Positions 1 through 64,000 of a DNA stretch of 64,000 nt are shown piece after piece. The position numbers were made by a program, and so were the translations under genes. Source of the DNA: Bdellovibrio sp. 22V (lineage in GTDB: Bacteria > Bdellovibrionota > Bdellovibrionia > Bdellovibrionales > Bdellovibrionaceae); the NCBI RefSeq assembly GCF_030169785.1, contig NZ_CP125854.1:3162001-3226000 (forward strand), written 5' to 3'. Positions within the stretch are counted from its first letter, which is position 1, and each line of letters begins with the position of its first letter. A model generated the notes under the pieces. The model was given only the letters and a program-made list of their open reading frames with translations, did not search any database and was not told where the DNA came from.

Positions 1-1
1 A

Positions 2-100
2 AACGGCGACCACATGGAAAGAGCAATTGCCCTGCGTCAGAGACATTACGCCCCTCAACGCCAAGCGTTGAATCGTAATTCAGAGTGCTATCGCTTTTAA
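2..100 (+). CDS. C-terminal end of an upstream gene, possibly a glycosyltransferase (cut by window edge)
   Basis: An open frame runs from base 2 to a TAA at 98-100 and gives 32 residues ending in ECYRF. It overlaps the GTG start of the next gene by 16 bases, as expected for tightly packed genes on the same strand. The piece is basic and helical (a stretch reading DHMERAIALRQRHY), a style common at the C-terminus of glycosyltransferases, and the context is a glycan cluster. The fragment is too short to identify a family. A second frame also stays open to a TAA at 76-78, so the choice of frame is itself uncertain. Confidence 0.35.
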   Translation, partial: NGDHMERAIALRQRHYAPQRQALNRNSECYRF

Positions 101-1416
101 AAGCCCTTACAACTACCCCTACCCAACAACGATTTAATTTGACTATGCCGGACACGAAAAAAAACTTGATATCACTCTCAGCGACGACATTATTTACTCT
201 TTGCCTCACCCTTAGTCTGTTCTCGAGAAATTTAGGCGAGTACTCTTTCGATATAATAATACTTTTTGTTCTATTCGTAACATTGTACCAAAAAACACCT
301 TGGACTTGGCGCAACATTTATTACAACGTCGGTTTCTACAAATGGCTATATATATTCTATTTCTGGATATTCCTAACGATCTTATTCAACCCACCACTTC
401 ATGCAAAAAGCTTTAGTTATCTACTAGAGTTCCTCTGGATTCCTGCGCTGCCAATTTTTTCTCGGGTCCTTTCTTTATGGCGACCAGGTCGGGTCTTTGT
501 TGCCACCTTTGCGGGTATAACTTCTACATCCATGGTAGCTATTATCGCTCACTATTTTTTGATGCCAGAGAACCCTCAATACTTTGGATATCCAAATCGA
601 CTTCAGGGCACCTTCACAAATATCAACTTTCTAGCTCATTCATACTTTTTAGTTTTTCTTTTGGTACTAGGTCTTTTTATTACACACTTTCAGAATAACC
701 AAAAACGCCTTGCGGTCCTATTAGGAATTACAGTCTTCACAATCTCCAGTGCACTATTTTTGACGTTCACTCGCACAATTTGGGTAGCTATGATATTGTC
801 ACTGCCTATCATGCTTGTCTTGGTAAACAAGAAAACTGCCGTAAAAACATTTTTTGCTTCCTGTTTAATTTTTGGAGCTTTGTTTATTACTGATGTCGGG
901 GGCACTAGAGAACGTGTTCTTCAGACTCTCTCTACAAATCCTGGGGACGCGATTAGAATAACTTTGTGGAGAACCTCTGTTAAAATCTTCCGTGACAATC
1001 CTATTATGGGCGTTGGCTACATGAATAATAAGCGTGACATTATGAAGTACTTTGAAATGTACGGAGAAAAAGACATTACTGCTGAGTTCGACACCCATCC
1101 TCATAACGAAATTCTGTCTTTCTTGGCTGGAACAGGCTTCGTTGGAGCTATACTTTACGTGGGTAATTTTGTTCTGTTCTTTTTACTGGGATTGAAAACT
1201 CTCAAAATAATCCCCAACTCCGAAACAATAAAAAGAGGATTGTTGCTTGGCGCAATTACTATACAGCCTGCCTTTTTGATTGCTGGATTTGCTGATAATA
1301 ACTTCGAGATTCATGTGGCTCGCAATTGGCTGGTGATTTCATGGGCCATTTTAATTTGGCTCGCAACCGAAAACAATACTACCGTAACATTTGATTTTAA
1401 ACGAAGACCACGATAG
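85..1416 (+). CDS. O-antigen ligase/polymerase family membrane protein (Wzy/WaaL type)
   Basis: A polytopic inner-membrane protein of up to 443 residues with about ten hydrophobic segments. The second half has the Wzy_C pattern: a TRTIW stretch after a membrane segment, a large periplasmic loop with an arginine-rich RITLWRTS and a HPHNEIL motif near residue 337, then more membrane helices. Such proteins polymerise O-antigen repeats or join glycans to lipid A core or other acceptors on the periplasmic side. The start used is a GTG; an ATG at 145 is an alternative, and neither has a good ribosome binding site. Polymerase versus ligase cannot be told from sequence. A second protein of the same superfamily lies at 12092-13306. 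Confidence 0.8.
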   Translation: MLSLLKALTTTPTQQRFNLTMPDTKKNLISLSATTLFTLCLTLSLFSRNLGEYSFDIIILFVLFVTLYQKTPWTWRNIYYNVGFYKWLYIFYFWIFLTILFNPPLHAKSFSYLLEFLWIPALPIFSRVLSLWRPGRVFVATFAGITSTSMVAIIAHYFLMPENPQYFGYPNRLQGTFTNINFLAHSYFLVFLLVLGLFITHFQNNQKRLAVLLGITVFTISSALFLTFTRTIWVAMILSLPIMLVLVNKKTAVKTFFASCLIFGALFITDVGGTRERVLQTLSTNPGDAIRITLWRTSVKIFRDNPIMGVGYMNNKRDIMKYFEMYGEKDITAEFDTHPHNEILSFLAGTGFVGAILYVGNFVLFFLLGLKTLKIIPNSETIKRGLLLGAITIQPAFLIAGFADNNFEIHVARNWLVISWAILIWLATENNTTVTFDFKRRPR

Positions 1417-1544
1417 ATAACTTCACTTGAGCTGATTAGGCAACGAACGGATCCTTCATTTGAACTGAAACCGAATGCCGCAGCATTGTTTTCCATGCGT
1501 GATTTTACCTTGCTCAAAGGCTTACAAGTAACTAGATTGACACA

Positions 1545-2960
1545 ATGAAACATTTCATTGTGTGCGATCTGGATGACTGCCTTTTAAAAACAGACTTGCT
1601 CTACGAACAGTGGCTTGTTTTGCTTAAATCAAAACCACTCATCTTCTTGCTAAGCCCCTTTTGGTTACTTTGTGGAAAGGCCTACTTTAAGTCTCAACTT
1701 GCGGAACATATTCCGCATGTTCCCAAACTTATTCCCTTTCGAAGCGATGTGCTTTCTTATTTGAAGACTAAAAATGATTCAAACAATTACGAACTCATAC
1801 TGGCTTCTGCAAGCCCTTTTGTTTGGGTCAACGAAATCTCTCAAAGACTTGAACTTTTTAACCAAGTTATTGGAAGCGACACAAAAACAAATCTCAAAGG
1901 TACACACAAATTGAAGGCGATAAAGAATTTGATAGGAGATGCTTCATTTTCTTATGTGGGAGATGCCTTTGCCGATTTAGACGTTTGGAGAGCATCCACG
2001 GAGATAGTAGCGGTAAATCCTTCAAAGTCCTTACAGGCTTTAATATCTACCCTAAATAAGCCTACGACCCTACTTAAAGACGTCGAGAGTTCAACGTTGC
2101 AGTTACTAGCAAAACAGATTCGCCCCCACCAATGGATAAAAAATATTTTGGTATTCCTTCCTGCGCTTGCGGGTCATAAGCTTTGGAACCATGATACATT
2201 CTTTCAGGGCTTAGGTGCTTTCGCAGGATTTAGCTTAGCTGCGTCTTTCGTTTATGTTCTAAATGACCTTCTGGACCTTAAAGCTGATCGTAACCACCAT
2301 ACTAAAAAAAATCGCCCTTTTGCCTCGGGTGATCTCAAAATTAAATGGGGAGTTCTACTTTTACCCTGTCTTTTATTGGGCGTTACCCTTATCTCTTCAT
2401 ACTTACCCATTGAGTATTCCGGATGGATAGCAACTTACCTATTTCTAAATCTTGCGTATTCTTTATATCTTAAGCAAAGCGTTGTTGTAGATATTCTAAT
2501 TCTTTCCATGATGTATACCTTACGTATTTTCGCCGGGTCTGCGGCGACAAGTGTTCCCGTTTCTGAATGGCTATTAAGTTTTTCAACTTTATTTTTCTTT
2601 AGTCTCGCCTGTGTGAAGCGCTATACAGAGATTATACGCAGCAAAAATAAGATTACCTTAGACGGACGAGGCTATCGACAAGTCGATTATCCCATGGTTC
2701 AAGGATTGGGAGTTGGCTCTGGTCTATTATCAGTCTTAATCGTGTTACTCTACTTACAGAGCGCAGATGTTCGAGCACTCTATAAAACCCCTCAAAACCT
2801 TTGGTTTGCGACCCCAGTGTTACTCTTCTGGATTTCACGCATTTGGATTCTAACTAATCGAGACGAAGTTCACGATGATCCGGTAGTTTTTGCAGTGAAA
2901 GACAAAATAAGTTGGATTTGTTTCGCAATCTTAGGTGTCGTTTTTGGGATTTCAATATGA
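1545..2960 (+). CDS. HAD phosphatase-UbiA prenyltransferase fusion, likely polyprenyl-phosphate phosphoribosyltransferase
   Basis: A 471-residue two-domain protein. Residues 1-180 are a HAD hydrolase, with the nucleophile motif DLDDCLLKT at the start and a GDAFADLDVW acidic motif near 138. Residues 190-471 are a UbiA-type membrane prenyltransferase with IRPHQWIKN and the metal-binding NDLLDLKADRNHHTKK stretch followed by RPFASG, which is typical of decaprenyl-phosphate phosphoribose synthases. The family transfers 5-phosphoribose from PRPP to polyprenyl phosphate; the fused HAD domain could remove the 5-phosphate. The next two genes overlap by 4 bases each and encode the following pathway steps (DprE1-like and DprE2-like), which strongly supports this role. 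Confidence 0.85.
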   Translation: MKHFIVCDLDDCLLKTDLLYEQWLVLLKSKPLIFLLSPFWLLCGKAYFKSQLAEHIPHVPKLIPFRSDVLSYLKTKNDSNNYELILASASPFVWVNEISQRLELFNQVIGSDTKTNLKGTHKLKAIKNLIGDASFSYVGDAFADLDVWRASTEIVAVNPSKSLQALISTLNKPTTLLKDVESSTLQLLAKQIRPHQWIKNILVFLPALAGHKLWNHDTFFQGLGAFAGFSLAASFVYVLNDLLDLKADRNHHTKKNRPFASGDLKIKWGVLLLPCLLLGVTLISSYLPIEYSGWIATYLFLNLAYSLYLKQSVVVDILILSMMYTLRIFAGSAATSVPVSEWLLSFSTLFFFSLACVKRYTEIIRSKNKITLDGRGYRQVDYPMVQGLGVGSGLLSVLIVLLYLQSADVRALYKTPQNLWFATPVLLFWISRIWILTNRDEVHDDPVVFAVKDKISWICFAILGVVFGISI

Positions 2961-4258
2961 ATGAGTTTCCCAGTTGGGGCCTATACCCAAAGGCGCAAGA
3001 GCAAGTATTTAAAAACATCTCTAGTCGTTTTTCGAAGCTACCTACCTCGGGACTCGCTTGTCTCCCTAGAGGCCTGGGAAGGTCTTATGGCGATTCTTGC
3101 CTAAATGACCATGGACTATTAATAGGGACTTCTTATCTCAATCATTTTATAGATTTCGATCAAAACACCGGAAAAATAATATGCGAATCAGGCGTTTCCT
3201 TCGATGAAATTCTGAAAGTAGTACTCCCAACGGGTTGGTTTTTGCCCGTAACCCCTGGAACGAAGTACGTCACCGTTGGTGGCGCTATTGCGAATGATGT
3301 CCATGGAAAAAATCACCATAGAGCAGGAAATTTTGGCCATCATGTTCTTAAATTTGAACTCTTAAAATCCTCAGGAGAACGTCTAATTTGCTCTCGAGAA
3401 AGTAACTCGGACCTATTCTTCGCTACAATCGGTGGCTTGGGTCTTACAGGATTCATTACTTGGGCGGAATTTAAGCTCACGAAAATTCAATCTTCCTGGA
3501 TTCACCAACAACAAATTCAGTTTAATTCTTTGGCAGATTTTTTTTCCTTATCACAAGAGTCAGAAAGGGATTTTGAGTTTACGGTTTCATGGGTAGACTG
3601 TGTAAACTCTAAAGATATTCGGGGAATTTTTATTCGTGGTAATTTCGGAGAAATAGAAAAAGATAGATATAGACTTCATAAAGAGCCAGGCATGAAACGT
3701 GTGCCTTTCTTTTTACCAAAGATCACGTTGAATAGCCTATCGGTAAGAGCATTTAACGAACTCTATTATCGCAAAAACCTGTCCTCCAATAAAAAGAATT
3801 CGATCCACTACGATCCGTTCTTTTACCCCCTGGACTCTATTCATCATTGGAACAAAATTTATGGCCGTCGGGGTTTTCTGCAGTATCAATTCGTAATCCC
3901 TTACAAGGATGATCAAGGTGCAGCTCTCTATGAAATATTCGATATTCTAAAAAAGAGTCAAATGGGATCATTTTTAGCGGTTCTAAAAACTTTTGGGTCA
4001 ATTCCCTCTGAAGGGATGCTTTCGTTTCCAAAAGAAGGTGTTACATTGGCTTTAGATTTTCCGAATCACGGCGAAAAGCTTCTCAAGGTTCTTAGCAAAT
4101 GCGATGAAATAGTTAAGTCTGTACAGGGCGCCGTTTATCCCGCGAAAGATGCGCGCATGAGTAAAGAAAGTTTCGCCGCATTCTATCCTCGACTGTCTGA
4201 ATTTGAAAAACACATAGATCCAAAATTTTCTTCTAGCTTCTGGAGACGTGTACGATGA
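2957..4258 (+). CDS. dprE1: DprE1-like FAD-dependent decaprenylphosphoryl-ribose 2-oxidase
   Basis: This 433-residue flavoprotein oxidises the 2'-hydroxyl of polyprenyl-phospho-ribose, the first half of epimerisation to the arabinose donor. The FAD-binding N-terminal half shows PRGLGRSYGDSCLN, a PVTPGTKYVTVGGAIANDVHGKNH stretch read in two parts near residues 105-125, and GGLGLTGFI. The C-terminal half carries the AKDARMS segment matching the catalytic-lysine region of mycobacterial DprE1. The start is the ATG in an ATGA overlap with the HAD-UbiA gene. The residue aligned with the mycobacterial benzothiazinone-reactive cysteine appears to be alanine (LALDFP against ICVDFP, recalled from memory). 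It is followed by dprE2 with another ATGA overlap. Confidence 0.88.
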   Translation: MNEFPSWGLYPKAQEQVFKNISSRFSKLPTSGLACLPRGLGRSYGDSCLNDHGLLIGTSYLNHFIDFDQNTGKIICESGVSFDEILKVVLPTGWFLPVTPGTKYVTVGGAIANDVHGKNHHRAGNFGHHVLKFELLKSSGERLICSRESNSDLFFATIGGLGLTGFITWAEFKLTKIQSSWIHQQQIQFNSLADFFSLSQESERDFEFTVSWVDCVNSKDIRGIFIRGNFGEIEKDRYRLHKEPGMKRVPFFLPKITLNSLSVRAFNELYYRKNLSSNKKNSIHYDPFFYPLDSIHHWNKIYGRRGFLQYQFVIPYKDDQGAALYEIFDILKKSQMGSFLAVLKTFGSIPSEGMLSFPKEGVTLALDFPNHGEKLLKVLSKCDEIVKSVQGAVYPAKDARMSKESFAAFYPRLSEFEKHIDPKFSSSFWRRVR

Positions 4259-4992
4259 AAAAAATTCTTATTATTGGAGCGACTTCGGCTATCGCTCAAG
4301 AAGTGGCAAAAATTTATGCTCAAAAGAAGCACGAACTTATTCTGTGGGGCCGAAATGCCGAAATGCTCAATATCATTTCGCAAGATCTCAAAGTAAGAGG
4401 CAGCTCAGCGTTAACAATTATCAATCATGACTTAAATGATCTAACAGCTCACGCTTCTAAAGTTGATGAGATCTGGTCCACCCACTCAAAAATCGATATT
4501 GTGCTGTTGGCTCATGGCGTTCTAGGCGATCCCCGCAAAGCCGAAGTAAATCAGCAGGAAATGCTTCATCTCTTAAACAGCAATTTTATTTCCCACGCGT
4601 CCCTTTTGACCTTCATATCTCAGAAAATGGTTAAGCAAGGCTATGGTACGATTGCCGTAATTTCCTCTGTCGCTGGAGATCGTGGGAAACAGTCGAATTA
4701 TGTCTATGGCTCCGCTAAGGCAGGCATGACAACATTTACGGATGGTTTAAGAAACCGTTTGTTCTCTACAGGGGTCCATGTTGTTAATCTTAAGCTAGGT
4801 CCCGTGGATACTCCCATGACAAAAGATCATAAGAAAACACCTCTATTCGGAAAAGCTCCCTCGGTTGGCAGAGGAATCGTCAATGCAATTGAAGCTAGAA
4901 AGAATACTGTTTATCTTCCCTTCTTCTGGCGCTTTATTATGATGATCATAAAATCAATCCCTGAGTCGATATTTAAACGCCTTCGTCTTTAA
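4255..4992 (+). CDS. dprE2: DprE2-like short-chain dehydrogenase (decaprenylphosphoryl-2-keto-erythropentose reductase)
   Basis: A 245-residue SDR enzyme expected to reduce the 2-keto intermediate made by the DprE1-like partner, giving polyprenyl-phospho-arabinose. The nucleotide-binding motif is GATSAIAQEVAK at residues 8-19, the acidic active-site region reads LLAHGVLGD, the serine lies in VISSVAGD, and the catalytic tyrosine and lysine are in YVYGSAKAG. The ATG overlaps the dprE1 stop codon (ATGA). A hydrophobic C-terminal segment (FFWRFIMMIIKSI) may hold it at the membrane, as in mycobacterial DprE2. The gene ends in a 3-base convergent overlap with the GT-C gene on the opposite strand. 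Confidence 0.87.
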   Translation: MKKILIIGATSAIAQEVAKIYAQKKHELILWGRNAEMLNIISQDLKVRGSSALTIINHDLNDLTAHASKVDEIWSTHSKIDIVLLAHGVLGDPRKAEVNQQEMLHLLNSNFISHASLLTFISQKMVKQGYGTIAVISSVAGDRGKQSNYVYGSAKAGMTTFTDGLRNRLFSTGVHVVNLKLGPVDTPMTKDHKKTPLFGKAPSVGRGIVNAIEARKNTVYLPFFWRFIMMIIKSIPESIFKRLRL

Positions 4993-6527
4993 GGTGATTT
5001 ACATTGGTAAAGTGCGAAAAATTCAGTTTCTCGTACTTTATAATATGTAGATTGAAACAGCCCTTTAAACTCTGGGGAAAATAACGGTTCATCTGAATAA
5101 AAACTTAATAAGCTCCATGGTTCTCCCTCTTTGGGAAATACAAAATAGGATATTTTACATGACTTTATGACTTTCAAAGTTGAAGGAGGAATATCGAGTC
5201 TCGATGCCTTCATATCCATTAAAGCAGCACCGTCCAAAAGTAAGCCCTTATCCTCTCCCACTAGCCATGTTTTATAAAAGCTCGACTCATACTTAGCATT
5301 CGTCGAATATCCCAGCTCGACATCTCCCTCTAAATCCTTAGTTAGATTTTGTAAGTCCGCGAACTCATGCTTTCTTTCTGCAGTCTCTGAAAATAGTTTC
5401 ACTATCCTTTTTTGTCGGTTTATAGCATTCAAAGACAACGTCAAAAGGAAAGCGGTCACGAATATATTTGCTCGCCTTCTTTCGTCTGAATCCATTTCAA
5501 AATAACATTTGCTACAAAGCCATAGAATCAAAGGAATCAATGGCATAAAATGATGAACGCCCGCTCCCGGTTTACTCGCAACAGTAGCAATTAAACCTGA
5601 AACTAATAAAAGTGCTAAAAACGTAAATTTACTTCTACGGAAGACTCCGATAAAATAAGCAAAAAGCAGGAAACTTGATATAAAGGTAAGATTTCTAGCA
5701 AAATCCTTCCAACCTAACCCATGGTTCGCGGCCATTTTCAGCCACATCAAATAAGCCTCAGCATCCACGTGACGAAGCATAAAGGGTAAAACGATGCCAG
5801 CAAGAAAAGCTAAAAGGCAGGCGGATATATTCGCGAAATTAATTTGGAACTTTTGAGTTTCCCAAAGGTAAGCGATTGTTGGCAAAAAATAGAGAGCTGA
5901 ATGGAGCTTACAACTAACTGCCAAACCTGCAAGCAGACCAATACATACTGCACTAAGCGCTCCACCGATACGATGCGATTTAACTGCGAAAGCAAAGCTC
6001 AGGAATGCATAAGCGGTTACAAAGCTGTCCGGCCTATTCCAATAGCTAAAGTTGTAGTACCCCAAAAGGGGCATCGCCAAAATGCCGATGACAAATACTT
6101 TATTAAACTTCGATGTTTTTAATTCTGAATTCAGCCATATTGCTGCGGTGAATAGTATCCCCAAGTTTATAACCCCAGGGAGTTTTCCTAGTAAAACAGT
6201 AGAACCTCCCAGTGATTGAAAAAAAGCAGCCATTAAATATGGCCAGGGACCATACAAAAGAGAGTAACGAGCCGCCGCATCCAATGAAGTGTAAACAGGG
6301 TTTCCCTTCAGAATGTAGGAAGCCACAGCTGAAATATTCGCTTCTGCGTGATCGAAAAAGAGAGGTGTCGCCAGATAGCCCACTGCCGTAATCACCAGCC
6401 AGCATAAACCCGTTAGAAGTATGACTTTAAGGCAACGCGAAATAAATATGCTTAAAATTTGAACATTACGAAAACCATAGGCAACGATAAAGAAAAGCAA
6501 AAAATTTATCAGCAGTGATGACACCAT
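4989..6527 (-). CDS. GT-C type integral membrane glycosyltransferase
   Basis: This 512-residue protein has roughly ten membrane segments in residues 1-370 and a soluble C-terminal periplasmic domain, the layout of GT-C (GT39/ArnT-like) enzymes that use polyprenyl-phosphate sugars outside the membrane. The first loop contains FFDHAEANISAVASYIL and then LLYGPWPY, where GT-C enzymes place the catalytic acidic residue and acceptor contacts. It stands directly beside the polyprenyl-phospho-arabinose genes but on the other strand, ending in a convergent overlap with dprE2. A role as arabinosyltransferase is a reasonable inference from position only. No closer family could be named. Confidence 0.7.
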   Translation of the reverse strand: MVSSLLINFLLFFIVAYGFRNVQILSIFISRCLKVILLTGLCWLVITAVGYLATPLFFDHAEANISAVASYILKGNPVYTSLDAAARYSLLYGPWPYLMAAFFQSLGGSTVLLGKLPGVINLGILFTAAIWLNSELKTSKFNKVFVIGILAMPLLGYYNFSYWNRPDSFVTAYAFLSFAFAVKSHRIGGALSAVCIGLLAGLAVSCKLHSALYFLPTIAYLWETQKFQINFANISACLLAFLAGIVLPFMLRHVDAEAYLMWLKMAANHGLGWKDFARNLTFISSFLLFAYFIGVFRRSKFTFLALLLVSGLIATVASKPGAGVHHFMPLIPLILWLCSKCYFEMDSDERRRANIFVTAFLLTLSLNAINRQKRIVKLFSETAERKHEFADLQNLTKDLEGDVELGYSTNAKYESSFYKTWLVGEDKGLLLDGAALMDMKASRLDIPPSTLKVIKSCKISYFVFPKEGEPWSLLSFYSDEPLFSPEFKGLFQSTYYKVRETEFFALYQCKSP

Positions 6528-6572
6528 CTTTTTTCAATCCTCAAATTTTATAATCAAAAAGGGGGCCTGCGG

Positions 6573-6601
6573 TTGGCTCAATAGAATTCTAGATATATCT
6601 T
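6573..6601 (+). promoter_or_regulatory. Candidate sigma-70 promoter for the GT4 gene
   Basis: In the 174-base divergent gap between the GT-C gene and the GT4 gene, TTGGCT (6573-6578) and TATCTT (6596-6601) are separated by 17 bases. Each hexamer matches the consensus at four of six positions. The gap is AT-rich, so chance matches are likely. It would give a leader of about 95 bases. Confidence 0.3.
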
Positions 6602-6701
6602 ATGTTCGGTCAACATATATGCCTCTTCTAAAGCTTTAAGAACATCAGTAGATGACAAAACCTATTGTACAGGAGTAACTTTTTATCTTGGAGACACCTC
6701 G

Positions 6702-7754
6702 ATGAGAATCTATTTTGATGTAAGCACACTAGATCCCGACAAAGTAACCGGAGTTGGGATCTATATGATTCAATTAGTTAAATCCTTGATTAATACTGAG
6801 GACATCGAGTGTATTCCGGTCATAAAACCTTCTCGTATAAAAAAGAAGAAGAAGCTTTCAAAGTTTCTAAATATCCCAGTACATATCATGTGGCCTTGGA
6901 TAGGATTCAGGGAACCGGACAGCGTCTATCACGGGCCCGACTTTAAAATACAAAAATCATTGGTAAAAAAGAATATTGTAACCATTCATGACATGGGCGT
7001 TTTTAAAAAGAAGTATAACAATCCAGCCTTTTTTAAAAAAGGCATTCGCGATCTCTCCCGCGTTCTTACCTCTTCACCAGATGCAATCATTGCAAATTCT
7101 GAATTCACGAAAAAAGAAATCTTAGCTTACTTTCCGGAACTTCAATGTCCTATCTACGTTACGCACCTGGGGTGTGACAGTAAGAAGACTATCCCAAATA
7201 CCCCTACATCTCTCTCCGACTATATTTTATTTTTAGGAACACTTGAGAGGCGAAAAAACATTCTAGGAGTAATAAAGGCATTCGAACTTTTAGTTAAAAA
7301 AGGCCACACAGAAAAGCTTATTCTCGCTGGGAAATGGGGTTTTGGACGCGAAGAGATTCAAGACGCCATTTCAAACTCTTCCGCTTACTCACAAATTGTT
7401 TTACTCAACTACGTTTCGGATGAAAAAGCAGATGAACTCTTTAGAAATGCAAAAGCTTTTATCTTTCCAAGCTGGTATGAAGGATTTGGTATCCCGATTC
7501 TCGAGGCTATGACTTATGGATGCCCGGTCGTCGCATCCTCTGGGGGTGTGCTCGAGGAAATTGCTGGTGACGCAGCACTATTCGCATCACCAGATAATCC
7601 GGAAGAAATCGCCTCTGCGACATCTGAACTTCTTACTAATGCGAAACTTCGCGATAGCCTAATTGCGAAAGGTTACGAACAGTCAAAAAAATTCACATGG
7701 AAGAGATGTTGTGATCGAACTCTCTCAGTCTACAAAGAAGTTTTAATAAAATAA
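6702..7754 (+). CDS. GT4 family glycosyltransferase (GT-B fold)
   Basis: A 350-residue cytoplasmic glycosyltransferase. The N-terminal domain begins with MRIYFDVSTLDPDKVTGVGIY, the glycine-rich acceptor-domain start of GT4 enzymes, and contains VTIHDMGVF. The C-terminal nucleotide-sugar domain has the FLGTLERRKN motif near 176 and FPSWYEGFGIPILEAM near 255, with the EGFGIPILE signature holding the two conserved glutamates. It most resembles the mannosyl/rhamnosyl type of GT4 enzymes in O-antigen clusters. A GGAG ribosome binding site precedes the ATG. The gene is monocistronic and convergent with rfbD. The donor could be dTDP-rhamnose from the neighbouring operon, but sequence alone does not show this. 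Confidence 0.85.
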   Translation: MRIYFDVSTLDPDKVTGVGIYMIQLVKSLINTEDIECIPVIKPSRIKKKKKLSKFLNIPVHIMWPWIGFREPDSVYHGPDFKIQKSLVKKNIVTIHDMGVFKKKYNNPAFFKKGIRDLSRVLTSSPDAIIANSEFTKKEILAYFPELQCPIYVTHLGCDSKKTIPNTPTSLSDYILFLGTLERRKNILGVIKAFELLVKKGHTEKLILAGKWGFGREEIQDAISNSSAYSQIVLLNYVSDEKADELFRNAKAFIFPSWYEGFGIPILEAMTYGCPVVASSGGVLEEIAGDAALFASPDNPEEIASATSELLTNAKLRDSLIAKGYEQSKKFTWKRCCDRTLSVYKEVLIK

Positions 7755-7759
7755 GATTG

Positions 7760-8638
7760 TTACAATGGCACATCAGCAGTAACTAGCCTTAGAGACTTTT
7801 CCCAGTGCGGCAGTTGGATCCCAAAAGTAGAATTCACCTTGTTAGCATTCATTCTTGAATTCAAAGGTCTTAAGGCAGGAGTTATATAATCTTCTGTTTC
7901 AATCTTTTTGATAGTCTGGATTTTAAGTGATCTCGAAGGATGCAACGTTCTCGTTAGTTCAAATATCTTACAGGCAAAATCAAACCAAGATACCTCTCCT
8001 TGGGGACTTAGGTGATAGATACCTGCTTTGTCTTTTCTTTGACGATCGAATAAGATATGAGCACTTGCATCGGCAACATGGCGAGACCAGGTTGGCGAGC
8101 CAATCTGATCAGCGACAATCGCTAGCTCACTCTTTTCTGCGCCTAGCCTAAGCATGGTCCGATAGAAATTGTTTCCTCTTGCCCCATAAACCCAACCAAT
8201 ACGAAGAATGGTAAAATCGCTTCCAACTTCTTGGATAAGCTTTTCGCCTAATACTTTACTTCTGCCGTAAGCATTTATCGGGCAAACTTGATCTGACTCA
8301 ACGTAAGGTTCCGATTTAGTTCCATCAAAAACATAATCGGTGGAATAATGCATAAAAGATGCGCCAATACGCTTTGCCTCCGCAGCAATTACTCCAACGG
8401 CCTCTCCGTTTACTTTATCTGCAATATCCTTTTCGTTTTCTGCCCGGTCAACTGCCGTATACGCCGCTGCATTCACGATATGATTAGGTTTGTATTCCCG
8501 TATAACTTTAGAAATAGAGTCCAATGAAAGAAAGCTCACTTCTTCGCTGCCCACAGCCCGAACCTCTCCGTGCACCGCAAGAGAGCGCTGAAGTTCCCAT
8601 GCTACTTGACCATTTCTTCCGAAGATTAAAGTTTTCAC
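7760..8638 (-). CDS. rfbD: dTDP-4-dehydrorhamnose reductase
   Basis: A 292-residue extended SDR protein that performs the last step of dTDP-L-rhamnose synthesis, the NAD(P)H reduction of the 4-keto sugar. Seen are the N-terminal nucleotide motif FGRNGQVAWEL, the INAAAYTAVDRAE stretch, STDYVFDG, and the catalytic YGRSK tyrosine-lysine pair. It starts with a GTG that overlaps the rfbC stop codon (GTGA). It is the last gene of a five-gene minus-strand operon that begins with a GT2 glycosyltransferase at 12007. Confidence 0.95.
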   Translation of the reverse strand: MKTLIFGRNGQVAWELQRSLAVHGEVRAVGSEEVSFLSLDSISKVIREYKPNHIVNAAAYTAVDRAENEKDIADKVNGEAVGVIAAEAKRIGASFMHYSTDYVFDGTKSEPYVESDQVCPINAYGRSKVLGEKLIQEVGSDFTILRIGWVYGARGNNFYRTMLRLGAEKSELAIVADQIGSPTWSRHVADASAHILFDRQRKDKAGIYHLSPQGEVSWFDFACKIFELTRTLHPSRSLKIQTIKKIETEDYITPALRPLNSRMNANKVNSTFGIQLPHWEKSLRLVTADVPL

Positions 8639-9183
8639 GGAAAAACCTCGGCATTCTTAAAATTCATGCCTTTTTTATCTTTTTCTGACAGAATAGGCTC
8701 ACCAGCATACGTCCAATCAATTTTCAGATCTCGATCGTTCCACATTAAACATCGCTCGTATTCAGGAGCATAAAAATCTGTCGTCTTGTAAAGAAACTCG
8801 GCTGTTTCCGACAACACCACAAACCCATGAGCGAATCCTGGTGGCATCCAAAGCTGCAGCTTATTCTCGGCAGAAAGAACTGTTCCGAACCACTTTCCAA
8901 AAGTAGCTGACGATTTACGTAGGTCCACTGCCACATCAAAGACTTCACCTTGGGTTACTCTAACGAGTTTTCCCTGTGGGTGCTGAATTTGATAATGTAA
9001 ACCTCTTAGAACTCCCTTTGATGACTTAGAATGATTATCTTGAACAAAAGAGTAAGAGTCATTTCCTATCAATTCGTTAAATTTTCTCTGATTGAAACTC
9101 TCAAAAAAGAAACCGCGATCATCACTGTAAACTTTAGGTTCAATAAGATAGCAATTCTCTAATGTAGTTGGTTTTAACTGCAT
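8635..9183 (-). CDS. rfbC: dTDP-4-dehydrorhamnose 3,5-epimerase
   Basis: A 182-residue cupin enzyme of standard length for RmlC. It epimerises C3 and C5 of dTDP-4-keto-6-deoxyglucose. The family motifs RGFFFESFN, QDNHSKSSKGVLRGLHYQ (holding the catalytic histidine) and GEVFDVAVDLRKSS are intact, as is PPGFAHGFVVLSE. Its ATG follows the rfbA stop with no gap (TAAATG) and its stop overlaps the rfbD start, which indicates translational coupling. Confidence 0.95.
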   Translation of the reverse strand: MQLKPTTLENCYLIEPKVYSDDRGFFFESFNQRKFNELIGNDSYSFVQDNHSKSSKGVLRGLHYQIQHPQGKLVRVTQGEVFDVAVDLRKSSATFGKWFGTVLSAENKLQLWMPPGFAHGFVVLSETAEFLYKTTDFYAPEYERCLMWNDRDLKIDWTYAGEPILSEKDKKGMNFKNAEVFP

Positions 9184-10056
9184 TTAGGTAGCCTCGTTGG
9201 CCATTTGAATAAGGTATTGACCATAGCGGTTCTTTTTCAACGGCTCCGCTAGTTTAAGCACCTGCTCTTTAGAAATATACCCCATGCGGAAACCGACTTC
9301 TTCAGGCGCTGCTACCTTTAAACCTTGTCTGTGCTCAATGGTTTGAATGAACATACTGGCCTCAAGCAAGCTTTCGTGAGTTCCTGTATCTAACCAAGCA
9401 TATCCGCGTCCCATCGTGTGAACGTTCAGCAATCCTTTCTCAAGGTAAATCCGATTGAGATCCGTAATTTCAAGTTCTCCACGTGCTGAAGGCTTAAGTG
9501 ACTTCGCATACTCAACTACTTTGTTGTCGTAAAAATAAAGTCCCGTGACTGCAAAACTTGATTTTGGAATGCTGGGTTTTTCTTCAATTGACTTTGCTCG
9601 CCCTTCGGAATCGAATTCAACGACACCGTAGCGTTCTGGATCTTGAACCTTATAGGCAAATACGCATGCTCCATTTTTTAAACTGGCGGCCTGCTGCAAA
9701 AGTTTACTGAATCCTTGACCATGAAAAATATTATCACCAAGAACAAGAGCACACTCATCCCCGGCAATAAACTTTTCACCAATAAGAAACGCTTGTGCTA
9801 GACCATCCGGGGAAGGCTGAACTGCGTAGGAGATTTTGATTCCCCACTGATTTCCATTTCCAAGAAGCTGCTCGAAGCGAGGTGTATCCTGCGGTGTCGA
9901 GATTACCAAAATGTCTTTAATTCCTGCCAACATTAGTGTCGTTAGCGGATAAAAAATCATGGGCTTATCGTAAATAGGAAGAAGCTGCTTACTAACGACG
10001 GTAGTGGCCGGATAGAGGCGCGTTCCAGAACCTCCTGCTAAAATAATACCCTTCAT
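9184..10056 (-). CDS. rfbA: Glucose-1-phosphate thymidylyltransferase
   Basis: A 290-residue enzyme that makes dTDP-glucose from dTTP and glucose-1-phosphate. The nucleotidyltransferase signature [14 protein letters not shown] begins at residue 3, followed by [17 protein letters not shown], and later [12 protein letters not shown] and EEKPSIPKS. The frame stays open upstream, but the ATG at 10056 is the correct start. It overlaps the rfbB stop as ATGA, and GGAGGAAGA within the end of rfbB serves as its ribosome binding site. Confidence 0.95.
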
Positions 10057-11117
10057 TTTCTTCCTCCATAGTTTTTGTCCACCCACTCTCGGTACGTACC
10101 GGAGGTAATATTTTTCACCCAAGCGTCGTTTTCCAAATACCAAGTAATTGTCTTTTTCAGACCTGATTCAAAGTTTTCTTTTGGTTTCCATCCTAGCTCT
10201 TTTTCGATCTTCGTGGCATCAATCGCATAACGCTTATCGTGCCCAGGACGATCCGTGACAAAAACTTTTTGAATCGCGTAACTTTTACCGTCGCTACGCG
10301 GGCGAAGCTGATCAAGCGCAGCGCAGATAGTATCAACGACCTCAATATTTCTTTTCTCGTTCCACCCGCCGACGTTGTAGGTTTCTCCAAGACGACCTTT
10401 CTCGAGAACAAGCTCAATGGCTTCACAGTGGTCAATCACATAGAGCCAATCACGAATGTTAGAACCATCTCCGTAGATCGGAAGACTTTTACCACTCAAA
10501 GCATTGTGAATAATGATAGGTATTAACTTTTCCGGAAACTGCAGCGGACCATAGTTGTTTGAACAATTTGTCGTGAGCACGGGCAATCCGTACGTGTGAT
10601 AATAGGCTCTTACCAAGTGATCGCTTGCGGCTTTGGAGGCAGAATAGGGACTATTGGGAGCGTAGGGAGTCGTTTCGGAGAATGCCGGATCTCGAGGCTC
10701 TAAACTTCCATAAACTTCGTCAGTTGAAACGTGTAAAAATCTGAAGGACTGCTTGTCCATTTCAGAAAGCTCACGCCAATACCCTAATGCAGCTTGAAGC
10801 AACGAGAAGGTTCCAACAATATTCGTTTGAACGAAATCGCCAGGTCCATGAATAGATCGATCAACATGACTTTCGGCGGCAAAATTCAGAATTGCTCGGG
10901 GTTTGTGTTTTTTGAATAGCTCTTCAACACTTTTTTGATCACAAATATCGACACGAGCAAAGTGATAATTAGGATTTGATTCGACCGTCTTAAGACTCTC
11001 TATATTCCCAGCATATGTTAATTTATCAATGTTAAGAACGGCTTCATTATTCTTAGTTAACCAATTCAAGATAAAATTCGACCCGATAAAGCCTGCACCA
11101 CCAGTCACGAAGATCAT
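10053..11117 (-). CDS. rfbB: dTDP-glucose 4,6-dehydratase
   Basis: A 354-residue extended SDR that converts dTDP-glucose to dTDP-4-keto-6-deoxyglucose. The NAD motif is [11 protein letters not shown] at residues 5-15, the catalytic acid pair lies in STDEVYG, and the tyrosine and lysine lie in [25 protein letters not shown] and [15 protein letters not shown] match the sugar-nucleotide binding half. Its ATG overlaps the stop of the upstream GT2 gene (ATGA). Length and motifs are ordinary for RmlB. Confidence 0.95.
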
Positions 11118-12007
11118 TTCTCTATCCTTTTTTCTAACTCTTTAAGTCCAAAATTTGTAACGTAGGTTTTTGTTTTCTTAAGCTCAGCAAACTTAGCTTC
11201 ATTCGTGGCCGAGCGAGACAAAAGCTTATGATATAGATGATATTGTACTCCCTGAAAACACATTGGTATTGGAGTAACCCCTATGCCAGAAAGTCGAAAG
11301 TCAACATCTGAATCTTCTCCGATTCCCGGCATATGATAACTCATATCAAACCCATTGACGGCCAAAAGGTCCTTTTTGAAAACAGAGAAATTGCAGCCCA
11401 CAATTCCTCTGGGTTTACGATTGAGAATCTTGTAAAGCCAAGGTGACTGAACTCGAAAACCTTTGATACTGTTATTATCTTTCATCCATGCCATTGTAAG
11501 AAAGAGCCACCACCAGTTTTTTTGTAGGTAACCTTGTTTGATTTTCTCGGGAGATAAACTTTTCGTTACTTGGGGAGTTAGGTTCACTCTTCGTCCCGCG
11601 AGCGTATGCCCTTCGATTTTATTATTCCAGTGGTCTTCCAAAAACTTCGGATGCAAAACACAATCTGCATCAATGAAGACAAAGTACTCAGATGTTGCCC
11701 TTAAAACACCCCTGTTCAAAGCTTCATTCTTATAAAACCCACGATCTGGATGCCAAATATGCAGTACAGGAACTGTTGAATCTTTGTATATTTCCTTTAA
11801 CGCCTGTACTGCATCTTCTCGAGAACCATCATCACAGATGATGAGCTCAAAATTCTTTAAGGTTTGGGTCTCAATAGACGCGAAGACTTTTCCAAAAAAA
11901 TCCACGTTATTGTAAAATGCAATGAAAAGCGTCAGACTCGGACTATCGCCTTTTCGTAGACGGCCTTCATAGGCCATATTATGAAAACTTTTAACTTCAA
12001 TACTCAT
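11114..12007 (-). CDS. GT2 family glycosyltransferase
   Basis: A 297-residue GT-A fold glycosyltransferase that heads the rhamnose operon. LTLFIAFYNN near 27, ELIICDDGSREDAVQAL near 50 and the metal-binding FIDADCVLHP near 112 are the usual GT2 nucleotide and DXD motifs. The GCNFSVFKKDLLAVNGFDM and GEDSDVDFRLSGIG segments are the galactosyltransferase-like acceptor half. The chosen ATG has AGGTGG just upstream; a GTG two codons earlier is less likely. Operon position suggests it uses dTDP-rhamnose or acts on the same glycan, which is inference. Confidence 0.85.
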   Translation of the reverse strand: MSIEVKSFHNMAYEGRLRKGDSPSLTLFIAFYNNVDFFGKVFASIETQTLKNFELIICDDGSREDAVQALKEIYKDSTVPVLHIWHPDRGFYKNEALNRGVLRATSEYFVFIDADCVLHPKFLEDHWNNKIEGHTLAGRRVNLTPQVTKSLSPEKIKQGYLQKNWWWLFLTMAWMKDNNSIKGFRVQSPWLYKILNRKPRGIVGCNFSVFKKDLLAVNGFDMSYHMPGIGEDSDVDFRLSGIGVTPIPMCFQGVQYHLYHKLLSRSATNEAKFAELKKTKTYVTNFGLKELEKRIEK

Positions 12008-12091
12008 CGCCACCTAAGATAGCGAATGTGCTTATAAAATTAAACCAATATCGCTTTTCGACGCTGCGACGTGCAGAGGTCAAGATCCAAG

Positions 12092-13306
12092 CTATCTTAT
12101 ATCCGGTGCCTTAGGAATAAGGCCGATAAATGGGAACAATGCTATCATTTCGAAGCTCTGAACAGACGTATAAAAAACAAACATCACGCTGTGGGCAATC
12201 ATGAGTAAAAAAACAGTGCCTGACCAGAGGTCACGGGTCCTATGCCAATTTTTAAACATTAAGAAAAATGCCCCAAAATATATTCCCCAAAAAATGATTG
12301 CGAAAATTGCGCCCATCTGCACAAACATAGCTAAGTAACTAGAATGGTGATCTCGAAAGCTAAACTGATCAGTTATATACTTTTCCTTGTATCCAGGCTT
12401 TGAATCCACAAAAGTTCTTAAATAGCGTTCAGAGTTCTCAAATCCAGTACCAAACCATGGTTGCCCCCAAAAAAACTCGGCGCCAACTTTCCACATATAT
12501 AGCCGTGCTTCGTTCGACGCATCTGTTGACGTGACTCGGCCATTCGCACTTTGTATATTAAGTACTGATGCTAATCGATCTCTCATGCCTTCATTAAAGG
12601 AGAGCATAACTATTAATAGAAATGCCATAACCATAGAAAATTTGAACAATCGAGGAAAAAAAAGTACCATTAAGAAAACACTTACTCCTGCGCTGATCCA
12701 TGGAGCTCGTGTATTCGATAAAATGAGACTTACCTCCGCCATTAATGCCAGTATCTGAAAGATAATTACGTATTTTCGTTTTCGCTGTCTATCGAAGTAC
12801 AATACCATCGCTAACAAACCGAGAATTGCAGAGACCAGGAAGACTCCCCAGCGACTAATATCCCAAAAACTTCTCACCCTTACATCGGAGTCGAACACAC
12901 CGTTAAAATCTTTGAAAAAAATTAAATATGATTGAACACACGCAAAAAGCAGACTGATGCAAAGGGTAACTAGAACGATTTTTTGATCGTCCTTTCTTTT
13001 TGATACAACATAGGCTGGAAGCACAAAAAGAGGCCATGGCCAAGAAATGAGCACCTTAAAAGCCGATTCAGTTCCGCCTAGTGAAAAAAAACTAAGCAGG
13101 ATTGCGAGAGGATAAAGAAAAACAATCAATAAAAGCCCTTTTCGCTCTCTCCAAAGCACTCCCCACTCAATAATGATGCATGACAACAAAAGAAGGAAAG
13201 TACCCGCAATAGAGAGTCCACTCTTAGACACAAATACCGATAGACAACACAAAACTAAGGTAATTTGCCAAAGCAATCTAAAAAATCGGTTCTCAAGCTT
13301 AATCAC
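12092..13306 (-). CDS. O-antigen ligase/polymerase family membrane protein (Wzy_C domain)
   Basis: A 404-residue polytopic membrane protein with about eleven hydrophobic segments. The Wzy_C core is visible: LSNTRAPWISAGVSVF after a helix, an EARLYMWKVGAEFFWGQPWFGTGFENSERY loop (read in parts, residues ~265-295), and FRDHHSSYLAMFVQMG, where WaaL proteins have the conserved histidine. It starts with GTG preceded by GGGGTG. It lies upstream of the GT2-rfb operon on the same strand with an 84-base gap. With the protein at 85-1416 it gives the cluster two candidates for polymerase and ligase; which is which is not resolvable here. Confidence 0.8.
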   Translation of the reverse strand: MIKLENRFFRLLWQITLVLCCLSVFVSKSGLSIAGTFLLLLSCIIIEWGVLWRERKGLLLIVFLYPLAILLSFFSLGGTESAFKVLISWPWPLFVLPAYVVSKRKDDQKIVLVTLCISLLFACVQSYLIFFKDFNGVFDSDVRVRSFWDISRWGVFLVSAILGLLAMVLYFDRQRKRKYVIIFQILALMAEVSLILSNTRAPWISAGVSVFLMVLFFPRLFKFSMVMAFLLIVMLSFNEGMRDRLASVLNIQSANGRVTSTDASNEARLYMWKVGAEFFWGQPWFGTGFENSERYLRTFVDSKPGYKEKYITDQFSFRDHHSSYLAMFVQMGAIFAIIFWGIYFGAFFLMFKNWHRTRDLWSGTVFLLMIAHSVMFVFYTSVQSFEMIALFPFIGLIPKAPDIR

Positions 13307-13731
13307 AGCACCCCACTACCACCTAATCCACTCTCCCCAAAGGGCCTACTGCGACACTAAAGGACCCGCTCTGTATAATCCATCGAAAGCTCTCGTCGGC
13401 CAATATAAATTATTTAACTTAAGGTATCTTCACAGCATCTTCCACAGAAATATTATGCTTTAATAAAACGTCCGTATATTTTTTCAGGATTTAGCAGTAG
13501 CAGATTTCTGATTCGATCCTCACAGAATTCAAAAACTATTGACCAAGAAACCCAATAAATTCCTATTAAAATAAAGTCCCAATTGAAACTCTATCCTTTT
13601 TCACCACCTTGGCGCATGGTATAAAAAATAACTTTTTTACCCAATTTGCGAGCGCCGCGTAGCATATTTTACGATTACCGCTTTTAGTATACATGTAGAA
13701 GTTTAATAACGAAGCTAATCAGGATTCATTA
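13307..13731. promoter_or_regulatory. 425-base divergent intergenic region with two candidate plus-strand promoters
   Basis: This is the longest gene-free stretch in the window. GCGACA (13351-13356) and a perfect TATAAT (13374-13379) are 17 bases apart. A second candidate has TTTTTC (13597-13602) and an extended -10 TGG-TATAAA (13617-13625) with 17-base spacing. The first would give a leader of about 345 bases before the GNAT gene, the second about 105. No credible ORF, tRNA, terminator hairpin or direct repeat was seen. A promoter for the minus-strand ligase gene should also be here but was not recognised. Confidence 0.4.
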
Positions 13732-14466
13732 ATGACATGGTCACTTACACCATCCCCACTTGAAAGCGAGAGATTTGGAATTCGAGCGGGAAAACTGACG
13801 GTACAATCAACAAAAGATATTCCAGAAGCGCTTTCAAAAGCGAAAGATCTTAATCTTAACTTCATTTCCGCGCGCGTAGAAACACAAAACATATCTCTCG
13901 TTCAAGAGCTCGAATTCGCCGGATTCTTTTTAACAGATACACTTGTATATTATAGAAAAAAGATTACGGAGAACAGCGTCTTTAACCTCTCCAAGAAAGA
14001 CTATGTTGTCAGACTTGCTACTGAATCAGACTATGAACAAATTTCGAAGGTCAGCTCATTAGCCTTCAAGGGCTATATCGGCCACTACCACGCCGATCCC
14101 CGCTTATCTAAAGAAAAGGCAGATGAAGTTTACGTTGATTGGGTGAAACGATCCTGTCATGAAAAATTCCTTGCGGATGCCATTTATGTAACTGAAGAGA
14201 ACGGTCAGATAACTTCATTTGCAACTATGAAAAAAGAGGGATCGACTGCAGAAGGAGTGCTTTTTGGAGTTCATCCTGAACACCAAGGAAAAGGGATCTA
14301 TAGAGAGTTGATCGTAGCTTCAATGATCTGGGCGCAGAAGAATGCCTGTGACGAAATCAAATATTCAACTCAAATAAATAACGTTGCCGTCCAAAAGGTA
14401 TGGACTCGCGAAGGATGTGAAATCCACAACTCCTATTACACCTTCCATTATTGGGCGGATAAGTAA
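13732..14466 (+). CDS. GNAT family N-acetyltransferase, WecD-like
   Basis: A 244-residue acyltransferase with a two-part layout. Residues 1-80 contain FISARVETQNISLVQELEFAGFFLTDTLVYYRK, split over a helix-strand pair, as in WecD-type sugar N-acetyltransferases. Residues 90-244 are a GNAT domain with VLFGVHPEHQGKGIYRELI, the acetyl-CoA pyrophosphate-binding loop. WecD acetylates dTDP-4-amino-4,6-dideoxygalactose, so acetylation of a dTDP-amino sugar is plausible. However, no sugar aminotransferase lies in the window. The gene is followed 2 bases later by a GtrB-like transferase in an apparent three-gene operon. Confidence 0.75.
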   Translation: MTWSLTPSPLESERFGIRAGKLTVQSTKDIPEALSKAKDLNLNFISARVETQNISLVQELEFAGFFLTDTLVYYRKKITENSVFNLSKKDYVVRLATESDYEQISKVSSLAFKGYIGHYHADPRLSKEKADEVYVDWVKRSCHEKFLADAIYVTEENGQITSFATMKKEGSTAEGVLFGVHPEHQGKGIYRELIVASMIWAQKNACDEIKYSTQINNVAVQKVWTREGCEIHNSYYTFHYWADK

Positions 14467-14468
14467 AC

Positions 14469-15386
14469 ATGAAAATATCAGTAGTAATACCGACCTACGG
14501 AGCTCCAAATAGTTTAAGTGAACTCCACAGGCGTCTTGTAGCCGTATTTGCAAAGATTAAATGTGAATACGAAGTCATTTTTGTGAATGACGCTTGTCCC
14601 TTCGATTCATGGAGCAGAATAAAAGAGATTCAGGCTACAGATTCCAAAGTTATTGGCTTAAACTTGGTGCGCAATTTTGGACAACATGCCGCCATTGCTG
14701 CTGGACTTCAAGAAGCCAACGGAGACTGGATAACCGTCATGGATTGCGACTTACAGGATGATCCAAGTCAGATTGATAATCTTTTAGAAGTCGCTCAACG
14801 TGGATTCGATGTTGTTCTCGCACGTCGAGCAGAAAGAAAAGAGCGCCCTCTAAAAAGGCTACAGTCCTTTATATTTTATAAGACCTTATCTACATTTCTA
14901 GATGTAAAATTAGACCACCGTGTGGGTAACTATGGTCTGTATTCGAGACGAACAATCGATGCTGTAAATAGCATGGACGATCGTGTTCGCTTTTTCCCAT
15001 ATCTTGTTTCATGGTTAGGATTCCCGACCTCTTATGTTGACGTTACACAACACGAGAGGGAAGAAGGAAAATCGTCCTACACCTTTAGAAAGGCTCTAAA
15101 GCTAGCTTTTGACTTCGCTATTTCTTCGTCCAATAAACCTTTAATTTGGAGCGTTCAGCTTGGAGCCCTTTGCGCCTTAGGCTCTTTTACTTTAGGCATC
15201 GTGTATCTGGTTAGATATTTCACTTTAGGTCTTGCGCCGTCTGGATGGACAAGTCTGATTGTTACGATATTTTTTGCTACGGGAATCATTCTAATCAATC
15301 TTGGAATTCTGGGACTTTATCTTGCCCGAACTTACGATCAGACAAGACATCGCCCTACTTTTATAATTGGCGAAAAAATTTTTTAA
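14469..15386 (+). CDS. GtrB/DPM1-like polyprenyl-phosphate glycosyltransferase
   Basis: A 305-residue membrane-anchored GT2 enzyme. KISVVIPTYG at the start, EVIFVNDACPFDS near 38, NLVRNFGQHAAIAAGLQEA near 68 and VMDCDLQDDPSQI near 90 match the GtrB/ArnC/dolichol-phosphate-mannose synthase family, including the catalytic DLQDDP. Two C-terminal membrane helices (residues ~225-290) are typical of GtrB. It would load a sugar from a nucleotide donor onto polyprenyl phosphate on the cytoplasmic face. The GT-C enzyme encoded next is the natural user of such a lipid donor. A flippase (GtrA) is not seen beside it. Confidence 0.85.
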   Translation: MKISVVIPTYGAPNSLSELHRRLVAVFAKIKCEYEVIFVNDACPFDSWSRIKEIQATDSKVIGLNLVRNFGQHAAIAAGLQEANGDWITVMDCDLQDDPSQIDNLLEVAQRGFDVVLARRAERKERPLKRLQSFIFYKTLSTFLDVKLDHRVGNYGLYSRRTIDAVNSMDDRVRFFPYLVSWLGFPTSYVDVTQHEREEGKSSYTFRKALKLAFDFAISSSNKPLIWSVQLGALCALGSFTLGIVYLVRYFTLGLAPSGWTSLIVTIFFATGIILINLGILGLYLARTYDQTRHRPTFIIGEKIF

Positions 15387-15387
15387 G

Positions 15388-16806
15388 ATGAATGTCGCAT
15401 TTTTCGAAAAAAATAAAAATCGTATCTACACATTAGTACTTTCGTTACTTACGGCTCTATTTATCTATTCGTGTTTTCAAAGAGATATTAACGTCGATGA
15501 CGCTTGGCTTGCCGATCCTACATTTTGGCATGCAGAAGAAGGAATCATTAGAAGTGAAGCTTTGCGAGGGTGGGAAAAAGCCGAAGTCCAACTGTTTGCA
15601 ACACATAAACTCTGGGTTCTTAGCGGCTCACTTATCACGAAAGTTTTTGGATACGGTGTATATCCCCTTAAATCTTTGAGCTGCCTTTATTTGATCGCCT
15701 TGCTCTTGACGTGGGTTTACTTTTTAAATTACTGGAGAGTGGGTTCAAATACTAAATGGTTATTTGCGACTTTATTTCTGTCGAACTCGTTTTTTTTCGA
15801 GTATGGATTTATCTACCGTCCCGATATTGCACTCGCTTTTTATACATCTTGGATATTCTTTTTCCTAAACACATACCTGCAAAATAATAACAAAATGCTG
15901 ATTGTAGTCAGCGGCCTTATCGGCGCGATAGCCCTGGGACACCATTTAAACGGAGTTGTTATTATTGGCGCAGGAGTCTTTCTTCTCGCCTCCAGGAAAA
16001 AAACCTGGGCCCTCCTAGCTTTTGGTAGTCTGGCGTCTTTGGGATTTGCAATTCACCTCTCTGACGTCCGTAGCATCGCTGATTTACATCAATTTGGAAC
16101 GCAACTTTTTAACACTCAAGATATGCGTGGGGATCAGTCCGCTTTACGATATATCTGGAATCTTTTAGACGAGCAGCGACGGTATCTTCATTCTCCTCGA
16201 GAAGCCTCCGTGACTCTTCTTCTATTGGGTACGCTTTTTATCGCAAGAAAAGATATTTGGCTTCGCTACCGAGACATGGTTGTTTTTATCGGCTCTTTAG
16301 CCCTGTTATTGGCTCTTATTGCGCATGGTAAGACATCAAAATATCTCATTTTAATGATGCCATTCTTTTTGTTTTGGATTTCATTCTATGCGGCAAAAAC
16401 ATTTAAATCTAAAAAAGTCGCTTGGATCACTTTACTAACTCTTTACTTCGCATTTCAGATGACAAGAAACATAGAGATTTCTCGTTCCAAAGATACCCGA
16501 ACTCAAACCCTGCAATCTCTAACAAAAGAAATCCCTAATGGGTCAACACTTCTCGGCCCAATGGAAGGAGTCTTCTTCGCGTGGGACAAGTATCGCTATC
16601 AAGCATTTGAAGTGTACGAAATATTCGAACTGCGCAAAGTCATCACCTATGACAAACCGACTTTGTTAAAAATGCTGAACGAGTTTGGTACAGATGCCTT
16701 TATCTTGACTCCACGTATGCGGAAAAATTTTGGCGCGACGGAGGAGCCTTATGGCCCTTACAAGTTTATCCGCCAAGAGGGCGAATACTCACTATATCGC
16801 CGTTAG
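15388..16806 (+). CDS. GT-C (GT39-like) membrane glycosyltransferase
   Basis: A 472-residue protein with about ten membrane segments. The first periplasmic loop has INVDDAWLADPTFWHAEEG, where GT39/ArnT-like enzymes carry the catalytic aspartate, followed by HKLWVLSGSLITKVFGYGVYPLK. The C-terminal 90 residues look soluble. The ATG at 15388 lies one base after the GtrB-like stop; an upstream TTG is less likely. It probably uses the polyprenyl-phosphate sugar made by that neighbour. It ends in a 4-base convergent overlap with the next gene, exactly where base composition changes. Confidence 0.75.
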   Translation: MNVAFFEKNKNRIYTLVLSLLTALFIYSCFQRDINVDDAWLADPTFWHAEEGIIRSEALRGWEKAEVQLFATHKLWVLSGSLITKVFGYGVYPLKSLSCLYLIALLLTWVYFLNYWRVGSNTKWLFATLFLSNSFFFEYGFIYRPDIALAFYTSWIFFFLNTYLQNNNKMLIVVSGLIGAIALGHHLNGVVIIGAGVFLLASRKKTWALLAFGSLASLGFAIHLSDVRSIADLHQFGTQLFNTQDMRGDQSALRYIWNLLDEQRRYLHSPREASVTLLLLGTLFIARKDIWLRYRDMVVFIGSLALLLALIAHGKTSKYLILMMPFFLFWISFYAAKTFKSKKVAWITLLTLYFAFQMTRNIEISRSKDTRTQTLQSLTKEIPNGSTLLGPMEGVFFAWDKYRYQAFEVYEIFELRKVITYDKPTLLKMLNEFGTDAFILTPRMRKNFGATEEPYGPYKFIRQEGEYSLYRR

Positions 16807-17891
16807 GAGAAATACCCCCGCACCGAAGCACCCAACTGCTCCGGGCTCGAGTTGCCCGAGTAGTAATCCTGGTACCAGCGTGCGGTTTCGGTCAAAGCCT
16901 TCGTCAAGTCCCATTGGGGTTTCCAACCGAGTTGCTCGGCGGCGAGGTCGCCGCTCATTTGGCCGTGTAACGATAAAGTGCTGGGGCCCGCATCAGCGCC
17001 GCTCATTGAGGAGCGTGTGTCGCCCCAGATATGAGCAAACTCTTTCACCACTTCGCCGACGGACTCAAATTCGACGGCGGCAAGGTTGTATGTTTCCGCC
17101 AAGCGAGGGCCCTTATCAAACAAGGCCTGCGCAAGAGACAACAGCCCCGCCACTTGATCCAAGACATGAATCCACGGGCGCACGGAATGAGGGTTGCGAA
17201 CCTCAAAAGTTTTTTTACCGATAAAACTTTGCACCGCTTGCGAGATCAAAGAGTTCTCTGCGAAATCTCCGCCACCAATGGCAGACCCCATGCGAGCCGT
17301 TGCAATGGCCACTTTATGCTTGTTGTATTTAGCAGGAGTAAAGAAAGTCGAACGATAAGACAATGCCACAAATTCCGCACAAAGTTTTGCCGTCGGAAAA
17401 ACATCGCCCGCAGCGACTTTGTCGTTTTCCGTTGTCGCCCGATTGTCCGGTGTTCTTGCATAAACTTTATCCGAACCCGCAACTACTACAGAGCGTACAG
17501 ACGCTGTTTCGCGCAGCAACTCCATCAGGGTGCCAGTTCCCATCACGGATTTAGACAAAATCTCTAACGGTTTTTTCTCGGCGTCGGTCAACAGACCCAT
17601 CTCGCCCAAATGCAAAACAATATCGGCCTCCGCAAACTGCAAAGCCTGACGAAGAGTTTCTTCGTCACGCAGGTCGCCGTAGGTCATGGAGATTCTTTGG
17701 CCCAGATTTGCGAGATCAAAAAGGCGAACAGTCCCCGAGGAAGACACTGACTCCGTAGCTTCTGCAAAGCCGAAGACCTGCGCGCCAAGATGCTCAAGAC
17801 TAAGCGCAGTCCAGGCTCCCAGAAAATGTGTCGGATAAGTTAGAAAGACCCGCTTCCCCTTCCAAAACTCAGACGAAGTCGGAGATGACAT
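16803..17891 (-). CDS. RfbG-like (CDP-glucose 4,6-dehydratase-like) protein with altered active site
   Basis: A 362-residue protein that aligns along its length with CDP-glucose 4,6-dehydratase: FWKGKRVFLT at residue 9, a GTLMELLRE helix, SDKVYA, AKLCAEFVALSYRSTFF, IGGGDFAEN, VRNPHSVRPWIHVLD and QLGWKPQWDL. Several catalytic features differ from the family as I know it. The glycine-rich loop reads TYPTHFLGAW instead of TGHTGFKGSW, the threonine before SDK is glycine (AGSDK), and the catalytic tyrosine of the YxxxK motif is phenylalanine (DVFPTAK). It is thus probably not a working dehydratase, and may be a binding or scaffold relative. A tiny GNAT gene lies 3 bases upstream. Composition is richer in G+C than the glycan genes to its left. 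Confidence 0.75.
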   Translation of the reverse strand: MSSPTSSEFWKGKRVFLTYPTHFLGAWTALSLEHLGAQVFGFAEATESVSSSGTVRLFDLANLGQRISMTYGDLRDEETLRQALQFAEADIVLHLGEMGLLTDAEKKPLEILSKSVMGTGTLMELLRETASVRSVVVAGSDKVYARTPDNRATTENDKVAAGDVFPTAKLCAEFVALSYRSTFFTPAKYNKHKVAIATARMGSAIGGGDFAENSLISQAVQSFIGKKTFEVRNPHSVRPWIHVLDQVAGLLSLAQALFDKGPRLAETYNLAAVEFESVGEVVKEFAHIWGDTRSSMSGADAGPSTLSLHGQMSGDLAAEQLGWKPQWDLTKALTETARWYQDYYSGNSSPEQLGASVRGYFS

Positions 17892-17894
17892 TTT

Positions 17895-18206
17895 TTAAGC
17901 TCCTAAGAGACTTTGCTCAACACCCAAACCGCGATGCTCAGGGTGAACCCAGTGAGCCAAAACTTTCCCCTCGTAGTTCCAATAAAAACCAACGGGATCT
18001 GTTTCGTAAATCGCCACGCGCAATTGGCCTTTGCCTTCCGTTGCTTTCATCTTTAACAAAGTTTGCGCCAAAGAAGCCTGGTTCAGGCCTTCACTGGAAG
18101 CGGCGGGAATACAATGCTCTTCATAAAGACGGGCCAAAAGAGAAAGCTCTACAAGATTGTACAAAGATTCACGGACAAAATATTTATCAGAATGAAGAGA
18201 TGTCAT
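17895..18206 (-). CDS. Short GNAT-type acetyltransferase-like protein
   Basis: A 103-residue protein that ends right after AHWVHPEHRGLGVEQSLLGA, which matches the acetyl-CoA binding strand and R-G-x-G loop of GNAT enzymes. A full GNAT domain is about 140-150 residues, so the C-terminal strands and helix are missing. It could be a truncated gene or a minimal domain working with the RfbG-like protein encoded 3 bases downstream. The start is placed at the ATG at 18206; a TTG two codons upstream is less likely. Confidence 0.55.
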   Translation of the reverse strand: MTSLHSDKYFVRESLYNLVELSLLARLYEEHCIPAASSEGLNQASLAQTLLKMKATEGKGQLRVAIYETDPVGFYWNYEGKVLAHWVHPEHRGLGVEQSLLGA

Positions 18207-18249
18207 ACCCAAAGCCTATCGACGAAAAACGATGCCGACCACTTCTTTT

Positions 18250-19941
18250 TTATTGAACTAGACTCAAAGTGGCCGTTCCGCCCAGCGGTGTAATCATCAC
18301 CCCGCGAAGAGTTGTGCCTATTTTACGCAAACGAATGTGCGCAAATCCTTCGACTTGTCCCTCTTGCGAAGCGGTTAGATAAAGAGCTAAGGCATCTTTG
18401 CTCGCGCCATGGTTCAAGGACACAGTAGCCCCGTCCACGATTGTCAATTCCCCTGCATAAAACTCATCCTGGAGCGAAACTTTCAACTGCACAGAAAAAT
18501 CTTTTCCGGCCGCGTCGGTCATTTTACCAAGATAGCTTCCCGAGTAGTCGATGACCTCGCTGGCGTCTTTAAAATAATCGATAAATTTCTCCGTGCGGCG
18601 GCCTTTCATGGATTTAGTTTCTGTTCCGGCAAATGGATTCACATACTCAACGGTGCCTTTGCGGATTTTAAACTTCACATAAGACGGAGTCGAAAGATCG
18701 CTGTCTTTTTCCGAAGCGACGAACGAGGAATTTTCAAAGTCCCAAAGAACTTTTTGATAAAGTTTTCCTTGCGTCGCACCCCGTTTCCATAAAAACGCCT
18801 GGGACTTGGTTTCACTTTCTTTGACGAGAATTAAAAACCATTTTTCATTTTTACCATCGCGAAGTTCATAGCGGCCTTCCCCATCAAGAAGACGAATCAT
18901 AATCGGCGCGCCGAGCGTTCCGACTTTCTTGGAAACTTCAGCGACTTCTTTGAGTAAATCAAAAGAACGGAGTTTTTCGACGAACTCTCTGGATGCGGCA
19001 AAATAATGCGGAATATAGGTGTCGGAAGGAACCATTTTAAAAGAGTCCCAAACCAAAGAGAGATCATGCAACTGCCCCTCATGCAAAACCGAGAGCAGCT
19101 TTTCTAATTCGTCGGACTTAAAGGGTTCTTCCATACGGATGAATTTTAAAATCAACTCAATGGAAACTTCGCCTAGTCTTTCGCCAAACTCCTCGGGCGC
19201 TTGCCCTGCAAATTCTAAAGTATCCGCAAAGGCGCGAACGCGAGCGGCATAGACATGAAGCTGGGCCTTCGTGCTTGTCGAAGTTACCTGTAAATCCAAA
19301 ATCGAAAGATATTCACTGTAAGAATTCGCTGTTTGCAAACGGCCAATCCAATAAAGCGCATCTTCGTCAGACACTTTTGGCTGGCGCAGTTGTTTTAAAG
19401 CGATGTTAGATAAAATGCGCTGGTATCCTTCTTTAAGGTAGGTGTCGCCCGGGAAACGGCCATCGACATAAATAATAAGAGCGTCAAGATTGTCCCCGGC
19501 TGCTCTTGTTTTACTCGAAGCTCCTAAAGAACCAATCTCCACTTCCACCTGCGCCATGTAGCGAACGGCGATGTCTTTACTCATCCATTTGTGATAATAA
19601 AGCAGACGATCTTTGGTGCATTCCGCGATGACCAGCCAACGAGTTCCGCGCTCGACCATACGCAATCCCAGCTTTTCGATGGCTTGCGGTTCAATCTCTT
19701 CGAAATTAAACTTGGTCGCGAGCTCCTTTAAATCATCCAACATATAGAAATAAGCATCGAAAACCTTCGCTTCTCGCATCTTCGAGAGATTTTTATCGAC
19801 GTCATCAATGACTTCTTTAAGTTGCGCACGGCCTTGCTCTGCCTTGGCTAATAATTCCTCTGCCGGAGGAAGGGATTGAGCAAAAACAGAAGTTGAAAAA
19901 AGGCACAAACCAAGAAGCCATGACAATGAAAGTGCGCGCAC
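18250..19941 (-). CDS. Secreted protein of unknown function, 563 residues
   Basis: The N-terminus MRALSLSWLLGLCLFSTSVFA is a good Sec signal peptide with cleavage expected after AFA or AQS. The mature protein starts with charged helices (residues 25-330) that look like solenoid or coiled segments, and ends with beta-rich sequence (residues 360-563), including SGSYLGKMTDAAGKDF and VEGFAHIRLRKIGTTLRGVMI, reminiscent of a small barrel or lipocalin-like fold. It has no family I recognise. The GTG start shares one base with the upstream stop (TAGTG) after a strong GGAGGT site, so it is coupled to the gene at 19941-20726. Confidence 0.75.
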   Translation of the reverse strand: MRALSLSWLLGLCLFSTSVFAQSLPPAEELLAKAEQGRAQLKEVIDDVDKNLSKMREAKVFDAYFYMLDDLKELATKFNFEEIEPQAIEKLGLRMVERGTRWLVIAECTKDRLLYYHKWMSKDIAVRYMAQVEVEIGSLGASSKTRAAGDNLDALIIYVDGRFPGDTYLKEGYQRILSNIALKQLRQPKVSDEDALYWIGRLQTANSYSEYLSILDLQVTSTSTKAQLHVYAARVRAFADTLEFAGQAPEEFGERLGEVSIELILKFIRMEEPFKSDELEKLLSVLHEGQLHDLSLVWDSFKMVPSDTYIPHYFAASREFVEKLRSFDLLKEVAEVSKKVGTLGAPIMIRLLDGEGRYELRDGKNEKWFLILVKESETKSQAFLWKRGATQGKLYQKVLWDFENSSFVASEKDSDLSTPSYVKFKIRKGTVEYVNPFAGTETKSMKGRRTEKFIDYFKDASEVIDYSGSYLGKMTDAAGKDFSVQLKVSLQDEFYAGELTIVDGATVSLNHGASKDALALYLTASQEGQVEGFAHIRLRKIGTTLRGVMITPLGGTATLSLVQ

Positions 19942-20726
19942 TATTTACCTCCGTGGATTTTGTTGAAAACAATGTTGTTATTTTCTACTGGGGCGGATCC
20001 TAAAACTTCGAAGAAAACGTCATTCAAAACTGAAGAAAGAACTTTGTTTTGTTTAAGCGAGAACGGAATATCCGCAATATAAAAACGGTTTTTCACTCGC
20101 ACGATGTAGGGAATTAACTCGCGCGTGCCGGAGTGACGAGTCTCTGCCACCATTTCAAACTTGCTTAAATCTGTCGGCACAAGCTCTGCTTGTTCATAAG
20201 GCGTGCGAACGGATTCATGAAAAGCTTCTTTTGAAGAAAGCCTGCCTTTATAAAGAATATCTTTAAAGTACGCGGGCTTCTTTTCTCTGTTGACGATATG
20301 GGAATCCAGCGTCGTCATACGCACGAAACGGAGCCCCATTTCATCACTTAAACTTTGTCCCATTTGCCAAATATTATAGCCGAACCACACAACATTGTTT
20401 TTCGTCGAGAGGTAGTCATCTAAGAACGCACGCGGCAGTTTGTTGTCGTAGTAAGAACCGATATAAAAATTTGCGAAGCATTTATTGAGATCACCTGTTT
20501 TATAGGACTCAATGGAGCTGACGATTTTTTTATAGCCTGAATAATCCTTCAAAAGATGCAGCAAGGTCGCCGCATAACTACGCCCTCCCACGTACTGAGC
20601 TTCCTCTGTTTGATCATAATAAATATGCACACAAGGATCGTTCGATGGGCTTGTGAATCCCAATGTGGAAATTAAAAAGAAAGCAGCCATGGGAAACATG
20701 GCAATTAAAAGACTTTGGATTTTCAT
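19941..20726 (-). CDS. Secreted protein of unknown function, 261 residues
   Basis: MKIQSLLIAMFPMAAFFLISTLGFTSP is a signal peptide or single N-terminal anchor. The mature part contains a CVHIYYDQTEEAQYVGG opening, a NNVVWFGYNIWQMGQ segment and VRVKNRFYIADIPFS. These recall, only weakly, the N-terminal domain of some DUF2334-type polysaccharide deacetylase proteins, but no HD or metal motif is present, so no function is assigned. It is translationally coupled to the 563-residue secreted protein downstream, and the pair is probably exported together. Confidence 0.7.
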   Translation of the reverse strand: MKIQSLLIAMFPMAAFFLISTLGFTSPSNDPCVHIYYDQTEEAQYVGGRSYAATLLHLLKDYSGYKKIVSSIESYKTGDLNKCFANFYIGSYYDNKLPRAFLDDYLSTKNNVVWFGYNIWQMGQSLSDEMGLRFVRMTTLDSHIVNREKKPAYFKDILYKGRLSSKEAFHESVRTPYEQAELVPTDLSKFEMVAETRHSGTRELIPYIVRVKNRFYIADIPFSLKQNKVLSSVLNDVFFEVLGSAPVENNNIVFNKIHGGK

Positions 20727-20755
20727 CGTTCCAGCGCCTTTCGGCCCCCCTCAAG

Positions 20756-21514
20756 CTATAAATGACTCTTCAAAATCCTATAGCCGAGAATTTTGGGAAT
20801 CACTGAGGCTGAGAAAATAACAAGAATCTTTTTTCCAAGCTGCTTACGATTAAGAAATGACAAAAATCTCCTGTTTCTTGGAGCGAGATGATCACGAATG
20901 GCAATAAATTCCCTTTTCCCGGCGGCCCGCTCGACTTGAACACACAGAGTGGGACGACGCGGATCGGGTTTTATTGCTGAATCACCATACATCAAAGGCT
21001 GAAGTCGCTTACGAGTCAGCAATGTTGCCACGCGTGACTTTTGTATTTCCTGTCGAAGCTCTTGGTGGTCGGAAAAAGCTAAAGAAATTTCAGAGGAGAA
21101 AGCCGGCACCTGAAGCGTCTCGAACTCTTCACTATAATGATTAAGCAACGTAAGAACGAACGGATGCAAAACATGCGCGGCGGACTTTTCGAAGAAAAGG
21201 TCGAAGTGAACTTTACGCGAAATCTCGTAATGCATGACTTGAATGAGCATCTCTTTATAAGTCTGCCCTGAAAGCACCACCACACGCTGGGGAAAAAGAT
21301 CTTGGAGGTTTTCAGCTTCCATCTTCGCCTTCGAATCCAGCGGATTGACGCTCAGAAAGATCGTGTATTTTTCATACATAATTCTGCGCAAATTAGTTCT
21401 TAAAGACCACACGTGTACGTTTTCGCCACGCCACTGAGGAATTAAGATCGCAATATTTTTTTTGGCTTTTTCCTCGATGAGAAAAAGCTCGCGAAGCGAA
21501 ATAACCGTATTCAT
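20756..21514 (-). CDS. Unrecognised cytoplasmic protein, 252 residues
   Basis: There is no signal peptide and no clear membrane segment. The sequence is basic towards the C-terminus (LAPRNRRFLSFLNRKQLGKKILVIF). An N-terminal strand-rich part (KKNIAILIPQWRGENVHVWSLR) is followed by a helix and a KYTIFLSVNPLD strand, suggesting an alpha/beta fold. The C-terminal stretch KKILVIFSASVIPKILGYRIL could be amphipathic and touch the membrane. It lies 29 bases upstream of the two secreted-protein genes on the same strand and is probably the first gene of that operon. Confidence 0.65.
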   Translation of the reverse strand: MNTVISLRELFLIEEKAKKNIAILIPQWRGENVHVWSLRTNLRRIMYEKYTIFLSVNPLDSKAKMEAENLQDLFPQRVVVLSGQTYKEMLIQVMHYEISRKVHFDLFFEKSAAHVLHPFVLTLLNHYSEEFETLQVPAFSSEISLAFSDHQELRQEIQKSRVATLLTRKRLQPLMYGDSAIKPDPRRPTLCVQVERAAGKREFIAIRDHLAPRNRRFLSFLNRKQLGKKILVIFSASVIPKILGYRILKSHL

Positions 21515-21640
21515 GAGCCGTCTCCTATGCTTTCACAAATGTACCGTTAGCCAGGATGAAAGAGTGAACGGAAGGTAGTTTAGAAACGCGCAAAAAAGTA
21601 GTTAAGATCCCGTAAGTTTTATTTTGGTTGCCATATATTA

Positions 21641-22045
21641 ATGAAGTGTTCCATCATATGTTCTATGAACAACACGTCTTCTATCCCAACTCCCATCAAA
21701 GCTAATGTGGGTGATGATCGAGAGACTCAAGGATCTGTTCAGATTCATCTCTCTTCACCGCCTGAAAGAATGTCTCAAGCACTTAAGAAAATCGGAATCT
21801 TCTGGGGAATCGCCTTAGTCTCCGTTTTAATTCCGGTGTTTCACTTCGTTCTGGTTCCACTCTTTTTCGGTTTAGGTATCTTCTTCGCCATTCGCAGCTA
21901 TAAGAGCGAAGGAAAAGTTCTTGGTGGAGAAACTTCGTGCCCTCATTGCGGGACCAAAGTGGAAATTAAGCCGGCCGAACTTCAGTGGCCTCTTTCAGAG
22001 ATTTGCCAAAACTGCGCAAGGGTCGTCCGCATTTTCAAGTTGTGA
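21641..22045 (+). CDS. Small membrane protein with C-terminal zinc ribbon
   Basis: A 134-residue protein, or 126 if the ATG at 21665 is used. Residues 50-90 form a hydrophobic hairpin (IFWGIALVSVLIPVFHFVLV and a following FGLGIFFAI). The C-terminus has TSCPHCGTKVEIK and ICQNCARVV, two CxxC pairs 23 residues apart that would bind zinc. Similar membrane-hairpin plus zinc-ribbon proteins are common and mostly uncharacterised. Neither start has an evident ribosome binding site, so the N-terminus is uncertain. The next gene follows after 29 bases. Confidence 0.65.
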   Translation: MKCSIICSMNNTSSIPTPIKANVGDDRETQGSVQIHLSSPPERMSQALKKIGIFWGIALVSVLIPVFHFVLVPLFFGLGIFFAIRSYKSEGKVLGGETSCPHCGTKVEIKPAELQWPLSEICQNCARVVRIFKL

Positions 22046-22074
22046 GTTTTAACAACTCCTTCTAAGCTCAGAGA

Positions 22075-23022
22075 ATGTTAAGAACTATTTCTCTGAGCTT
22101 CGTTTTATTTTTTTCCTGCGCCCCTGCTTTTGCCTTTGATCTTCTGTCAGGCATTTCCGCTCCGGGAAAACAAAAAAACATTCTTCGTTATTCGGGAATG
22201 TTTTATGAAAATGCAGAGTTTCCTGTTTCTGACGCCACTATGGACATACAGTCTTTCATGGCCAGTGTCCCCGTCTATAAAACAGAGAAAGATTCTGTCT
22301 CGATAAATCTAAAAAGCAGCGTACTGAGTGTAAATCCCGAACAAAATGGCTTCGACAAACTCACAGACGCTGAAATCGGATTTTCATACACGCACGCTTT
22401 AGAAGAGAAAAAACTTTGGTCGATCGTTGCCAACTATGGTTCGGCCAGTGACGAACCTTTTAAAGATGCCTCTGTCAGTACATTAGGCATTACGGCTCTT
22501 TACTCTTATCCAGGTGGACCGACAAGCACGTGGCTGCTCCTTGTGAACTATTCCAACAACCGTCCTATCTTGAACAACATCCCTCTTCCGGGATTTGCTT
22601 ACTTCTATTTCCCATCCAAAGAGTTTCAAGCTGTTTACGGAATTCCTTTTGCCTCGGTGAATTGGCAGTTTCAGGACAACTGGAATTTAAATTTCTTTAC
22701 GCTAATCCCATGGGTGGTCAAAACGACGATTAGTTACACAGGATTCAATCCCGTGCGAATTTACGCTGGTGTCGATTTTTCTCAGATGACTTATCTGCCT
22801 TTTGGTCGCGCGAACAACGAAGACCGTTTATTCTATGATGATAAGAAAGCTTTCCTCGGAGTGAAATCACCGTTATCCCAATTCGTGATGGCGGAGCTTG
22901 AATTCGGTCACGCCTTCGATCGTTCTTTCTTTATCGCGGAAAACTACACGAATAAACCCGATGATCCCGTCGAAATCGGCAATGCTTATTATGGAAAAAT
23001 CACTCTAACGGTCGCGTTCTAA
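22075..23022 (+). CDS. Outer-membrane beta-barrel protein (DUF6268-like)
   Basis: A 315-residue exported protein. [21 protein letters not shown] is a Sec signal peptide. The mature part alternates polar and aromatic residues in strands such as [24 protein letters not shown] and [13 protein letters not shown], and the protein ends with KITLTVAF, whose terminal phenylalanine is the usual BamA recognition signature. The pattern resembles the family of uncharacterised barrels named DUF6268. Substrate or role is unknown. It ends in a 4-base convergent overlap with pstB. Confidence 0.7.
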
Positions 23023-23786
23023 CCGAAGCGACCTGTGATGTAGTTTTCAGTTCTTTGATCTTTTGGATTGGTGAAAATCTGATCACTCGCCCCGAACTCA
23101 ATCAAATCGCCCAGGTACATAAAGGCCGTGAAATCAGAAACGCGCGCGGCCTGATGCAGACTGTGGGTGACAATCGCGATCGTCACATCTTTGCGAAGCT
23201 CTTGGATAAGCTCTTCAATATGACGTGTTGAAATAGGATCCAAAGCCGATGTCGGTTCGTCCAACAAAAGAATTTCAGGCTCCGTTGCCAACGCGCGGGC
23301 AATGCACAGACGTTGCTGCTGGCCGCCCGAAAGAGCCGTGGCCGAAGACGCCAAGCGATCTTTAACTTCCTTCCAAAGACCGGCTTGCTGCAAAGAGCGT
23401 TCAACGCGTTCTTCGATAAAGCTTTTCTTTTTGACGCCACGGACTTTCAATCCGTAAGCGACGTTTTCATAAATACTTTTCGGAAAAGGATTTGGTTTTT
23501 GGAAAACCATTCCGATACGCATGCGTACTTCCATCGGATCAATTTCTTTTCCGAGGATATTGCGACGATCCGGATAAAGCAGAATTTCGCCGTTGTATTG
23601 AGCGTTAGCATAAAGATCGTGCATGCGATTAAAACAGCGCAGAAGCGTTGTCTTACCGCAACCTGAAGGTCCGATAAGAGCTGTCACACGATGTTCATAA
23701 ACCGGCAAAGTAATGCCGTTGAGAACTTTCTTTTCACCATACGAAAAAAGCAGATCTTTGACTTCAGCGCGGAGTTTTAATTCCAT
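23019..23786 (-). CDS. pstB: Phosphate ABC transporter ATP-binding protein
   Basis: The 255-residue cytoplasmic ATPase of the high-affinity phosphate importer. Walker A is [20 protein letters not shown] (residues ~37-56), which continues into the PstB-typical [10 protein letters not shown] insertion. The signature is [15 protein letters not shown] and Walker B is [14 protein letters not shown], followed by the switch histidine in IVTHS. It is the last gene of pstS-pstC-pstA-pstB, one base from pstA. No phoU follows; the next gene is a convergent barrel protein. Confidence 0.96.
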
Positions 23787-23787
23787 A

Positions 23788-24747
23788 TTACCACTTCATC
23801 TTTTTACGGAAGCGAGAACGCAAGTAGATCGCTCCCCCGTTCATAATGAGAGTCATCACTAAAAGAACAACTCCTGTCGCCGCCGCATTGACGTGAAACT
23901 CGGCTTGCGGACGCGACAACCAGTTAAACATTTGGATCGGCATCACGGTGAATGGATCCATCAACCATTTAAAATTCAAAAACGGAAAATGACCTTCCAC
24001 CGGAGGTGTCGGCAAAAACGCGATAAACGTTAACGCTCCAATCGTAATCAAAGGAGCCGTCTCCCCGATTGCACGCGACAGAGAAATAATCACGCCCGTC
24101 AGAATCCCGCCAGAAGAGTATGGCAGAATATGATGACGGATCGTCTGCCACTTACTCGCCCCCATTGCGTAGGACGCTTCACGAATCGTATTGGGGATTG
24201 AACGAATCGCTTCCCGAGTCGTTACAATAATAATCGGAAGAACCAAAAGTCCCAAAGTTAATCCCGCCGTCAAAATACTTTGGCCGAGTTTTAGCTTATA
24301 AACAAAAAGTCCCAAAGCCATCAGACCGTAAGTAATGGACGGAATCCCCGCCAGATTAATAATATTAAGTTCAATTATCTGAGAGACCCAATTTTTCTTC
24401 GCATATTCTTCAAGATAAACGCCAGCGGCAATTCCCAACGGAATCGCACAAAATGCCGTCGTCAGCATAATACAAAAGGATCCCACCCAGGCAGATAAAA
24501 TCCCTGCCCGGTCGGCAAAACGCGACGGGAAGTTCGTGAAAAAGTCGAAGTTAATGCGCGGTACACCTGTCATCGCCAGGTCAATAATCAAAGTCAAAAG
24601 AGTGACCAAAGCAAAAAGCAAAGACAACATCCCAACAACGGCAAAGATAAAATCCCAGAGTTGACGACGTTTGATGTTCGCCAAGATATCTTCTGTCGAA
24701 TTCGCGGCATTTCGGCCGGCAACCGTTTGCGTTTCGGAGACTTCCAT
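23788..24747 (-). CDS. pstA: Phosphate ABC transporter permease
   Basis: A 319-residue inner-membrane permease with six or seven membrane segments. The EAA loop reads [32 protein letters not shown], read in parts near residues 195-225, which places it in the PstA family. The ATG at 24747 overlaps the pstC stop by one base (TAATG) and has AGGAGAAAG upstream, so a longer in-frame start was rejected. An extra hydrophilic N-terminal arm of about 35 residues precedes the first membrane helix. Confidence 0.94.
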
Positions 24748-25685
24748 TATTCTTTCTCCTGAAATCTTTTGCGCAGCCAAAGACCGACGATATTAAAACA
24801 CAGAGTCAAAACCAAAAGACTTAACCCCGCAACGTAAATAGACTGATAGCCGATGGAACCGTGAGGTAAATCGCCCAAACTCACTTGTACGATGAACGCC
24901 GTGATTGTCGCTGCAGGCTCCGTCGGATTTAAAGTCAGATTCGGCTGCATGCCCGCCGCAATGGCAACAACCATAGTTTCACCCAGCGCACGGGAAATTC
25001 CCAAGATATAAGCCGACGTGATGCCAGAAAAAGCGGCCGGAATAACGACGCGAAAAGCGGTTTGCATGCGCGAGGCTCCCACCGCAAATGAGGCTTCACG
25101 CAAGTGACTTGGTACCGAGCGCATCGCATCTTCACTGAGACTGCTGACATAAGGCACGATCATGACACCAATCACGATCCCCGCGCTCAACACATTAAAA
25201 CCACCCAATGACGGAATTACTTTTTGCAAAAGAGGCGTGACAAACAACAAAGCAAAATAACCGTACACGACAGTCGGCACTGCCGCCAAAAGTTCAAGAA
25301 TGGGTTTTAGCACTTCTCTGTAGGACGGACGGATGTACTCGCTCAAAAATGCCGCCGCCACGGTTCCCAATGGAATTGCGACAACCAAAGCGATCATCGT
25401 CGATAAAAAAGTTCCGCACAAAAGCGGCAAAATTCCGTAGTGAGCGTTTTCAAAAAGCGGCGTCCACTCGGTGTCAGTGATAAATTCTTTAAACGACACA
25501 TGCGAGAAAAACGGCAGACTCTCTGTGACCAGAATTCCGACAATCCCAATTGTCACAAGGACGGAAGAAGCAGCCGCTAAGAAAAGAATGCTTTCAATCG
25601 CACGCTCTCTTAAACGACGCATCCGCCGTACCGGGTGGTCGGCGGATGTAAACTCAGATAGTTTTTTGAGCTGATTTTTTGTCAC
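24747..25685 (-). CDS. pstC: Phosphate ABC transporter permease
   Basis: The 312-residue partner of PstA in the membrane channel. Six membrane segments are seen, with the EAA loop SEDAMRSVPSHLREASFAVGAS near residue 180. The start is a GTG at 25685, ten bases after the pstS stop. The long periplasmic segment after the first helix (FSHVSFKEFITDTEWTPLFENAHYGI, read in parts) is characteristic of PstC, which has a TxWxP motif. Confidence 0.94.
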   Translation of the reverse strand: MTKNQLKKLSEFTSADHPVRRMRRLRERAIESILFLAAASSVLVTIGIVGILVTESLPFFSHVSFKEFITDTEWTPLFENAHYGILPLLCGTFLSTMIALVVAIPLGTVAAAFLSEYIRPSYREVLKPILELLAAVPTVVYGYFALLFVTPLLQKVIPSLGGFNVLSAGIVIGVMIVPYVSSLSEDAMRSVPSHLREASFAVGASRMQTAFRVVIPAAFSGITSAYILGISRALGETMVVAIAAGMQPNLTLNPTEPAATITAFIVQVSLGDLPHGSIGYQSIYVAGLSLLVLTLCFNIVGLWLRKRFQEKE

Positions 25686-25694
25686 GGAGTTAAA

Positions 25695-26696
25695 CTACAA
25701 TGAACCTTCACGTTTCATCAACTGTTCAATTTTAAGTCCCACTTCCGAGTGACCACCAAAAACAGTTCCCAATTTGTTCTTTTTCACGTGCTCTTTGCCT
25801 GTTTCGTAGGCTTTTGCTGGAAGTGGAACGTATTTAACGTCAGGAACAATCGCCGCCGCATTGCTAAGATAGAAGTTCACGAAGTCCTTAACCTCCGCCT
25901 TTTTCATAGAGGCTTCGCTCACGTAGATAAAGATCGGACGAGACAACGGGAAGTAAGAGCCGTTTTCAACAGTTTCACGGCCCGGCAAGACAGCTTCGTT
26001 CTTTTTCGGAGCTTTTTCGCCACCGACGATACCCACGACTTTCAATTTGCCTTTGTTCTCTTCGAAATAAGCCAATGGAATATAACCCAAAGCGTAAAGA
26101 TCTTTTGAAACACCTGTCACAAGCGTGTTGTCATCCTCACTCGCCGTATAATCGCCGCGGGAAGATTTTGACTTACCAACGATCGCTTCTGTGAAGTAAT
26201 CAAATGTTCCTGAATCAGAACCGGCTCCGTAAAGCTTCAAGTTCTCTTTAGGCCATGCCGGATTGATGTCACTCCACTTCATGACTTTGCCTTGAGCGCC
26301 TGGCTCCCACATTTTTTTAAGCTCTTCAACAGAGATGGATTTCAACCACGTGTTTTTAGGATTCACGACAACCGCTGTTGCATCATAAGCAATCGGGATT
26401 TCCAGAAACTTCACACCCGCTTTACGGCAGGCTTCCATTTCGCCCGCTTGAATCGGACGAGAAGCATCTTGAATATCGATTTCGCCACGGCAAAACTTTT
26501 TAAAGCCGCCGCCCGTTCCGGAGATACCGACCGTCACGCGAACTTTACCGCGCTGAGCCGACTGGAACTCTTCCGCCATCGCCTCTGTGATCGGGAAAAC
26601 GGTGCTGGAACCGTCGATTTTAATAACGGGGACATCCGCATGAGCCATGGAAGCACCCACAACAAAAGACAAAGCAAGCATAAGATTTTTGAACAT
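25695..26696 (-). CDS. pstS: Periplasmic phosphate-binding protein
   Basis: A 333-residue binding protein. MFKNLMLALSFVVGASMAHA is the signal peptide. The mature N-terminus IKIDGSSTVFPITEAMAEEF holds the first phosphate loop, ISGTGGGFKKFCRGEIDIQDASRPI the second, and GSDSGTFDYFTEAI the third. All three are intact. The ATG at 26696 lies six bases after AGGAG; the ATG two codons earlier is too close to that site. Pst operons usually respond to phosphate limitation through PhoB, but I could not recognise a convincing Pho box in the upstream gap. Confidence 0.95.
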   Translation of the reverse strand: MFKNLMLALSFVVGASMAHADVPVIKIDGSSTVFPITEAMAEEFQSAQRGKVRVTVGISGTGGGFKKFCRGEIDIQDASRPIQAGEMEACRKAGVKFLEIPIAYDATAVVVNPKNTWLKSISVEELKKMWEPGAQGKVMKWSDINPAWPKENLKLYGAGSDSGTFDYFTEAIVGKSKSSRGDYTASEDDNTLVTGVSKDLYALGYIPLAYFEENKGKLKVVGIVGGEKAPKKNEAVLPGRETVENGSYFPLSRPIFIYVSEASMKKAEVKDFVNFYLSNAAAIVPDVKYVPLPAKAYETGKEHVKKNKLGTVFGGHSEVGLKIEQLMKREGSL

Positions 26697-26822
26697 ACAC
26701 ATCTCCTGTATGGATAAAGGTCTAGCACGAGCTTGCCGCCCTGTATTGTTAAGGTTTTATTATGATTTTAGCCATTTCGCGTTACTCTTGCTTGGAGTAA
26801 ACTCAGTTTATTTAGGAAATCT

Positions 26823-28346
26823 ATGAACAAAAATCCTTTCTTCGATCAAGAAAACATCCTTGCGAAAATCAACGCGACGATCGCCAATATCGTTTACATC
26901 TTTGATCTCAAGGAAGGCACGATGAGTTGGTTCAATAGCCGTCTGCAAGAGATCTACGGCTATACGCTGGATGAGATTCAGTCCATGGGAAGCGCTTACT
27001 TCGCAACGGTCATGCATCCCGATGACGTTCATGTTTTGGTTGATGCCGTCGAGAAATGCAAAAGACTCAAAGATGGCGAAGTTGCCTCCATTGAATATCG
27101 TTTTAAAGACAAACAAGGAAACTATCACTGGGTGAACGATCGTTTTACCGTGTTCTCGCGCGATGAGAACGGCGAAGTCCGCTCGGCCCTGGGAGTCGCC
27201 ACGGATATTGATGACCGGAAATCCTATGAAGAAACGCTAAAGAGGACGATCAAAAAGTTAAACCTTTCTTTGGCTGCGGCGAACATGGGCACGTGGGAAT
27301 GGGATATGGAAAAAAACACTCTCACGTGGGATGAAAAAATGTATCAAATCCATGGCGTGGTTAACAAAACCGGGACCAATCCCATGGAGGAGGTCTGGAA
27401 AAGAGCCCACCGCGAAGACATGGAAATCGTGAACGTCAAAGTTCAAGAAGCCGGCGCGAAAAAGCAAGACTTCTATGTCACCTACCGCGTTTCTCACGAC
27501 AATAAAGAAGTGCATCACATTCGCTGCTACGGAAAATTTTTGGATGCGCCAGGCTCGGACTCGCATAGAATGTACGGCGTTGCTTGGGACTCCACAGAAG
27601 AAGTTATGACGGAAATGCAAATCGCCGAAGCCAAAGCGAAAATGATTTCTTCTACGAAAATGGCGGCCCTCGGGGAAATGTCGGGAGGAATCGCGCATGA
27701 GATTAATAATCCCCTCACCGTCATTCAAGCGCGCGCCTTTCAGCTTTCGCAAATGGTGGACGCCAATAAATTGGAACCAGCGAAGGTCAAACAAGCTGCC
27801 GAAAGCATCAGTCGCACCGCCGACAAGATCGCCCGCATCATCAAATCGTTGCGCTCGTTTGCGCGGGAAGGAACTTACGATCCGTTCGAAGTCGTCCCCG
27901 TTAAGCAGATCCTCGAAGAAACATTGGAGTTCTGCCGCACCCGTTTTTATAATCACGGCGTTGATGTAGAGCTTTCTGAGATTGATCCTGAGTTGGAAGT
28001 CGAATGCCGCTTGATTCAGATCGAGCAAGTGATTCTGAACCTGCTCAATAACTCTTTCGATGCGATTCAAAATCTTTCGGAAAAATGGATCCGCATTGAA
28101 GTCAAAGAACATGGCGACAGCATTGAAATCGCCGTGATCGACTCTGGTAACGGAATTCCCGCTGTGATTGCAGAACAAATCATGCTGCCGTTTTTCACCA
28201 CCAAAGAAGTCGGAAAAGGCACAGGTTTAGGCCTCAGTATTTCTGCAGGAATTATTCGCAGTCACAAAGGCGAATTGTCGCTGGAACGCGAAGCACCGAA
28301 TACAAAATTCGTGATTCGCCTGCCGAAGCTGCAAGAAGAAAATTAA
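26823..28346 (+). CDS. PAS-domain sensor histidine kinase
   Basis: A 507-residue kinase without membrane segments. Two PAS/PAC modules (about residues 12-138 and 145-265) are recognisable by YGYTLDEIQSMG and RFKDKQGNYHWVNDRF, and by GTWEWDMEKNTLTWDEKMYQIHG. The phosphoacceptor is in GEMSGGIAHEINNPLTVI with histidine near 292. The ATPase domain shows LLNNSFDAI (N box), DSGNGIP (G1) and GKGTGLGLSIS (G2). No response regulator is adjacent. It is divergent from pstS across a 126-base gap, so control of phosphate uptake is possible but not shown. Confidence 0.9.
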   Translation: MNKNPFFDQENILAKINATIANIVYIFDLKEGTMSWFNSRLQEIYGYTLDEIQSMGSAYFATVMHPDDVHVLVDAVEKCKRLKDGEVASIEYRFKDKQGNYHWVNDRFTVFSRDENGEVRSALGVATDIDDRKSYEETLKRTIKKLNLSLAAANMGTWEWDMEKNTLTWDEKMYQIHGVVNKTGTNPMEEVWKRAHREDMEIVNVKVQEAGAKKQDFYVTYRVSHDNKEVHHIRCYGKFLDAPGSDSHRMYGVAWDSTEEVMTEMQIAEAKAKMISSTKMAALGEMSGGIAHEINNPLTVIQARAFQLSQMVDANKLEPAKVKQAAESISRTADKIARIIKSLRSFAREGTYDPFEVVPVKQILEETLEFCRTRFYNHGVDVELSEIDPELEVECRLIQIEQVILNLLNNSFDAIQNLSEKWIRIEVKEHGDSIEIAVIDSGNGIPAVIAEQIMLPFFTTKEVGKGTGLGLSISAGIIRSHKGELSLEREAPNTKFVIRLPKLQEEN

Positions 28347-28796
28347 TTATTGGCACTGAGAACAGACGCCGAAGAAGTCCAAACGGTGGGAGACTTGTTT
28401 GTAACCCATCGTTTCGACCATCTTGATGTGCTGATCGAGATCGCAGATATGCAGAGGTTCCACACGCTGGCAATGACGGCAGATCACATGATGGTGATGA
28501 TGGCCGGATTCGAGAGCGAGCTCAAAGCGCGCCACACCGTCGCCAAATTCCATGCGCGAAACTATTTGCGCGTCTTCAAATTTTTTTAGAATACGATAGA
28601 TCGTAACGAGATCCATGCCTTCTGCTTTGCTGTCGAACTTTTTAAAAATCTCATCGGCAGAAATAGGTTCAGGATGATTGAGCAAGATTTTAAGCATTTG
28701 ACTGCGCTGCTGGGTGAGTTTCATCCCCGCCTTGCGCACTCTCTCGTTGAGAGAGGAGATATCAATGTTTTTTCTTTCTTGCCCACATTTCGACAT
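28347..28796 (-). CDS. Fur-family metal or peroxide regulator
   Basis: A 149-residue transcription factor. The winged-helix N-terminal half contains GMKLTQQRSQMLKILLNHPEPISADEIF, read in two parts. The dimerisation half has the run of histidines in SGHHHHHVICRHCQRVEPLHICDLD and a final CSQC. The two CxxC pairs form the structural zinc site seen in Fur, PerR and Zur. Which metal it senses cannot be decided from sequence. It abuts the stop of the PAS kinase gene (convergent, no gap). Confidence 0.9.
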   Translation of the reverse strand: MSKCGQERKNIDISSLNERVRKAGMKLTQQRSQMLKILLNHPEPISADEIFKKFDSKAEGMDLVTIYRILKKFEDAQIVSRMEFGDGVARFELALESGHHHHHVICRHCQRVEPLHICDLDQHIKMVETMGYKQVSHRLDFFGVCSQCQ

Positions 28797-28832
28797 GGGC
28801 CCTTTGATACACTAGATCCCGCTTAAAATCCA

Positions 28833-29558
28833 CTAGGTTTCTTGCTTTCGCAGCCGGCGAAGAGAGCTAAGTCCATAATATGTATAAGAAAGTCCTGATA
28901 ATACGGGAACAAGAAAAAATGCCAAGGGAATGTAAGATAGGAGACCTAATAACATTCCCATTCCAAAGAGCGTGTGCCCCTCTTCCTTTTCGATTTGCTG
29001 GCGTTCTTCTTTCGTCGCATAGTCTTGAAGAACATCGTACATGAAAACTCTTTTATTAAGCCACGCCGTCAGCAAAAGCGGCACAAGCACCTGACACCCG
29101 GGCACCAGCCACAAAGGCAGAGTCACCACAAAAGCCATACAAAACAAAACAGTCGCAACCACCGTGTTCCAAACACTCCCCGCCAGCGAGCCGCCCCGTT
29201 TTTTCTCGAGATCTTTAAAATCTTCGTCACTCACCCACTTGAGCAAAACCGGCATCACGAAAAGAGACGTCAAAATCACCGCTAATAAAAATGCCACCGG
29301 GATAAACGCCATAATGAGAAACAGCACGGCCGTCCAACTTGCGAGCTCTAAAAATCCCGTCTGATTTTGCACCCACTGAAAAAGGCTCATGCCGCTAAAA
29401 AAAGAGGACAGCCCCAGCACCCAGTTCGGCCAGAAAATGATGAATAGCAAGAGCACCAAGATCATCGCTACAAAAGACGGTGCGAGAATAAGCAAAAGCA
29501 TTCTCCAGCGAAAGAGCGCACCGAAAGCACTGCGAAATGAGAATAGGATTGAACTCAT
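28833..29558 (-). CDS. EI24 domain (CysZ-like) membrane protein
   Basis: A 241-residue inner-membrane protein with four to six hydrophobic segments and no signal peptide. The opening SFRSAFGALFRWRMLLLILAPS (read in parts) and the central LPLWLVPGCQVLVPLLLTAWLNKRVFMYDVL segment fit the EI24/CysZ family, which includes the CysZ sulfate permease; many members have unknown function. The ATG at 29558 is preferred over a 59-codon upstream extension whose sequence overlaps the divergent phosphatase gene. Confidence 0.75.
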   Translation of the reverse strand: MSSILFSFRSAFGALFRWRMLLLILAPSFVAMILVLLLFIIFWPNWVLGLSSFFSGMSLFQWVQNQTGFLELASWTAVLFLIMAFIPVAFLLAVILTSLFVMPVLLKWVSDEDFKDLEKKRGGSLAGSVWNTVVATVLFCMAFVVTLPLWLVPGCQVLVPLLLTAWLNKRVFMYDVLQDYATKEERQQIEKEEGHTLFGMGMLLGLLSYIPLAFFLVPVLSGLSYTYYGLSSLRRLRKQET

Positions 29559-29612
29559 ATTCAGATTTTTTCCCTTTCCGAGAGCGAATGCAAGTGCTTC
29601 AATGAGAGAACT

Positions 29613-30206
29613 ATGCAGAAAATCATTCATCTCTTTCGCCATGGGCAAACTGACTGGAACATCCATCGCCGTATGCAAGGACACACGGACATTCCTCTGA
29701 ATGAGGAAGGCCGTCGCCAAGCGCTCTCTTTGCAAACTTATTTCAAGGAAAACAGCGTTGAGCTTTTTATGTCGAGTGACTTAGTGCGAGCCCAGCAAAC
29801 CGCGCAAATTGCTAATGCTCATTTGTCGCTGCCTTTTTTCACTTCGCCTGAATTCCGTGAAGCCCGCTTGGGTGAGCTCGAAGGACTGACGCAGGCGGAG
29901 GCCGATGCCAAGTTTGGTGCGGAGTCTTGGCAAAAATGGATCTCTCTCAACCCTGAGGACTTTCATTTCCGTTATCCGCAGGGAGAAAGTGCTCATGAAA
30001 CCATTGATCGTTTCACGGCAGGTTTAAAAAACTTTTGCCTGAAGCATGACTTTCAGAGTGCGGGTCTCTGCACGCATGGTTTGGTTATGCGTCGTTTTTT
30101 ACACTCATTGCGCCCGGAAATGACCGAGCTTCTGCCCATTCCAAACTGCGTGGTTTACAAAGTGGAATGGGATCCAAAATCACATCTTTTCAGTTTCTCA
30201 CTTTAA
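29613..30206 (+). CDS. Histidine phosphatase family protein (phosphoglycerate mutase-like)
   Basis: A 197-residue cytoplasmic phosphatase. The catalytic motif LFRHGQTDWN is at residues 7-16, EARLGELEG supplies the acid segment, and the second histidine is in LCTHGLVMR near 152. The size and single-domain layout fit the CobC/GpmB/PhoE group of broad phosphatases rather than a true glycolytic mutase. The substrate is unknown. The gene ends in a 9-base convergent overlap with cti. Confidence 0.88.
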   Translation: MQKIIHLFRHGQTDWNIHRRMQGHTDIPLNEEGRRQALSLQTYFKENSVELFMSSDLVRAQQTAQIANAHLSLPFFTSPEFREARLGELEGLTQAEADAKFGAESWQKWISLNPEDFHFRYPQGESAHETIDRFTAGLKNFCLKHDFQSAGLCTHGLVMRRFLHSLRPEMTELLPIPNCVVYKVEWDPKSHLFSFSL

Positions 30207-32525
30207 TTCGTAGCGGGTCAGATCCAAGAAGCCGAACTGGGTCGGATCCGTATTTCTAAAATGCGCGATCAGTTCGTCATAATGGAGCCAGAACGAATCC
30301 TGCGTACGGCGAACACCGAAGACATCAACAAGCTTCTGATAATCTTTTGCGGATTTTACTTTTTGAATTTGCGCGACAAAGATCGCAAGATTCTTTTCTT
30401 CAACGTCAAAAATCATATTGGGATAAGATCCCCAATAACCTTCGTGCACTGTCAATGTATCATTCTTAGGATCCATGCGCAGGGATTCCCCGGTGATCCA
30501 GGAAATATTCTCGTGCTCTTTATTGTGAATAATTGAAAAGACGCGCATCGGTTGCTCAGCGCTTGTCACTTTCAAAAGACTCAAATCCGGAAAGTATTTT
30601 GCAAAAGGTGTCGCCTTGCCCGCTTTAACAGCGGCGATGGGACGCAGTTCTTTTTCTAAACCGTGCGGCTTAAACGTGGCTGCCATGCTGTCGGGAACTT
30701 GGAGACTCTTCCAGTTGACCCTATCGAAAGAACCGCGAACGGTTTCGTTGAGGCGGAAAAAAAGAATCTTTTCCACGAGCTGTTTTTTGGTGTGAATCTC
30801 CTCATTGTACTTTATCGCTGTCGGATCTGCAGCACCCACTGTTGGAAAGATGTACGCCATTTTCGCTCTTGCTAAAAGGCCGCGATACCATTCACGACGG
30901 TATTGCAGTCTTTGTTCGCTGGGAAGGAACATCAAAAAGAGTTCTTCTGCTTCCATGCGAATCATATCCATGTAAATACGCGTAAGAAGCTGGTGGCTGA
31001 CGTTTCCAAACACGTCGAAATTCACGACAAGGTTGTAAACGAGACGCTCCAAAAGAGGATAATCCAGAACGAAAACGGTTTTAGAAAGATCTCCGATCGC
31101 GCCCTTTAAAACCACGGCGTTATCATCGTGTCTAAAAACCGTCAGCACGGCGTTGTTATTCACCCCTTCACCGTCCCAGATATCCTTGAGGCTATAACCC
31201 TGCGGTTTGTTTTGCACATACCACTCGTTGCGCAGGACACGGTAAGCTTCCCGGTGATCGACAAGCCTCTTGAGGAAAATCGGTGTGTCTTGCAGTTTTA
31301 CGTCGCTGCCCCAAACTCCGGGAAGCATCAGCATGTCCTGTGCTTTCACCTCATAATCCCGGGACAAAACCATATTGTCTGAATCAGGGTTTAGGAAAAA
31401 GACATAGAACTGCTCTTGAATGGAGTTCACAGCCATGCTGCCGTTACAGACGGGGCCTTTAATAAAAGTACTGACCTCATACTGAGCATCATCCAATAAA
31501 AACTGGTAACGTGCTTTTACAGGAATATCTTTAAACGCTTTGAAAGGATTTTCAGCCACTGTCGGTTCATAACTAGGAATAGTTTCTGCCGACCACTTCG
31601 TGGCCCAGAATATTTTTTTATAACGGGCCAGCTTCGCTGGGCTCCACTCATAGGGTATGTGGGTCTTTAGTACCACGGTGCCGGGAAACTTTTTAAGGCA
31701 ATAGTGAAAAGAGGCGACACCGGGATCGTCATTCGGTCGGCGCGTGGCGATCTCTTCGGCGCCCTTTGCGCACGCCGTTTTCGAACGCACCAAACGGAAG
31801 AACTGATTTTTTTCCTCGGGAAAGTAAATATGCGCCAAGAAAAGATGCTCGTAAATGTAGCGGCTGACTAACTGGTGTGGAATATCCCGATCATTGAGGA
31901 AAGCCTCCCATTCGCGGATCTGTTTTCGCAAAACGGGGGAAACCTCACTTTGTTCTTTCAGTGTTTGGGCCGTGGGACCTGGAGCGCCCTTTTTAATCCA
32001 CTCTTCGATATGATTCATCTCAGCCGCTGAGAGCGCTGGCAACCCGTAAGGCATGCCTAACTCGGGCGAGTTTTTCCTGATTGTTTCTAGTTCTGCCGGT
32101 GAAGATGGACAAATTTGCGACTCGGCGACCTGTCTTTGAATGTTCTTTTTCGGTTGCTCGAAACGTAACTGCAAAAGACCCATAAAAAGGTTTTCTTTGC
32201 TGTTGCGGCTGGTGTTGAGTTCATAAAAATCGCGCTTGCGCCATTCGGAGGTCCCATGCGCATCAATCCATAGGCGCGACGGTGCCACGCTGCTGGTGCG
32301 GGTTCCGTTGTAGACGTTAAGCTTATTGGCTCCGCGTTCAAACCCCTCGAAGTTTTGTAAATTCAGCTGGCAGGGACCGTTAAAGCAGCTATGGCAAGCA
32401 ACACATCTGTTGTCGAAAATGGGCTGAATTCTGCGCGTATAAAGATCCACGGGGACTTCCGCTTTTGAGACGCTTGTCATCACAACTGAAATAAAACAAA
32501 CCACCATGATCTTAATAAATTGCAT
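30198..32525 (-). CDS. cti: Fatty-acid cis/trans isomerase (periplasmic cytochrome c-type)
   Basis: A 775-residue exported protein. MQFIKIMVVCFISVVMTSVSKAE is the signal peptide, followed by the heme-c motif CVACH at residues 41-45 in a QPIFDNRCVACHSCFNGPCQL context that matches Pseudomonas/Vibrio Cti. ERGANKLNVYNGTRTSSVAPSRL and HGTSEWRKRDFYELN are also Cti-like. The enzyme turns cis-unsaturated membrane fatty acids into trans forms without opening the lipid, and so quickly rigidifies the membrane under solvent or heat stress. The frame is open for 213 codons upstream, but the ATG at 32525 with GGGGAG upstream and a signal peptide is the true start. Confidence 0.9.
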   Translation of the reverse strand: MQFIKIMVVCFISVVMTSVSKAEVPVDLYTRRIQPIFDNRCVACHSCFNGPCQLNLQNFEGFERGANKLNVYNGTRTSSVAPSRLWIDAHGTSEWRKRDFYELNTSRNSKENLFMGLLQLRFEQPKKNIQRQVAESQICPSSPAELETIRKNSPELGMPYGLPALSAAEMNHIEEWIKKGAPGPTAQTLKEQSEVSPVLRKQIREWEAFLNDRDIPHQLVSRYIYEHLFLAHIYFPEEKNQFFRLVRSKTACAKGAEEIATRRPNDDPGVASFHYCLKKFPGTVVLKTHIPYEWSPAKLARYKKIFWATKWSAETIPSYEPTVAENPFKAFKDIPVKARYQFLLDDAQYEVSTFIKGPVCNGSMAVNSIQEQFYVFFLNPDSDNMVLSRDYEVKAQDMLMLPGVWGSDVKLQDTPIFLKRLVDHREAYRVLRNEWYVQNKPQGYSLKDIWDGEGVNNNAVLTVFRHDDNAVVLKGAIGDLSKTVFVLDYPLLERLVYNLVVNFDVFGNVSHQLLTRIYMDMIRMEAEELFLMFLPSEQRLQYRREWYRGLLARAKMAYIFPTVGAADPTAIKYNEEIHTKKQLVEKILFFRLNETVRGSFDRVNWKSLQVPDSMAATFKPHGLEKELRPIAAVKAGKATPFAKYFPDLSLLKVTSAEQPMRVFSIIHNKEHENISWITGESLRMDPKNDTLTVHEGYWGSYPNMIFDVEEKNLAIFVAQIQKVKSAKDYQKLVDVFGVRRTQDSFWLHYDELIAHFRNTDPTQFGFLDLTRYELK

Positions 32526-32603
32526 AAATCCACGCTCCCCGTGTATTCTGCAAATATAAAACTCTTTCTTGATTAAGGGAAAGAACAAAGAGCGAGGAAG
32601 ATC

Positions 32604-33122
32604 ATGGAAAAAATTCCGTTTCAAATCGTACAAAATTCGATCGATAAAATCTGCAGTATCACGGAAGAAAGTGATCTTGAAACAGCATCGCAACACCTGT
32701 TTGATGCTCAGCCGGATCTTGCCGGTTTCTTTATGGAGTTTATCGAAGACATGAGCGAAGGCGCTCAAGATCTTGGTTTCATGATGGCTTTGATCCTTAA
32801 TAAATCTTTCGAGGATCAGTACACAAGCCTGCGCCCGATGAACGAAGATGAAGTCGTCGCGCGTTTTGAAAAAAATGAAGCTGAGTTCGAACGCTACTTG
32901 CAAATCAACGACGATATGATCTCTGAGTTGCAGGAAAGAGCGACAGCCGAAGGCCAACCGGAAATCTTGAACTACATCATTGAAGAGCTTTTCATGTCTC
33001 CAGAGTTGGAGCCTTCTCTTGAGGCGAATGAGCAAATTCATTTGTTCATCATCTGCAAATTCTTTGTGGATTGCCTTAACGAACTTGCAACGGAAAAAGC
33101 TCCGGAGATGGTTCGCCACTAG
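32604..33122 (+). CDS. Acidic helical protein of unknown function, 172 residues
   Basis: This gene is divergent from cti with a 78-base gap and has a good GAGGAAG ribosome binding site. The protein is soluble, strongly acidic and almost all helical (QPDLAGFFMEFIEDMSEGAQDLGFMMALIL; EANEQIHLFIICKFFVDCLNEL, both read in parts). It has no family I recognise. Opposite-strand sequence in the same region is the false upstream extension of cti. A clear terminator follows at 33171-33200. Confidence 0.75.
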   Translation: MEKIPFQIVQNSIDKICSITEESDLETASQHLFDAQPDLAGFFMEFIEDMSEGAQDLGFMMALILNKSFEDQYTSLRPMNEDEVVARFEKNEAEFERYLQINDDMISELQERATAEGQPEILNYIIEELFMSPELEPSLEANEQIHLFIICKFFVDCLNELATEKAPEMVRH

Positions 33123-33170
33123 GCCCTGTTTAGGGAATTCGTCACCTAGTGACAAGTTACGCAAAATTCC

Positions 33171-33200
33171 AAGGGTGTCTCGAATTGAGACACCCTTTTT
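33171..33200 (+). terminator. Rho-independent terminator
   Basis: A perfect 9-bp stem, GGGTGTCTC (33173-33181) with GAGACACCC (33187-33195), a GAATT loop and an immediate run of five T. It sits 50 bases after the acidic helical protein gene and before the next promoter. Confidence 0.9.
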
Positions 33201-33266
33201 AGTTTAAAATTCATATTAACAGGCACATACCTTGCTCTCCTAAGTTCAAAACTAAAAGGAGAGAAC

Positions 33267-34067
33267 ATGTCATCTAAACTACTTTCATTAACAATCGCTG
33301 GTATTATGGGGCTGCAAAGTGCCGCTATGGCGCAAACGGACCGCACGGCGGGTATTGGCGATGAGCAGATTAAAAACGCTAAAATCAACATGCAGGCTTT
33401 TAAAGCCGAGCTTGTAACCTTAGATCAAGCTTTGTTGGCAGCGAAAGAGTCGATCCTTAAACGCGATTCTAAAGGCTCTATCCTTAACGGCACGGCAATT
33501 ACCGGTGCGGCTTTAGGACTTGGTTTAACAACGTACTCTTACTTTGCTTTCCGCTCTCGCTCATCCGGTGCGGGAATTTTAGGTCTTTTTGCCGGCGCGG
33601 CCAGCGTTCTTGCAACTTTAGGTTCTTCAGGAACAAGCGTTGCGAGCAAAGCTGTTAAAGGCGACCTTGACCTTAAAGATTTCGAAGCCAAATTGAATGC
33701 CGCAGAAGCGGAAGTCAACGAAGCTGTCACAACAGCGACGGACAAATCAGCTTCCGCTCTTTTGGAGCGTTTGCAAAACGACCTCGCGCAAGTTCGCGTC
33801 GCTTTGGTAAAATATGAAGCGTCTGACGACTCGCACGCAAAAGACATGTTGATTGCACAGCTTACGCAAGCAGCGGGCGCAGCTATCACCGTTTACGGCG
33901 TTACTCAACACAACTCTAAAGCGACATTGATTGGTCCTTTGGTGATGAGTGCCGGAAACTTGGGACAAATCATCCGCGGTCTTTCTGATTCCGAGGCGAA
34001 ATTGATCGTGAACCAAATCGATCAAACCCGCACCTCTTTAAATACTTTGGCACTAACACTTGAGTAA
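33267..34067 (+). CDS. Exported protein of unknown function, 266 residues
   Basis: MSSKLLSLTIAGIMGLQSAAMAQ is a signal peptide, with AGGAGAG upstream. The mature protein alternates helical charged regions (LNAAEAEVNEAVTTATDKSASALLERL, read in parts) with glycine- and alanine-rich hydrophobic segments (residues 75-100, 105-125, 208-230) that could insert in a membrane. It has no recognised family. It is followed 4 bases later by another exported protein gene, so the two form an operon that begins after the terminator at 33200. Confidence 0.7.
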   Translation: MSSKLLSLTIAGIMGLQSAAMAQTDRTAGIGDEQIKNAKINMQAFKAELVTLDQALLAAKESILKRDSKGSILNGTAITGAALGLGLTTYSYFAFRSRSSGAGILGLFAGAASVLATLGSSGTSVASKAVKGDLDLKDFEAKLNAAEAEVNEAVTTATDKSASALLERLQNDLAQVRVALVKYEASDDSHAKDMLIAQLTQAAGAAITVYGVTQHNSKATLIGPLVMSAGNLGQIIRGLSDSEAKLIVNQIDQTRTSLNTLALTLE

Positions 34068-34071
34068 ATAA

Positions 34072-35049
34072 ATGAGAACATCGACTCGCCTTCTAGGTTG
34101 GCTTTTGTTTTTGGTCCTGAGCGGTTCCTTGACTGCTCAGGCCAAGGCGCCTCGTTGCGAGTCGATCTTTTTTCCGACAGTTCGCGACGTTCTTGAGCAA
34201 GTCGATAAAGACAATAATCTTTTTCTTTTTAAAGGCACCTCGAGTGAGGCCTATATCAAAAATTTTTCCTGGATAAGAAAAAGAAAGATCCGCAAGATTC
34301 TAGAAAATACGGACATTCAGACGTTGACCTCTGAAAAAGCCGTTGAAAGATATGCAATTGAATTAGGTTCCGTTTTGTTTGGCAAAACAGACAGTATTCT
34401 TCGTTGGACAAAAAATCCCAAGGAAACCCGCCTTGAAGAATCCACCGTTATTTTAATTAAAGAAAAACTTTTGCAAGATGGACTTGTACAAACCTGGAGC
34501 ACGATTCGCGACCCCCGCGACGTGACGGCTTTTAGAAAAGGTCTGGATAAAGTCGCTGCTTTTACCCACAGCAAAACTTTTGAGCTTTTGCGCTTTCCGT
34601 TTGCTTTGCCCAGCCTGAAGAATTCAGAAATTCCGCCAGCACTGATGTTTAAAATTGTGCGCGACGGGTTTAAAGCTCACGCCGAAGAAGCGCGTATCGC
34701 TTTGAAGTCGCAAACCAAAATTGATGCTTACAATACTTTCCGCAAAGTCTATAGCTCCGTCTTTTTTAGTATTGTTATGATTTTTAATATTCAAACAGGT
34801 TACGAGCAAATGACCGCTCTGCACCAACAACAAGTCGACACTGTGATTCATCAGATCAAAGAAAGCCGAAACGTCATGGAGTCGATGGTCGAACAACTGA
34901 AAAAAGAACAGTTCGAAGAGGCCTATCGCGGAGCTGAAGCCGACTTCATTCAAAAATGGGGCGAGCCCCCAACAGCCGCCGAAAAACAGATTCTTCGCGC
35001 GAAAATTGCGGAAGCTTTGCACTACACTCCTGAAAGCGCTTCACACTAA
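34072..35049 (+). CDS. Exported protein of unknown function, 325 residues
   Basis: The signal peptide is MRTSTRLLGWLLFLVLSGSLTAQA. The mature part is mostly helical, with one moderately hydrophobic stretch (VFFSIVMIFNIQTGYEQ, near residue 235) followed by a likely coiled coil (residues 250-310, IKESRNVMESMVEQLKKEQFEE). No motif is known to me. It is the second gene of the pair begun at 33267 and ends 5 bases before a convergent HD-GYP gene. Confidence 0.7.
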   Translation: MRTSTRLLGWLLFLVLSGSLTAQAKAPRCESIFFPTVRDVLEQVDKDNNLFLFKGTSSEAYIKNFSWIRKRKIRKILENTDIQTLTSEKAVERYAIELGSVLFGKTDSILRWTKNPKETRLEESTVILIKEKLLQDGLVQTWSTIRDPRDVTAFRKGLDKVAAFTHSKTFELLRFPFALPSLKNSEIPPALMFKIVRDGFKAHAEEARIALKSQTKIDAYNTFRKVYSSVFFSIVMIFNIQTGYEQMTALHQQQVDTVIHQIKESRNVMESMVEQLKKEQFEEAYRGAEADFIQKWGEPPTAAEKQILRAKIAEALHYTPESASH

Positions 35050-35054
35050 ATGCA

Positions 35055-36041
35055 TTATACGATTTTTTTGACGGGCGCTGCCGGCTGACCGAGCAAAGCC
35101 TGTTTAAGCGCCAGAAACGCCGGCTTATGAAACGGTTGTCCCAGTGTCACTTCGATATAGGTCAACGCTTGCGCCGGTGTTTTCGGATTCGGATTGTTCA
35201 CGGAAGGCATTACGATTTCCGAAAAACAATCCGCAAGCGCCACGATTCTGGCGAACGGATTCATCTTAATGTCACGAATACGGCGAGGATATCCCTGCCC
35301 CGGCGCATTTTCATGATGCTCCAAAACAATTGCGATAATATCGTCGGAAATCGAAGGCATGCTTCTTAGAATTTCAACACCGCGATACACATGACTTTCG
35401 TATGCCGCCGTCTGATCGCGGTTCATGGCATGGCGAGGCAGCTCAAGGATTTCGTCAGGAAGCTCTTTCATTCCTACATCATGAAGAAGCGCACCGAGCG
35501 CCAGCTTTTCAAGATTCTGGGCCAGGGTCCATTTCATCGCCCGCGCGACGATCACTGAAATAGCCGACACCATCATTGAGTGACGGATCAGTTCGTCGTT
35601 AAGCTTCGACATCATTTCAATGACGTTGCCGATATCAGGTTTATTGTCGACAAGTGTTTGGATGGATTTACTGACGATCTTGGAATGTTCCATGGACTGG
35701 TGATCGAATCCCAGGTGCTCGATCTCTTTAAAAATGGAATCGGCGGCCAATGCCAGGAACTGGGCCTTGCGCTCTTCGCTGAATTTTTCGCTGTCGAGAA
35801 CAATTCCGGCGACTGTCAGAGTTTGCCCGACGCATTTGTGAAAGTCCGACTTTCTGACGTAAAGCCATTCGGCCTTTTCGGGGAAGTGCATCTGGTCAAA
35901 GTTGACCTTTGAGCCTTCTTTAAGAATCATCACATAATTTGTTTCTGAGAGTTTAAGAAAGATATCCACGGGAACCTGAGTTCCGGAGATGAATTCACTC
36001 CTTGAAACTGCCACGTAGTCGTCCTGAATCTTCGTGTCCAT
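35055..36041 (-). CDS. HD-GYP domain protein, likely cyclic-di-GMP phosphodiesterase
   Basis: A 328-residue protein with an N-terminal beta-rich region (residues 1-75) that looks like a sensor or PilZ-like domain, and an HD-GYP domain at residues ~145-325. LGALLHDVGMKELP contains the HD pair, SHVYRGVEILRS the next histidine, and EHHENAPGQGYPRRI the HHE and GYP motifs. The usual DG before xGYP is PG here, a mild departure. FARIVALADCFSE completes the family pattern. It probably hydrolyses cyclic di-GMP. The ATG at 36041 is used; a TTG two codons earlier is an alternative. Confidence 0.85.
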   Translation of the reverse strand: MDTKIQDDYVAVSRSEFISGTQVPVDIFLKLSETNYVMILKEGSKVNFDQMHFPEKAEWLYVRKSDFHKCVGQTLTVAGIVLDSEKFSEERKAQFLALAADSIFKEIEHLGFDHQSMEHSKIVSKSIQTLVDNKPDIGNVIEMMSKLNDELIRHSMMVSAISVIVARAMKWTLAQNLEKLALGALLHDVGMKELPDEILELPRHAMNRDQTAAYESHVYRGVEILRSMPSISDDIIAIVLEHHENAPGQGYPRRIRDIKMNPFARIVALADCFSEIVMPSVNNPNPKTPAQALTYIEVTLGQPFHKPAFLALKQALLGQPAAPVKKIV

Positions 36042-36206
36042 CCACAACTTATCGGTTGTTTAGAAAAATTACTGGAGTTCGCCTCAACTTGAGACGTTGG
36101 TGAAGGCTGGTGTTCTTTTGCATCTTGTATTCGTTCAGTTTGCTCGAGTCTTTTTTGACGTTACGGAATTTACTTCTACCCTGAAGTTATCAACGGCGGA
36201 GGCAGC

Positions 36207-37238
36207 ATGAATTCAATGAGCAAAAATGTTCTGACGGGTTTAGGTTTTGGCGTCTTGGGATACGCCCTTTACACGCTGACGCGAAATACGGTTCGCTATT
36301 GCAACTTTAAAGAAAAAGTCGTGGTGATCTCGGGTGGTTCGCGCGGCCTGGGACTTGTTCTTGCCAAGGAATTCGCGAAAGAAGGCGCGATCATTTATCT
36401 TTTAGCCCGGGATGGAGAAGAACTTCGTCGCGCGCAGAATCAGCTGCAATTTGAAGTGCCGAATTGCACCGTCTTTTTTAGCATCTGCGATTCCACTCGT
36501 CCTTCAGACGTGCAAAACGCTTTGCGTGAGGCTTATGCCTACTACGGTCGCATTGACGTGATCGTAAATAATGCGGGCGTTATTACCACAGCTCCTTATG
36601 AAAACAGCAGCGCCGAAGATTTCGAAGAATCTTTGCGCGTGCACTTTTGGGCGGCTTACAACATGACAGAAGCGGCCTTGCCTTACCTGCGGGAATCGCA
36701 AGCTCCCCGCATTATCAATATCAGTTCCATCGGCGGAAAAATCGGAGTTCCGCATTTAAGTTCTTACTGTGTCGGAAAGTTCGCACTAGCCGGTTACTCC
36801 GAAACTTTGCGGGCGGAACTGATGCGCGAGAATATTTATGTTACAAGTGTTTATCCGGGACTTATGCGCACGGGTTCTTTTGGTCATGCAACTTTCAAAG
36901 GGCAATATCGCAAGGAATATGCGTGGTTTTCCATCGCGGATTCTTTACCTTTACTGACGGTCAGTGCGGAAAAAGCGGCTCGCGATATTGTAAATGCAGC
37001 TCGCATTGGCCGAGCTGAACTCGTGATTTCAACACCGGCAAAACTAGCAACACGCTTTGCAAGAGCCGCTCCCGAAATTTTTTCTGATATCATGTCACTG
37101 ACAAATGCATTTTTGCCTTCTCCGAGCGAGACAGAGCAAAAAGTTGAAGGACGAGGCGCGCATTCCGCTTTGTCTCCCAGTCCCATTACAAGACTTTCAG
37201 AGAGAGCCGCACGTCGAAATAACGAGCAATCGATTTAG
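36207..37238 (+). CDS. Membrane-anchored short-chain dehydrogenase/reductase
   Basis: A 343-residue SDR with a hydrophobic N-terminal segment (LTGLGFGVLGYALYTLT) that likely anchors it. The cofactor motif is ISGGSRGLGLVLAKEFA near residue 42, with VNNAGVI, NISSIGGKIG and the catalytic YCVGK. It has a 90-residue C-terminal extension after the catalytic core. The substrate is unknown. GGAGGCAGC is the ribosome binding site. A strong terminator follows within a few bases. Confidence 0.88.
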   Translation: MNSMSKNVLTGLGFGVLGYALYTLTRNTVRYCNFKEKVVVISGGSRGLGLVLAKEFAKEGAIIYLLARDGEELRRAQNQLQFEVPNCTVFFSICDSTRPSDVQNALREAYAYYGRIDVIVNNAGVITTAPYENSSAEDFEESLRVHFWAAYNMTEAALPYLRESQAPRIINISSIGGKIGVPHLSSYCVGKFALAGYSETLRAELMRENIYVTSVYPGLMRTGSFGHATFKGQYRKEYAWFSIADSLPLLTVSAEKAARDIVNAARIGRAELVISTPAKLATRFARAAPEIFSDIMSLTNAFLPSPSETEQKVEGRGAHSALSPSPITRLSERAARRNNEQSI

Positions 37239-37240
37239 GT

Positions 37241-37278
37241 CGAGAGAGGGAGCATTCTCCCTCTCTCGTGTTTTTTTA
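37241..37278 (+). terminator. Rho-independent terminator
   Basis: A 12-bp perfect stem (37241-37252 with 37257-37268, sequence CGAGAGAGGGAG and its complement), a CATT loop, then TG and seven T. It lies 2 bases after the dehydrogenase stop codon. Confidence 0.93.
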
Positions 37279-37384
37279 CGAGATTGCACGAATAAAAATC
37301 GGCCCCTAATTCAGAGGGAACACTCCGCTTTTTTTTAGTCTAAATTTCTTCAATATTCTTTCAAATTCGACCGAAAAGTAAGGC

Positions 37385-40300
37385 ATGGGTATCAACCTGA
37401 CGTTTGTGCAGATAACCATAATTTCTGCGTTTTCATTTCTTGTATCCGCCTGTTCGATGAACGCATCGTTAAGTCCTGCTATTTCCGAAAACCAAGTCTT
37501 TATGAAAGTCAGCGTTGAATCCGGAACTGCCGTGGTTCTGGAAGAAGGCATTGGCCATCAGATCACTTTGGCTATCGACACCCCGTCTGTTCCCGGTATT
37601 ACTTTGAAGCCGCAAACATTGAGCTGGGAAATTGAAGATGAAGACGGCGATTTTGAAGCCGCTTCGGGAACTCTTATTGTTCAGCCTGGAATTTCATCGG
37701 TGAGTTTTATCATTAAAGCTCTTCGCGATAAATATATCGAGAATGACGAAAGTTTTATTCTTAAGTTTGATGGCGATCGTTTTGCGAACTTAGACAGCAA
37801 TCACATTTCTTTCGTCGTTCAAGATAAAACTCAAAGAGCCAAACTAGTTCCCTCCATGGCGACGATGGAGTTTGGAGCTCGCCTTAAAGACACGGTGGCG
37901 GAAAAATCCGTGATCTTTACGAACAGTGGCGATGCGACAGCAGAAAACATCGCCTGGGGCGCCTTGACAGCTCCCTTCGCCTTCAAAGGGGGAACATTCC
38001 CCGGTACCGGCGGAAACTGCGGATTGACTCTTGAAGGTCACACGTCTTGTGCCGTTATTATTTCTTACTCGCCGACAGAAGTGAATTCACATGCCCAAGC
38101 TTTGACTTGGAACTACTCTAATCCCGATCAGGCAGACAGCGGCGCTTTGAACATTTCGGGTCTTAGCGTTGAAGTCGCTGCGACGTTAGGCGGTCTTCCC
38201 GGTAATCCTAGCAACGTGGAAGACCTGAACATCGCCGTTGCCGGTTTCAACGTGACACACTATAAATACAAAGTCGGCGTTAGTGGAACTTTGAACTGTT
38301 CTGATGGCTCCGGATACTCAGCTGAAATTCCTATCAGCACGGCGATTAGCGACAGCGTTCTTTCTTTAAGCAATCAAAATCTCAAGGTCTGCGTGGTGGG
38401 TAAAGACGCTAACGATTTGTGGCAACCCTATTCGGCGGCAACAAATTATTCTTGGACTTTCGATACGCTGAAACCTTCCGTTGTCGTTGCACAAAAAGCT
38501 GGTCAAAGTGACCCAACAAACTCTTTGCCGATTCGTTTCACATTGACCTTCAGTGAGCCTATCGCAGAAAGCACGCTGACAGACGCTGATATTAGTTTTG
38601 CGGGTTCCGCAGCGGTTAGTAATCACACGCTCACTAAAATTGACAGCACTCACTATGATCTTACAATTTCTGCGGTCGACAACAACGGTCTGGTTCAACC
38701 GGTTGTCAACGCGGACCGTTTTTCAGATTTAGCAGGAAATCTAAATACCGCGTCGACAAGCACGGATAATCAGGTGACTTATGACAACACGGCGCCATTG
38801 CTGCCGACGTCCCTTGCTTGGATTCAGACATCTCCGACGAAGGACTCTCCTGTAACTGCAAAATGGACGTTGTCGTCCTCAGGTGACATCGCTGAGCAAA
38901 ATATTCAATTTTATAAAGATGCGGCCTGTTTGACTCTTGAAGGCAGCGCCATCACCTTAAGTCCTGCAACCAACACCCGTACGTTCACGGGCGCAGACGG
39001 AGAAACCTATTCGTACATCGTGACAGTCATTGATACGTCCGGCAATACCTCCGCCTCAACATGTTCGAGCGCGCTTGTGATGGATCGAACCGCACCGGCG
39101 GTTTTGGCTTGGTCACCCGCAACAAGCATTCGTTCAAGTCTGCCCGCTTCCGTAACCGTGACTTTCAATGAAGACATGGCGGCAGCCTCCATGGAGAATA
39201 CAGGCAACTGGGCCGTCGCTTGTTCCGGAACCGGAGTCATTTCTGTCGCCGGTGTTTCCGCGAGCAGTGCGACGTCTGCGACGGTTAATTTGAATATTTC
39301 AACAGCGCCAAGCAATGCGGAAACTTGCACGATCACAGCGAAGAACACTTTAACCGATACAGCTGGAAATGCCTTGGCAGCAAGTTCGAGTGTGCAGTAT
39401 ACGCTCGATTTGCCGGGAAATATTGTTTCTGTGACATCTGCAAAAACGAACGGTGCTTATAAAGCCGCCGAAGTCATTCTTATTTCCGTGCAGTTTAGCG
39501 AAGTGGTTTCCGTCAATACTACGGGGGGTTCTCCAACACTGCTTTTAGAAACGGGCTCTACGGACCGCGCTGCAAGCTACACTGGCGGCAATGGCACCAC
39601 GACTTTAACTTTTTCATACACCGTACAACCTGGCGACAACTCGGCGGATCTTGATTATGAATCCGCGAATGCTTTGAGTCTGAACGGTGCTACAATCAAA
39701 GATAGCTTTGGCAGTGATATGGGTTTAACTCTGCCGACTCCGAGTGCGACAGGATCTTTGGCTGCGAATAAAAACCTTGTGATCGACACCCAAGCGCCAG
39801 AAAGCTTCGCAATTACCGGTATCACAGGCGGCACCGATGTCACTCAAGACGAATGGCTTACGAATGGCAGTGCCGCGACCCTTTCTTGGGGCGTCTCGAC
39901 AGGCAGCTCTTCATATAAGGTGGAAATCCGCAGCGGCGATGGCTCGGCTTCCGTATGTGCAGAACAAACTGTGGCTTCTTCTCCGTATACATTTACGGGT
40001 TGTACACTGACAAACGGAACGCAATACACGGCGCGAGTTTCCGCGCTCGACAGTGTTGGCAATACGACAACAGCGGATAATACGAACTTCCTTTTTACGG
40101 TGAACACCTCGGCGGTTATTGCGACGATCACAGGTCAACCGACTGGAAAATCCAACCAGACAACTCTTAACATTGATGTCGCGGGGGCCGACGTTCAGTC
40201 TTACCGCTACAAAGTTGGTGCTGCGGCGTCAACGAACTGTGCTGATGTGACAGGATATTCGGCAGACATTTCCTCTGCGACAAACATCACGGATTCTGTA

Positions 40301-43300
40301 AATGCCTTGGGCAATACAGACATCAAAGTGTGTGTTATCGGTAAAAACTCTGCCAGTGTGGAACAAGCTTTAACGTCGGCGACAAGCGCGACTTGGACAC
40401 AAGATTTGCTTGCGCCGACATTGACCATCAATCAAAAAGCCGGTCAAGCGGATCCCACTAACACACTTCCCATCGAGTTTACGGTCGTGTTTAGTGAAGC
40501 CATCAATCCGAGTTCCTTTACCACGTCTGATATCACGCACACAGGAACGGCTACTGGAATTACTTGGAATTTAACGACATCAGATAATATCACGTGGTCA
40601 CTGAAGGCGACCGCGATCACAGGCGCTGGGACTATCATCCCGTCCATCGCTCTTAACAAAATGACTGATGTCGCCGGTAATAACAATAGTGCCAGCACAA
40701 GCACGGACAATTCGGTTTCTTATGAAACCACCAAACCAAGTTTAACTATCAATCAAAAAGCAGGACAGGTCGATCCGGCCAATGCCCTTCCGATTCATTT
40801 CACTCTTGTTTTTTCAGAGGCCATCAATCCGTCAACTCTGACAGTGGCAGATATCTCGCAAGGCGGAACGGCCTCGGGCATTACGTGGGGTTTAACGACC
40901 ACAGATAACATCACTTGGACTCTTTCCGCATCGGCCGTCACAACCGCGGGTACTTTAATTCCTTCGATTACTGCCGGCAAAGTCAGCGATCCGGCAGGCA
41001 ATACAAATAACGCGTCGACGGCAACGGACAATAGCGTAACTTATGACATCACGGCTCCTGTGAATGCGACGTCGTTAGTTTGGCAGCAGGCTTCGCCAAC
41101 GAATACGACGTCACTTGTCGCGCAATGGAGCAAATCGACAAGCACGGACTTAGCATCACAAAAAGTTCGCTTCTATACTGGCGCAAGTTGCAATACCTAC
41201 ACGGGAACAGAAACTTCTGTTTCCAACGCAACGACTTCGGCGAATTTCACCGGCGCCAACGGCAATACTTATACATATGAAATCGTCTCGACGGATTCTG
41301 CCGGCAACACAAGTACGTCGGCGTGTTCCGCAGCTGTTGTTATCGACACAACCACCCCAACAATCACAAATGTGACTTCGAATAAAGCAAATGGATCATA
41401 CACTGTGGGTGAAGTTATCGACGTGCGGGTGACATTCTCTGAAAGTGTCGTGGTTACGGGTACGCCCCTTATCGCCTTAAATACGACACCGGCGCGTTCG
41501 GCTTCTTATGCTTCCGGCAGCGGCAGCAGTACGTTGGTTTTCAATTACACCGTACAGGCTACAGACACTGTTGCGGACTTGAATTACGTTGCCACAAATT
41601 CTTTGACGGTTGCCTCTGCATCTATCAAAGACAGTGCTTCAAACAACGCGACACTCACCTTGCCTGGTACAGCAGCGGCGGGTTCTCTGGGTACGAATAA
41701 AAACATTGTGATTGATACAACGGCGCCGAGTATTACCACGTTCACGGTGACAAACAGTTCTCCGACAAACAGCACTACATTCAACATCACTTCAGCTGTC
41801 AGTGGAACTCCGACGCATTATTGTATTATGCAAAATAATACGGCGGTGTCGGCATGTACGTGGACTGCCGGCGCGACTCTGCCCGCGACATTCACGGTCA
41901 CAACAGTGAATGAAGTTAAAACACTTTATGCGTGGGTGAAGGATGCGGCTGGAAATATCAGCGCGATGGCGAGTTCTGCTTCAATTACTTTTGACAATAC
42001 TCCGCCGACGGCGACTTTGTCAGGACAGCCTACGGGTTCGAGTGCGAAATACGTGATGAATATCGACGTGGGCGGAAGCGGCGTTGTCGGTTATAAATAT
42101 AAAATAGGTCCTTCCGCTTCGACCGACTGTACGGTGGCGACGGATTATTCGGCGAGTGAAATTTCCCAAGCCACGAATATAACGGACACTATTTCTTCTT
42201 ACGCCAATGGCAGTATCAAAGTTTGTGTTGTCGGCAAAGACTCTGCGGGCAATTGGCAGGCTTATGCTTCGGCGACGTCTGCAACATGGACGAAGAATTC
42301 TCCGAACATTCAATTCGCTGTGACAACGTCATCGGTGTCCGAGTATAACGATCCGTCACACACGATAGCTGTCAGTATCCCTGCGGCAACAGATGTCGCT
42401 GTTTCCGTAAGCTACGCTTACACGAATGGTTCCGCACCTTCAGCGACAATGGGTAATGACTATACGGCTGTAAACGGCAGTGTGACGATTGCCGCCGGAA
42501 GCACGTCCGTTAATATCGTTGTCCCTATTTTAGATAACAGCACGGAAGAGTATGACGAGACCTTCAAAATCACATTGAGCTCCCCTGTGGGCGCATATCT
42601 TGGAAGTAACACGGTTCATACCGTCACAATCACAGATGACGAACAACCGCCGTTGGTCACAATCCAAGACGTTTACGTTATCGAAGGAACATCGACAAGT
42701 TTGAGCGCGACCCTTTCCCACCCGACCGATAAGGGTCCGGTGTCTATTAATTGGACTCGTGACGTTTGTTCCGGCGTGGATTGTGCGACGGCAGGCACTG
42801 ATTATACAATGGCGGCAACTTCAGGCACGGCTTCTATCCCAAGCGGCAGCACCTCCGGCACATTCGGAAACGTGACAAGTATTGATAATTCCGTCGACGA
42901 ACTTTACAAACGCATTCCGATTAAAATCACAGGTATCACCGGCGGTACTTCTTATATTTCGAATGCGGATATCATTATTAACGATAACGATGTTCCTGCC
43001 GGAAAAGATGCTATCGCTGTTGTCACAGCAGACAACCACACGTGCTCTCTCACCAGTGCCGGCAAAGTTTACTGCTTTGGTTACAATGGGTCAGGACAGC
43101 TTGGTTTTGGAAACTACCTTTCAACGTCGACTCCGAAACAGGTTCCTTTAGCTTCAAATGCCGTCAGTATTGCGTCAGGCTATGTGGTGACTTGTGCGGT
43201 GTTGGATACAGGAGCGCTTTATTGCTGGGGTGGCGGCGGTCATAGCAACTACCCTGGTGCAGGACTATTGGGTATCGGCTCCACAGCTGCGAGATCCAGC

Positions 43301-45139
43301 CCTACCCAAGTTGTAGGAATGACTTCCGGTGTGACTGATGTTGGGGTTGGATACATCAACTCTTGCGCTCTGAAAGATGGCGGCATCTATTGCTGGGGTA
43401 CTAATTTCTATTCTGTATTAGGAGACCCTGCGAGCGTCTCCAGCACGACGGCTCCTGTTTCAATTCCAAGTCTGGCTTCCGGTGTTAGTAAACTCGCCAT
43501 GGGCTGGGTGCACGCTTGCGCTATTAAAGCCGGTGTTCTTTATTGCTGGGGCCAAAACTTAAACGGCGAAGCTGGTGTGGGTCACAAAAACCCCGTCCAT
43601 ACTCCAACAGCCGTTACAGGCATTGGCACTGTGGTAGATGCCTGGGCGGGACTTTACGGAACGTGTGCGAAGAACAGTGCCAACGATGTTTATTGCTGGG
43701 GTAATAATGGCGACTGGCAAATTGTCGACGGAACAAGCGCAGACGTGGCGACTCCGACATTGATGCCTGAGCTTTCAGGCGCGAGCGATATCTATTATGG
43801 CTATCATCTCTGTGCTGCCGTCAGCGGAGAACTCAAATGTAAAGGCCGTAACTATTATGGAGAAATGGGTATCAATCTGCCGACTGGAAGCGATATCAAT
43901 CCGCTCACAACTGTCGTTGGTGCCACGTCAGGAGTTACAAATGTGGCTGGCTCGCATGGCGGTCATACGTGCTTCATTAAATCAGGTCAGACTTATTGCA
44001 CTGGCAGCTCTGGTTTCGGGCAACTTGGAGAACAACAAATTCTACTGAGTACGGCTCACGTGCTCAGTCCCGATTACACAGGCGCTTCCTCCTTGGCTCT
44101 TCAAGATGAACACGGCTGCGGAATTTTCAGTGGCGCCTTAAAGTGTACGGGAGACAACTACTATAACAGAGTCGGGAATCTTCTCGTCGACCGTGTTTAC
44201 CTCACAACTACGCAAGTAAAAAACCTCACGTCAGGCATCACCAAAGCGCAATTATCTTCCGGCGGAGGATGCGCTCTTGCCGGCAGCACTTTAAACTGTT
44301 GGGGTAAAGCCCCCGTTCGTGGTTCAACGGCCACTTCGGGAAATCCCAATATACCGCTCGGATTAAACACAGGTGTGACCGACTTTGCAGTCAGTCAGTA
44401 TATGGACTTTGCCTGTGCGATTAATGCCGGAAAAATTTATTGCTGGGGTAATAACACGGACTTGTACAGTCTTTTTGACTTGGCTCCAGGGAACTACGTC
44501 AACCCTGTAGAAATCACTTCGGCGGGCTCTGACAACGTGAAGGTGACAATAGGTCGTTTGCATGGATGCGTGATTAAGACAGATAAAACAGTTTGGTGTA
44601 CAGGATATAATGGTTCTGGATCTCTGGGCTTAGGAGACACCGTGAATCGCACCGGTCTCGTTCAAGTTCCCGGCGTCACGAACGTTGATGAACTCATTAC
44701 GTCGAGCTACGGCACCTGCGCGCGCAGTGGTGCTTCCACGTTGAAGTGTTGGGGACAATACGCCGGGACCGGTTCGGCTAGCAATACTCTTTCACCTTTC
44801 GATGTCACAGGCTTTACGAACATCACCGCCATTCGTGGTGGATATCACAGGTTATGCCTGATTGATAACGGTGCTGCTTATTGCTGGGGCTTCAACCGTC
44901 AAGATCAATTCGGACGAAACGATTACCTCACGAATGATTATCACTTCGCTCCTGTTGCTTTAACGTCTCTCAATGCGCTGGGAGCTGTGACAGATATTGA
45001 GCCTCGAGGAGCCTATGGCCTATGCGGTAAAGTGGGAACAAACTGGTACTGCTCCGGCATGGATGTTTCCGGCCAATTGGGAACGGATAAAAAACCATTC
45101 CGCTTGGCCCCGATCTCTGTGGGACCTCTTGTCGATTAA
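37385..45139 (+). CDS. Giant surface lipoprotein with Calx-beta, Ig-like and RCC1 repeats
   Basis: A 2584-residue protein. A lipoprotein signal ends in LVSAC (cysteine 23) followed by serine, which favours the outer membrane. Residues ~37-157 are Calx-beta-like, ~158-235 match the choice-of-anchor/ASPM-SPD-2-Hydin type (FTNSGDATAENIAWG), and ~265-1640 are bacterial Ig-like and fibronectin-like repeats. These include a ~95-residue two-cysteine module occurring three times (about 265-360, 911-1010, 1541-1638) and three copies of a KAGQxDPxNxLPIxF module. Residues ~1640-1870 are two further Calx-beta domains. Residues ~1875-2584 are RCC1-type beta-propeller repeats (CALxxGxxYCWGxNxxGQLG). It is likely surface-exposed and adhesive; the ligand is unknown. 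Confidence 0.88.
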   Translation: MGINLTFVQITIISAFSFLVSACSMNASLSPAISENQVFMKVSVESGTAVVLEEGIGHQITLAIDTPSVPGITLKPQTLSWEIEDEDGDFEAASGTLIVQPGISSVSFIIKALRDKYIENDESFILKFDGDRFANLDSNHISFVVQDKTQRAKLVPSMATMEFGARLKDTVAEKSVIFTNSGDATAENIAWGALTAPFAFKGGTFPGTGGNCGLTLEGHTSCAVIISYSPTEVNSHAQALTWNYSNPDQADSGALNISGLSVEVAATLGGLPGNPSNVEDLNIAVAGFNVTHYKYKVGVSGTLNCSDGSGYSAEIPISTAISDSVLSLSNQNLKVCVVGKDANDLWQPYSAATNYSWTFDTLKPSVVVAQKAGQSDPTNSLPIRFTLTFSEPIAESTLTDADISFAGSAAVSNHTLTKIDSTHYDLTISAVDNNGLVQPVVNADRFSDLAGNLNTASTSTDNQVTYDNTAPLLPTSLAWIQTSPTKDSPVTAKWTLSSSGDIAEQNIQFYKDAACLTLEGSAITLSPATNTRTFTGADGETYSYIVTVIDTSGNTSASTCSSALVMDRTAPAVLAWSPATSIRSSLPASVTVTFNEDMAAASMENTGNWAVACSGTGVISVAGVSASSATSATVNLNISTAPSNAETCTITAKNTLTDTAGNALAASSSVQYTLDLPGNIVSVTSAKTNGAYKAAEVILISVQFSEVVSVNTTGGSPTLLLETGSTDRAASYTGGNGTTTLTFSYTVQPGDNSADLDYESANALSLNGATIKDSFGSDMGLTLPTPSATGSLAANKNLVIDTQAPESFAITGITGGTDVTQDEWLTNGSAATLSWGVSTGSSSYKVEIRSGDGSASVCAEQTVASSPYTFTGCTLTNGTQYTARVSALDSVGNTTTADNTNFLFTVNTSAVIATITGQPTGKSNQTTLNIDVAGADVQSYRYKVGAAASTNCADVTGYSADISSATNITDSVNALGNTDIKVCVIGKNSASVEQALTSATSATWTQDLLAPTLTINQKAGQADPTNTLPIEFTVVFSEAINPSSFTTSDITHTGTATGITWNLTTSDNITWSLKATAITGAGTIIPSIALNKMTDVAGNNNSASTSTDNSVSYETTKPSLTINQKAGQVDPANALPIHFTLVFSEAINPSTLTVADISQGGTASGITWGLTTTDNITWTLSASAVTTAGTLIPSITAGKVSDPAGNTNNASTATDNSVTYDITAPVNATSLVWQQASPTNTTSLVAQWSKSTSTDLASQKVRFYTGASCNTYTGTETSVSNATTSANFTGANGNTYTYEIVSTDSAGNTSTSACSAAVVIDTTTPTITNVTSNKANGSYTVGEVIDVRVTFSESVVVTGTPLIALNTTPARSASYASGSGSSTLVFNYTVQATDTVADLNYVATNSLTVASASIKDSASNNATLTLPGTAAAGSLGTNKNIVIDTTAPSITTFTVTNSSPTNSTTFNITSAVSGTPTHYCIMQNNTAVSACTWTAGATLPATFTVTTVNEVKTLYAWVKDAAGNISAMASSASITFDNTPPTATLSGQPTGSSAKYVMNIDVGGSGVVGYKYKIGPSASTDCTVATDYSASEISQATNITDTISSYANGSIKVCVVGKDSAGNWQAYASATSATWTKNSPNIQFAVTTSSVSEYNDPSHTIAVSIPAATDVAVSVSYAYTNGSAPSATMGNDYTAVNGSVTIAAGSTSVNIVVPILDNSTEEYDETFKITLSSPVGAYLGSNTVHTVTITDDEQPPLVTIQDVYVIEGTSTSLSATLSHPTDKGPVSINWTRDVCSGVDCATAGTDYTMAATSGTASIPSGSTSGTFGNVTSIDNSVDELYKRIPIKITGITGGTSYISNADIIINDNDVPAGKDAIAVVTADNHTCSLTSAGKVYCFGYNGSGQLGFGNYLSTSTPKQVPLASNAVSIASGYVVTCAVLDTGALYCWGGGGHSNYPGAGLLGIGSTAARSSPTQVVGMTSGVTDVGVGYINSCALKDGGIYCWGTNFYSVLGDPASVSSTTAPVSIPSLASGVSKLAMGWVHACAIKAGVLYCWGQNLNGEAGVGHKNPVHTPTAVTGIGTVVDAWAGLYGTCAKNSANDVYCWGNNGDWQIVDGTSADVATPTLMPELSGASDIYYGYHLCAAVSGELKCKGRNYYGEMGINLPTGSDINPLTTVVGATSGVTNVAGSHGGHTCFIKSGQTYCTGSSGFGQLGEQQILLSTAHVLSPDYTGASSLALQDEHGCGIFSGALKCTGDNYYNRVGNLLVDRVYLTTTQVKNLTSGITKAQLSSGGGCALAGSTLNCWGKAPVRGSTATSGNPNIPLGLNTGVTDFAVSQYMDFACAINAGKIYCWGNNTDLYSLFDLAPGNYVNPVEITSAGSDNVKVTIGRLHGCVIKTDKTVWCTGYNGSGSLGLGDTVNRTGLVQVPGVTNVDELITSSYGTCARSGASTLKCWGQYAGTGSASNTLSPFDVTGFTNITAIRGGYHRLCLIDNGAAYCWGFNRQDQFGRNDYLTNDYHFAPVALTSLNALGAVTDIEPRGAYGLCGKVGTNWYCSGMDVSGQLGTDKKPFRLAPISVGPLVD
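43000..45136 (+). repeat. RCC1-type repeat block of the giant lipoprotein
   Basis: About 14 degenerate repeats of roughly 50 codons, each with a C-A-x-x-x-G ... Y-C-W-G-x-N core (for example YCWGTNFYSVLGD, YCWGQNLNGEAG, YCWGNNTDLYS, YCWGFNRQDQFG). Two seven-bladed propellers would fit this number. Each blade carries a pair of cysteines, which is unusual for the eukaryotic cytoplasmic RCC1 proteins and would suit disulfide bonding outside the cell. Confidence 0.75.
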
Positions 45140-45143
45140 TTTT

Positions 45144-45893
45144 CTATTCAAGAAAGCGCGCCTGTAAAATCGCGCGGCGCTCTTTTGTGAGAGCATATTC
45201 CATTTCCAGAAACTTCTCGATCGTACCGTACTTCATTTCCATAGCGTTGAATGCGGACTGCAAAAAATTTTCGTTCGCCGCCATCATGTATTCAAGTTTT
45301 GCGTGCGCTTTAGAAGAAAGATGCGCGCCGATTTTTTCAACGAGCTGATCTTTGAAAGGTTTCAGCGTTTTTTCAGTCACCAAGTAATCCTGCACAACCG
45401 TGTCTTTGCTAACGCCCAGACTCAATAGTAACAAGGCCGAGCCGACACCGGTACGGTCTTTTCCAACCGCACAGTGCTGAACCAATCCTCCATCTTGAAG
45501 GTTCTCCATTTTATGGAATAGAGCGCGATACGCCGGATTTGCAAAGGGCAGTTGGCGATAAAGATCTTCCATAAAATCGTGCGGGAGGACTTCCAGTCTT
45601 TCGTTAGAAAAGAAATCGTGAACTGCCGCCGACACTTGATGCGAGTCCGGATTGGCGGGACAACATTCGTAATGAACGCCACTCCATAAAACGTCTTTGT
45701 CGTTCTCGGATTCTTTATGGTCGCGATAATCCAAAATATGCGTGACGGAGATGTCTTCAAGACGTTTGCAATCTTCCGCAGTTAATTTTGACAGAGATCC
45801 CGAACGAAAGAACTTGCGCATTTTCACGCGTCGCCCGTCCTGGTTTAAATACCCGCCCATATCTCTGAAATTAATTCCGCCTACAAGATTCAT
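45144..45893 (-). CDS. Tyrosine phosphatase family protein (Y_phosphatase3 type)
   Basis: A 249-residue protein with the signature loop VQHCAVGKDRTGVGSALLL, cysteine 141 as nucleophile, and the N-terminal GGINFRDMGGY motif typical of the bacterial tyrosine or phosphoinositide phosphatases with a KDRTG loop. DYRDHKESEND fits the family aspartate region. It has no signal peptide, so it is cytoplasmic as written. It is convergent with the giant lipoprotein gene with only 4 bases between stops. Confidence 0.88.
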   Translation of the reverse strand: MNLVGGINFRDMGGYLNQDGRRVKMRKFFRSGSLSKLTAEDCKRLEDISVTHILDYRDHKESENDKDVLWSGVHYECCPANPDSHQVSAAVHDFFSNERLEVLPHDFMEDLYRQLPFANPAYRALFHKMENLQDGGLVQHCAVGKDRTGVGSALLLLSLGVSKDTVVQDYLVTEKTLKPFKDQLVEKIGAHLSSKAHAKLEYMMAANENFLQSAFNAMEMKYGTIEKFLEMEYALTKERRAILQARFLE

Positions 45894-45930
45894 GTCGACT
45901 CCATTCCTAAAGCCATTCTAACAGAAAAGT

Positions 45931-46518
45931 TCAGCTCTTCATAAACTTCATCAGATATTCATAATCTTGATGCTGATCAGCGCGCCTTAAAGCTTGAATG
46001 TAAGTGTCCCTCTTGTCACCCATCCGTGCTAAATCCGTCTGGCCCCACGAAAAACGAACTCCTTTATGATATTCAACCAAAAGATCCGCGGCCATTCGCG
46101 AAAAACGGCCATTGCCATTGGGAAAGGGATGAATCCAGACAAGACGATGATGAAAACGAGCGGCAATTTCGTCGAGAGAAAATGTTTGATGCTGAAGCCA
46201 ATACTTCACATCTCCCAGAAGAACCGCCAATTCATTTTGAATGATCGCCGGCGCGACGCCGATATTGGTTTGTCTTAAACGAAAGGTCCCTGCCCACTTC
46301 CATGTCTCTTCAAACATTTTTTTGTGCAACAGACAAAGACCCGAAACAGAAAGAAGATCCCTCTTTAAAGTTCGACTGGAAAAAGCCCACAGAAGCGCTC
46401 GTGCAATTCCTGCGGCTTCGAACTCATCCAGCTCCCCTTGCGTTGTCAGACCTGGAATAAGTCCTTGCAAAGTTTCATCGTCGAGAGGCGTTGCGCCCGG
46501 AGGACTTTGGATTTTCAC
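45931..46518 (-). CDS. Fic-domain protein (mobile mystery protein B)
   Basis: A 195-residue protein with an intact Fic core HPFPNGNGR (histidine 130) preceded by the alpha-helical FHHRLVWI. The family transfers AMP or other phosphate-containing groups to target hydroxyls. FRLRQTNIGVAP is the usual flap region. The layout and the partner match the mobile mystery protein B family, found next to an HTH protein called mobile mystery protein A. The start overlaps the end of that partner by 44 bases. I do not see a clear (S/T)xxxE(G/N) inhibitory motif in the Fic protein itself. Confidence 0.85.
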   Translation of the reverse strand: MKIQSPPGATPLDDETLQGLIPGLTTQGELDEFEAAGIARALLWAFSSRTLKRDLLSVSGLCLLHKKMFEETWKWAGTFRLRQTNIGVAPAIIQNELAVLLGDVKYWLQHQTFSLDEIAARFHHRLVWIHPFPNGNGRFSRMAADLLVEYHKGVRFSWGQTDLARMGDKRDTYIQALRRADQHQDYEYLMKFMKS

Positions 46519-46987
46519 GTTTTGTTCTCCATATTCTACGATCCTCTTTCAAAAGCATTTCATCTGCGAGAGTTTCCACCAACTGTTGTTGCGATTGGCG
46601 CGAGGTCTCTTGCGCTTCAAGTCCCATCGTATGTTCGGTGCTGCGAACGATCTCGCGCGCGGCTTTATAAGCTTGCTCTTCCAATGCTTTTTGCAAGCCC
46701 TCACCTTTGGGAACTAAAAAGTAAACCAACTCGCAGTTCAAGGCTTCCGCCGTTTGTTGCAAAGTGTGCAGCGTGAGCTTTCCCGCGACTTCATCTTTTT
46801 CGATGCGTTCCACACGCTGCTTAATCACACCCAAACGCTCGGCTAAATCCTGCATTGTCATACCCAAAGCCTGACGAATCTCTTTCACCCACCCCAAGCG
46901 TGGCGCTTTAATAGCGAAAGGAGCCGCGTTCTGTTTATAGAAGCGGTCCAACTGATGGCGACGAAGTTTTGCTGTTTTTGCACCCAC
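46475..46987 (-). CDS. HTH regulator (mobile mystery protein A), partner of Fic protein
   Basis: A 170-residue protein with an Xre-type helix-turn-helix at residues ~38-95 (GMTMQDLAERLGVIKQRVERIEKDE and a following LTLHTLQQTAEALNCELVYFLVP, each read in parts). The family always stands before a Fic-type partner. The basic N-terminus and helical C-terminus could serve dimerisation or antitoxin-like binding. It starts with GTG after an AAGGAG site. The upstream region holds three evenly spaced palindromes, so autoregulation is very likely. Confidence 0.85.
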   Translation of the reverse strand: MGAKTAKLRRHQLDRFYKQNAAPFAIKAPRLGWVKEIRQALGMTMQDLAERLGVIKQRVERIEKDEVAGKLTLHTLQQTAEALNCELVYFLVPKGEGLQKALEEQAYKAAREIVRSTEHTMGLEAQETSRQSQQQLVETLADEMLLKEDRRIWRTKRENPKSSGRNASRR

Positions 46988-47004
46988 GGGGAACTCCTTA
47001 TAAG

Positions 47005-47086
47005 TCTACTTATATGTAGATTTATAATACCATATCGTCTATATATAGATAGACCTTTAGATATAAATTATCTATGTATATATAGA
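47005..47086 (-). promoter_or_regulatory. Three 16-bp operator-like palindromes at 33-bp spacing upstream of the HTH-Fic operon
   Basis: Sites at 47005-47020, 47038-47053 and 47071-47086 each have arms TCTA(C/T) and (G/A)TAGA around a six-base centre (TCTACTTATATGTAGA, TCTATATATAGATAGA, TCTATGTATATATAGA). The start-to-start distance is 33 bases both times, about three helical turns, so bound dimers would lie on one face. A possible -10 element (TATTAT, read on the minus strand near 47024-47029) falls between the first two sites, consistent with repression by the HTH protein. Confidence 0.7.
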
Positions 47087-47222
47087 CCAAATATGTGGGT
47101 TTTTAAGCTCTTTCACTCTTGTGAGCTCGTTATTCAGCATAGAAAACGAGCCCAAAGCTTGTCAAAATAAATATGTAAATTATATGTAAATGATTAAAAA
47201 GGTCTAGGTCTTCGCTTCGGTT

Positions 47223-47888
47223 TTATTTGTATTCGTCGTGAAAACGCCACCACGAGTACATCTCCGTCTGTGGCCACCCTTTTGGCGACTTCTCCCAAAA
47301 CTCCTGACGTCCATACGGTGTCAGATCCAAAATCGCCCACGGTGTTCCCATATACTCAACGCCACGTCCACCTGTGTAGTACGTGCGATAAACTTTTTTG
47401 CCGTCACGAATGAAAACACTCAGAGCATGTTCACGGTTTCCGTCAATGCCAAGGTCTTCGTTAAATGACGTATTCCAACCGGAATACCATGGTGTCGTCC
47501 ATTTCATGCGTTTCTTATGACGTTGAATGCTTTTGAGCGGAGCATGCGAAATAAAGACAAACGATGTGTTGCGCGCATGCACGTGCGACAAGTGCGGAAT
47601 ATGATCCGCCACGAATGAGCAGCCTTTGCAGAACGTGTCGTCTTTGGGATGATACATGAAGTGATAGACGACCAGCTGCTTACGTCCTTCGAAAAGATCG
47701 AGCAAACTCTTCGTTCCTTCAGGTCCTTCAAAGACATACTTTTTCATTTCCATCATCGGAAGGCGACGGCGCAAAGCACTGACACGATCACGCTCGCGGG
47801 TGTTTTTCTTTTCTTTCACACGCAGCTTTTCAACCGCAGCACGAAACGCTTTTTCGGAAACGACTTTCGGTAAAGACTTCGTAGCCAT
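47223..47888 (-). CDS. DUF899 family thioredoxin-like protein
   Basis: A 221-residue soluble protein of the DUF899 family, which has a thioredoxin-like fold. The motif FMYHPKDDTFCKGCSFVADHI near residue 77 holds a CxxC pair at the usual redox position, and WTTPWYSGWNTSFNEDLG and FIRDGKKVYRTYYTGGRGVEY are family hallmarks (read in parts). The biochemical role is not established. A DoxX-like gene lies 33 bases upstream on the same strand, and the two are probably co-transcribed. Confidence 0.85.
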   Translation of the reverse strand: MATKSLPKVVSEKAFRAAVEKLRVKEKKNTRERDRVSALRRRLPMMEMKKYVFEGPEGTKSLLDLFEGRKQLVVYHFMYHPKDDTFCKGCSFVADHIPHLSHVHARNTSFVFISHAPLKSIQRHKKRMKWTTPWYSGWNTSFNEDLGIDGNREHALSVFIRDGKKVYRTYYTGGRGVEYMGTPWAILDLTPYGRQEFWEKSPKGWPQTEMYSWWRFHDEYK

Positions 47889-47921
47889 ACTCTCTCCCTC
47901 AAGACGATTGTTATTAAATCT

Positions 47922-48290
47922 CTAGCGCAAAGGCTGCAGCGCCTTACGTCCGTAGGCAACAAACGCGGCGATCACCGCGACAACAAGCCAATAAACCAAA
48001 GGACCTTGATTCGGATCTCCGGAATAAATATGAATAGCGCAGAAGAGCAACATCTCAGCCGCGATACCGGCAGCAGCTATAACCACGCCACGAGAAAACC
48101 GTTTGTTAAATGCCGGCAGAACAAGTCCCAAAGCACAGAGAAACTCAAACGCGATCAGCGCCACCCACACACTATGAGGAATCGCAGACAAAGAAGGCAC
48201 AGCTTGCTCGGAATTGGTAAACTTCCACACCGCTCCGATAGCCGTGTGCACAGCGAGAAGCCATTGAAGAATCCAGAGGAGAACATTCAT
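47922..48290 (-). CDS. DoxX-like four-helix membrane protein
   Basis: A 122-residue protein with four membrane helices and the opening LLWILQWLLAVHTAIGAVWKFTN, as in the DoxX-like (DUF6632/DoxX_2) group. IEFLCALGLVLPAFNK-type sequence near residue 50 is also typical. DoxX relatives often accompany redox or stress proteins; here the downstream DUF899 gene fits that. It begins 30 bases after the tRNA-Pro gene on the same strand. Confidence 0.8.
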   Translation of the reverse strand: MNVLLWILQWLLAVHTAIGAVWKFTNSEQAVPSLSAIPHSVWVALIAFEFLCALGLVLPAFNKRFSRGVVIAAAGIAAEMLLFCAIHIYSGDPNQGPLVYWLVVAVIAAFVAYGRKALQPLR

Positions 48291-48320
48291 GCGAACCTCT
48301 TTAGGTGGGCTTTTCTAAGA

Positions 48321-48397
48321 TGGTCTGCGCGACTGGATTTGAACCAGCGACCTCTTGCACCCCAAGCAAGTGCTCTACCAAGCTGAGCCACGCGCAG
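48321..48397 (-). tRNA. tRNA-Pro (anticodon GGG)
   Basis: The 77-base minus-strand sequence folds as a full cloverleaf. The 7-bp acceptor stem is CTGCGCG with CGCGCAG, the D arm contains AGCTTGGTAGA, the anticodon stem is CTTGC/GCAAG around the loop TTGGGGT (anticodon GGG), and the T loop is TTCAAAT. Discriminator A and an encoded CCA end (48321-48323) are present. The GGG anticodon reads CCC and CCT. Confidence 0.95.
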
Positions 48398-48478
48398 ATT
48401 TCTATGAAAAGCTTATAAGCGAGACTGCGTCTGCGCAATATGTGATGCGAGACACAACTTTAAGTTCGATCGACGCGG

Positions 48479-48515
48479 GGTCATTTCGATTTCGGAATGA
48501 CCTCACCCTATTTTT
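48479..48515 (+). terminator. Hairpin followed by T-run, terminator-like
   Basis: A 10-bp stem with one T-G pair (GGTCATTTCG at 48479-48488 with CGGAATGACC at 48493-48502), an ATTT loop, then TCACCCTA and six T. The T-run starts several bases after the stem, weaker than a canonical terminator. No plus-strand gene lies upstream, so it may instead be an attenuator in the leader of the binding-protein gene. Confidence 0.4.
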
Positions 48516-48564
48516 TAAGTGAAGACGAATTGAACATTGTTATGACGCCATTTAGACTGGGCCG

Positions 48565-49296
48565 GTGAAAATATTCTTCCTCTTATTCTTCTTGTGGAAC
48601 GTTCAAGTTTTTGCGCAGGGAAAACCCCTCGTTATAGGACTTCCCTATCAGGTGAAACGGATCACCGCCGTTGTCGAATATCAGTCTTTTATCGCCGACA
48701 GCTTGAAGGATGCAGGCTTTGACATGCGAACGAAAATCACCACGGTGCAAGTGCCTTACGAGCACCTCGTTGCAGGAGAATTGGATGGCGTTCTTTACGA
48801 TGATCTTGGCATCAAAGAAGGGCGCAAGAATACGGTTTCCACTTCTTTTCCCATTATCAAAACACGAAGCCGTTATTTTTATCTCAAAGACAACCCGAAG
48901 TTTAAAAAACGTGACTTTTCTGACCGCCACATGGCTTCACTTAAGGGCTGCATCTCAACAGCGAACAAAACCATCGAAGCCGAAGCTCTGCGCAGAAAGC
49001 TTTCGTTTATCAACGCCAACAATCCCTATCAAAATGTCACGGCGGTCCTTGAAGGTCAGGCCGACTATTTTATTGCGGTGGAGGAAGTCGGCAAGAGCGC
49101 CGTCGCCGCTCACCCGCTTGCAAAAGATAAATTCGCTTTCAGCGACGTGGTTTTTACAGAGCTTCCTCTGTATCTGACCCTTCACAAAAAATTTCACAAA
49201 GACATGCCACGCATCGAAGAGGCTCTAAAGAAACGCTTGCGCGGAGATCTCAGCAAGTATCCGCTGATCTCCGACAACCTTAATAAAAATCCGTAA
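48565..49296 (+). CDS. Periplasmic substrate-binding protein, SBP_bac_3-like
   Basis: A 243-residue protein with signal peptide MKIFFLLFFLWNVQVFAQ. The fold pattern of class 3 solute-binding proteins is visible: YQSFIADSLKDAGFD in the first lobe, VAGELDGVLYDDLGIKEG, then SLKGCISTANKTIEAEALRRKL and TAVLEGQADYFIAVEEVGKSA in the second lobe. No permease or ATPase gene is nearby, so it may serve a distant transporter or a sensor. It starts with GTG and lacks a clear ribosome binding site. Confidence 0.75.
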   Translation: MKIFFLLFFLWNVQVFAQGKPLVIGLPYQVKRITAVVEYQSFIADSLKDAGFDMRTKITTVQVPYEHLVAGELDGVLYDDLGIKEGRKNTVSTSFPIIKTRSRYFYLKDNPKFKKRDFSDRHMASLKGCISTANKTIEAEALRRKLSFINANNPYQNVTAVLEGQADYFIAVEEVGKSAVAAHPLAKDKFAFSDVVFTELPLYLTLHKKFHKDMPRIEEALKKRLRGDLSKYPLISDNLNKNP

Positions 49297-49326
49297 ATGT
49301 AAGACGAGAAAAAGAAGTCCGCGCTG

Positions 49327-49857
49327 CTATTTAAACAGAGCGCGGACACGGCGAATATCCATGATCAAGTCTTCTACAGATTCATTGATATTCTCAAGTT
49401 TATGAATCACATGGCTCATGTCTTTTTCTTTGCGCACATGAGCTTTCAATTCTTTCATCGCATTTCTTGCGCCTTCGATCGAAAAACGATCACGGTGCAA
49501 AAGTTTACGAATCAAGAGAGCGTTCTCAACATCCTTGCGTGTGTACATACGCTGATTATTGGAAGCTTTTTTTGGACGAAGGATTTCAAACTCAGTTTCC
49601 CAGTAACGGAGAACGTATTGTTTGATGCCGAGAATTTCAGCCACATCACCGATTTTAAATCCCATTTTATCCGGGATTTGTTTGATCTCTTCCAAAAGTT
49701 TGTCATCACAAAGCATCGCAGGAATTGAGATCGGCGCTGATGCCATCACTGACATCGCTTCCTCTTCGACAAAGTCGATGTGCTGATCACCCAGAGACAG
49801 CTCCGAGCTTTCAACCTCTAGGACTTCAGGAGACTCATTCGTTATCATCGTAGTCAT
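49327..49857 (-). CDS. MerR-family transcriptional regulator
   Basis: A protein of about 176 residues whose MerR winged helix lies near residues 60-130: GFKIGDVAEILGIKQYVLRYWETEFEIL (in parts) and RMYTRKDVENALLIRKLLH. A helical C-terminal region follows. A MerR gene behind ihfA in a pheST-ihfA block is a common proteobacterial arrangement. The start is uncertain: the 5' end overlaps the acidic tail of ihfA within a GAT/ATG repeat that offers ATGs at 49875, 49866, 49863, 49860, 49857 and 49848. AGG ahead of the 49866-49857 group favours that set. Confidence 0.85.
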   Translation of the reverse strand: MTTMITNESPEVLEVESSELSLGDQHIDFVEEEAMSVMASAPISIPAMLCDDKLLEEIKQIPDKMGFKIGDVAEILGIKQYVLRYWETEFEILRPKKASNNQRMYTRKDVENALLIRKLLHRDRFSIEGARNAMKELKAHVRKEKDMSHVIHKLENINESVEDLIMDIRRVRALFK

Positions 49858-50200
49858 CATCATCATCCTCATCATCGGTTAAGTGAGCGTACTCTTCACC
49901 GTTCAACATCGCTTTCAAAACTTGCGAAGGTCTGAACGTCAAAACACGACGAGCGGAGATTTTGATTTGCTCCCCTGTTTGTGGATTGCGACCGATTCTC
50001 TCGTTCTTTCCACGCACAACGAAGTTACCAAAACCAGAAATCTTAACTTTTTCACCGTTTTGCAGAACATCCTTCAAGGTGTCGAAGCAAAGCTCCACAA
50101 GTTCGGAAGCTTCTTTCTTCGAGAAACCGATTTTCTGATAAACGTTCTCGACGATGTCGGCCTTAGTCACTGTTGATTTACCTAAGTTTTGGCCTGCCAT
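49835..50200 (-). CDS. ihfA: Integration host factor alpha subunit
   Basis: A 121-residue DNA-bending protein of the HU/IHF family. TKADIVENVYQKIGFSKKEA opens the dimerisation helices, GEKVKISGFGNF begins the beta sheet, and RIGRNPQTGEQIKI is the minor-groove arm with the conserved proline that kinks DNA. Its position after pheT and ahead of merR matches the standard context of ihfA. It is about 20 residues longer than usual: the C-terminus ends in an acidic tail (TDDEDDDDDYDDNE), which overlaps the start of merR. Confidence 0.93.
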   Translation of the reverse strand: MAGQNLGKSTVTKADIVENVYQKIGFSKKEASELVELCFDTLKDVLQNGEKVKISGFGNFVVRGKNERIGRNPQTGEQIKISARRVLTFRPSQVLKAMLNGEEYAHLTDDEDDDDDYDDNE

Positions 50201-50273
50201 AATTAAATATCCACTCCGTAGTTATTAAACTTCTCTTAAAAAGGTTAACAAGTTACTGATAACAATCAAGAAT

Positions 50274-52715
50274 TTATCTCACATGGAGATCAAAATTCTT
50301 CTTCAAGCTCTCAAGCACCTTGTTCGTCACCTCTGAAATCTGCGCTTCTTGCAGTGTGGCATTCTTATCCTGAAGCCACAAACGAATCGCCACAGATTTC
50401 TTCCCTGCTTCCATTTTCTCCCCTTCGTAAAGGTCGAAAACATCCACATTCATCAACAAAGCTCCTGCTGCCTTACGAATATCCTTCAAGACATCGCCGA
50501 CTTTCAAAGTCTTCGGCATCACGAAAGCGAAATCACGCTCCACCACTGGGAACTTCGAAACGCTCTGAATGCGGTACGGACGAGGTTGACCTTTGTAAAG
50601 CTGATCCAAATCAAGCTCTGCTAATGCCGCAGGTACACGGATCTTGTTATCATCCAAAAGAATCGGATGCAGAGAACCGATGAAACCCACTTTTTTACCT
50701 TCAACCAAAAGCTGAGCATATTGGCCTTGGTGCAAGAACGCCGGAACCTCAGCCTTATTTGCTGGAGTCACCCATGTATATGCAGAGATATTGAGGTTCT
50801 TCAATAAAACTTCAACTGCCGCTTTAAGTTCATACACGATGGGATATTCCAAAGACTTATTCCAAAGATTGGAAGAACGCCCCCAAAGAGCCATCGCCAA
50901 ACGGCTATTTTCGCCGTAACCGCCGTCTTCTTTAACGAAGAACGTGTTACCGATTTCATACAAGCGGCCTTGCATGTTTCCGTAGTGGAAGTTCGTGTTC
51001 AGGTTTTTGAAAAGACCGAAGCTCAAAGACGAACGCATCACATCCATCTCTTCATTCAAAGGATTCATGATGCGAATCTCTTTTTCTGAAGACGTCAAGC
51101 CTGCGGCTTTCAATGTCTCGTAAGGACCCAAGAAAGCCTTTTCCGCTTTCGACCCCACGAAGGCAAAGTTGAAGGCTTGCTGGAAACCTTCCGCACGCAT
51201 CAATTCGCTCGTTGAAAGATTGAGCATGAAGCTCTTGTCGTGATGTGACGGCATGTTTTTGAAAACAGGCAAAGACTCGGGAATATGCTCGTAACCATTC
51301 AGGCGCGCGTACTCCTCCACTAAATCCATGTCTTGTTCCAGGTCAAAACGGAACGTCGGAGGAAGAACTTTGTAAGTCTCTCCGCTTTTTTCGATCTGAC
51401 AACCCAGACGTTTCATGAAGTCGACAAACTTGTGTTCTTCCGCCGGGTAACCCAAACGGTCTGTGATGGTTTGCACGGACAACGTGATCGTGCTTTTTTT
51501 CACAGGATTCGGATAGAAGTCATGGTGATCGCCATAAGCTTCCCCGCCGGCAACGTCCAAGATCACTTGCGTTGCGCGGTTCAAACCGCGAAGTGCCCCA
51601 TCTGGATCCACACCGCGAGAGAATCTGTAAGCAGAATCCGTATCAATACCGTGAGAACGCGATGTTTTACGCGCACTCATCGGCAAGAAGTAAGCTGCTT
51701 CAAGGAAAACGTCGACTGTCGTGTCTGTCACGCCCGAGTTTTTTCCACCGACAACGCCCGCCAAACACACCGGGTGATTTGCATCACGAATCGTGAGTTC
51801 TTCACCGTTCAATGTGATTTCGGAGCCATCCAAGGTGACGAACTTTTCGCCCGCTGTTGCACGGTCTACGATGATTTTTTTACCCGCAATGAAAGCCGCA
51901 TCGAAAGCATGCAGAGGCTGACCCAATTCCATCATCACGTAGTTTGTCGCATCGACGATGTTGTTGATAGAGTTCAAGCCGACGCTTTCAAGACGGTGTT
52001 TCAACCACTCTGGAGAAGGCCCGACCTTCACGCCTTTGATAAAGCGACCCGTATAACGAGGACACAAATCAAAAGACTTCACTTCAAGAGCGATTTCGCT
52101 CTTCGTGGATTGCGCGGAAGTTTTTGGTTCTGCTTTCGGCGCTTTTAATTCTTTACCGAAAAGACAAGCGACTTCACGAGCCAAACCGTAGTGACTCAAG
52201 CAGTCCGCGCGATTCGGCGTCACCTTCAATTCGAAAGTGATATCATCGTAACCGCCGTACTCTGCAAAAGGTTTTCCGACAGGAGCATCGCCCGGCAAAA
52301 TTGCGATACCTTCGGATTCTTTCGCCAAGCCGAGTTCTTTGTAAGAGCACAGCATGCCGGCAGAATCCACACCGCGAACCGCCGATTTTTTAATCGCAAA
52401 ATTTCCTGGAAGAACAGCACCAGGAAGAGCCACGATCACGCGGTCCCCCGCTTTGTGATTTTGTGCGCCACACACGATTTGATGAACAACGCCTTCGCCC
52501 GTGGAAACACGGCACAAAGACAGCTTATCCGCATTCGGATGTTTGTCTTTTTCAAGGATGTGACCAATCACCACGTGATTGAAATCTTTCGCGCGATTGG
52601 TGATTTCCTCCACCTCCAGGCCTGCGCGAGTTAATGCCTCAGCAAGCTCTTCCGGCTTTTGGAAAAACTCTGCCACGTCCACATAATCTTGGAGCCATTT
52701 TAAACTGATCTTCAT
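50274..52715 (-). CDS. pheT: Phenylalanyl-tRNA synthetase beta subunit
   Basis: The 813-residue beta chain of the alpha2-beta2 synthetase. The N-terminal tRNA-binding EMAP-like domain (residues ~40-150) has [12 protein letters not shown] and IVCGAQN. The B3/B4 editing domain follows (residues ~210-400), then B5, the catalytic-like core, and the C-terminal anticodon-binding FDX-ACB domain (from ~720, [16 protein letters not shown]). Length is standard. Its ATG overlaps the pheS stop by 4 bases. ihfA follows after 73 bases. Confidence 0.96.
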
Positions 52716-53737
52716 TTTACAAACTGCCTTAAGAATCTCACGTCATTTTCAGGGAACAAACGAATGTCTTCGATACCGTACTTGATGATCGCCATACGCT
52801 CGACGCCGAAACCGAAGGCGAAACCTTGCCATTTTGGATATTCGATTTTCGCCGCTTGGAATACTTTCGGATTCACAAGACCGCAACCGCCGATTTCAAT
52901 CCAACCTGTTTGCTTGCATAGACTGCAGCCCTTGCCTTTACAGATCGGGCACGAGCAATCCACTTCCGCAGAAGGCTCTGTGAATGGGAAGAAGCTGGGA
53001 CGGAAACGTGTTTTCAAACCTGGGCCGAAGAACTCACGCACGAAGAAACTGATTGTGCCTTTGAGATCTGCCATGGAAACTTTCTCATCCACGCAAAGCG
53101 CCTCAATCTGATGGAAGTTCGGAAGATGCGAAATATCGCTGTCACAACGGAACACAGGGCCCGTGCCCACCACGCGCAACGGAAGCGATTCCGTTTCCAA
53201 AGAGTGAATTTGAATCGGCGACGTGTGCGTTCTTAAAACGTGCGACTTGTCGATAAAGAATGTGTCTTGCATATCACGCGCAGGATGATCTGCCGGAATA
53301 TTCAAGGCTTCGAAGTTGTAGTAATCTTTTTCGATGAGCGGTCCCGTGCGAACGCTGTATCCCAGACGCGACATCACTTTGAAAATCTCCTCCACCACGA
53401 TATTCACCGGGTGCGGAGAGCCTTTCGGTTGAGAAAACGCCGGAAGAGTCATATCGATCTCTTCAGCAGCCATCTTCGCGGAGATCTCTTTTTTCTTCAG
53501 ATTTTCTTCTGCTTCCGTGTAAGCCGCCTCAAGAAGCTGCTTCACTTCGTTGACCTTTTTACCAAAAAGAGGTTTTTCCTCTTTCGGTAAAGAAGCCATT
53601 TCTTTCATAATTTCAGTCAAAGAACCGCTCTTCCCGAGGTATTGAACCTTGAGATCGTAGAGGTCTTTGGAGCTGGGAGCCGCTTTAAACGCTGCCAGCG
53701 CTGCATCTTTAATGGAATCAAGTTTGGTCGTCGACAT
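52712..53737 (-). CDS. pheS: Phenylalanyl-tRNA synthetase alpha subunit
   Basis: The 341-residue catalytic chain. The N-terminal coiled coil (residues 1-85) contacts tRNA. Class II motifs are seen in [19 protein letters not shown], the [10 protein letters not shown] stretch and [20 protein letters not shown]. The variable [21 protein letters not shown] cluster (split in reading) is a known feature of many bacterial PheS proteins. It is divergent from rsmG across a 110-base gap that should hold the promoter of the pheST-ihfA-merR operon. Confidence 0.96.
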
Positions 53738-53847
53738 AGGTCCCCATAATCCCCCCAGAGCCCCGTATTTTCAAGCATTTAGCTTTTACACACGGCGCAG
53801 AAAAGGCTTGAGATTGTGGGGCTTTGGCTCTATCTTCCTTCGACCCT

Positions 53848-54720
53848 ATGGCTCATAAGAATAAGTCCAACTACAGCCCCTATAAAGCCCGCCAAGAAGC
53901 TCGTCACAAAGCTCAGGGCGGAGTTAAAGCTCCGACAGCACCGCAAATGGGTCGCCATAAGAAGCCTGAGGTCATTTATGATCTCAATGAGGCCAACGAT
54001 CGCCTTGCCGACGTTTTTAGAAATCACGACTTTGATTTGGTCAATCACGAGCAACGCAAGCAATTGGCGCACTTTTACCGCCTTTTGATGCTGAATCAGG
54101 AAAAAGAGAATTTCACTCGCCTCCTCAAACTGCGTGATATCGCGATCAAACACTTTATCGACAGCATCATCATCACAAAGTACACAAAGCTGCAGTTTCC
54201 TCTTTTGGACGTGGGCACAGGCCCCGGCTTTCCAGGAATTCCATTGAAAGTCATGTTCCCGAAAGAAAAAATTCTTTTGGGCGAAGGCGTGCAACGTCGC
54301 GTGGAGTTTTTAAAACACGTGCGCACAGAAATGGGCCTTGAAAATCTCGACATCCTCGGTCGCAATATCAACAAACACTGTGTGTATCCCGTCAACGGCG
54401 CGATCACTCGCGCGGTTGAAGACATCGGCAACACTCTGGGGAACGTCATCAGTTGTCTGCAAATCGGCGGTCGCGTTTATTTTATGAAAGGCCCCGGTGT
54501 CGATCCCGAAATCGCAGCCGCAAAAGAAGACTGGTCGGAGTATTATAAACTTGTCGAAGACGTGTCTTACACTTTGCCGCACACTCCTCACGAGCGCCGC
54601 CTGGTCGTCTATGAAAAGATCAAACACATGCCGTTGCCTGAAGAGGACGAAGGCGAAGAGCTTTTGATGGACGAACTTTCGAGCGACGAAAAAAGAAGAT
54701 GGAAGGACGTTAAGCCGTGA
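53848..54720 (+). CDS. rsmG: 16S rRNA (guanine527-N7)-methyltransferase
   Basis: A 290-residue SAM-dependent enzyme that methylates G527 of 16S rRNA. Residues 1-60 are a basic, family-atypical extension (KNKSNYSPYKARQEARHKAQ) likely to contact RNA. The methyltransferase core has LLDVGTGPGFPGIPLKVMFP near 120, then LLGEGVQRRVEFLKHV and GAITRAVEDIG. The C-terminal 30 residues are acidic. The ATG at 53848 has no evident ribosome binding site, and a TTG at 53824 is possible. The stop overlaps the next start (GTGA). Confidence 0.88.
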   Translation: MAHKNKSNYSPYKARQEARHKAQGGVKAPTAPQMGRHKKPEVIYDLNEANDRLADVFRNHDFDLVNHEQRKQLAHFYRLLMLNQEKENFTRLLKLRDIAIKHFIDSIIITKYTKLQFPLLDVGTGPGFPGIPLKVMFPKEKILLGEGVQRRVEFLKHVRTEMGLENLDILGRNINKHCVYPVNGAITRAVEDIGNTLGNVISCLQIGGRVYFMKGPGVDPEIAAAKEDWSEYYKLVEDVSYTLPHTPHERRLVVYEKIKHMPLPEEDEGEELLMDELSSDEKRRWKDVKP

Positions 54721-55472
54721 TCGAAATCTCCTCTAAAACGAACGATCATTTCAAACGCTGGTCTGATTTGTCTTCAGCCCGTGGAATTAAAAAGCACGGA
54801 GAATTTATTTTGATGGGAGAAAAACTCATCGAAGAGTTCTTGGAAAATCCACAATTCAAAATCAAAGCGGAAATCGTGCATGAAGATCTGCGTCCTGTGA
54901 CTTCTTCTGCCGCCTCTTTAAAGGGTCAACGTATTCCCGTGTTCAAGCTTCCGAAGGCTTTGTTTAACGAGATCGACGTTGTCGGCACACACTACAATCT
55001 TTTGGTTCTTGAGCCTCGAGACATCGCGGCTTTACCCGAAAAACCCGCTTTGGGTTTGGAAGTTCTGTCACCGCTTGGAGATCCTGGAAATCTCGGCGCA
55101 TTGGCCCGTTCTGCGTTGGCCTTTGGCGCGAGCAAAATGATTTTAACGGAGGAAAGCTGCAATCCTTACCACCCGAAGGCGATCAAAGCCTCGGCGGGCG
55201 CGTTGTTGAAGCTGCCGCTTTATCGTGTGGGCAAGTTTTCTGATTTTGTGGCAGGCAACGAAGACATTTACGCCCTCGACATGAAAGGCGAAAATGTCGC
55301 AACCTTCAAATGGCCGAAAAACATTCGTCTTGCTATCGGCGAAGAGGGCCCGGGCTTTAGCGGCCTTAAGGGTCTCAAAAAACTTTCCGTGCACACGCAA
55401 AGTGTTGAGTCCCTCAATGCCACTGTCGCTGCGAGCATTGCCTTATTTAGTTACTCTTGCTCCGTTAAATAA
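54717..55472 (+). CDS. SpoU/TrmH-family RNA 2'-O-methyltransferase
   Basis: A 251-residue enzyme with an N-terminal L30e-like substrate domain (residues 1-95) and a SPOUT knot domain. The motifs LSPLGDPGNLGALARSALAFG, AIKASAGALLKLPLY and RLAIGEEGPGF, with SVESLNATVAASIALF at the end, are the TrmH motifs 1-3. The target could be 23S rRNA (RlmB-like) or tRNA. The GTG start overlaps the rsmG stop, which indicates translational coupling of two RNA-modifying enzymes. Confidence 0.9.
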   Translation: MIEISSKTNDHFKRWSDLSSARGIKKHGEFILMGEKLIEEFLENPQFKIKAEIVHEDLRPVTSSAASLKGQRIPVFKLPKALFNEIDVVGTHYNLLVLEPRDIAALPEKPALGLEVLSPLGDPGNLGALARSALAFGASKMILTEESCNPYHPKAIKASAGALLKLPLYRVGKFSDFVAGNEDIYALDMKGENVATFKWPKNIRLAIGEEGPGFSGLKGLKKLSVHTQSVESLNATVAASIALFSYSCSVK

Positions 55473-55502
55473 ACGCGATATCAATACCGCAAAAGCGATC
55501 TG

Positions 55503-55793
55503 CTAAGCGCCGCCGTAGTGATTGTCAAACTCACAAGCCGTTCCGCATCTGTACCAGCCGCTGCGCCCGTGGCACCAACGCGGGACTGGCTTATAAGCTG
55601 GCGGGCATTGCACGCCTTTTGAATCACAATACTTTCCGTATGGAGCCACGCTATTCGGCTGTGGGGCCTCGCCACAATGGCGATGCAGAGGCTGAATAAT
55701 ATAACTCTCTTCGCTCGTTGCAAAAGGCTCCGCGAAACCTGCCGACGCAAACATCATGATAGTCAGCATAACAATAGAAATGATTGTCTTCAT
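55503..55793 (-). CDS. Secreted six-cysteine miniprotein
   Basis: A 96-residue protein. MKTIISIVMLTIMMFASAGFA is a clear signal peptide, and the ATG has a strong AGGAGGGATT site. The mature ~75 residues contain six cysteines (in HCGE, KYCD, VQCP, RWCH, RCGT, ACEF) and many glycine, proline and aromatic residues. It is therefore probably a disulfide-stabilised extracellular or periplasmic peptide. It has no family I recognise. It is monocistronic and convergent with the TrmH-family gene. Confidence 0.75.
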   Translation of the reverse strand: MKTIISIVMLTIMMFASAGFAEPFATSEESYIIQPLHRHCGEAPQPNSVAPYGKYCDSKGVQCPPAYKPVPRWCHGRSGWYRCGTACEFDNHYGGA

Positions 55794-55920
55794 AATCCCT
55801 CCTGAAGATGGTCTTTAAGAAGGACGATAAGATCAGTTCGTGACGAACTCTATGAAAGATCCGCGCGGGTGCTACATTACACCGCGAGATTTCAATTCCC
55901 GAATTTTCATTGAGGGAACA

Positions 55921-56619
55921 TCAAAGTTCCATATAGTGACGACGTACTTTGGGAGAAAGTTTTTCCAAAGAGTAGCGCAACATCGTGCGCGGCATGCTCG
56001 TCGCGTTTTTATCCAGAAAACGCAAAAGATCTTTTTCGCTTACTCGACTTCCCACTTCACGCAGCATCCATCCTGTCGCTTTATGAATAAGATCGTGCTT
56101 ATCGTTTAGAAGAACTTTTGCAAGACGCAAGGTCTCTCGAGATTCGCCTTTTTTGATATAGTGAAAAGTCGCCATGATCGCAATCCGGCGATCCCAGATG
56201 CTTTTCGAGAGCACGAGTTTATTCAGAATCTTCCTGTCGCGCGTGAATGTAAACGCGCCGACGATATATTCCGCCGAGGAATCCACCAAATCCCAGTTGT
56301 TCACATACTTGGAATTTTTTAAATAGAACTTATAGATTTTTGTCTGCTCTTCTTCCGTCGCCTTCGCAAAGCGGTTTGCCAGGATGATGACAGCGATCAA
56401 TCGCTCTTCGTGGATTTTCGATTTTATTAAAGTCTGCAACTCATTAAACGAAAGCGGCAGATATTTTTTCGCGAGGGCGCGGGACTGAGGCACACTGAGT
56501 CCCAAGAAAATATCTCCCTCGCCGTACTCGCCTTTGCCAGTCTTAAAAAACCGCAGCATGACTTCGGCACGCTCCGGGTTCGTCGCTTTTCGAACGTCTC
56601 TCTGCAATTCTTTAATCAT
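55921..56619 (-). CDS. AlkD-like DNA alkylation repair protein
   Basis: A 232-residue protein of stacked helices (HEAT-like repeats), the fold of AlkC/AlkD glycosylases that remove 3-methyladenine and 7-methylguanine. FLGLSVPQSRALAKKYLPLS near 43, IHEERLIAVIILANRF near 72, NNWDLVDSSAEYIVG near 111, WDRRIAIMATFHYIKKGE near 143 and HKATGWMLREVGSR near 180 are all characteristic, including the DNA-contacting tryptophans and the aspartate in NWDLVD. It lies just downstream of the mevalonate operon on the same strand, separated by 23 bases. Confidence 0.88.
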   Translation of the reverse strand: MIKELQRDVRKATNPERAEVMLRFFKTGKGEYGEGDIFLGLSVPQSRALAKKYLPLSFNELQTLIKSKIHEERLIAVIILANRFAKATEEEQTKIYKFYLKNSKYVNNWDLVDSSAEYIVGAFTFTRDRKILNKLVLSKSIWDRRIAIMATFHYIKKGESRETLRLAKVLLNDKHDLIHKATGWMLREVGSRVSEKDLLRFLDKNATSMPRTMLRYSLEKLSPKVRRHYMEL

Positions 56620-56642
56620 AGAAAAATACTAAAAGGTTCCTT

Positions 56643-57530
56643 TTAGCAAGGGATGAGTTTGTTGAGGGTTTCTTGCGGGGGTTCGTGATCCCACAAAGAC
56701 AGGACATAGCCGCCGCCGCCAGAGCCTGTTGGCTTTACTGCCAATGCGCCTTGTTCGCGCAGCCATTCGATGTGTTTTGCGGGGGCTCCTTCGTTAAGGC
56801 CCCATTGCTCGAAACACTGTCCCGCTAAATCGATGGCTTCGGCTAAAACAGACAAACCTTCTTTGGCATCCATTTGTAATGCGCGCTCGGCGATTTCGAC
56901 AGCTTTCGCCATTTTTGTATCGATCTTTTCACCCAAGCTTGGATTTTTAAGAATCAAATCTTTGACCTTGTTCACAGCGTCCACCGTCACACCGCGCTTG
57001 CCAGAGTAAGAGATATACCACTGCGGTTTCCACGCGGTTTTAAGAGGTTTTCTGGCACCGTTGCGAATGAAGTAAAGACCTTCTCCGGAAAGAGCGACAG
57101 CGATATCCACACCGCTGCTTTCACCATGGAAGAGATTTTCCAGGTCGCGGGCGAATTCGTAAAAGTCCGCCTCGTTCACGTAACCCAGATGTCCCAACCA
57201 GCGAGTTAAAGCCACGCAAAGAGCGGCCGAAGCGCCCATGCCTGCACCGACGGGAATAGAGGACTCTAACAACAAAGTGCCCTTTAATTCTGAACGAGAG
57301 ATTTTTTTTATCTCGCAGGCTTTCTCTAGAACACCCCAAACGAGGAGCTGCAAGTCTTTGCCGTGATCACCGACTAAACGAAGCTCTAAAGGCTGCTCGC
57401 CTTTCGCATAGCTGAGTTCAAGATTGCGAGATTGAATGGGAAACACAAGTGCAGGAACACCACGAAGAACCGCGTGCTCCCCCGCTAAAATCCATTTCCC
57501 AAAAGACTTACAAGTGAAATCAATGGACAT
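56643..57530 (-). CDS. mvk: Mevalonate kinase
   Basis: A 295-residue GHMP kinase that phosphorylates mevalonate. FGKWILAGEHAVLRGVPALVFP is the N-terminal substrate region, PVGAGMGASAALCVALTRWL the ATP-binding GHMP motif (residues ~92-111), GESSGVDIAVAL the central motif and KPTGSGGGGYVLSL the C-terminal glycine-rich motif. These residues and the gene neighbourhood fix the assignment. It is the last gene of the mevalonate block, and its start overlaps the stop of the decarboxylase gene by 11 bases. Confidence 0.88.
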   Translation of the reverse strand: MSIDFTCKSFGKWILAGEHAVLRGVPALVFPIQSRNLELSYAKGEQPLELRLVGDHGKDLQLLVWGVLEKACEIKKISRSELKGTLLLESSIPVGAGMGASAALCVALTRWLGHLGYVNEADFYEFARDLENLFHGESSGVDIAVALSGEGLYFIRNGARKPLKTAWKPQWYISYSGKRGVTVDAVNKVKDLILKNPSLGEKIDTKMAKAVEIAERALQMDAKEGLSVLAEAIDLAGQCFEQWGLNEGAPAKHIEWLREQGALAVKPTGSGGGGYVLSLWDHEPPQETLNKLIPC

Positions 57531-58500
57531 TTTCTTTTACACCTTCAAAAGCCAACACCTTGAAATCTTTTTTGAAGTGCTCTCGATACGTTTCAAAAGA
57601 TTTTTTCTGATCGTGACGGAAAAGCATATGCACGTTCGCACCGGCATCCATTGTCACTAAAGGACCGTCTTGCCATTTCTGCCAGAAACTTTGGCAATCC
57701 GCTAAAACTTTTTTGGAGTTTTCAGTCATATAGCTGAATGCCGGATGGCTTGTTTCGAATAAACGGTGCATGTCGATAAACTCATCCCAGACAATTTGGC
57801 GCGCCATATGCCAGTCATTGAAACGCAAAGCATGCACAAGATCTTTTAAGCGAAGTTCGGCACGATCAGGGCGCCCGTGGAAACGCGGACTTGTCGTGAC
57901 AAGTTTATGCGCATCCGAGCTGGAAACCTCTTTTTTTGAATCTTCAACAACAACCACAATGTGATGCAAATGCTCCCAGGGTAACGCCATAGGTTCTGCG
58001 TATTCGTGTTGCCACAAAGCCCACGGCGTAAACAATGAGCGGCAAGAAGAACCCGATCCCTGACGAGAAAGTTCTGACAAAGTTTTTTTATCTTCGCCCC
58101 AAGGTTGCGGATTGATTCTTTGAAACATCTCCGCCGCCGCCAAAGTCAAAGCTGCGAAACTCGAAGCCGAACTTGCAAGTCCACAGTCCGACGGAAAATT
58201 ATTCGCGGACTCAACAAGAAAGGACTTTTGCACGCCCCATTTCATTTTCAAAGTCGCCAAGTGTTTCAAAAATCTTTGCTGGCCTTTTTCAGAGAGGTCA
58301 ATTTTTTCAAGCCCCTCTTGTAGCAACGGCTTCCACTGATCTTGAGTTCCTTCGATTTCAGTCAAACGAACGAACGTGCGCAGATTTTCAAGTGTATAAG
58401 ACAAAGATCCATTCGTCGGTTTGTTGCCTGAACCTTCGATCTTTCCCATATATTTAATAAGCGCAATATTAGATGGAGCTGAAACTAAAACCTGATTCAT
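57520..58500 (-). CDS. mvaD: Diphosphomevalonate decarboxylase
   Basis: A 326-residue GHMP-superfamily enzyme that makes isopentenyl diphosphate from diphosphomevalonate. SAPSNIALIKYMGKIEGSG opens the protein, with NKPTNGSLSYTL; DCGLASSASSFAALTLAAAEMF is the phosphate loop; RQGSGSSCRSLFTPWALW is the diagnostic decarboxylase segment; and TMDAGANVHMLF lies near the end. The ATG at 58500 is in an ATGA overlap with the upstream kinase; a longer in-frame extension is rejected. Confidence 0.92.
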   Translation of the reverse strand: MNQVLVSAPSNIALIKYMGKIEGSGNKPTNGSLSYTLENLRTFVRLTEIEGTQDQWKPLLQEGLEKIDLSEKGQQRFLKHLATLKMKWGVQKSFLVESANNFPSDCGLASSASSFAALTLAAAEMFQRINPQPWGEDKKTLSELSRQGSGSSCRSLFTPWALWQHEYAEPMALPWEHLHHIVVVVEDSKKEVSSSDAHKLVTTSPRFHGRPDRAELRLKDLVHALRFNDWHMARQIVWDEFIDMHRLFETSHPAFSYMTENSKKVLADCQSFWQKWQDGPLVTMDAGANVHMLFRHDQKKSFETYREHFKKDFKVLAFEGVKENVH

Positions 58501-59396
58501 AACGTTCCTCGAATCTGAAGTCCCTGAGAGATTTTTTCGGAAGAAGAAATAATAGAAAGACGACGGTCCGCACAGAACTGGTCCATGCCAGAGATCTGAT
58601 GTTTGTCCAAAACAACCATCACCACATCCGCGCCGAGAGCGCCGCACCCTTTGACCGCTTTGACCCCGTGAACCTGCTTGATCTCTTCAATAAGCTGCAA
58701 GGTTTCCGCACACGTGAAATGGAGCTGCTTTAATACCGCGGCGTAGGCCTCAACACCTTCGACAAAACGCTCTTCGTTTTGGTAATCAAAAGAGCTCTTG
58801 ATCAAAGCAAAGGCTTTTTCCAACTCGGCAGAATCAAAGCGCGCAAGAGTTTTAAGATGCTCGTGAGTCGGAACTTTATTGCCCGTGTGGATAAGATAAA
58901 ATTCGAGGTTTTCAAAGGGCCAACCCTTAATAGAAATCAAACCCTGGCGTTTTTCAAAGAACGTCAAAGAGCCCTTGAGCTGCCCAACGAGATCTGCACC
59001 ACTAGGGCGCACACCAACACCAGTCCATGCCACTTCGTAATAAGCATCCAAGAGATGTTTAAAGTCGAGAAGCTTTTCCATATCTTGATGATGAGCTTCT
59101 TTGTAAAGCCAAAGTGCATACACCGCCAGAAATTGCGCCGTGGAAGCGCCAAAGCCGCCTTTGCCGGAATAAGGATCACGGAAGGTCAAATCGAATTGAG
59201 AAAAGTACTCCGGATACTTGCGAATAAAAAGACCCGCCGGAGAATCAGGATGAATACTGCCTTGACCACCATGTCCTTTTGTCACTTCCAGTTCAAAACA
59301 AGGCTGGGACAAAAAGACAAGAGTTGGCCCTCCGTGAAGAGCCAAGTACTCACCTGCTAAGAATGTTTTTCCGGGAACAGAAAAAACCAAAGACAT
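58497..59396 (-). CDS. Phosphomevalonate kinase (GHMP kinase)
   Basis: A 299-residue GHMP kinase beginning FSVPGKTFLAGEYLALHGGP. DPYSGKGGFGASTAQFLAVYA is the ATP loop, VRPSGADLVGQLKGSL the central motif and VKGCGALGADVVMVVL the third motif. Sequence alone does not separate phosphomevalonate kinase from mevalonate kinase. The gene lies between HMG-CoA reductase and the decarboxylase while a clear mevalonate kinase closes the operon, so phosphomevalonate kinase is the best reading. Confidence 0.85.
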   Translation of the reverse strand: MSLVFSVPGKTFLAGEYLALHGGPTLVFLSQPCFELEVTKGHGGQGSIHPDSPAGLFIRKYPEYFSQFDLTFRDPYSGKGGFGASTAQFLAVYALWLYKEAHHQDMEKLLDFKHLLDAYYEVAWTGVGVRPSGADLVGQLKGSLTFFEKRQGLISIKGWPFENLEFYLIHTGNKVPTHEHLKTLARFDSAELEKAFALIKSSFDYQNEERFVEGVEAYAAVLKQLHFTCAETLQLIEEIKQVHGVKAVKGCGALGADVVMVVLDKHQISGMDQFCADRRLSIISSSEKISQGLQIRGTL

Positions 59397-59404
59397 GGTC
59401 TTTC

Positions 59405-60694
59405 CTAGTTTTGTGAAGCGCGAAGTTCTTTAAGGACGTCGATAGCGTTGCTCAAAGAGATGCGTTTGCGAATCGCCAAAATTTCTTCGAGTTTCTTTTG
59501 TACCAAAGGAATTTCTTTTTCTTCCGCGCCGGCACCTAAAGCCAAGTTCTTCGTATGCAGTTTCATATGGCCTTCGATGATTCCCACAGTCGTCAAAGCT
59601 TTTAAAGCTCCTAGGTTTTGCACCAACCCGACGGCCGCAATCACGCGTGAAAGCTCGTTAGCCGTTGTCGTGCCAAGCATCTTCATACACATCATCGCTG
59701 TCGGATGAAGAGTCGTCACACCGCCGACAGTACCGACGATCAGTGGTGCTTCAAAGATCCCCTTAAGACCACCTTCGCCATCGCGGAACCAACGCGTGAT
59801 GGAGCGATATTGGCCGTCGCGAGAAGCGTAGGCATGAATCCCCGCTTCGACCGCGCGCCAGTCATTGCCTGTCGCGATCAACACAGGATCGATACCGTTT
59901 AAAACGCCTTTGTTGTTCGTCGCCGCACGGTAAGGATCTTGTTGCGCGAACAAAGAAGCCTCTTCAATTTTTTCCGCCAACTCAGGATCGATATCAGTGA
60001 TGTGCACAATCGCGCGAGTCACTTTAGAATCAACCAGGTTCGAAAGGATGCACATCGTGACCTTTTCGCCGGTGAACTGTTCGATCGGCTCTTTCAAGAA
60101 TTCACAGACTTGATTCATGATATTCGCGCCCATCGCATCGCAAGGGTCCATCAAAACGTGAACCACCGCCATATCAGAGCCGTCGCCGCGAGGCACACGG
60201 CGCACTTGAATGTCGCGCACCCCGCCGCCTCGGCGAACAAGGCCGAATGCTACTTCGCGGTTGGCGATTTCAATCATAAAGTTTTTTTGCGCCAGAATTT
60301 GTTTTTCAAATTGTGCGAAGTTTTTGATTTTCGCACATTGGATTTGTCCGATGATCTCGTTCCCGACAACTTCTGTTGTAATAGAGCCCGATTCACGAAT
60401 CCATTTTGCCGACTTACACACAGCCGCCACGATGGACGTTTCTTCCACCGCCATCGGGATAACATAGTCTTTACCGTCGATACGGAAATTTGTCGCGACT
60501 CCCAAAGGAAGCTGGAAATAACCGATCACGTTTTCGATGAATTTTTCGCCCAAGGAAGTGTCCTTGAGTCCGCCCTTAGCAAGATACTCAACGTCGGAGT
60601 CATGAAGGACGCCCACTTCCATCAAAGATTTAAGTCTTTCCTCGCGAGAAAGTTTCGAGAAGCCTTTGAAGATGTCTTGAAGCTGTTTTGTCAT
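59405..60694 (-). CDS. mvaA: Hydroxymethylglutaryl-CoA reductase, class II type
   Basis: A 429-residue HMG-CoA reductase of the bacterial class II length. YVIPMAVEETSIVAAVCKSAKW contains the catalytic glutamate region, MDPCDAMGANIMNQVCEF the NAD(P) loop, ATNNKGVLNGIDPVLIATGNDWRAVEAG the catalytic lysine and GNDxR segment (read in parts), and EGHMKLHTKNLAL the C-terminal histidine. In this context it works in the biosynthetic direction, making mevalonate. Its ATG overlaps the fni stop (ATGA). Confidence 0.95.
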   Translation of the reverse strand: MTKQLQDIFKGFSKLSREERLKSLMEVGVLHDSDVEYLAKGGLKDTSLGEKFIENVIGYFQLPLGVATNFRIDGKDYVIPMAVEETSIVAAVCKSAKWIRESGSITTEVVGNEIIGQIQCAKIKNFAQFEKQILAQKNFMIEIANREVAFGLVRRGGGVRDIQVRRVPRGDGSDMAVVHVLMDPCDAMGANIMNQVCEFLKEPIEQFTGEKVTMCILSNLVDSKVTRAIVHITDIDPELAEKIEEASLFAQQDPYRAATNNKGVLNGIDPVLIATGNDWRAVEAGIHAYASRDGQYRSITRWFRDGEGGLKGIFEAPLIVGTVGGVTTLHPTAMMCMKMLGTTTANELSRVIAAVGLVQNLGALKALTTVGIIEGHMKLHTKNLALGAGAEEKEIPLVQKKLEEILAIRKRISLSNAIDVLKELRASQN

Positions 60695-61731
60695 CGTACC
60701 ACCCTCTTTGTTTGAAGGTCTTTAAGATTTCTTGAACCCGTACAGAACATCGTGATCTTCAGTTCAAGTTCCAACTTGTTAAGAAGCTCTTCCAAAGCTT
60801 CATCCCCAGCGAGAGCGGCTTCCAGGAATGGTTTTGCCACCCCGACCTTGGCCGCTCCTAAAGCACACAGTTTCCCAATTTCTAAACCATTTCGAACGCC
60901 ACCAGAAGCCCAAATTTCATAATTTACGCGAGCTTCCTTAGCATTCAGCACAGACTGCACTGTGCTAATGCCCCAATCCTTAAAAGTTTGCGCCACTTTA
61001 TAGAGTAATTGATCTTCTTGAGAGCGAAAACCCTCAACACGGCCCCAATGCGTTCCACCCTTACCACTCACATCCACCGCGAAAATACCGGTGTTCTGAA
61101 GGCGTTTCAGAGTATCCACGGAAAAACCGCAGCCCGTTTCTTTGACGATCACAGGAATGCCCGCCAACTTCACAAGATTTTCGATCGCCTCCAGACCGTG
61201 TCTGAATTCTGTCGTGCCTTCCGGCTGCAGAGCTTCTTGCAATGGATTGAGATGAACGAACAAAGCCAAGGCTTCCGTGGAGTCAATCAAACGGCGCACT
61301 TTATCGATCGGACTTTTAATCAGTTGAGCGATTCCAATATTTCCAAGGAGACGCGCGCGCGGAGCTTTCTTGCGCACGTGATACCACTCCTCAGCCGCAC
61401 TGGAATCTTCCAACTCGCGACGTTGCGAACCGACACCCATCAGGATCTGTCTGCGATCACTGAGTCTTGCTAGAGCTTCATTGATTTCACGGCCTTTTTC
61501 ATGGCCTGCTGTCATTGAAGAAATAAAAATGGGAGAAGAAAGAGAAAGAGCTTCTTTAAAAACAAAAGAGGTCGAAATATCGACCTCTTTAAAATCCAAA
61601 TTAGGCAAAGCCTCATGAATTAATTCGATCGAGTCCAATCCATTTTGACCATCGGTCTGAGACCTTGGATCCAGCGCGATACGAATATGATCGCGCTTTC
61701 TTTGTTCAAACTGAGAGTTGGACTCGTCCAT
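60691..61731 (-). CDS. fni: Type 2 isopentenyl-diphosphate isomerase (FMN-dependent)
   Basis: A 346-residue TIM-barrel flavoenzyme that interconverts IPP and DMAPP. FEQRKRDHIRIALDPRSQ at the N-terminus, SPIFISSMTAGHEKGREINEAL near 67, ILMGVGSQRRELED near 96, VIVKETGCGFSVDTL and DVSGKGGTHWGRVEGFRSQ are all family motifs, and IWASGGVRNGLEIGK binds FMN phosphate. The ATG at 61731 lies 4 bases after the rplT stop, with AAGG formed across the junction. Confidence 0.94.
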   Translation of the reverse strand: MDESNSQFEQRKRDHIRIALDPRSQTDGQNGLDSIELIHEALPNLDFKEVDISTSFVFKEALSLSSPIFISSMTAGHEKGREINEALARLSDRRQILMGVGSQRRELEDSSAAEEWYHVRKKAPRARLLGNIGIAQLIKSPIDKVRRLIDSTEALALFVHLNPLQEALQPEGTTEFRHGLEAIENLVKLAGIPVIVKETGCGFSVDTLKRLQNTGIFAVDVSGKGGTHWGRVEGFRSQEDQLLYKVAQTFKDWGISTVQSVLNAKEARVNYEIWASGGVRNGLEIGKLCALGAAKVGVAKPFLEAALAGDEALEELLNKLELELKITMFCTGSRNLKDLQTKRVVR

Positions 61732-61735
61732 TGCC

Positions 61736-62083
61736 TTACGCCAAAGCGTGTTTGCAAAGTGCAGTGAATGCTGCTGCGTCGTTGATAGCAAGGTCCGCCA
61801 AGATCTTACGATCTACTTGGATACCAGCTTTAATCAAGCCACCGATCAAACGAGAATATGTAGTTCCGTTCAAACGAGCTGCTGCATTGATACGTTGATT
61901 CCACAAAGTACGGAAGTTACGTTTTTTAACTTTACGGTCGCGGTAAGCATACGCCATACCACGGTCGTTTTTCTCTACCGCGTGGATGTACGCGCGAGAA
62001 CCAGCTGAATAGTAACCTTTTGCTCTCTTAAGAACTTTTTTGTGACGAGCACGATTTGTTTTACCACTTTTTACACGAGCCAT
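61736..62083 (-). CDS. rplT: 50S ribosomal protein L20
   Basis: The 115-residue L20, highly basic at the N-terminus ([24 protein letters not shown]) and with the globular domain from ~60 ([27 protein letters not shown]). It is involved in early 50S assembly and, in many bacteria, represses the rpmI-rplT mRNA. Here its stop codon is only 4 bases ahead of fni, so translation of the isoprenoid genes may be coupled to it. Confidence 0.97.
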
Positions 62084-62163
62084 TTTCTACCTCTAAATTA
62101 GTTGTACATCTTCGAACGTGTCGAAGTTACGTACGGAAAAGACATTAAAATTTAAATGAAATC

Positions 62164-62355
62164 CTAGAATACCAAACAACGACGAACTTGAAGCATGTTT
62201 GCATCTTCAACGTATGATGTTTTACCTAGTTGTCTTTTCGTCTTAGAGCTCATGTGAGAGTTCAAGTGACGCATGCGAGTGCTTTTCTTCTTAACTTTGC
62301 CGCTTGAAAGAACTTTCAAACGTTTTTTAGCGCCAGAGTGTGTGCGCATTTTCAT
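62164..62355 (-). CDS. rpmI: 50S ribosomal protein L35
   Basis: The 63-residue L35, with the usual KMRTHSGAKKRLKVLSSGK start and a C-terminus ending CLVF. The ATG at 62355 has GGAAGG eight bases upstream. It is 80 bases from rplT. infC, the usual upstream neighbour, is absent; a divergent secreted-protein gene stands there instead. Confidence 0.96.
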   Translation of the reverse strand: MKMRTHSGAKKRLKVLSSGKVKKKSTRMRHLNSHMSSKTKRQLGKTSYVEDANMLQVRRCLVF

Positions 62356-62442
62356 AGTGCATACCTTCCACCGATAAGGCGTCTCTCCCGACAGGGACAG
62401 CTCTTAACCATTGCCTTAGCCAGTCATAATTACGGACTCACC

Positions 62443-62471
62443 GTTTTAGGGCGAACGGCGGGTAAAAGCAA
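62443..62471 (-). promoter_or_regulatory. Candidate promoter of the rpmI-rplT-mevalonate operon
   Basis: Read on the minus strand, TTGCTT (62471-62466) and TAAAAC (62448-62443) are 17 bases apart. The transcript would carry an ~80-base leader to rpmI, containing a TCCC-TGTC-GGGA hairpin near 62384-62396 that could be part of an L20-type autoregulatory leader. No other promoter for the seven genes downstream was seen. Confidence 0.4.
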
Positions 62472-62654
62472 GCTTTTTTAAGGGGTTAGGGCGAATCATC
62501 GGTTTTATGCCCCGAACTCACCACAACGGGATTTTCTTTATAATTTCAAACATTTAAGAATGTTTTTAAAGATTTCTCGAGCCAACTTTGGCGGATTTTG
62601 ATAGATAAACTCTGCTTAAATCTAAGGCGATTCACCCCCACCGAGGAGTACCCC

Positions 62655-63188
62655 ATGCACAAGGTCCTAGGCTTTCTCGTTCCCCTTTTCTTTGTCTTTT
62701 CCGCACATGCTGACGACGTCAGAACATTCTCAAAACTGGGACCTAATACGGCCTTAGTTAAAATCGACACCGAAGACAAGGAAGGCACCCAGGCCGCGAT
62801 GTACATTGATGGTATTGAAAACCAGGAGTTCATTACGATGATGCTCGCCGATCCCACCTCCAGCTTAAGCATCTTGCGAAAACAAATCGAAACAGAAAAT
62901 TGCCCTGATGAGGTTCCAACCCCTGAAGGACACATCCCCGGCTGCGGAGAGGTGGAGTTTACTCCCATCGTACAAACAGCGTTCGGGCGCGGCGGCTGGA
63001 TGGAAGCCGCGGCCACTTATACTTTCTTTGTTGGTTTTCGCTTTGAGGGCACCGGTCATTACTTCGAAAGCACGCACATGGTTTCTTTTAGTGAGCGCGC
63101 CGAAGCCCAAGTCGACGACAATATGGATTATTTAGGTGTGGTGCTGAAAACTTTGAACCTCGAAAAGATTGTACCTCTGCCAAAATAA
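62655..63188 (+). CDS. Exported protein of unknown function, 177 residues
   Basis: The signal peptide MHKVLGFLVPLFFVFSAHAD is preceded by GAGGAG at good distance from the ATG at 62655, which is preferred over a longer in-frame start. The mature part has a short cysteine pair (ENCPDEV and PGCGEVE) that may form a disulfide, and beta-rich sequence with AAATYTFFVGFRFEGTGHYFES. It has no recognised family. It is divergent from rpmI and 36 bases upstream of the esterase gene. Confidence 0.7.
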   Translation: MHKVLGFLVPLFFVFSAHADDVRTFSKLGPNTALVKIDTEDKEGTQAAMYIDGIENQEFITMMLADPTSSLSILRKQIETENCPDEVPTPEGHIPGCGEVEFTPIVQTAFGRGGWMEAAATYTFFVGFRFEGTGHYFESTHMVSFSERAEAQVDDNMDYLGVVLKTLNLEKIVPLPK

Positions 63189-63224
63189 TTGCTCGAAGCG
63201 CGGCGGACTGCCACACTTCAAATC

Positions 63225-64000
63225 ATGAACACATCGGAAATTCAAAACAATCTTCGCGCTTACGAATTAGAGCACTTTCAAATCGCCACATTGAAAGTTG
63301 AAAGTGCTCATCTGAAAAACAATCCTCTTCGCGATCCGTTTATTCGCTTCAATCCTCTGATGGTGCCGAAGTCGAAAGGTCCTTGGCCTGTCGTCATGGT
63401 TCTTGGCGGGTTTACCGGCAACGCTCCGTTTTATTTTAATGCTAAATTCAATGAACAGAATGCGGTGCAAGCAATCGATCAGGCTTTCGCGCGCGGTGAA
63501 GCTCCGGAAGCACTTTATGTTTTTGTCGATGCCTTGACGTCTTGGGGCGGCTCGCAGTTTTTAAATTCCGCTGCCACAGGAAACTATGAAGATTACATTA
63601 TGCAGGAAGTGATCCCTGCTTTACGGAAGCACCACCCGGTTTCTTCCGACCCTCGCGAGTGGTGTGTCACCGGCGGTTCCAGCGGAGGCTATGGCGCTCT
63701 TCATTTAGCTTCTAAGTATCCCGACACGTTCGGTGTGATCGCCGCGATTGCTCCGGATTCTTTTTTCGAAGCCAGTTTGATTTCTGATCTCTACCAGGCT
63801 TTGCCGCTTTGGGAAAAATATAAGGAGTCAGGACTGAAAGCCTTGGAAGAACTGCGCAACGGAAAGCTCGTGAAAAATCGCAACTGGCATTCACTGTTGA
63901 ATGCTTTTGGTATGGCAGCTTGTTATTCTCCGAAAGGCCATCATGGGGACTTCCACTTACCTCTCGACGTGACTACGGGAGAAAAGATTGATTCGCTTTG
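63225..64000 (+). CDS. Putative esterase (esterase D-like alpha/beta hydrolase), cut by window edge
   Basis: The open frame from the ATG at 63225 runs off the window (at least 258 residues). VVMVLGGFTGN near 58 supplies the oxyanion strand, and CVTGGSSGGYGALHLASKYPDTFG near 150 holds the nucleophile serine in a G-S-S-G-G elbow, as in the esterase D/antigen 85 type family. PEALYVFVDALTSWGGSQF fits the same family. No signal peptide is present, so it is probably cytoplasmic. The C-terminal histidine of the triad would lie beyond the edge or close to HHGDFH. Confidence 0.82.
   Translation, partial: MNTSEIQNNLRAYELEHFQIATLKVESAHLKNNPLRDPFIRFNPLMVPKSKGPWPVVMVLGGFTGNAPFYFNAKFNEQNAVQAIDQAFARGEAPEALYVFVDALTSWGGSQFLNSAATGNYEDYIMQEVIPALRKHHPVSSDPREWCVTGGSSGGYGALHLASKYPDTFGVIAAIAPDSFFEASLISDLYQALPLWEKYKESGLKALEELRNGKLVKNRNWHSLLNAFGMAACYSPKGHHGDFHLPLDVTTGEKIDSL

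Follow-up and report, generated by a model that had tools for sequence, protein, structure and literature searches.

The mobile mystery A/B gene pair in the 64,000-nucleotide stretch of Bdellovibrio sp. 22V DNA analysed here (the window) is probably an autoregulated, Fic toxin-antitoxin-like operon, in which one protein, MMA, would both bind a set of phased operators and plug the active site of its Fic-fold partner, MMB. The operator array, its conservation, the co-variation of its letters with the MMA recognition helix, the coupling of a C-terminal MMA motif to Fic and the Fic fold of MMB were established computationally. The proposed autoregulation by MMA is well supported by comparative evidence.

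Both proteins score far above the NCBI curated cut-offs of their family models (122.6 bits for TIGR02612 and 124.4 bits for TIGR02613), which bears out the mobile mystery A/B identity given in a first-pass annotation of this DNA. The two genes form a unit on one strand, A upstream of B, with an overlap of 44 nt. The annotation had placed the pair and its operators at 46475-47086; the HTH gene and the array do lie inside this interval, but the Fic gene lies partly outside it. The features of the two genes are as follows.

46475..46987, minus strand: MMA, mobile mystery protein A, a Cro/C1-type HTH protein and proposed antitoxin/autorepressor (TIGR02612, 171.4 bits)
45931..46518, minus strand: MMB, mobile mystery protein B, a Fic-fold protein and proposed toxin (TIGR02613, 261.4 bits)
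46994..46999, minus strand: ribosome-binding site AAGGAG, read directly, 6 nt before the GTG start (46987)
46814..46825, minus strand: MMA recognition-helix residues I55-K56-Q57-R58, putative specificity determinants (4 of the top 5 operator-associated protein columns)
46610..46630, minus strand: MMA T120-M-G-L-E124-A-Q126, where helix 98-123 ends; candidate motif for inhibition of Fic
46096..46131, minus strand: Fic signature HPFPNGNGRFSR in MMB, with Asn at the usual Asp/Glu position

The AlphaFold2 model of MMA (pLDDT 88.7) contains HTH helices at residues 33-82 and a long helix at 98-123, with E124 directly after it, and the HTH fold is nearest to those of DdrO, HipB and HigA (weak E-values). 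The MMB model (pLDDT 92.0) has FICD, VbhT and EcFicT as its closest folds (E 1e-5 to 1e-7). MMB matches Pfam Fic at 51 bits and scores 22.5 bits against TIGR01550, below the cut-off of 38.65.

Three 16-bp palindromes of the form TCTAY-N6-RTAGA start, as had been claimed, at 47005, 47038 and 47071 in equal 33-base steps, and the HTH gene begins 18 bp past the last of them, just downstream of the array.

47071..47086, minus strand: operator 1, promoter-distal; TCTATGTATATATAGA on the plus strand, exact match (z = 4.3 in its own locus)
47038..47053, minus strand: operator 2; TCTATATATAGATAGA on the plus strand, exact match (z = 4.7 in its own locus)
47005..47020, minus strand: operator 3, gene-proximal; TCTACTTATATGTAGA on the plus strand, exact match (z = 3.2 in its own locus)

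At 10.5 bp per turn, 33 bp corresponds to about 3.14 turns, and the earlier statement that the sites share one face of the helix is correct to within about 50 degrees. The three exact matches compare with a mean of 0.13 in 100 dinucleotide shuffles of the window, none of which reached three sites. No other exact match occurs in the window, and matches with one mismatch elsewhere in it are at chance level (7 versus 3.6). An exact-pattern scan of the rest of the genome found five sites, all of them single; genome-wide, a reversed control pattern is the commoner one (11 versus 8 per strand). Because the other genomic sites are single and the control pattern is commoner, we regard the array as the sole real target cluster, and further MMA target arrays in the genome are excluded in that the exact-pattern scan found only single sites at chance level. 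RNA elements were also excluded, the only Rfam match being a tRNA-Pro at 48324-48397.

The 33-bp pitch recurs across the MMA family. MMA genes were drawn from the phylum of the window, plasmids, named genomes and viral contigs and then made non-redundant (n = 134); the named-genome sample is skewed to Pseudomonadota because a narrower alignment (A2) served as query, the A1 alignment being too diverse. Scanning lags of 14-60 bp, we found the best lag of the palindrome repeat at exactly 33 bp in 105/134 loci from several phyla. Dinucleotide shuffles of the same loci gave lag 33 in 2.0% of cases (2.7/134 expected), a comparison for which a binomial P value is not to be taken literally, as it overstates independence among related MMA sequences. 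A three-site test ranked lag 33 first among lags of 20-50 bp in 111/134 loci, with three sites in 85 of these, four in 18 and two in 8. Palindromicity averaged around the best palindrome of each locus, with no preset lag, peaks at +33, -33 and +66.

In a held-out set of 39 more distant MMA genes from the phylum of the window, 14 had a pitch of 33 bp and 11 one of 32 bp, and the pooled three-site test (n = 173) gave 33 in 127 loci, 32 in 16 and neither in 30. In a tree of 170 MMA proteins, each major split separates groups that both include pitch 33. The 32-bp pitch is concentrated in one divergent clade, yet requires about 12 changes on this tree. Members of the divergent 32-bp clade (L216, L219, L225, L228, L231-L233, L237 and L239) mostly carry motifs of the HMxLEDQ type. 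Since 32 bp is also found in the held-out set, the pooled test and the tree, the rule is one of about three helical turns, mostly exactly 33 bp and not absolute.

Several controls bear on the specificity of this pitch. It was found in only 4/201 regions upstream of neighbouring genes, in 0/30 regions before HigA loci of the same genomes and in 0/30 before HipB-type loci. The last group (TIGR03070; L261-L290, same genomes) has its own best lag at 40 bp, in 9/30 loci by pairs and 8/30 by three sites, so the scan is able to detect other pitches. Chance or AT-richness as the source of the array is excluded by the dinucleotide shuffles together with the neighbouring-gene, HigA and HipB controls. 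The recurrence of the array over several phyla speaks for a conserved on/off switch, apparently one not described so far.

Searching upstream of homologous pairs had been suggested as a check for arrays of the same letters, their absence there being named as grounds to reject the idea; the search came out in its favour. The 33-bp phased array proved to be family-wide, but the TCTAY/RTAGA letters are confined to the subfamily with an IKQR helix; they are subfamily-specific because other lineages keep the pitch with other letters. In the loci nearest to that of the window, all three TCTAY/RTAGA sites recur with the 33-bp step; palindromes of distant loci include TGGTGC..GCACCA, TAATAA..TTATTA, TGATC..GATCA, TGTATAC..GTATACA and TGCTCAT..ATGAGCA. 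Within a locus the letters at half-site positions 3-6 agree (0.86-0.88), but from one locus to another they vary; the centre TA|TA is common to loci. Differences between operators correlate with differences between MMA recognition helices (r = 0.49; partial r = 0.38 controlling for the C-terminal part of MMA; permutation p = 0.001). The variable MMA columns most associated with the operator letters correspond to residues 56, 58, 45, 55 and 57 of the protein in the window. Because the operator letters differ by lineage and track the recognition helix (residues 55-58), MMA is, on this strong but indirect evidence, very probably the binder of the phased operators.

Promoter-like elements fall among the operators. 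Family-wide, −35-like boxes are most frequent in the gap that precedes the penultimate operator, 38-41 bp ahead of where the last operator starts, whereas the peak of −10-like boxes is at the end of the penultimate operator. As these peaks interleave with the operators, the sites bracket and cover the predicted promoter of the operon across the family. Sigma-70 consensus promoter scoring is weak within the group of the window itself, where the following elements were noted.

47024..47032, minus strand: TGGTATTAT, a candidate −10 of the extended type, between operators 2 and 3 (consensus match only)
47136..47165, minus strand: TTGACA-N18-TATGCT, a candidate promoter upstream of the array (consensus match only)
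47171..47190, minus strand: AT-rich conserved element TTTACATATAATTTACATAT, with the core ATAATTTACATA invariant in nine loci

The nine closest loci keep a TATTAT/TATAAT-like element between operators 2 and 3, and nine close loci share a TTGAC box followed by a −10-like box. The element TTTACATATAATTTACATAT and TTGACA-N18-TATGCT (47136-47190), kept together in the nine close loci, may be a second promoter or the site of another regulator.

The very high AT content of the region and the second conserved element upstream would suit an explanation in which MMA does not bind the palindromes and they are instead sites of some other regulator or repetitive DNA rich in AT. We consider this highly improbable: lag 33 appears in only 2% of shuffles that preserve dinucleotides, the operator letters track the recognition helix above any other part of MMA, and a clade of MMA-like proteins (L210, L224, L238 and L241) that has no Fic partner and no M-x-L-E-x-Q motif has no phased array either.

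The proposed second role of MMA, inhibition of MMB, concerns its C-terminal motif. In class I Fic modules the antitoxin carries the motif (S/T)xxxE(G/N) (PMC10628234, PMC3667792); that of EcFicA, SRRLEG, lies at the C-terminal end of a helix and enters the active site of EcFicT (PMC5033356), where the second Arg in the Fic motif is touched by its Ser and Glu. Most MMA family members contain H-(S/T)-M-x-L-E-x-Q, and MMA motifs such as TMRLEN also fall at a helix end. The protein in the window has TMGLEA, in which the Ser/Thr and Glu positions match (S/T)xxxE(G/N) and Ala occupies the G/N place; among 122 relatives the residue after the motif Glu is Asn in 31 and Gly in 2. An inhibitory motif inside MMB itself was excluded, (S/T)xxxE(G/N) being absent from 118/122 MMB proteins, that of the window included.

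The motif is coupled to the presence of a Fic gene. M-x-(L-like)-E-x-Q occurs in all 154 sufficiently long MMAs that have a Fic neighbour; among the 13 MMAs of testable length without one, it is absent in 6 and kept in 7, and no Fic neighbour was found beside an MMA that lacks the motif. One MMA without an MMB neighbour, on a Vibrio casei plasmid (L071), adjoins parA/parB and keeps HMFLEMQ and a 32-bp array; this antitoxin may have been orphaned recently or put to another use.

The Ser/Thr with which the motif begins in most MMAs also fits a different relation between the two proteins, in which MMA is a substrate of MMB and Fic modification switches its DNA binding with no plug in the active site. 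A link between Fic modification and an HTH protein has been discussed (PMC10628234). We nevertheless think substrate status improbable, for some members of the family have His, Asn or a further residue type instead of the Ser/Thr, and the Met, Glu and Gln are fixed; a fixed Glu beside a variable Ser/Thr fits an inhibitory glutamate, not a modification site.

The Fic signature of MMB departs from the canonical one. Asn134 occupies the Asp/Glu place of HxFx(D/E)GNGRxxR and is invariant in 52 aligned MMB sequences; because of this Asn, AMP transfer by MMB is not to be assumed and we do not claim membership for it among the adenylylation-competent class I Fic proteins. In its features other than the Fic signature, MMA/MMB would work like a class I module.

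MMA is patchily distributed, being present in 14/23 relatives within the genus, and 239 plasmid records match MMA alone. The copy in the window is chromosomal and has a tyrosine-phosphatase-family gene and a DUF899 gene as neighbours; the pair stands beside the phosphatase gene in 5/18 genomes that have that gene, that of the window included. A phage origin was rejected, as no MMA match was found in the phage collection, yet relatives occur on 17 viral contigs. A tRNA-Pro (GGG) gene (48321-48397) lies near this patchily distributed Fic module, and beyond the phosphatase gene a 2584-aa ORF (37385-45139) has many repeated stretches and looks like the gene of a large surface or secreted protein.

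These patterns bear on whether MMB is a toxin at all. The palindromes could be ordinary autorepressor operators through which MMA tunes the dose of a housekeeping or regulatory Fic enzyme, or of a protein with other chemistry given its Asn. The replacement of Asp/Glu by Asn in all aligned MMB proteins, the chromosomal location of the copy in the window and the lack of any toxicity report in the literature searched favour such a role. We rate it as unlikely: the patchy occurrence in the genus (14/23), the abundance on plasmids (239 records) and the compact overlapping operon all resemble an addiction module, and the inhibitory-type motif next door is strictly tied to Fic.

We therefore return to the preferred reading, an autoregulated toxin-antitoxin-like operon, whose steps of binding, cooperativity, inhibition, toxicity and chemistry we infer. 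A Cro/C1-type HTH dimer of MMA would sit on each of the three 16-20 bp palindromes over the operon promoter, and occupancy of these sites, spaced 33 bp or about three helical turns apart, would repress transcription of both genes. E124 of the (S/T)-M-x-L-E-x-Q motif in the C-terminal helix of MMA would enter and block the MMB active site, as in class I Fic antitoxins. Neighbouring MMA dimers may touch across the three-turn gap, alone or via MMB, and this dimer-dimer contact would fix the pitch, leaving the letters free to co-evolve with the recognition helix. Loss or dilution of MMA would lead to derepression, and free MMB would then modify its target, probably by AMP transfer, and stop growth.

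More tentatively, the pitch and not the sequence may be conserved because a higher-order MMA complex, with C-terminal helices or MMB bridging the three turns, sets it. Occupancy would then read the MMA:MMB ratio, and the E124 region would couple inhibition to repression. If so, the pitch would be peculiar to each family of HTH antitoxins: 33 bp in MMA, 40 bp in HipB-type loci.

The pair shares features with several known systems. It resembles mobile mystery A/B as defined by TIGR02612 and TIGR02613 in that both proteins exceed the cut-offs, A precedes B and the genes overlap; those family models include no operator, specificity code or inhibition mechanism. The literature on mobile mystery A/B that we searched, mostly outside subscription journals, yielded no operators, toxicity, inhibition or function. 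With class I FicTA modules (VbhA/VbhT and EcFicA/EcFicT) it shares an antitoxin gene upstream, an inhibitory-type Glu motif at the end of an antitoxin helix with none in the Fic protein, and the presence of VbhT and EcFicT among the closest folds of MMB; it differs in that MMA is an HTH protein, predicted to bind DNA, with a phased operator array, that Ala follows the motif Glu in the MMA of the window, and that Asn replaces Asp/Glu in MMB.

As in type II toxin-antitoxin systems generally, three sites lie directly before the gene and over the predicted promoter. The likeness to the type II systems HipBA and HigBA, whose antitoxins are of the Cro/C1 HTH type, extends to the HTH fold (weak E-values), the autorepressor logic and repeated operators, but the toxin folds differ, the pitch is 40 bp in HipB-type loci and no HigA locus has a pitch of 33. 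The partner of MMA is a Fic-fold protein, unlike the HipA kinase of HipBA. Phd/Doc combines a DNA-binding antitoxin with a toxin of the Fic/Doc fold; Phd is not of the Cro/C1 HTH type, and Doc, whose motif is degenerate, is a kinase. MMA/MMB is likewise a pair of a predicted DNA-binding antitoxin and a Fic-fold partner, but MMB scores below the TIGR01550 cut-off and MMA is a Cro/C1-type HTH protein. We have not found described the combination proposed here from comparative data: a near-fixed three-turn pitch, free operator letters, a putative four-residue readout and an apparent HTH antitoxin with a Fic-inhibitory-type motif.

Mobile mystery A/B pairs are widespread, and the present analysis proposes for them a mechanism open to testing, in which inhibition can be probed at a single residue (E124), together with a precise operator code. 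This code relates MMA residues 55-58 to half-site positions 3-6 and is testable by a four-residue swap. That the pitch stays at 33 bp as the letters change suggests that a protein assembly is under selection, beyond DNA recognition, and the MMA family offers many natural repressor-operator pairs in which to study the evolution of HTH specificity.
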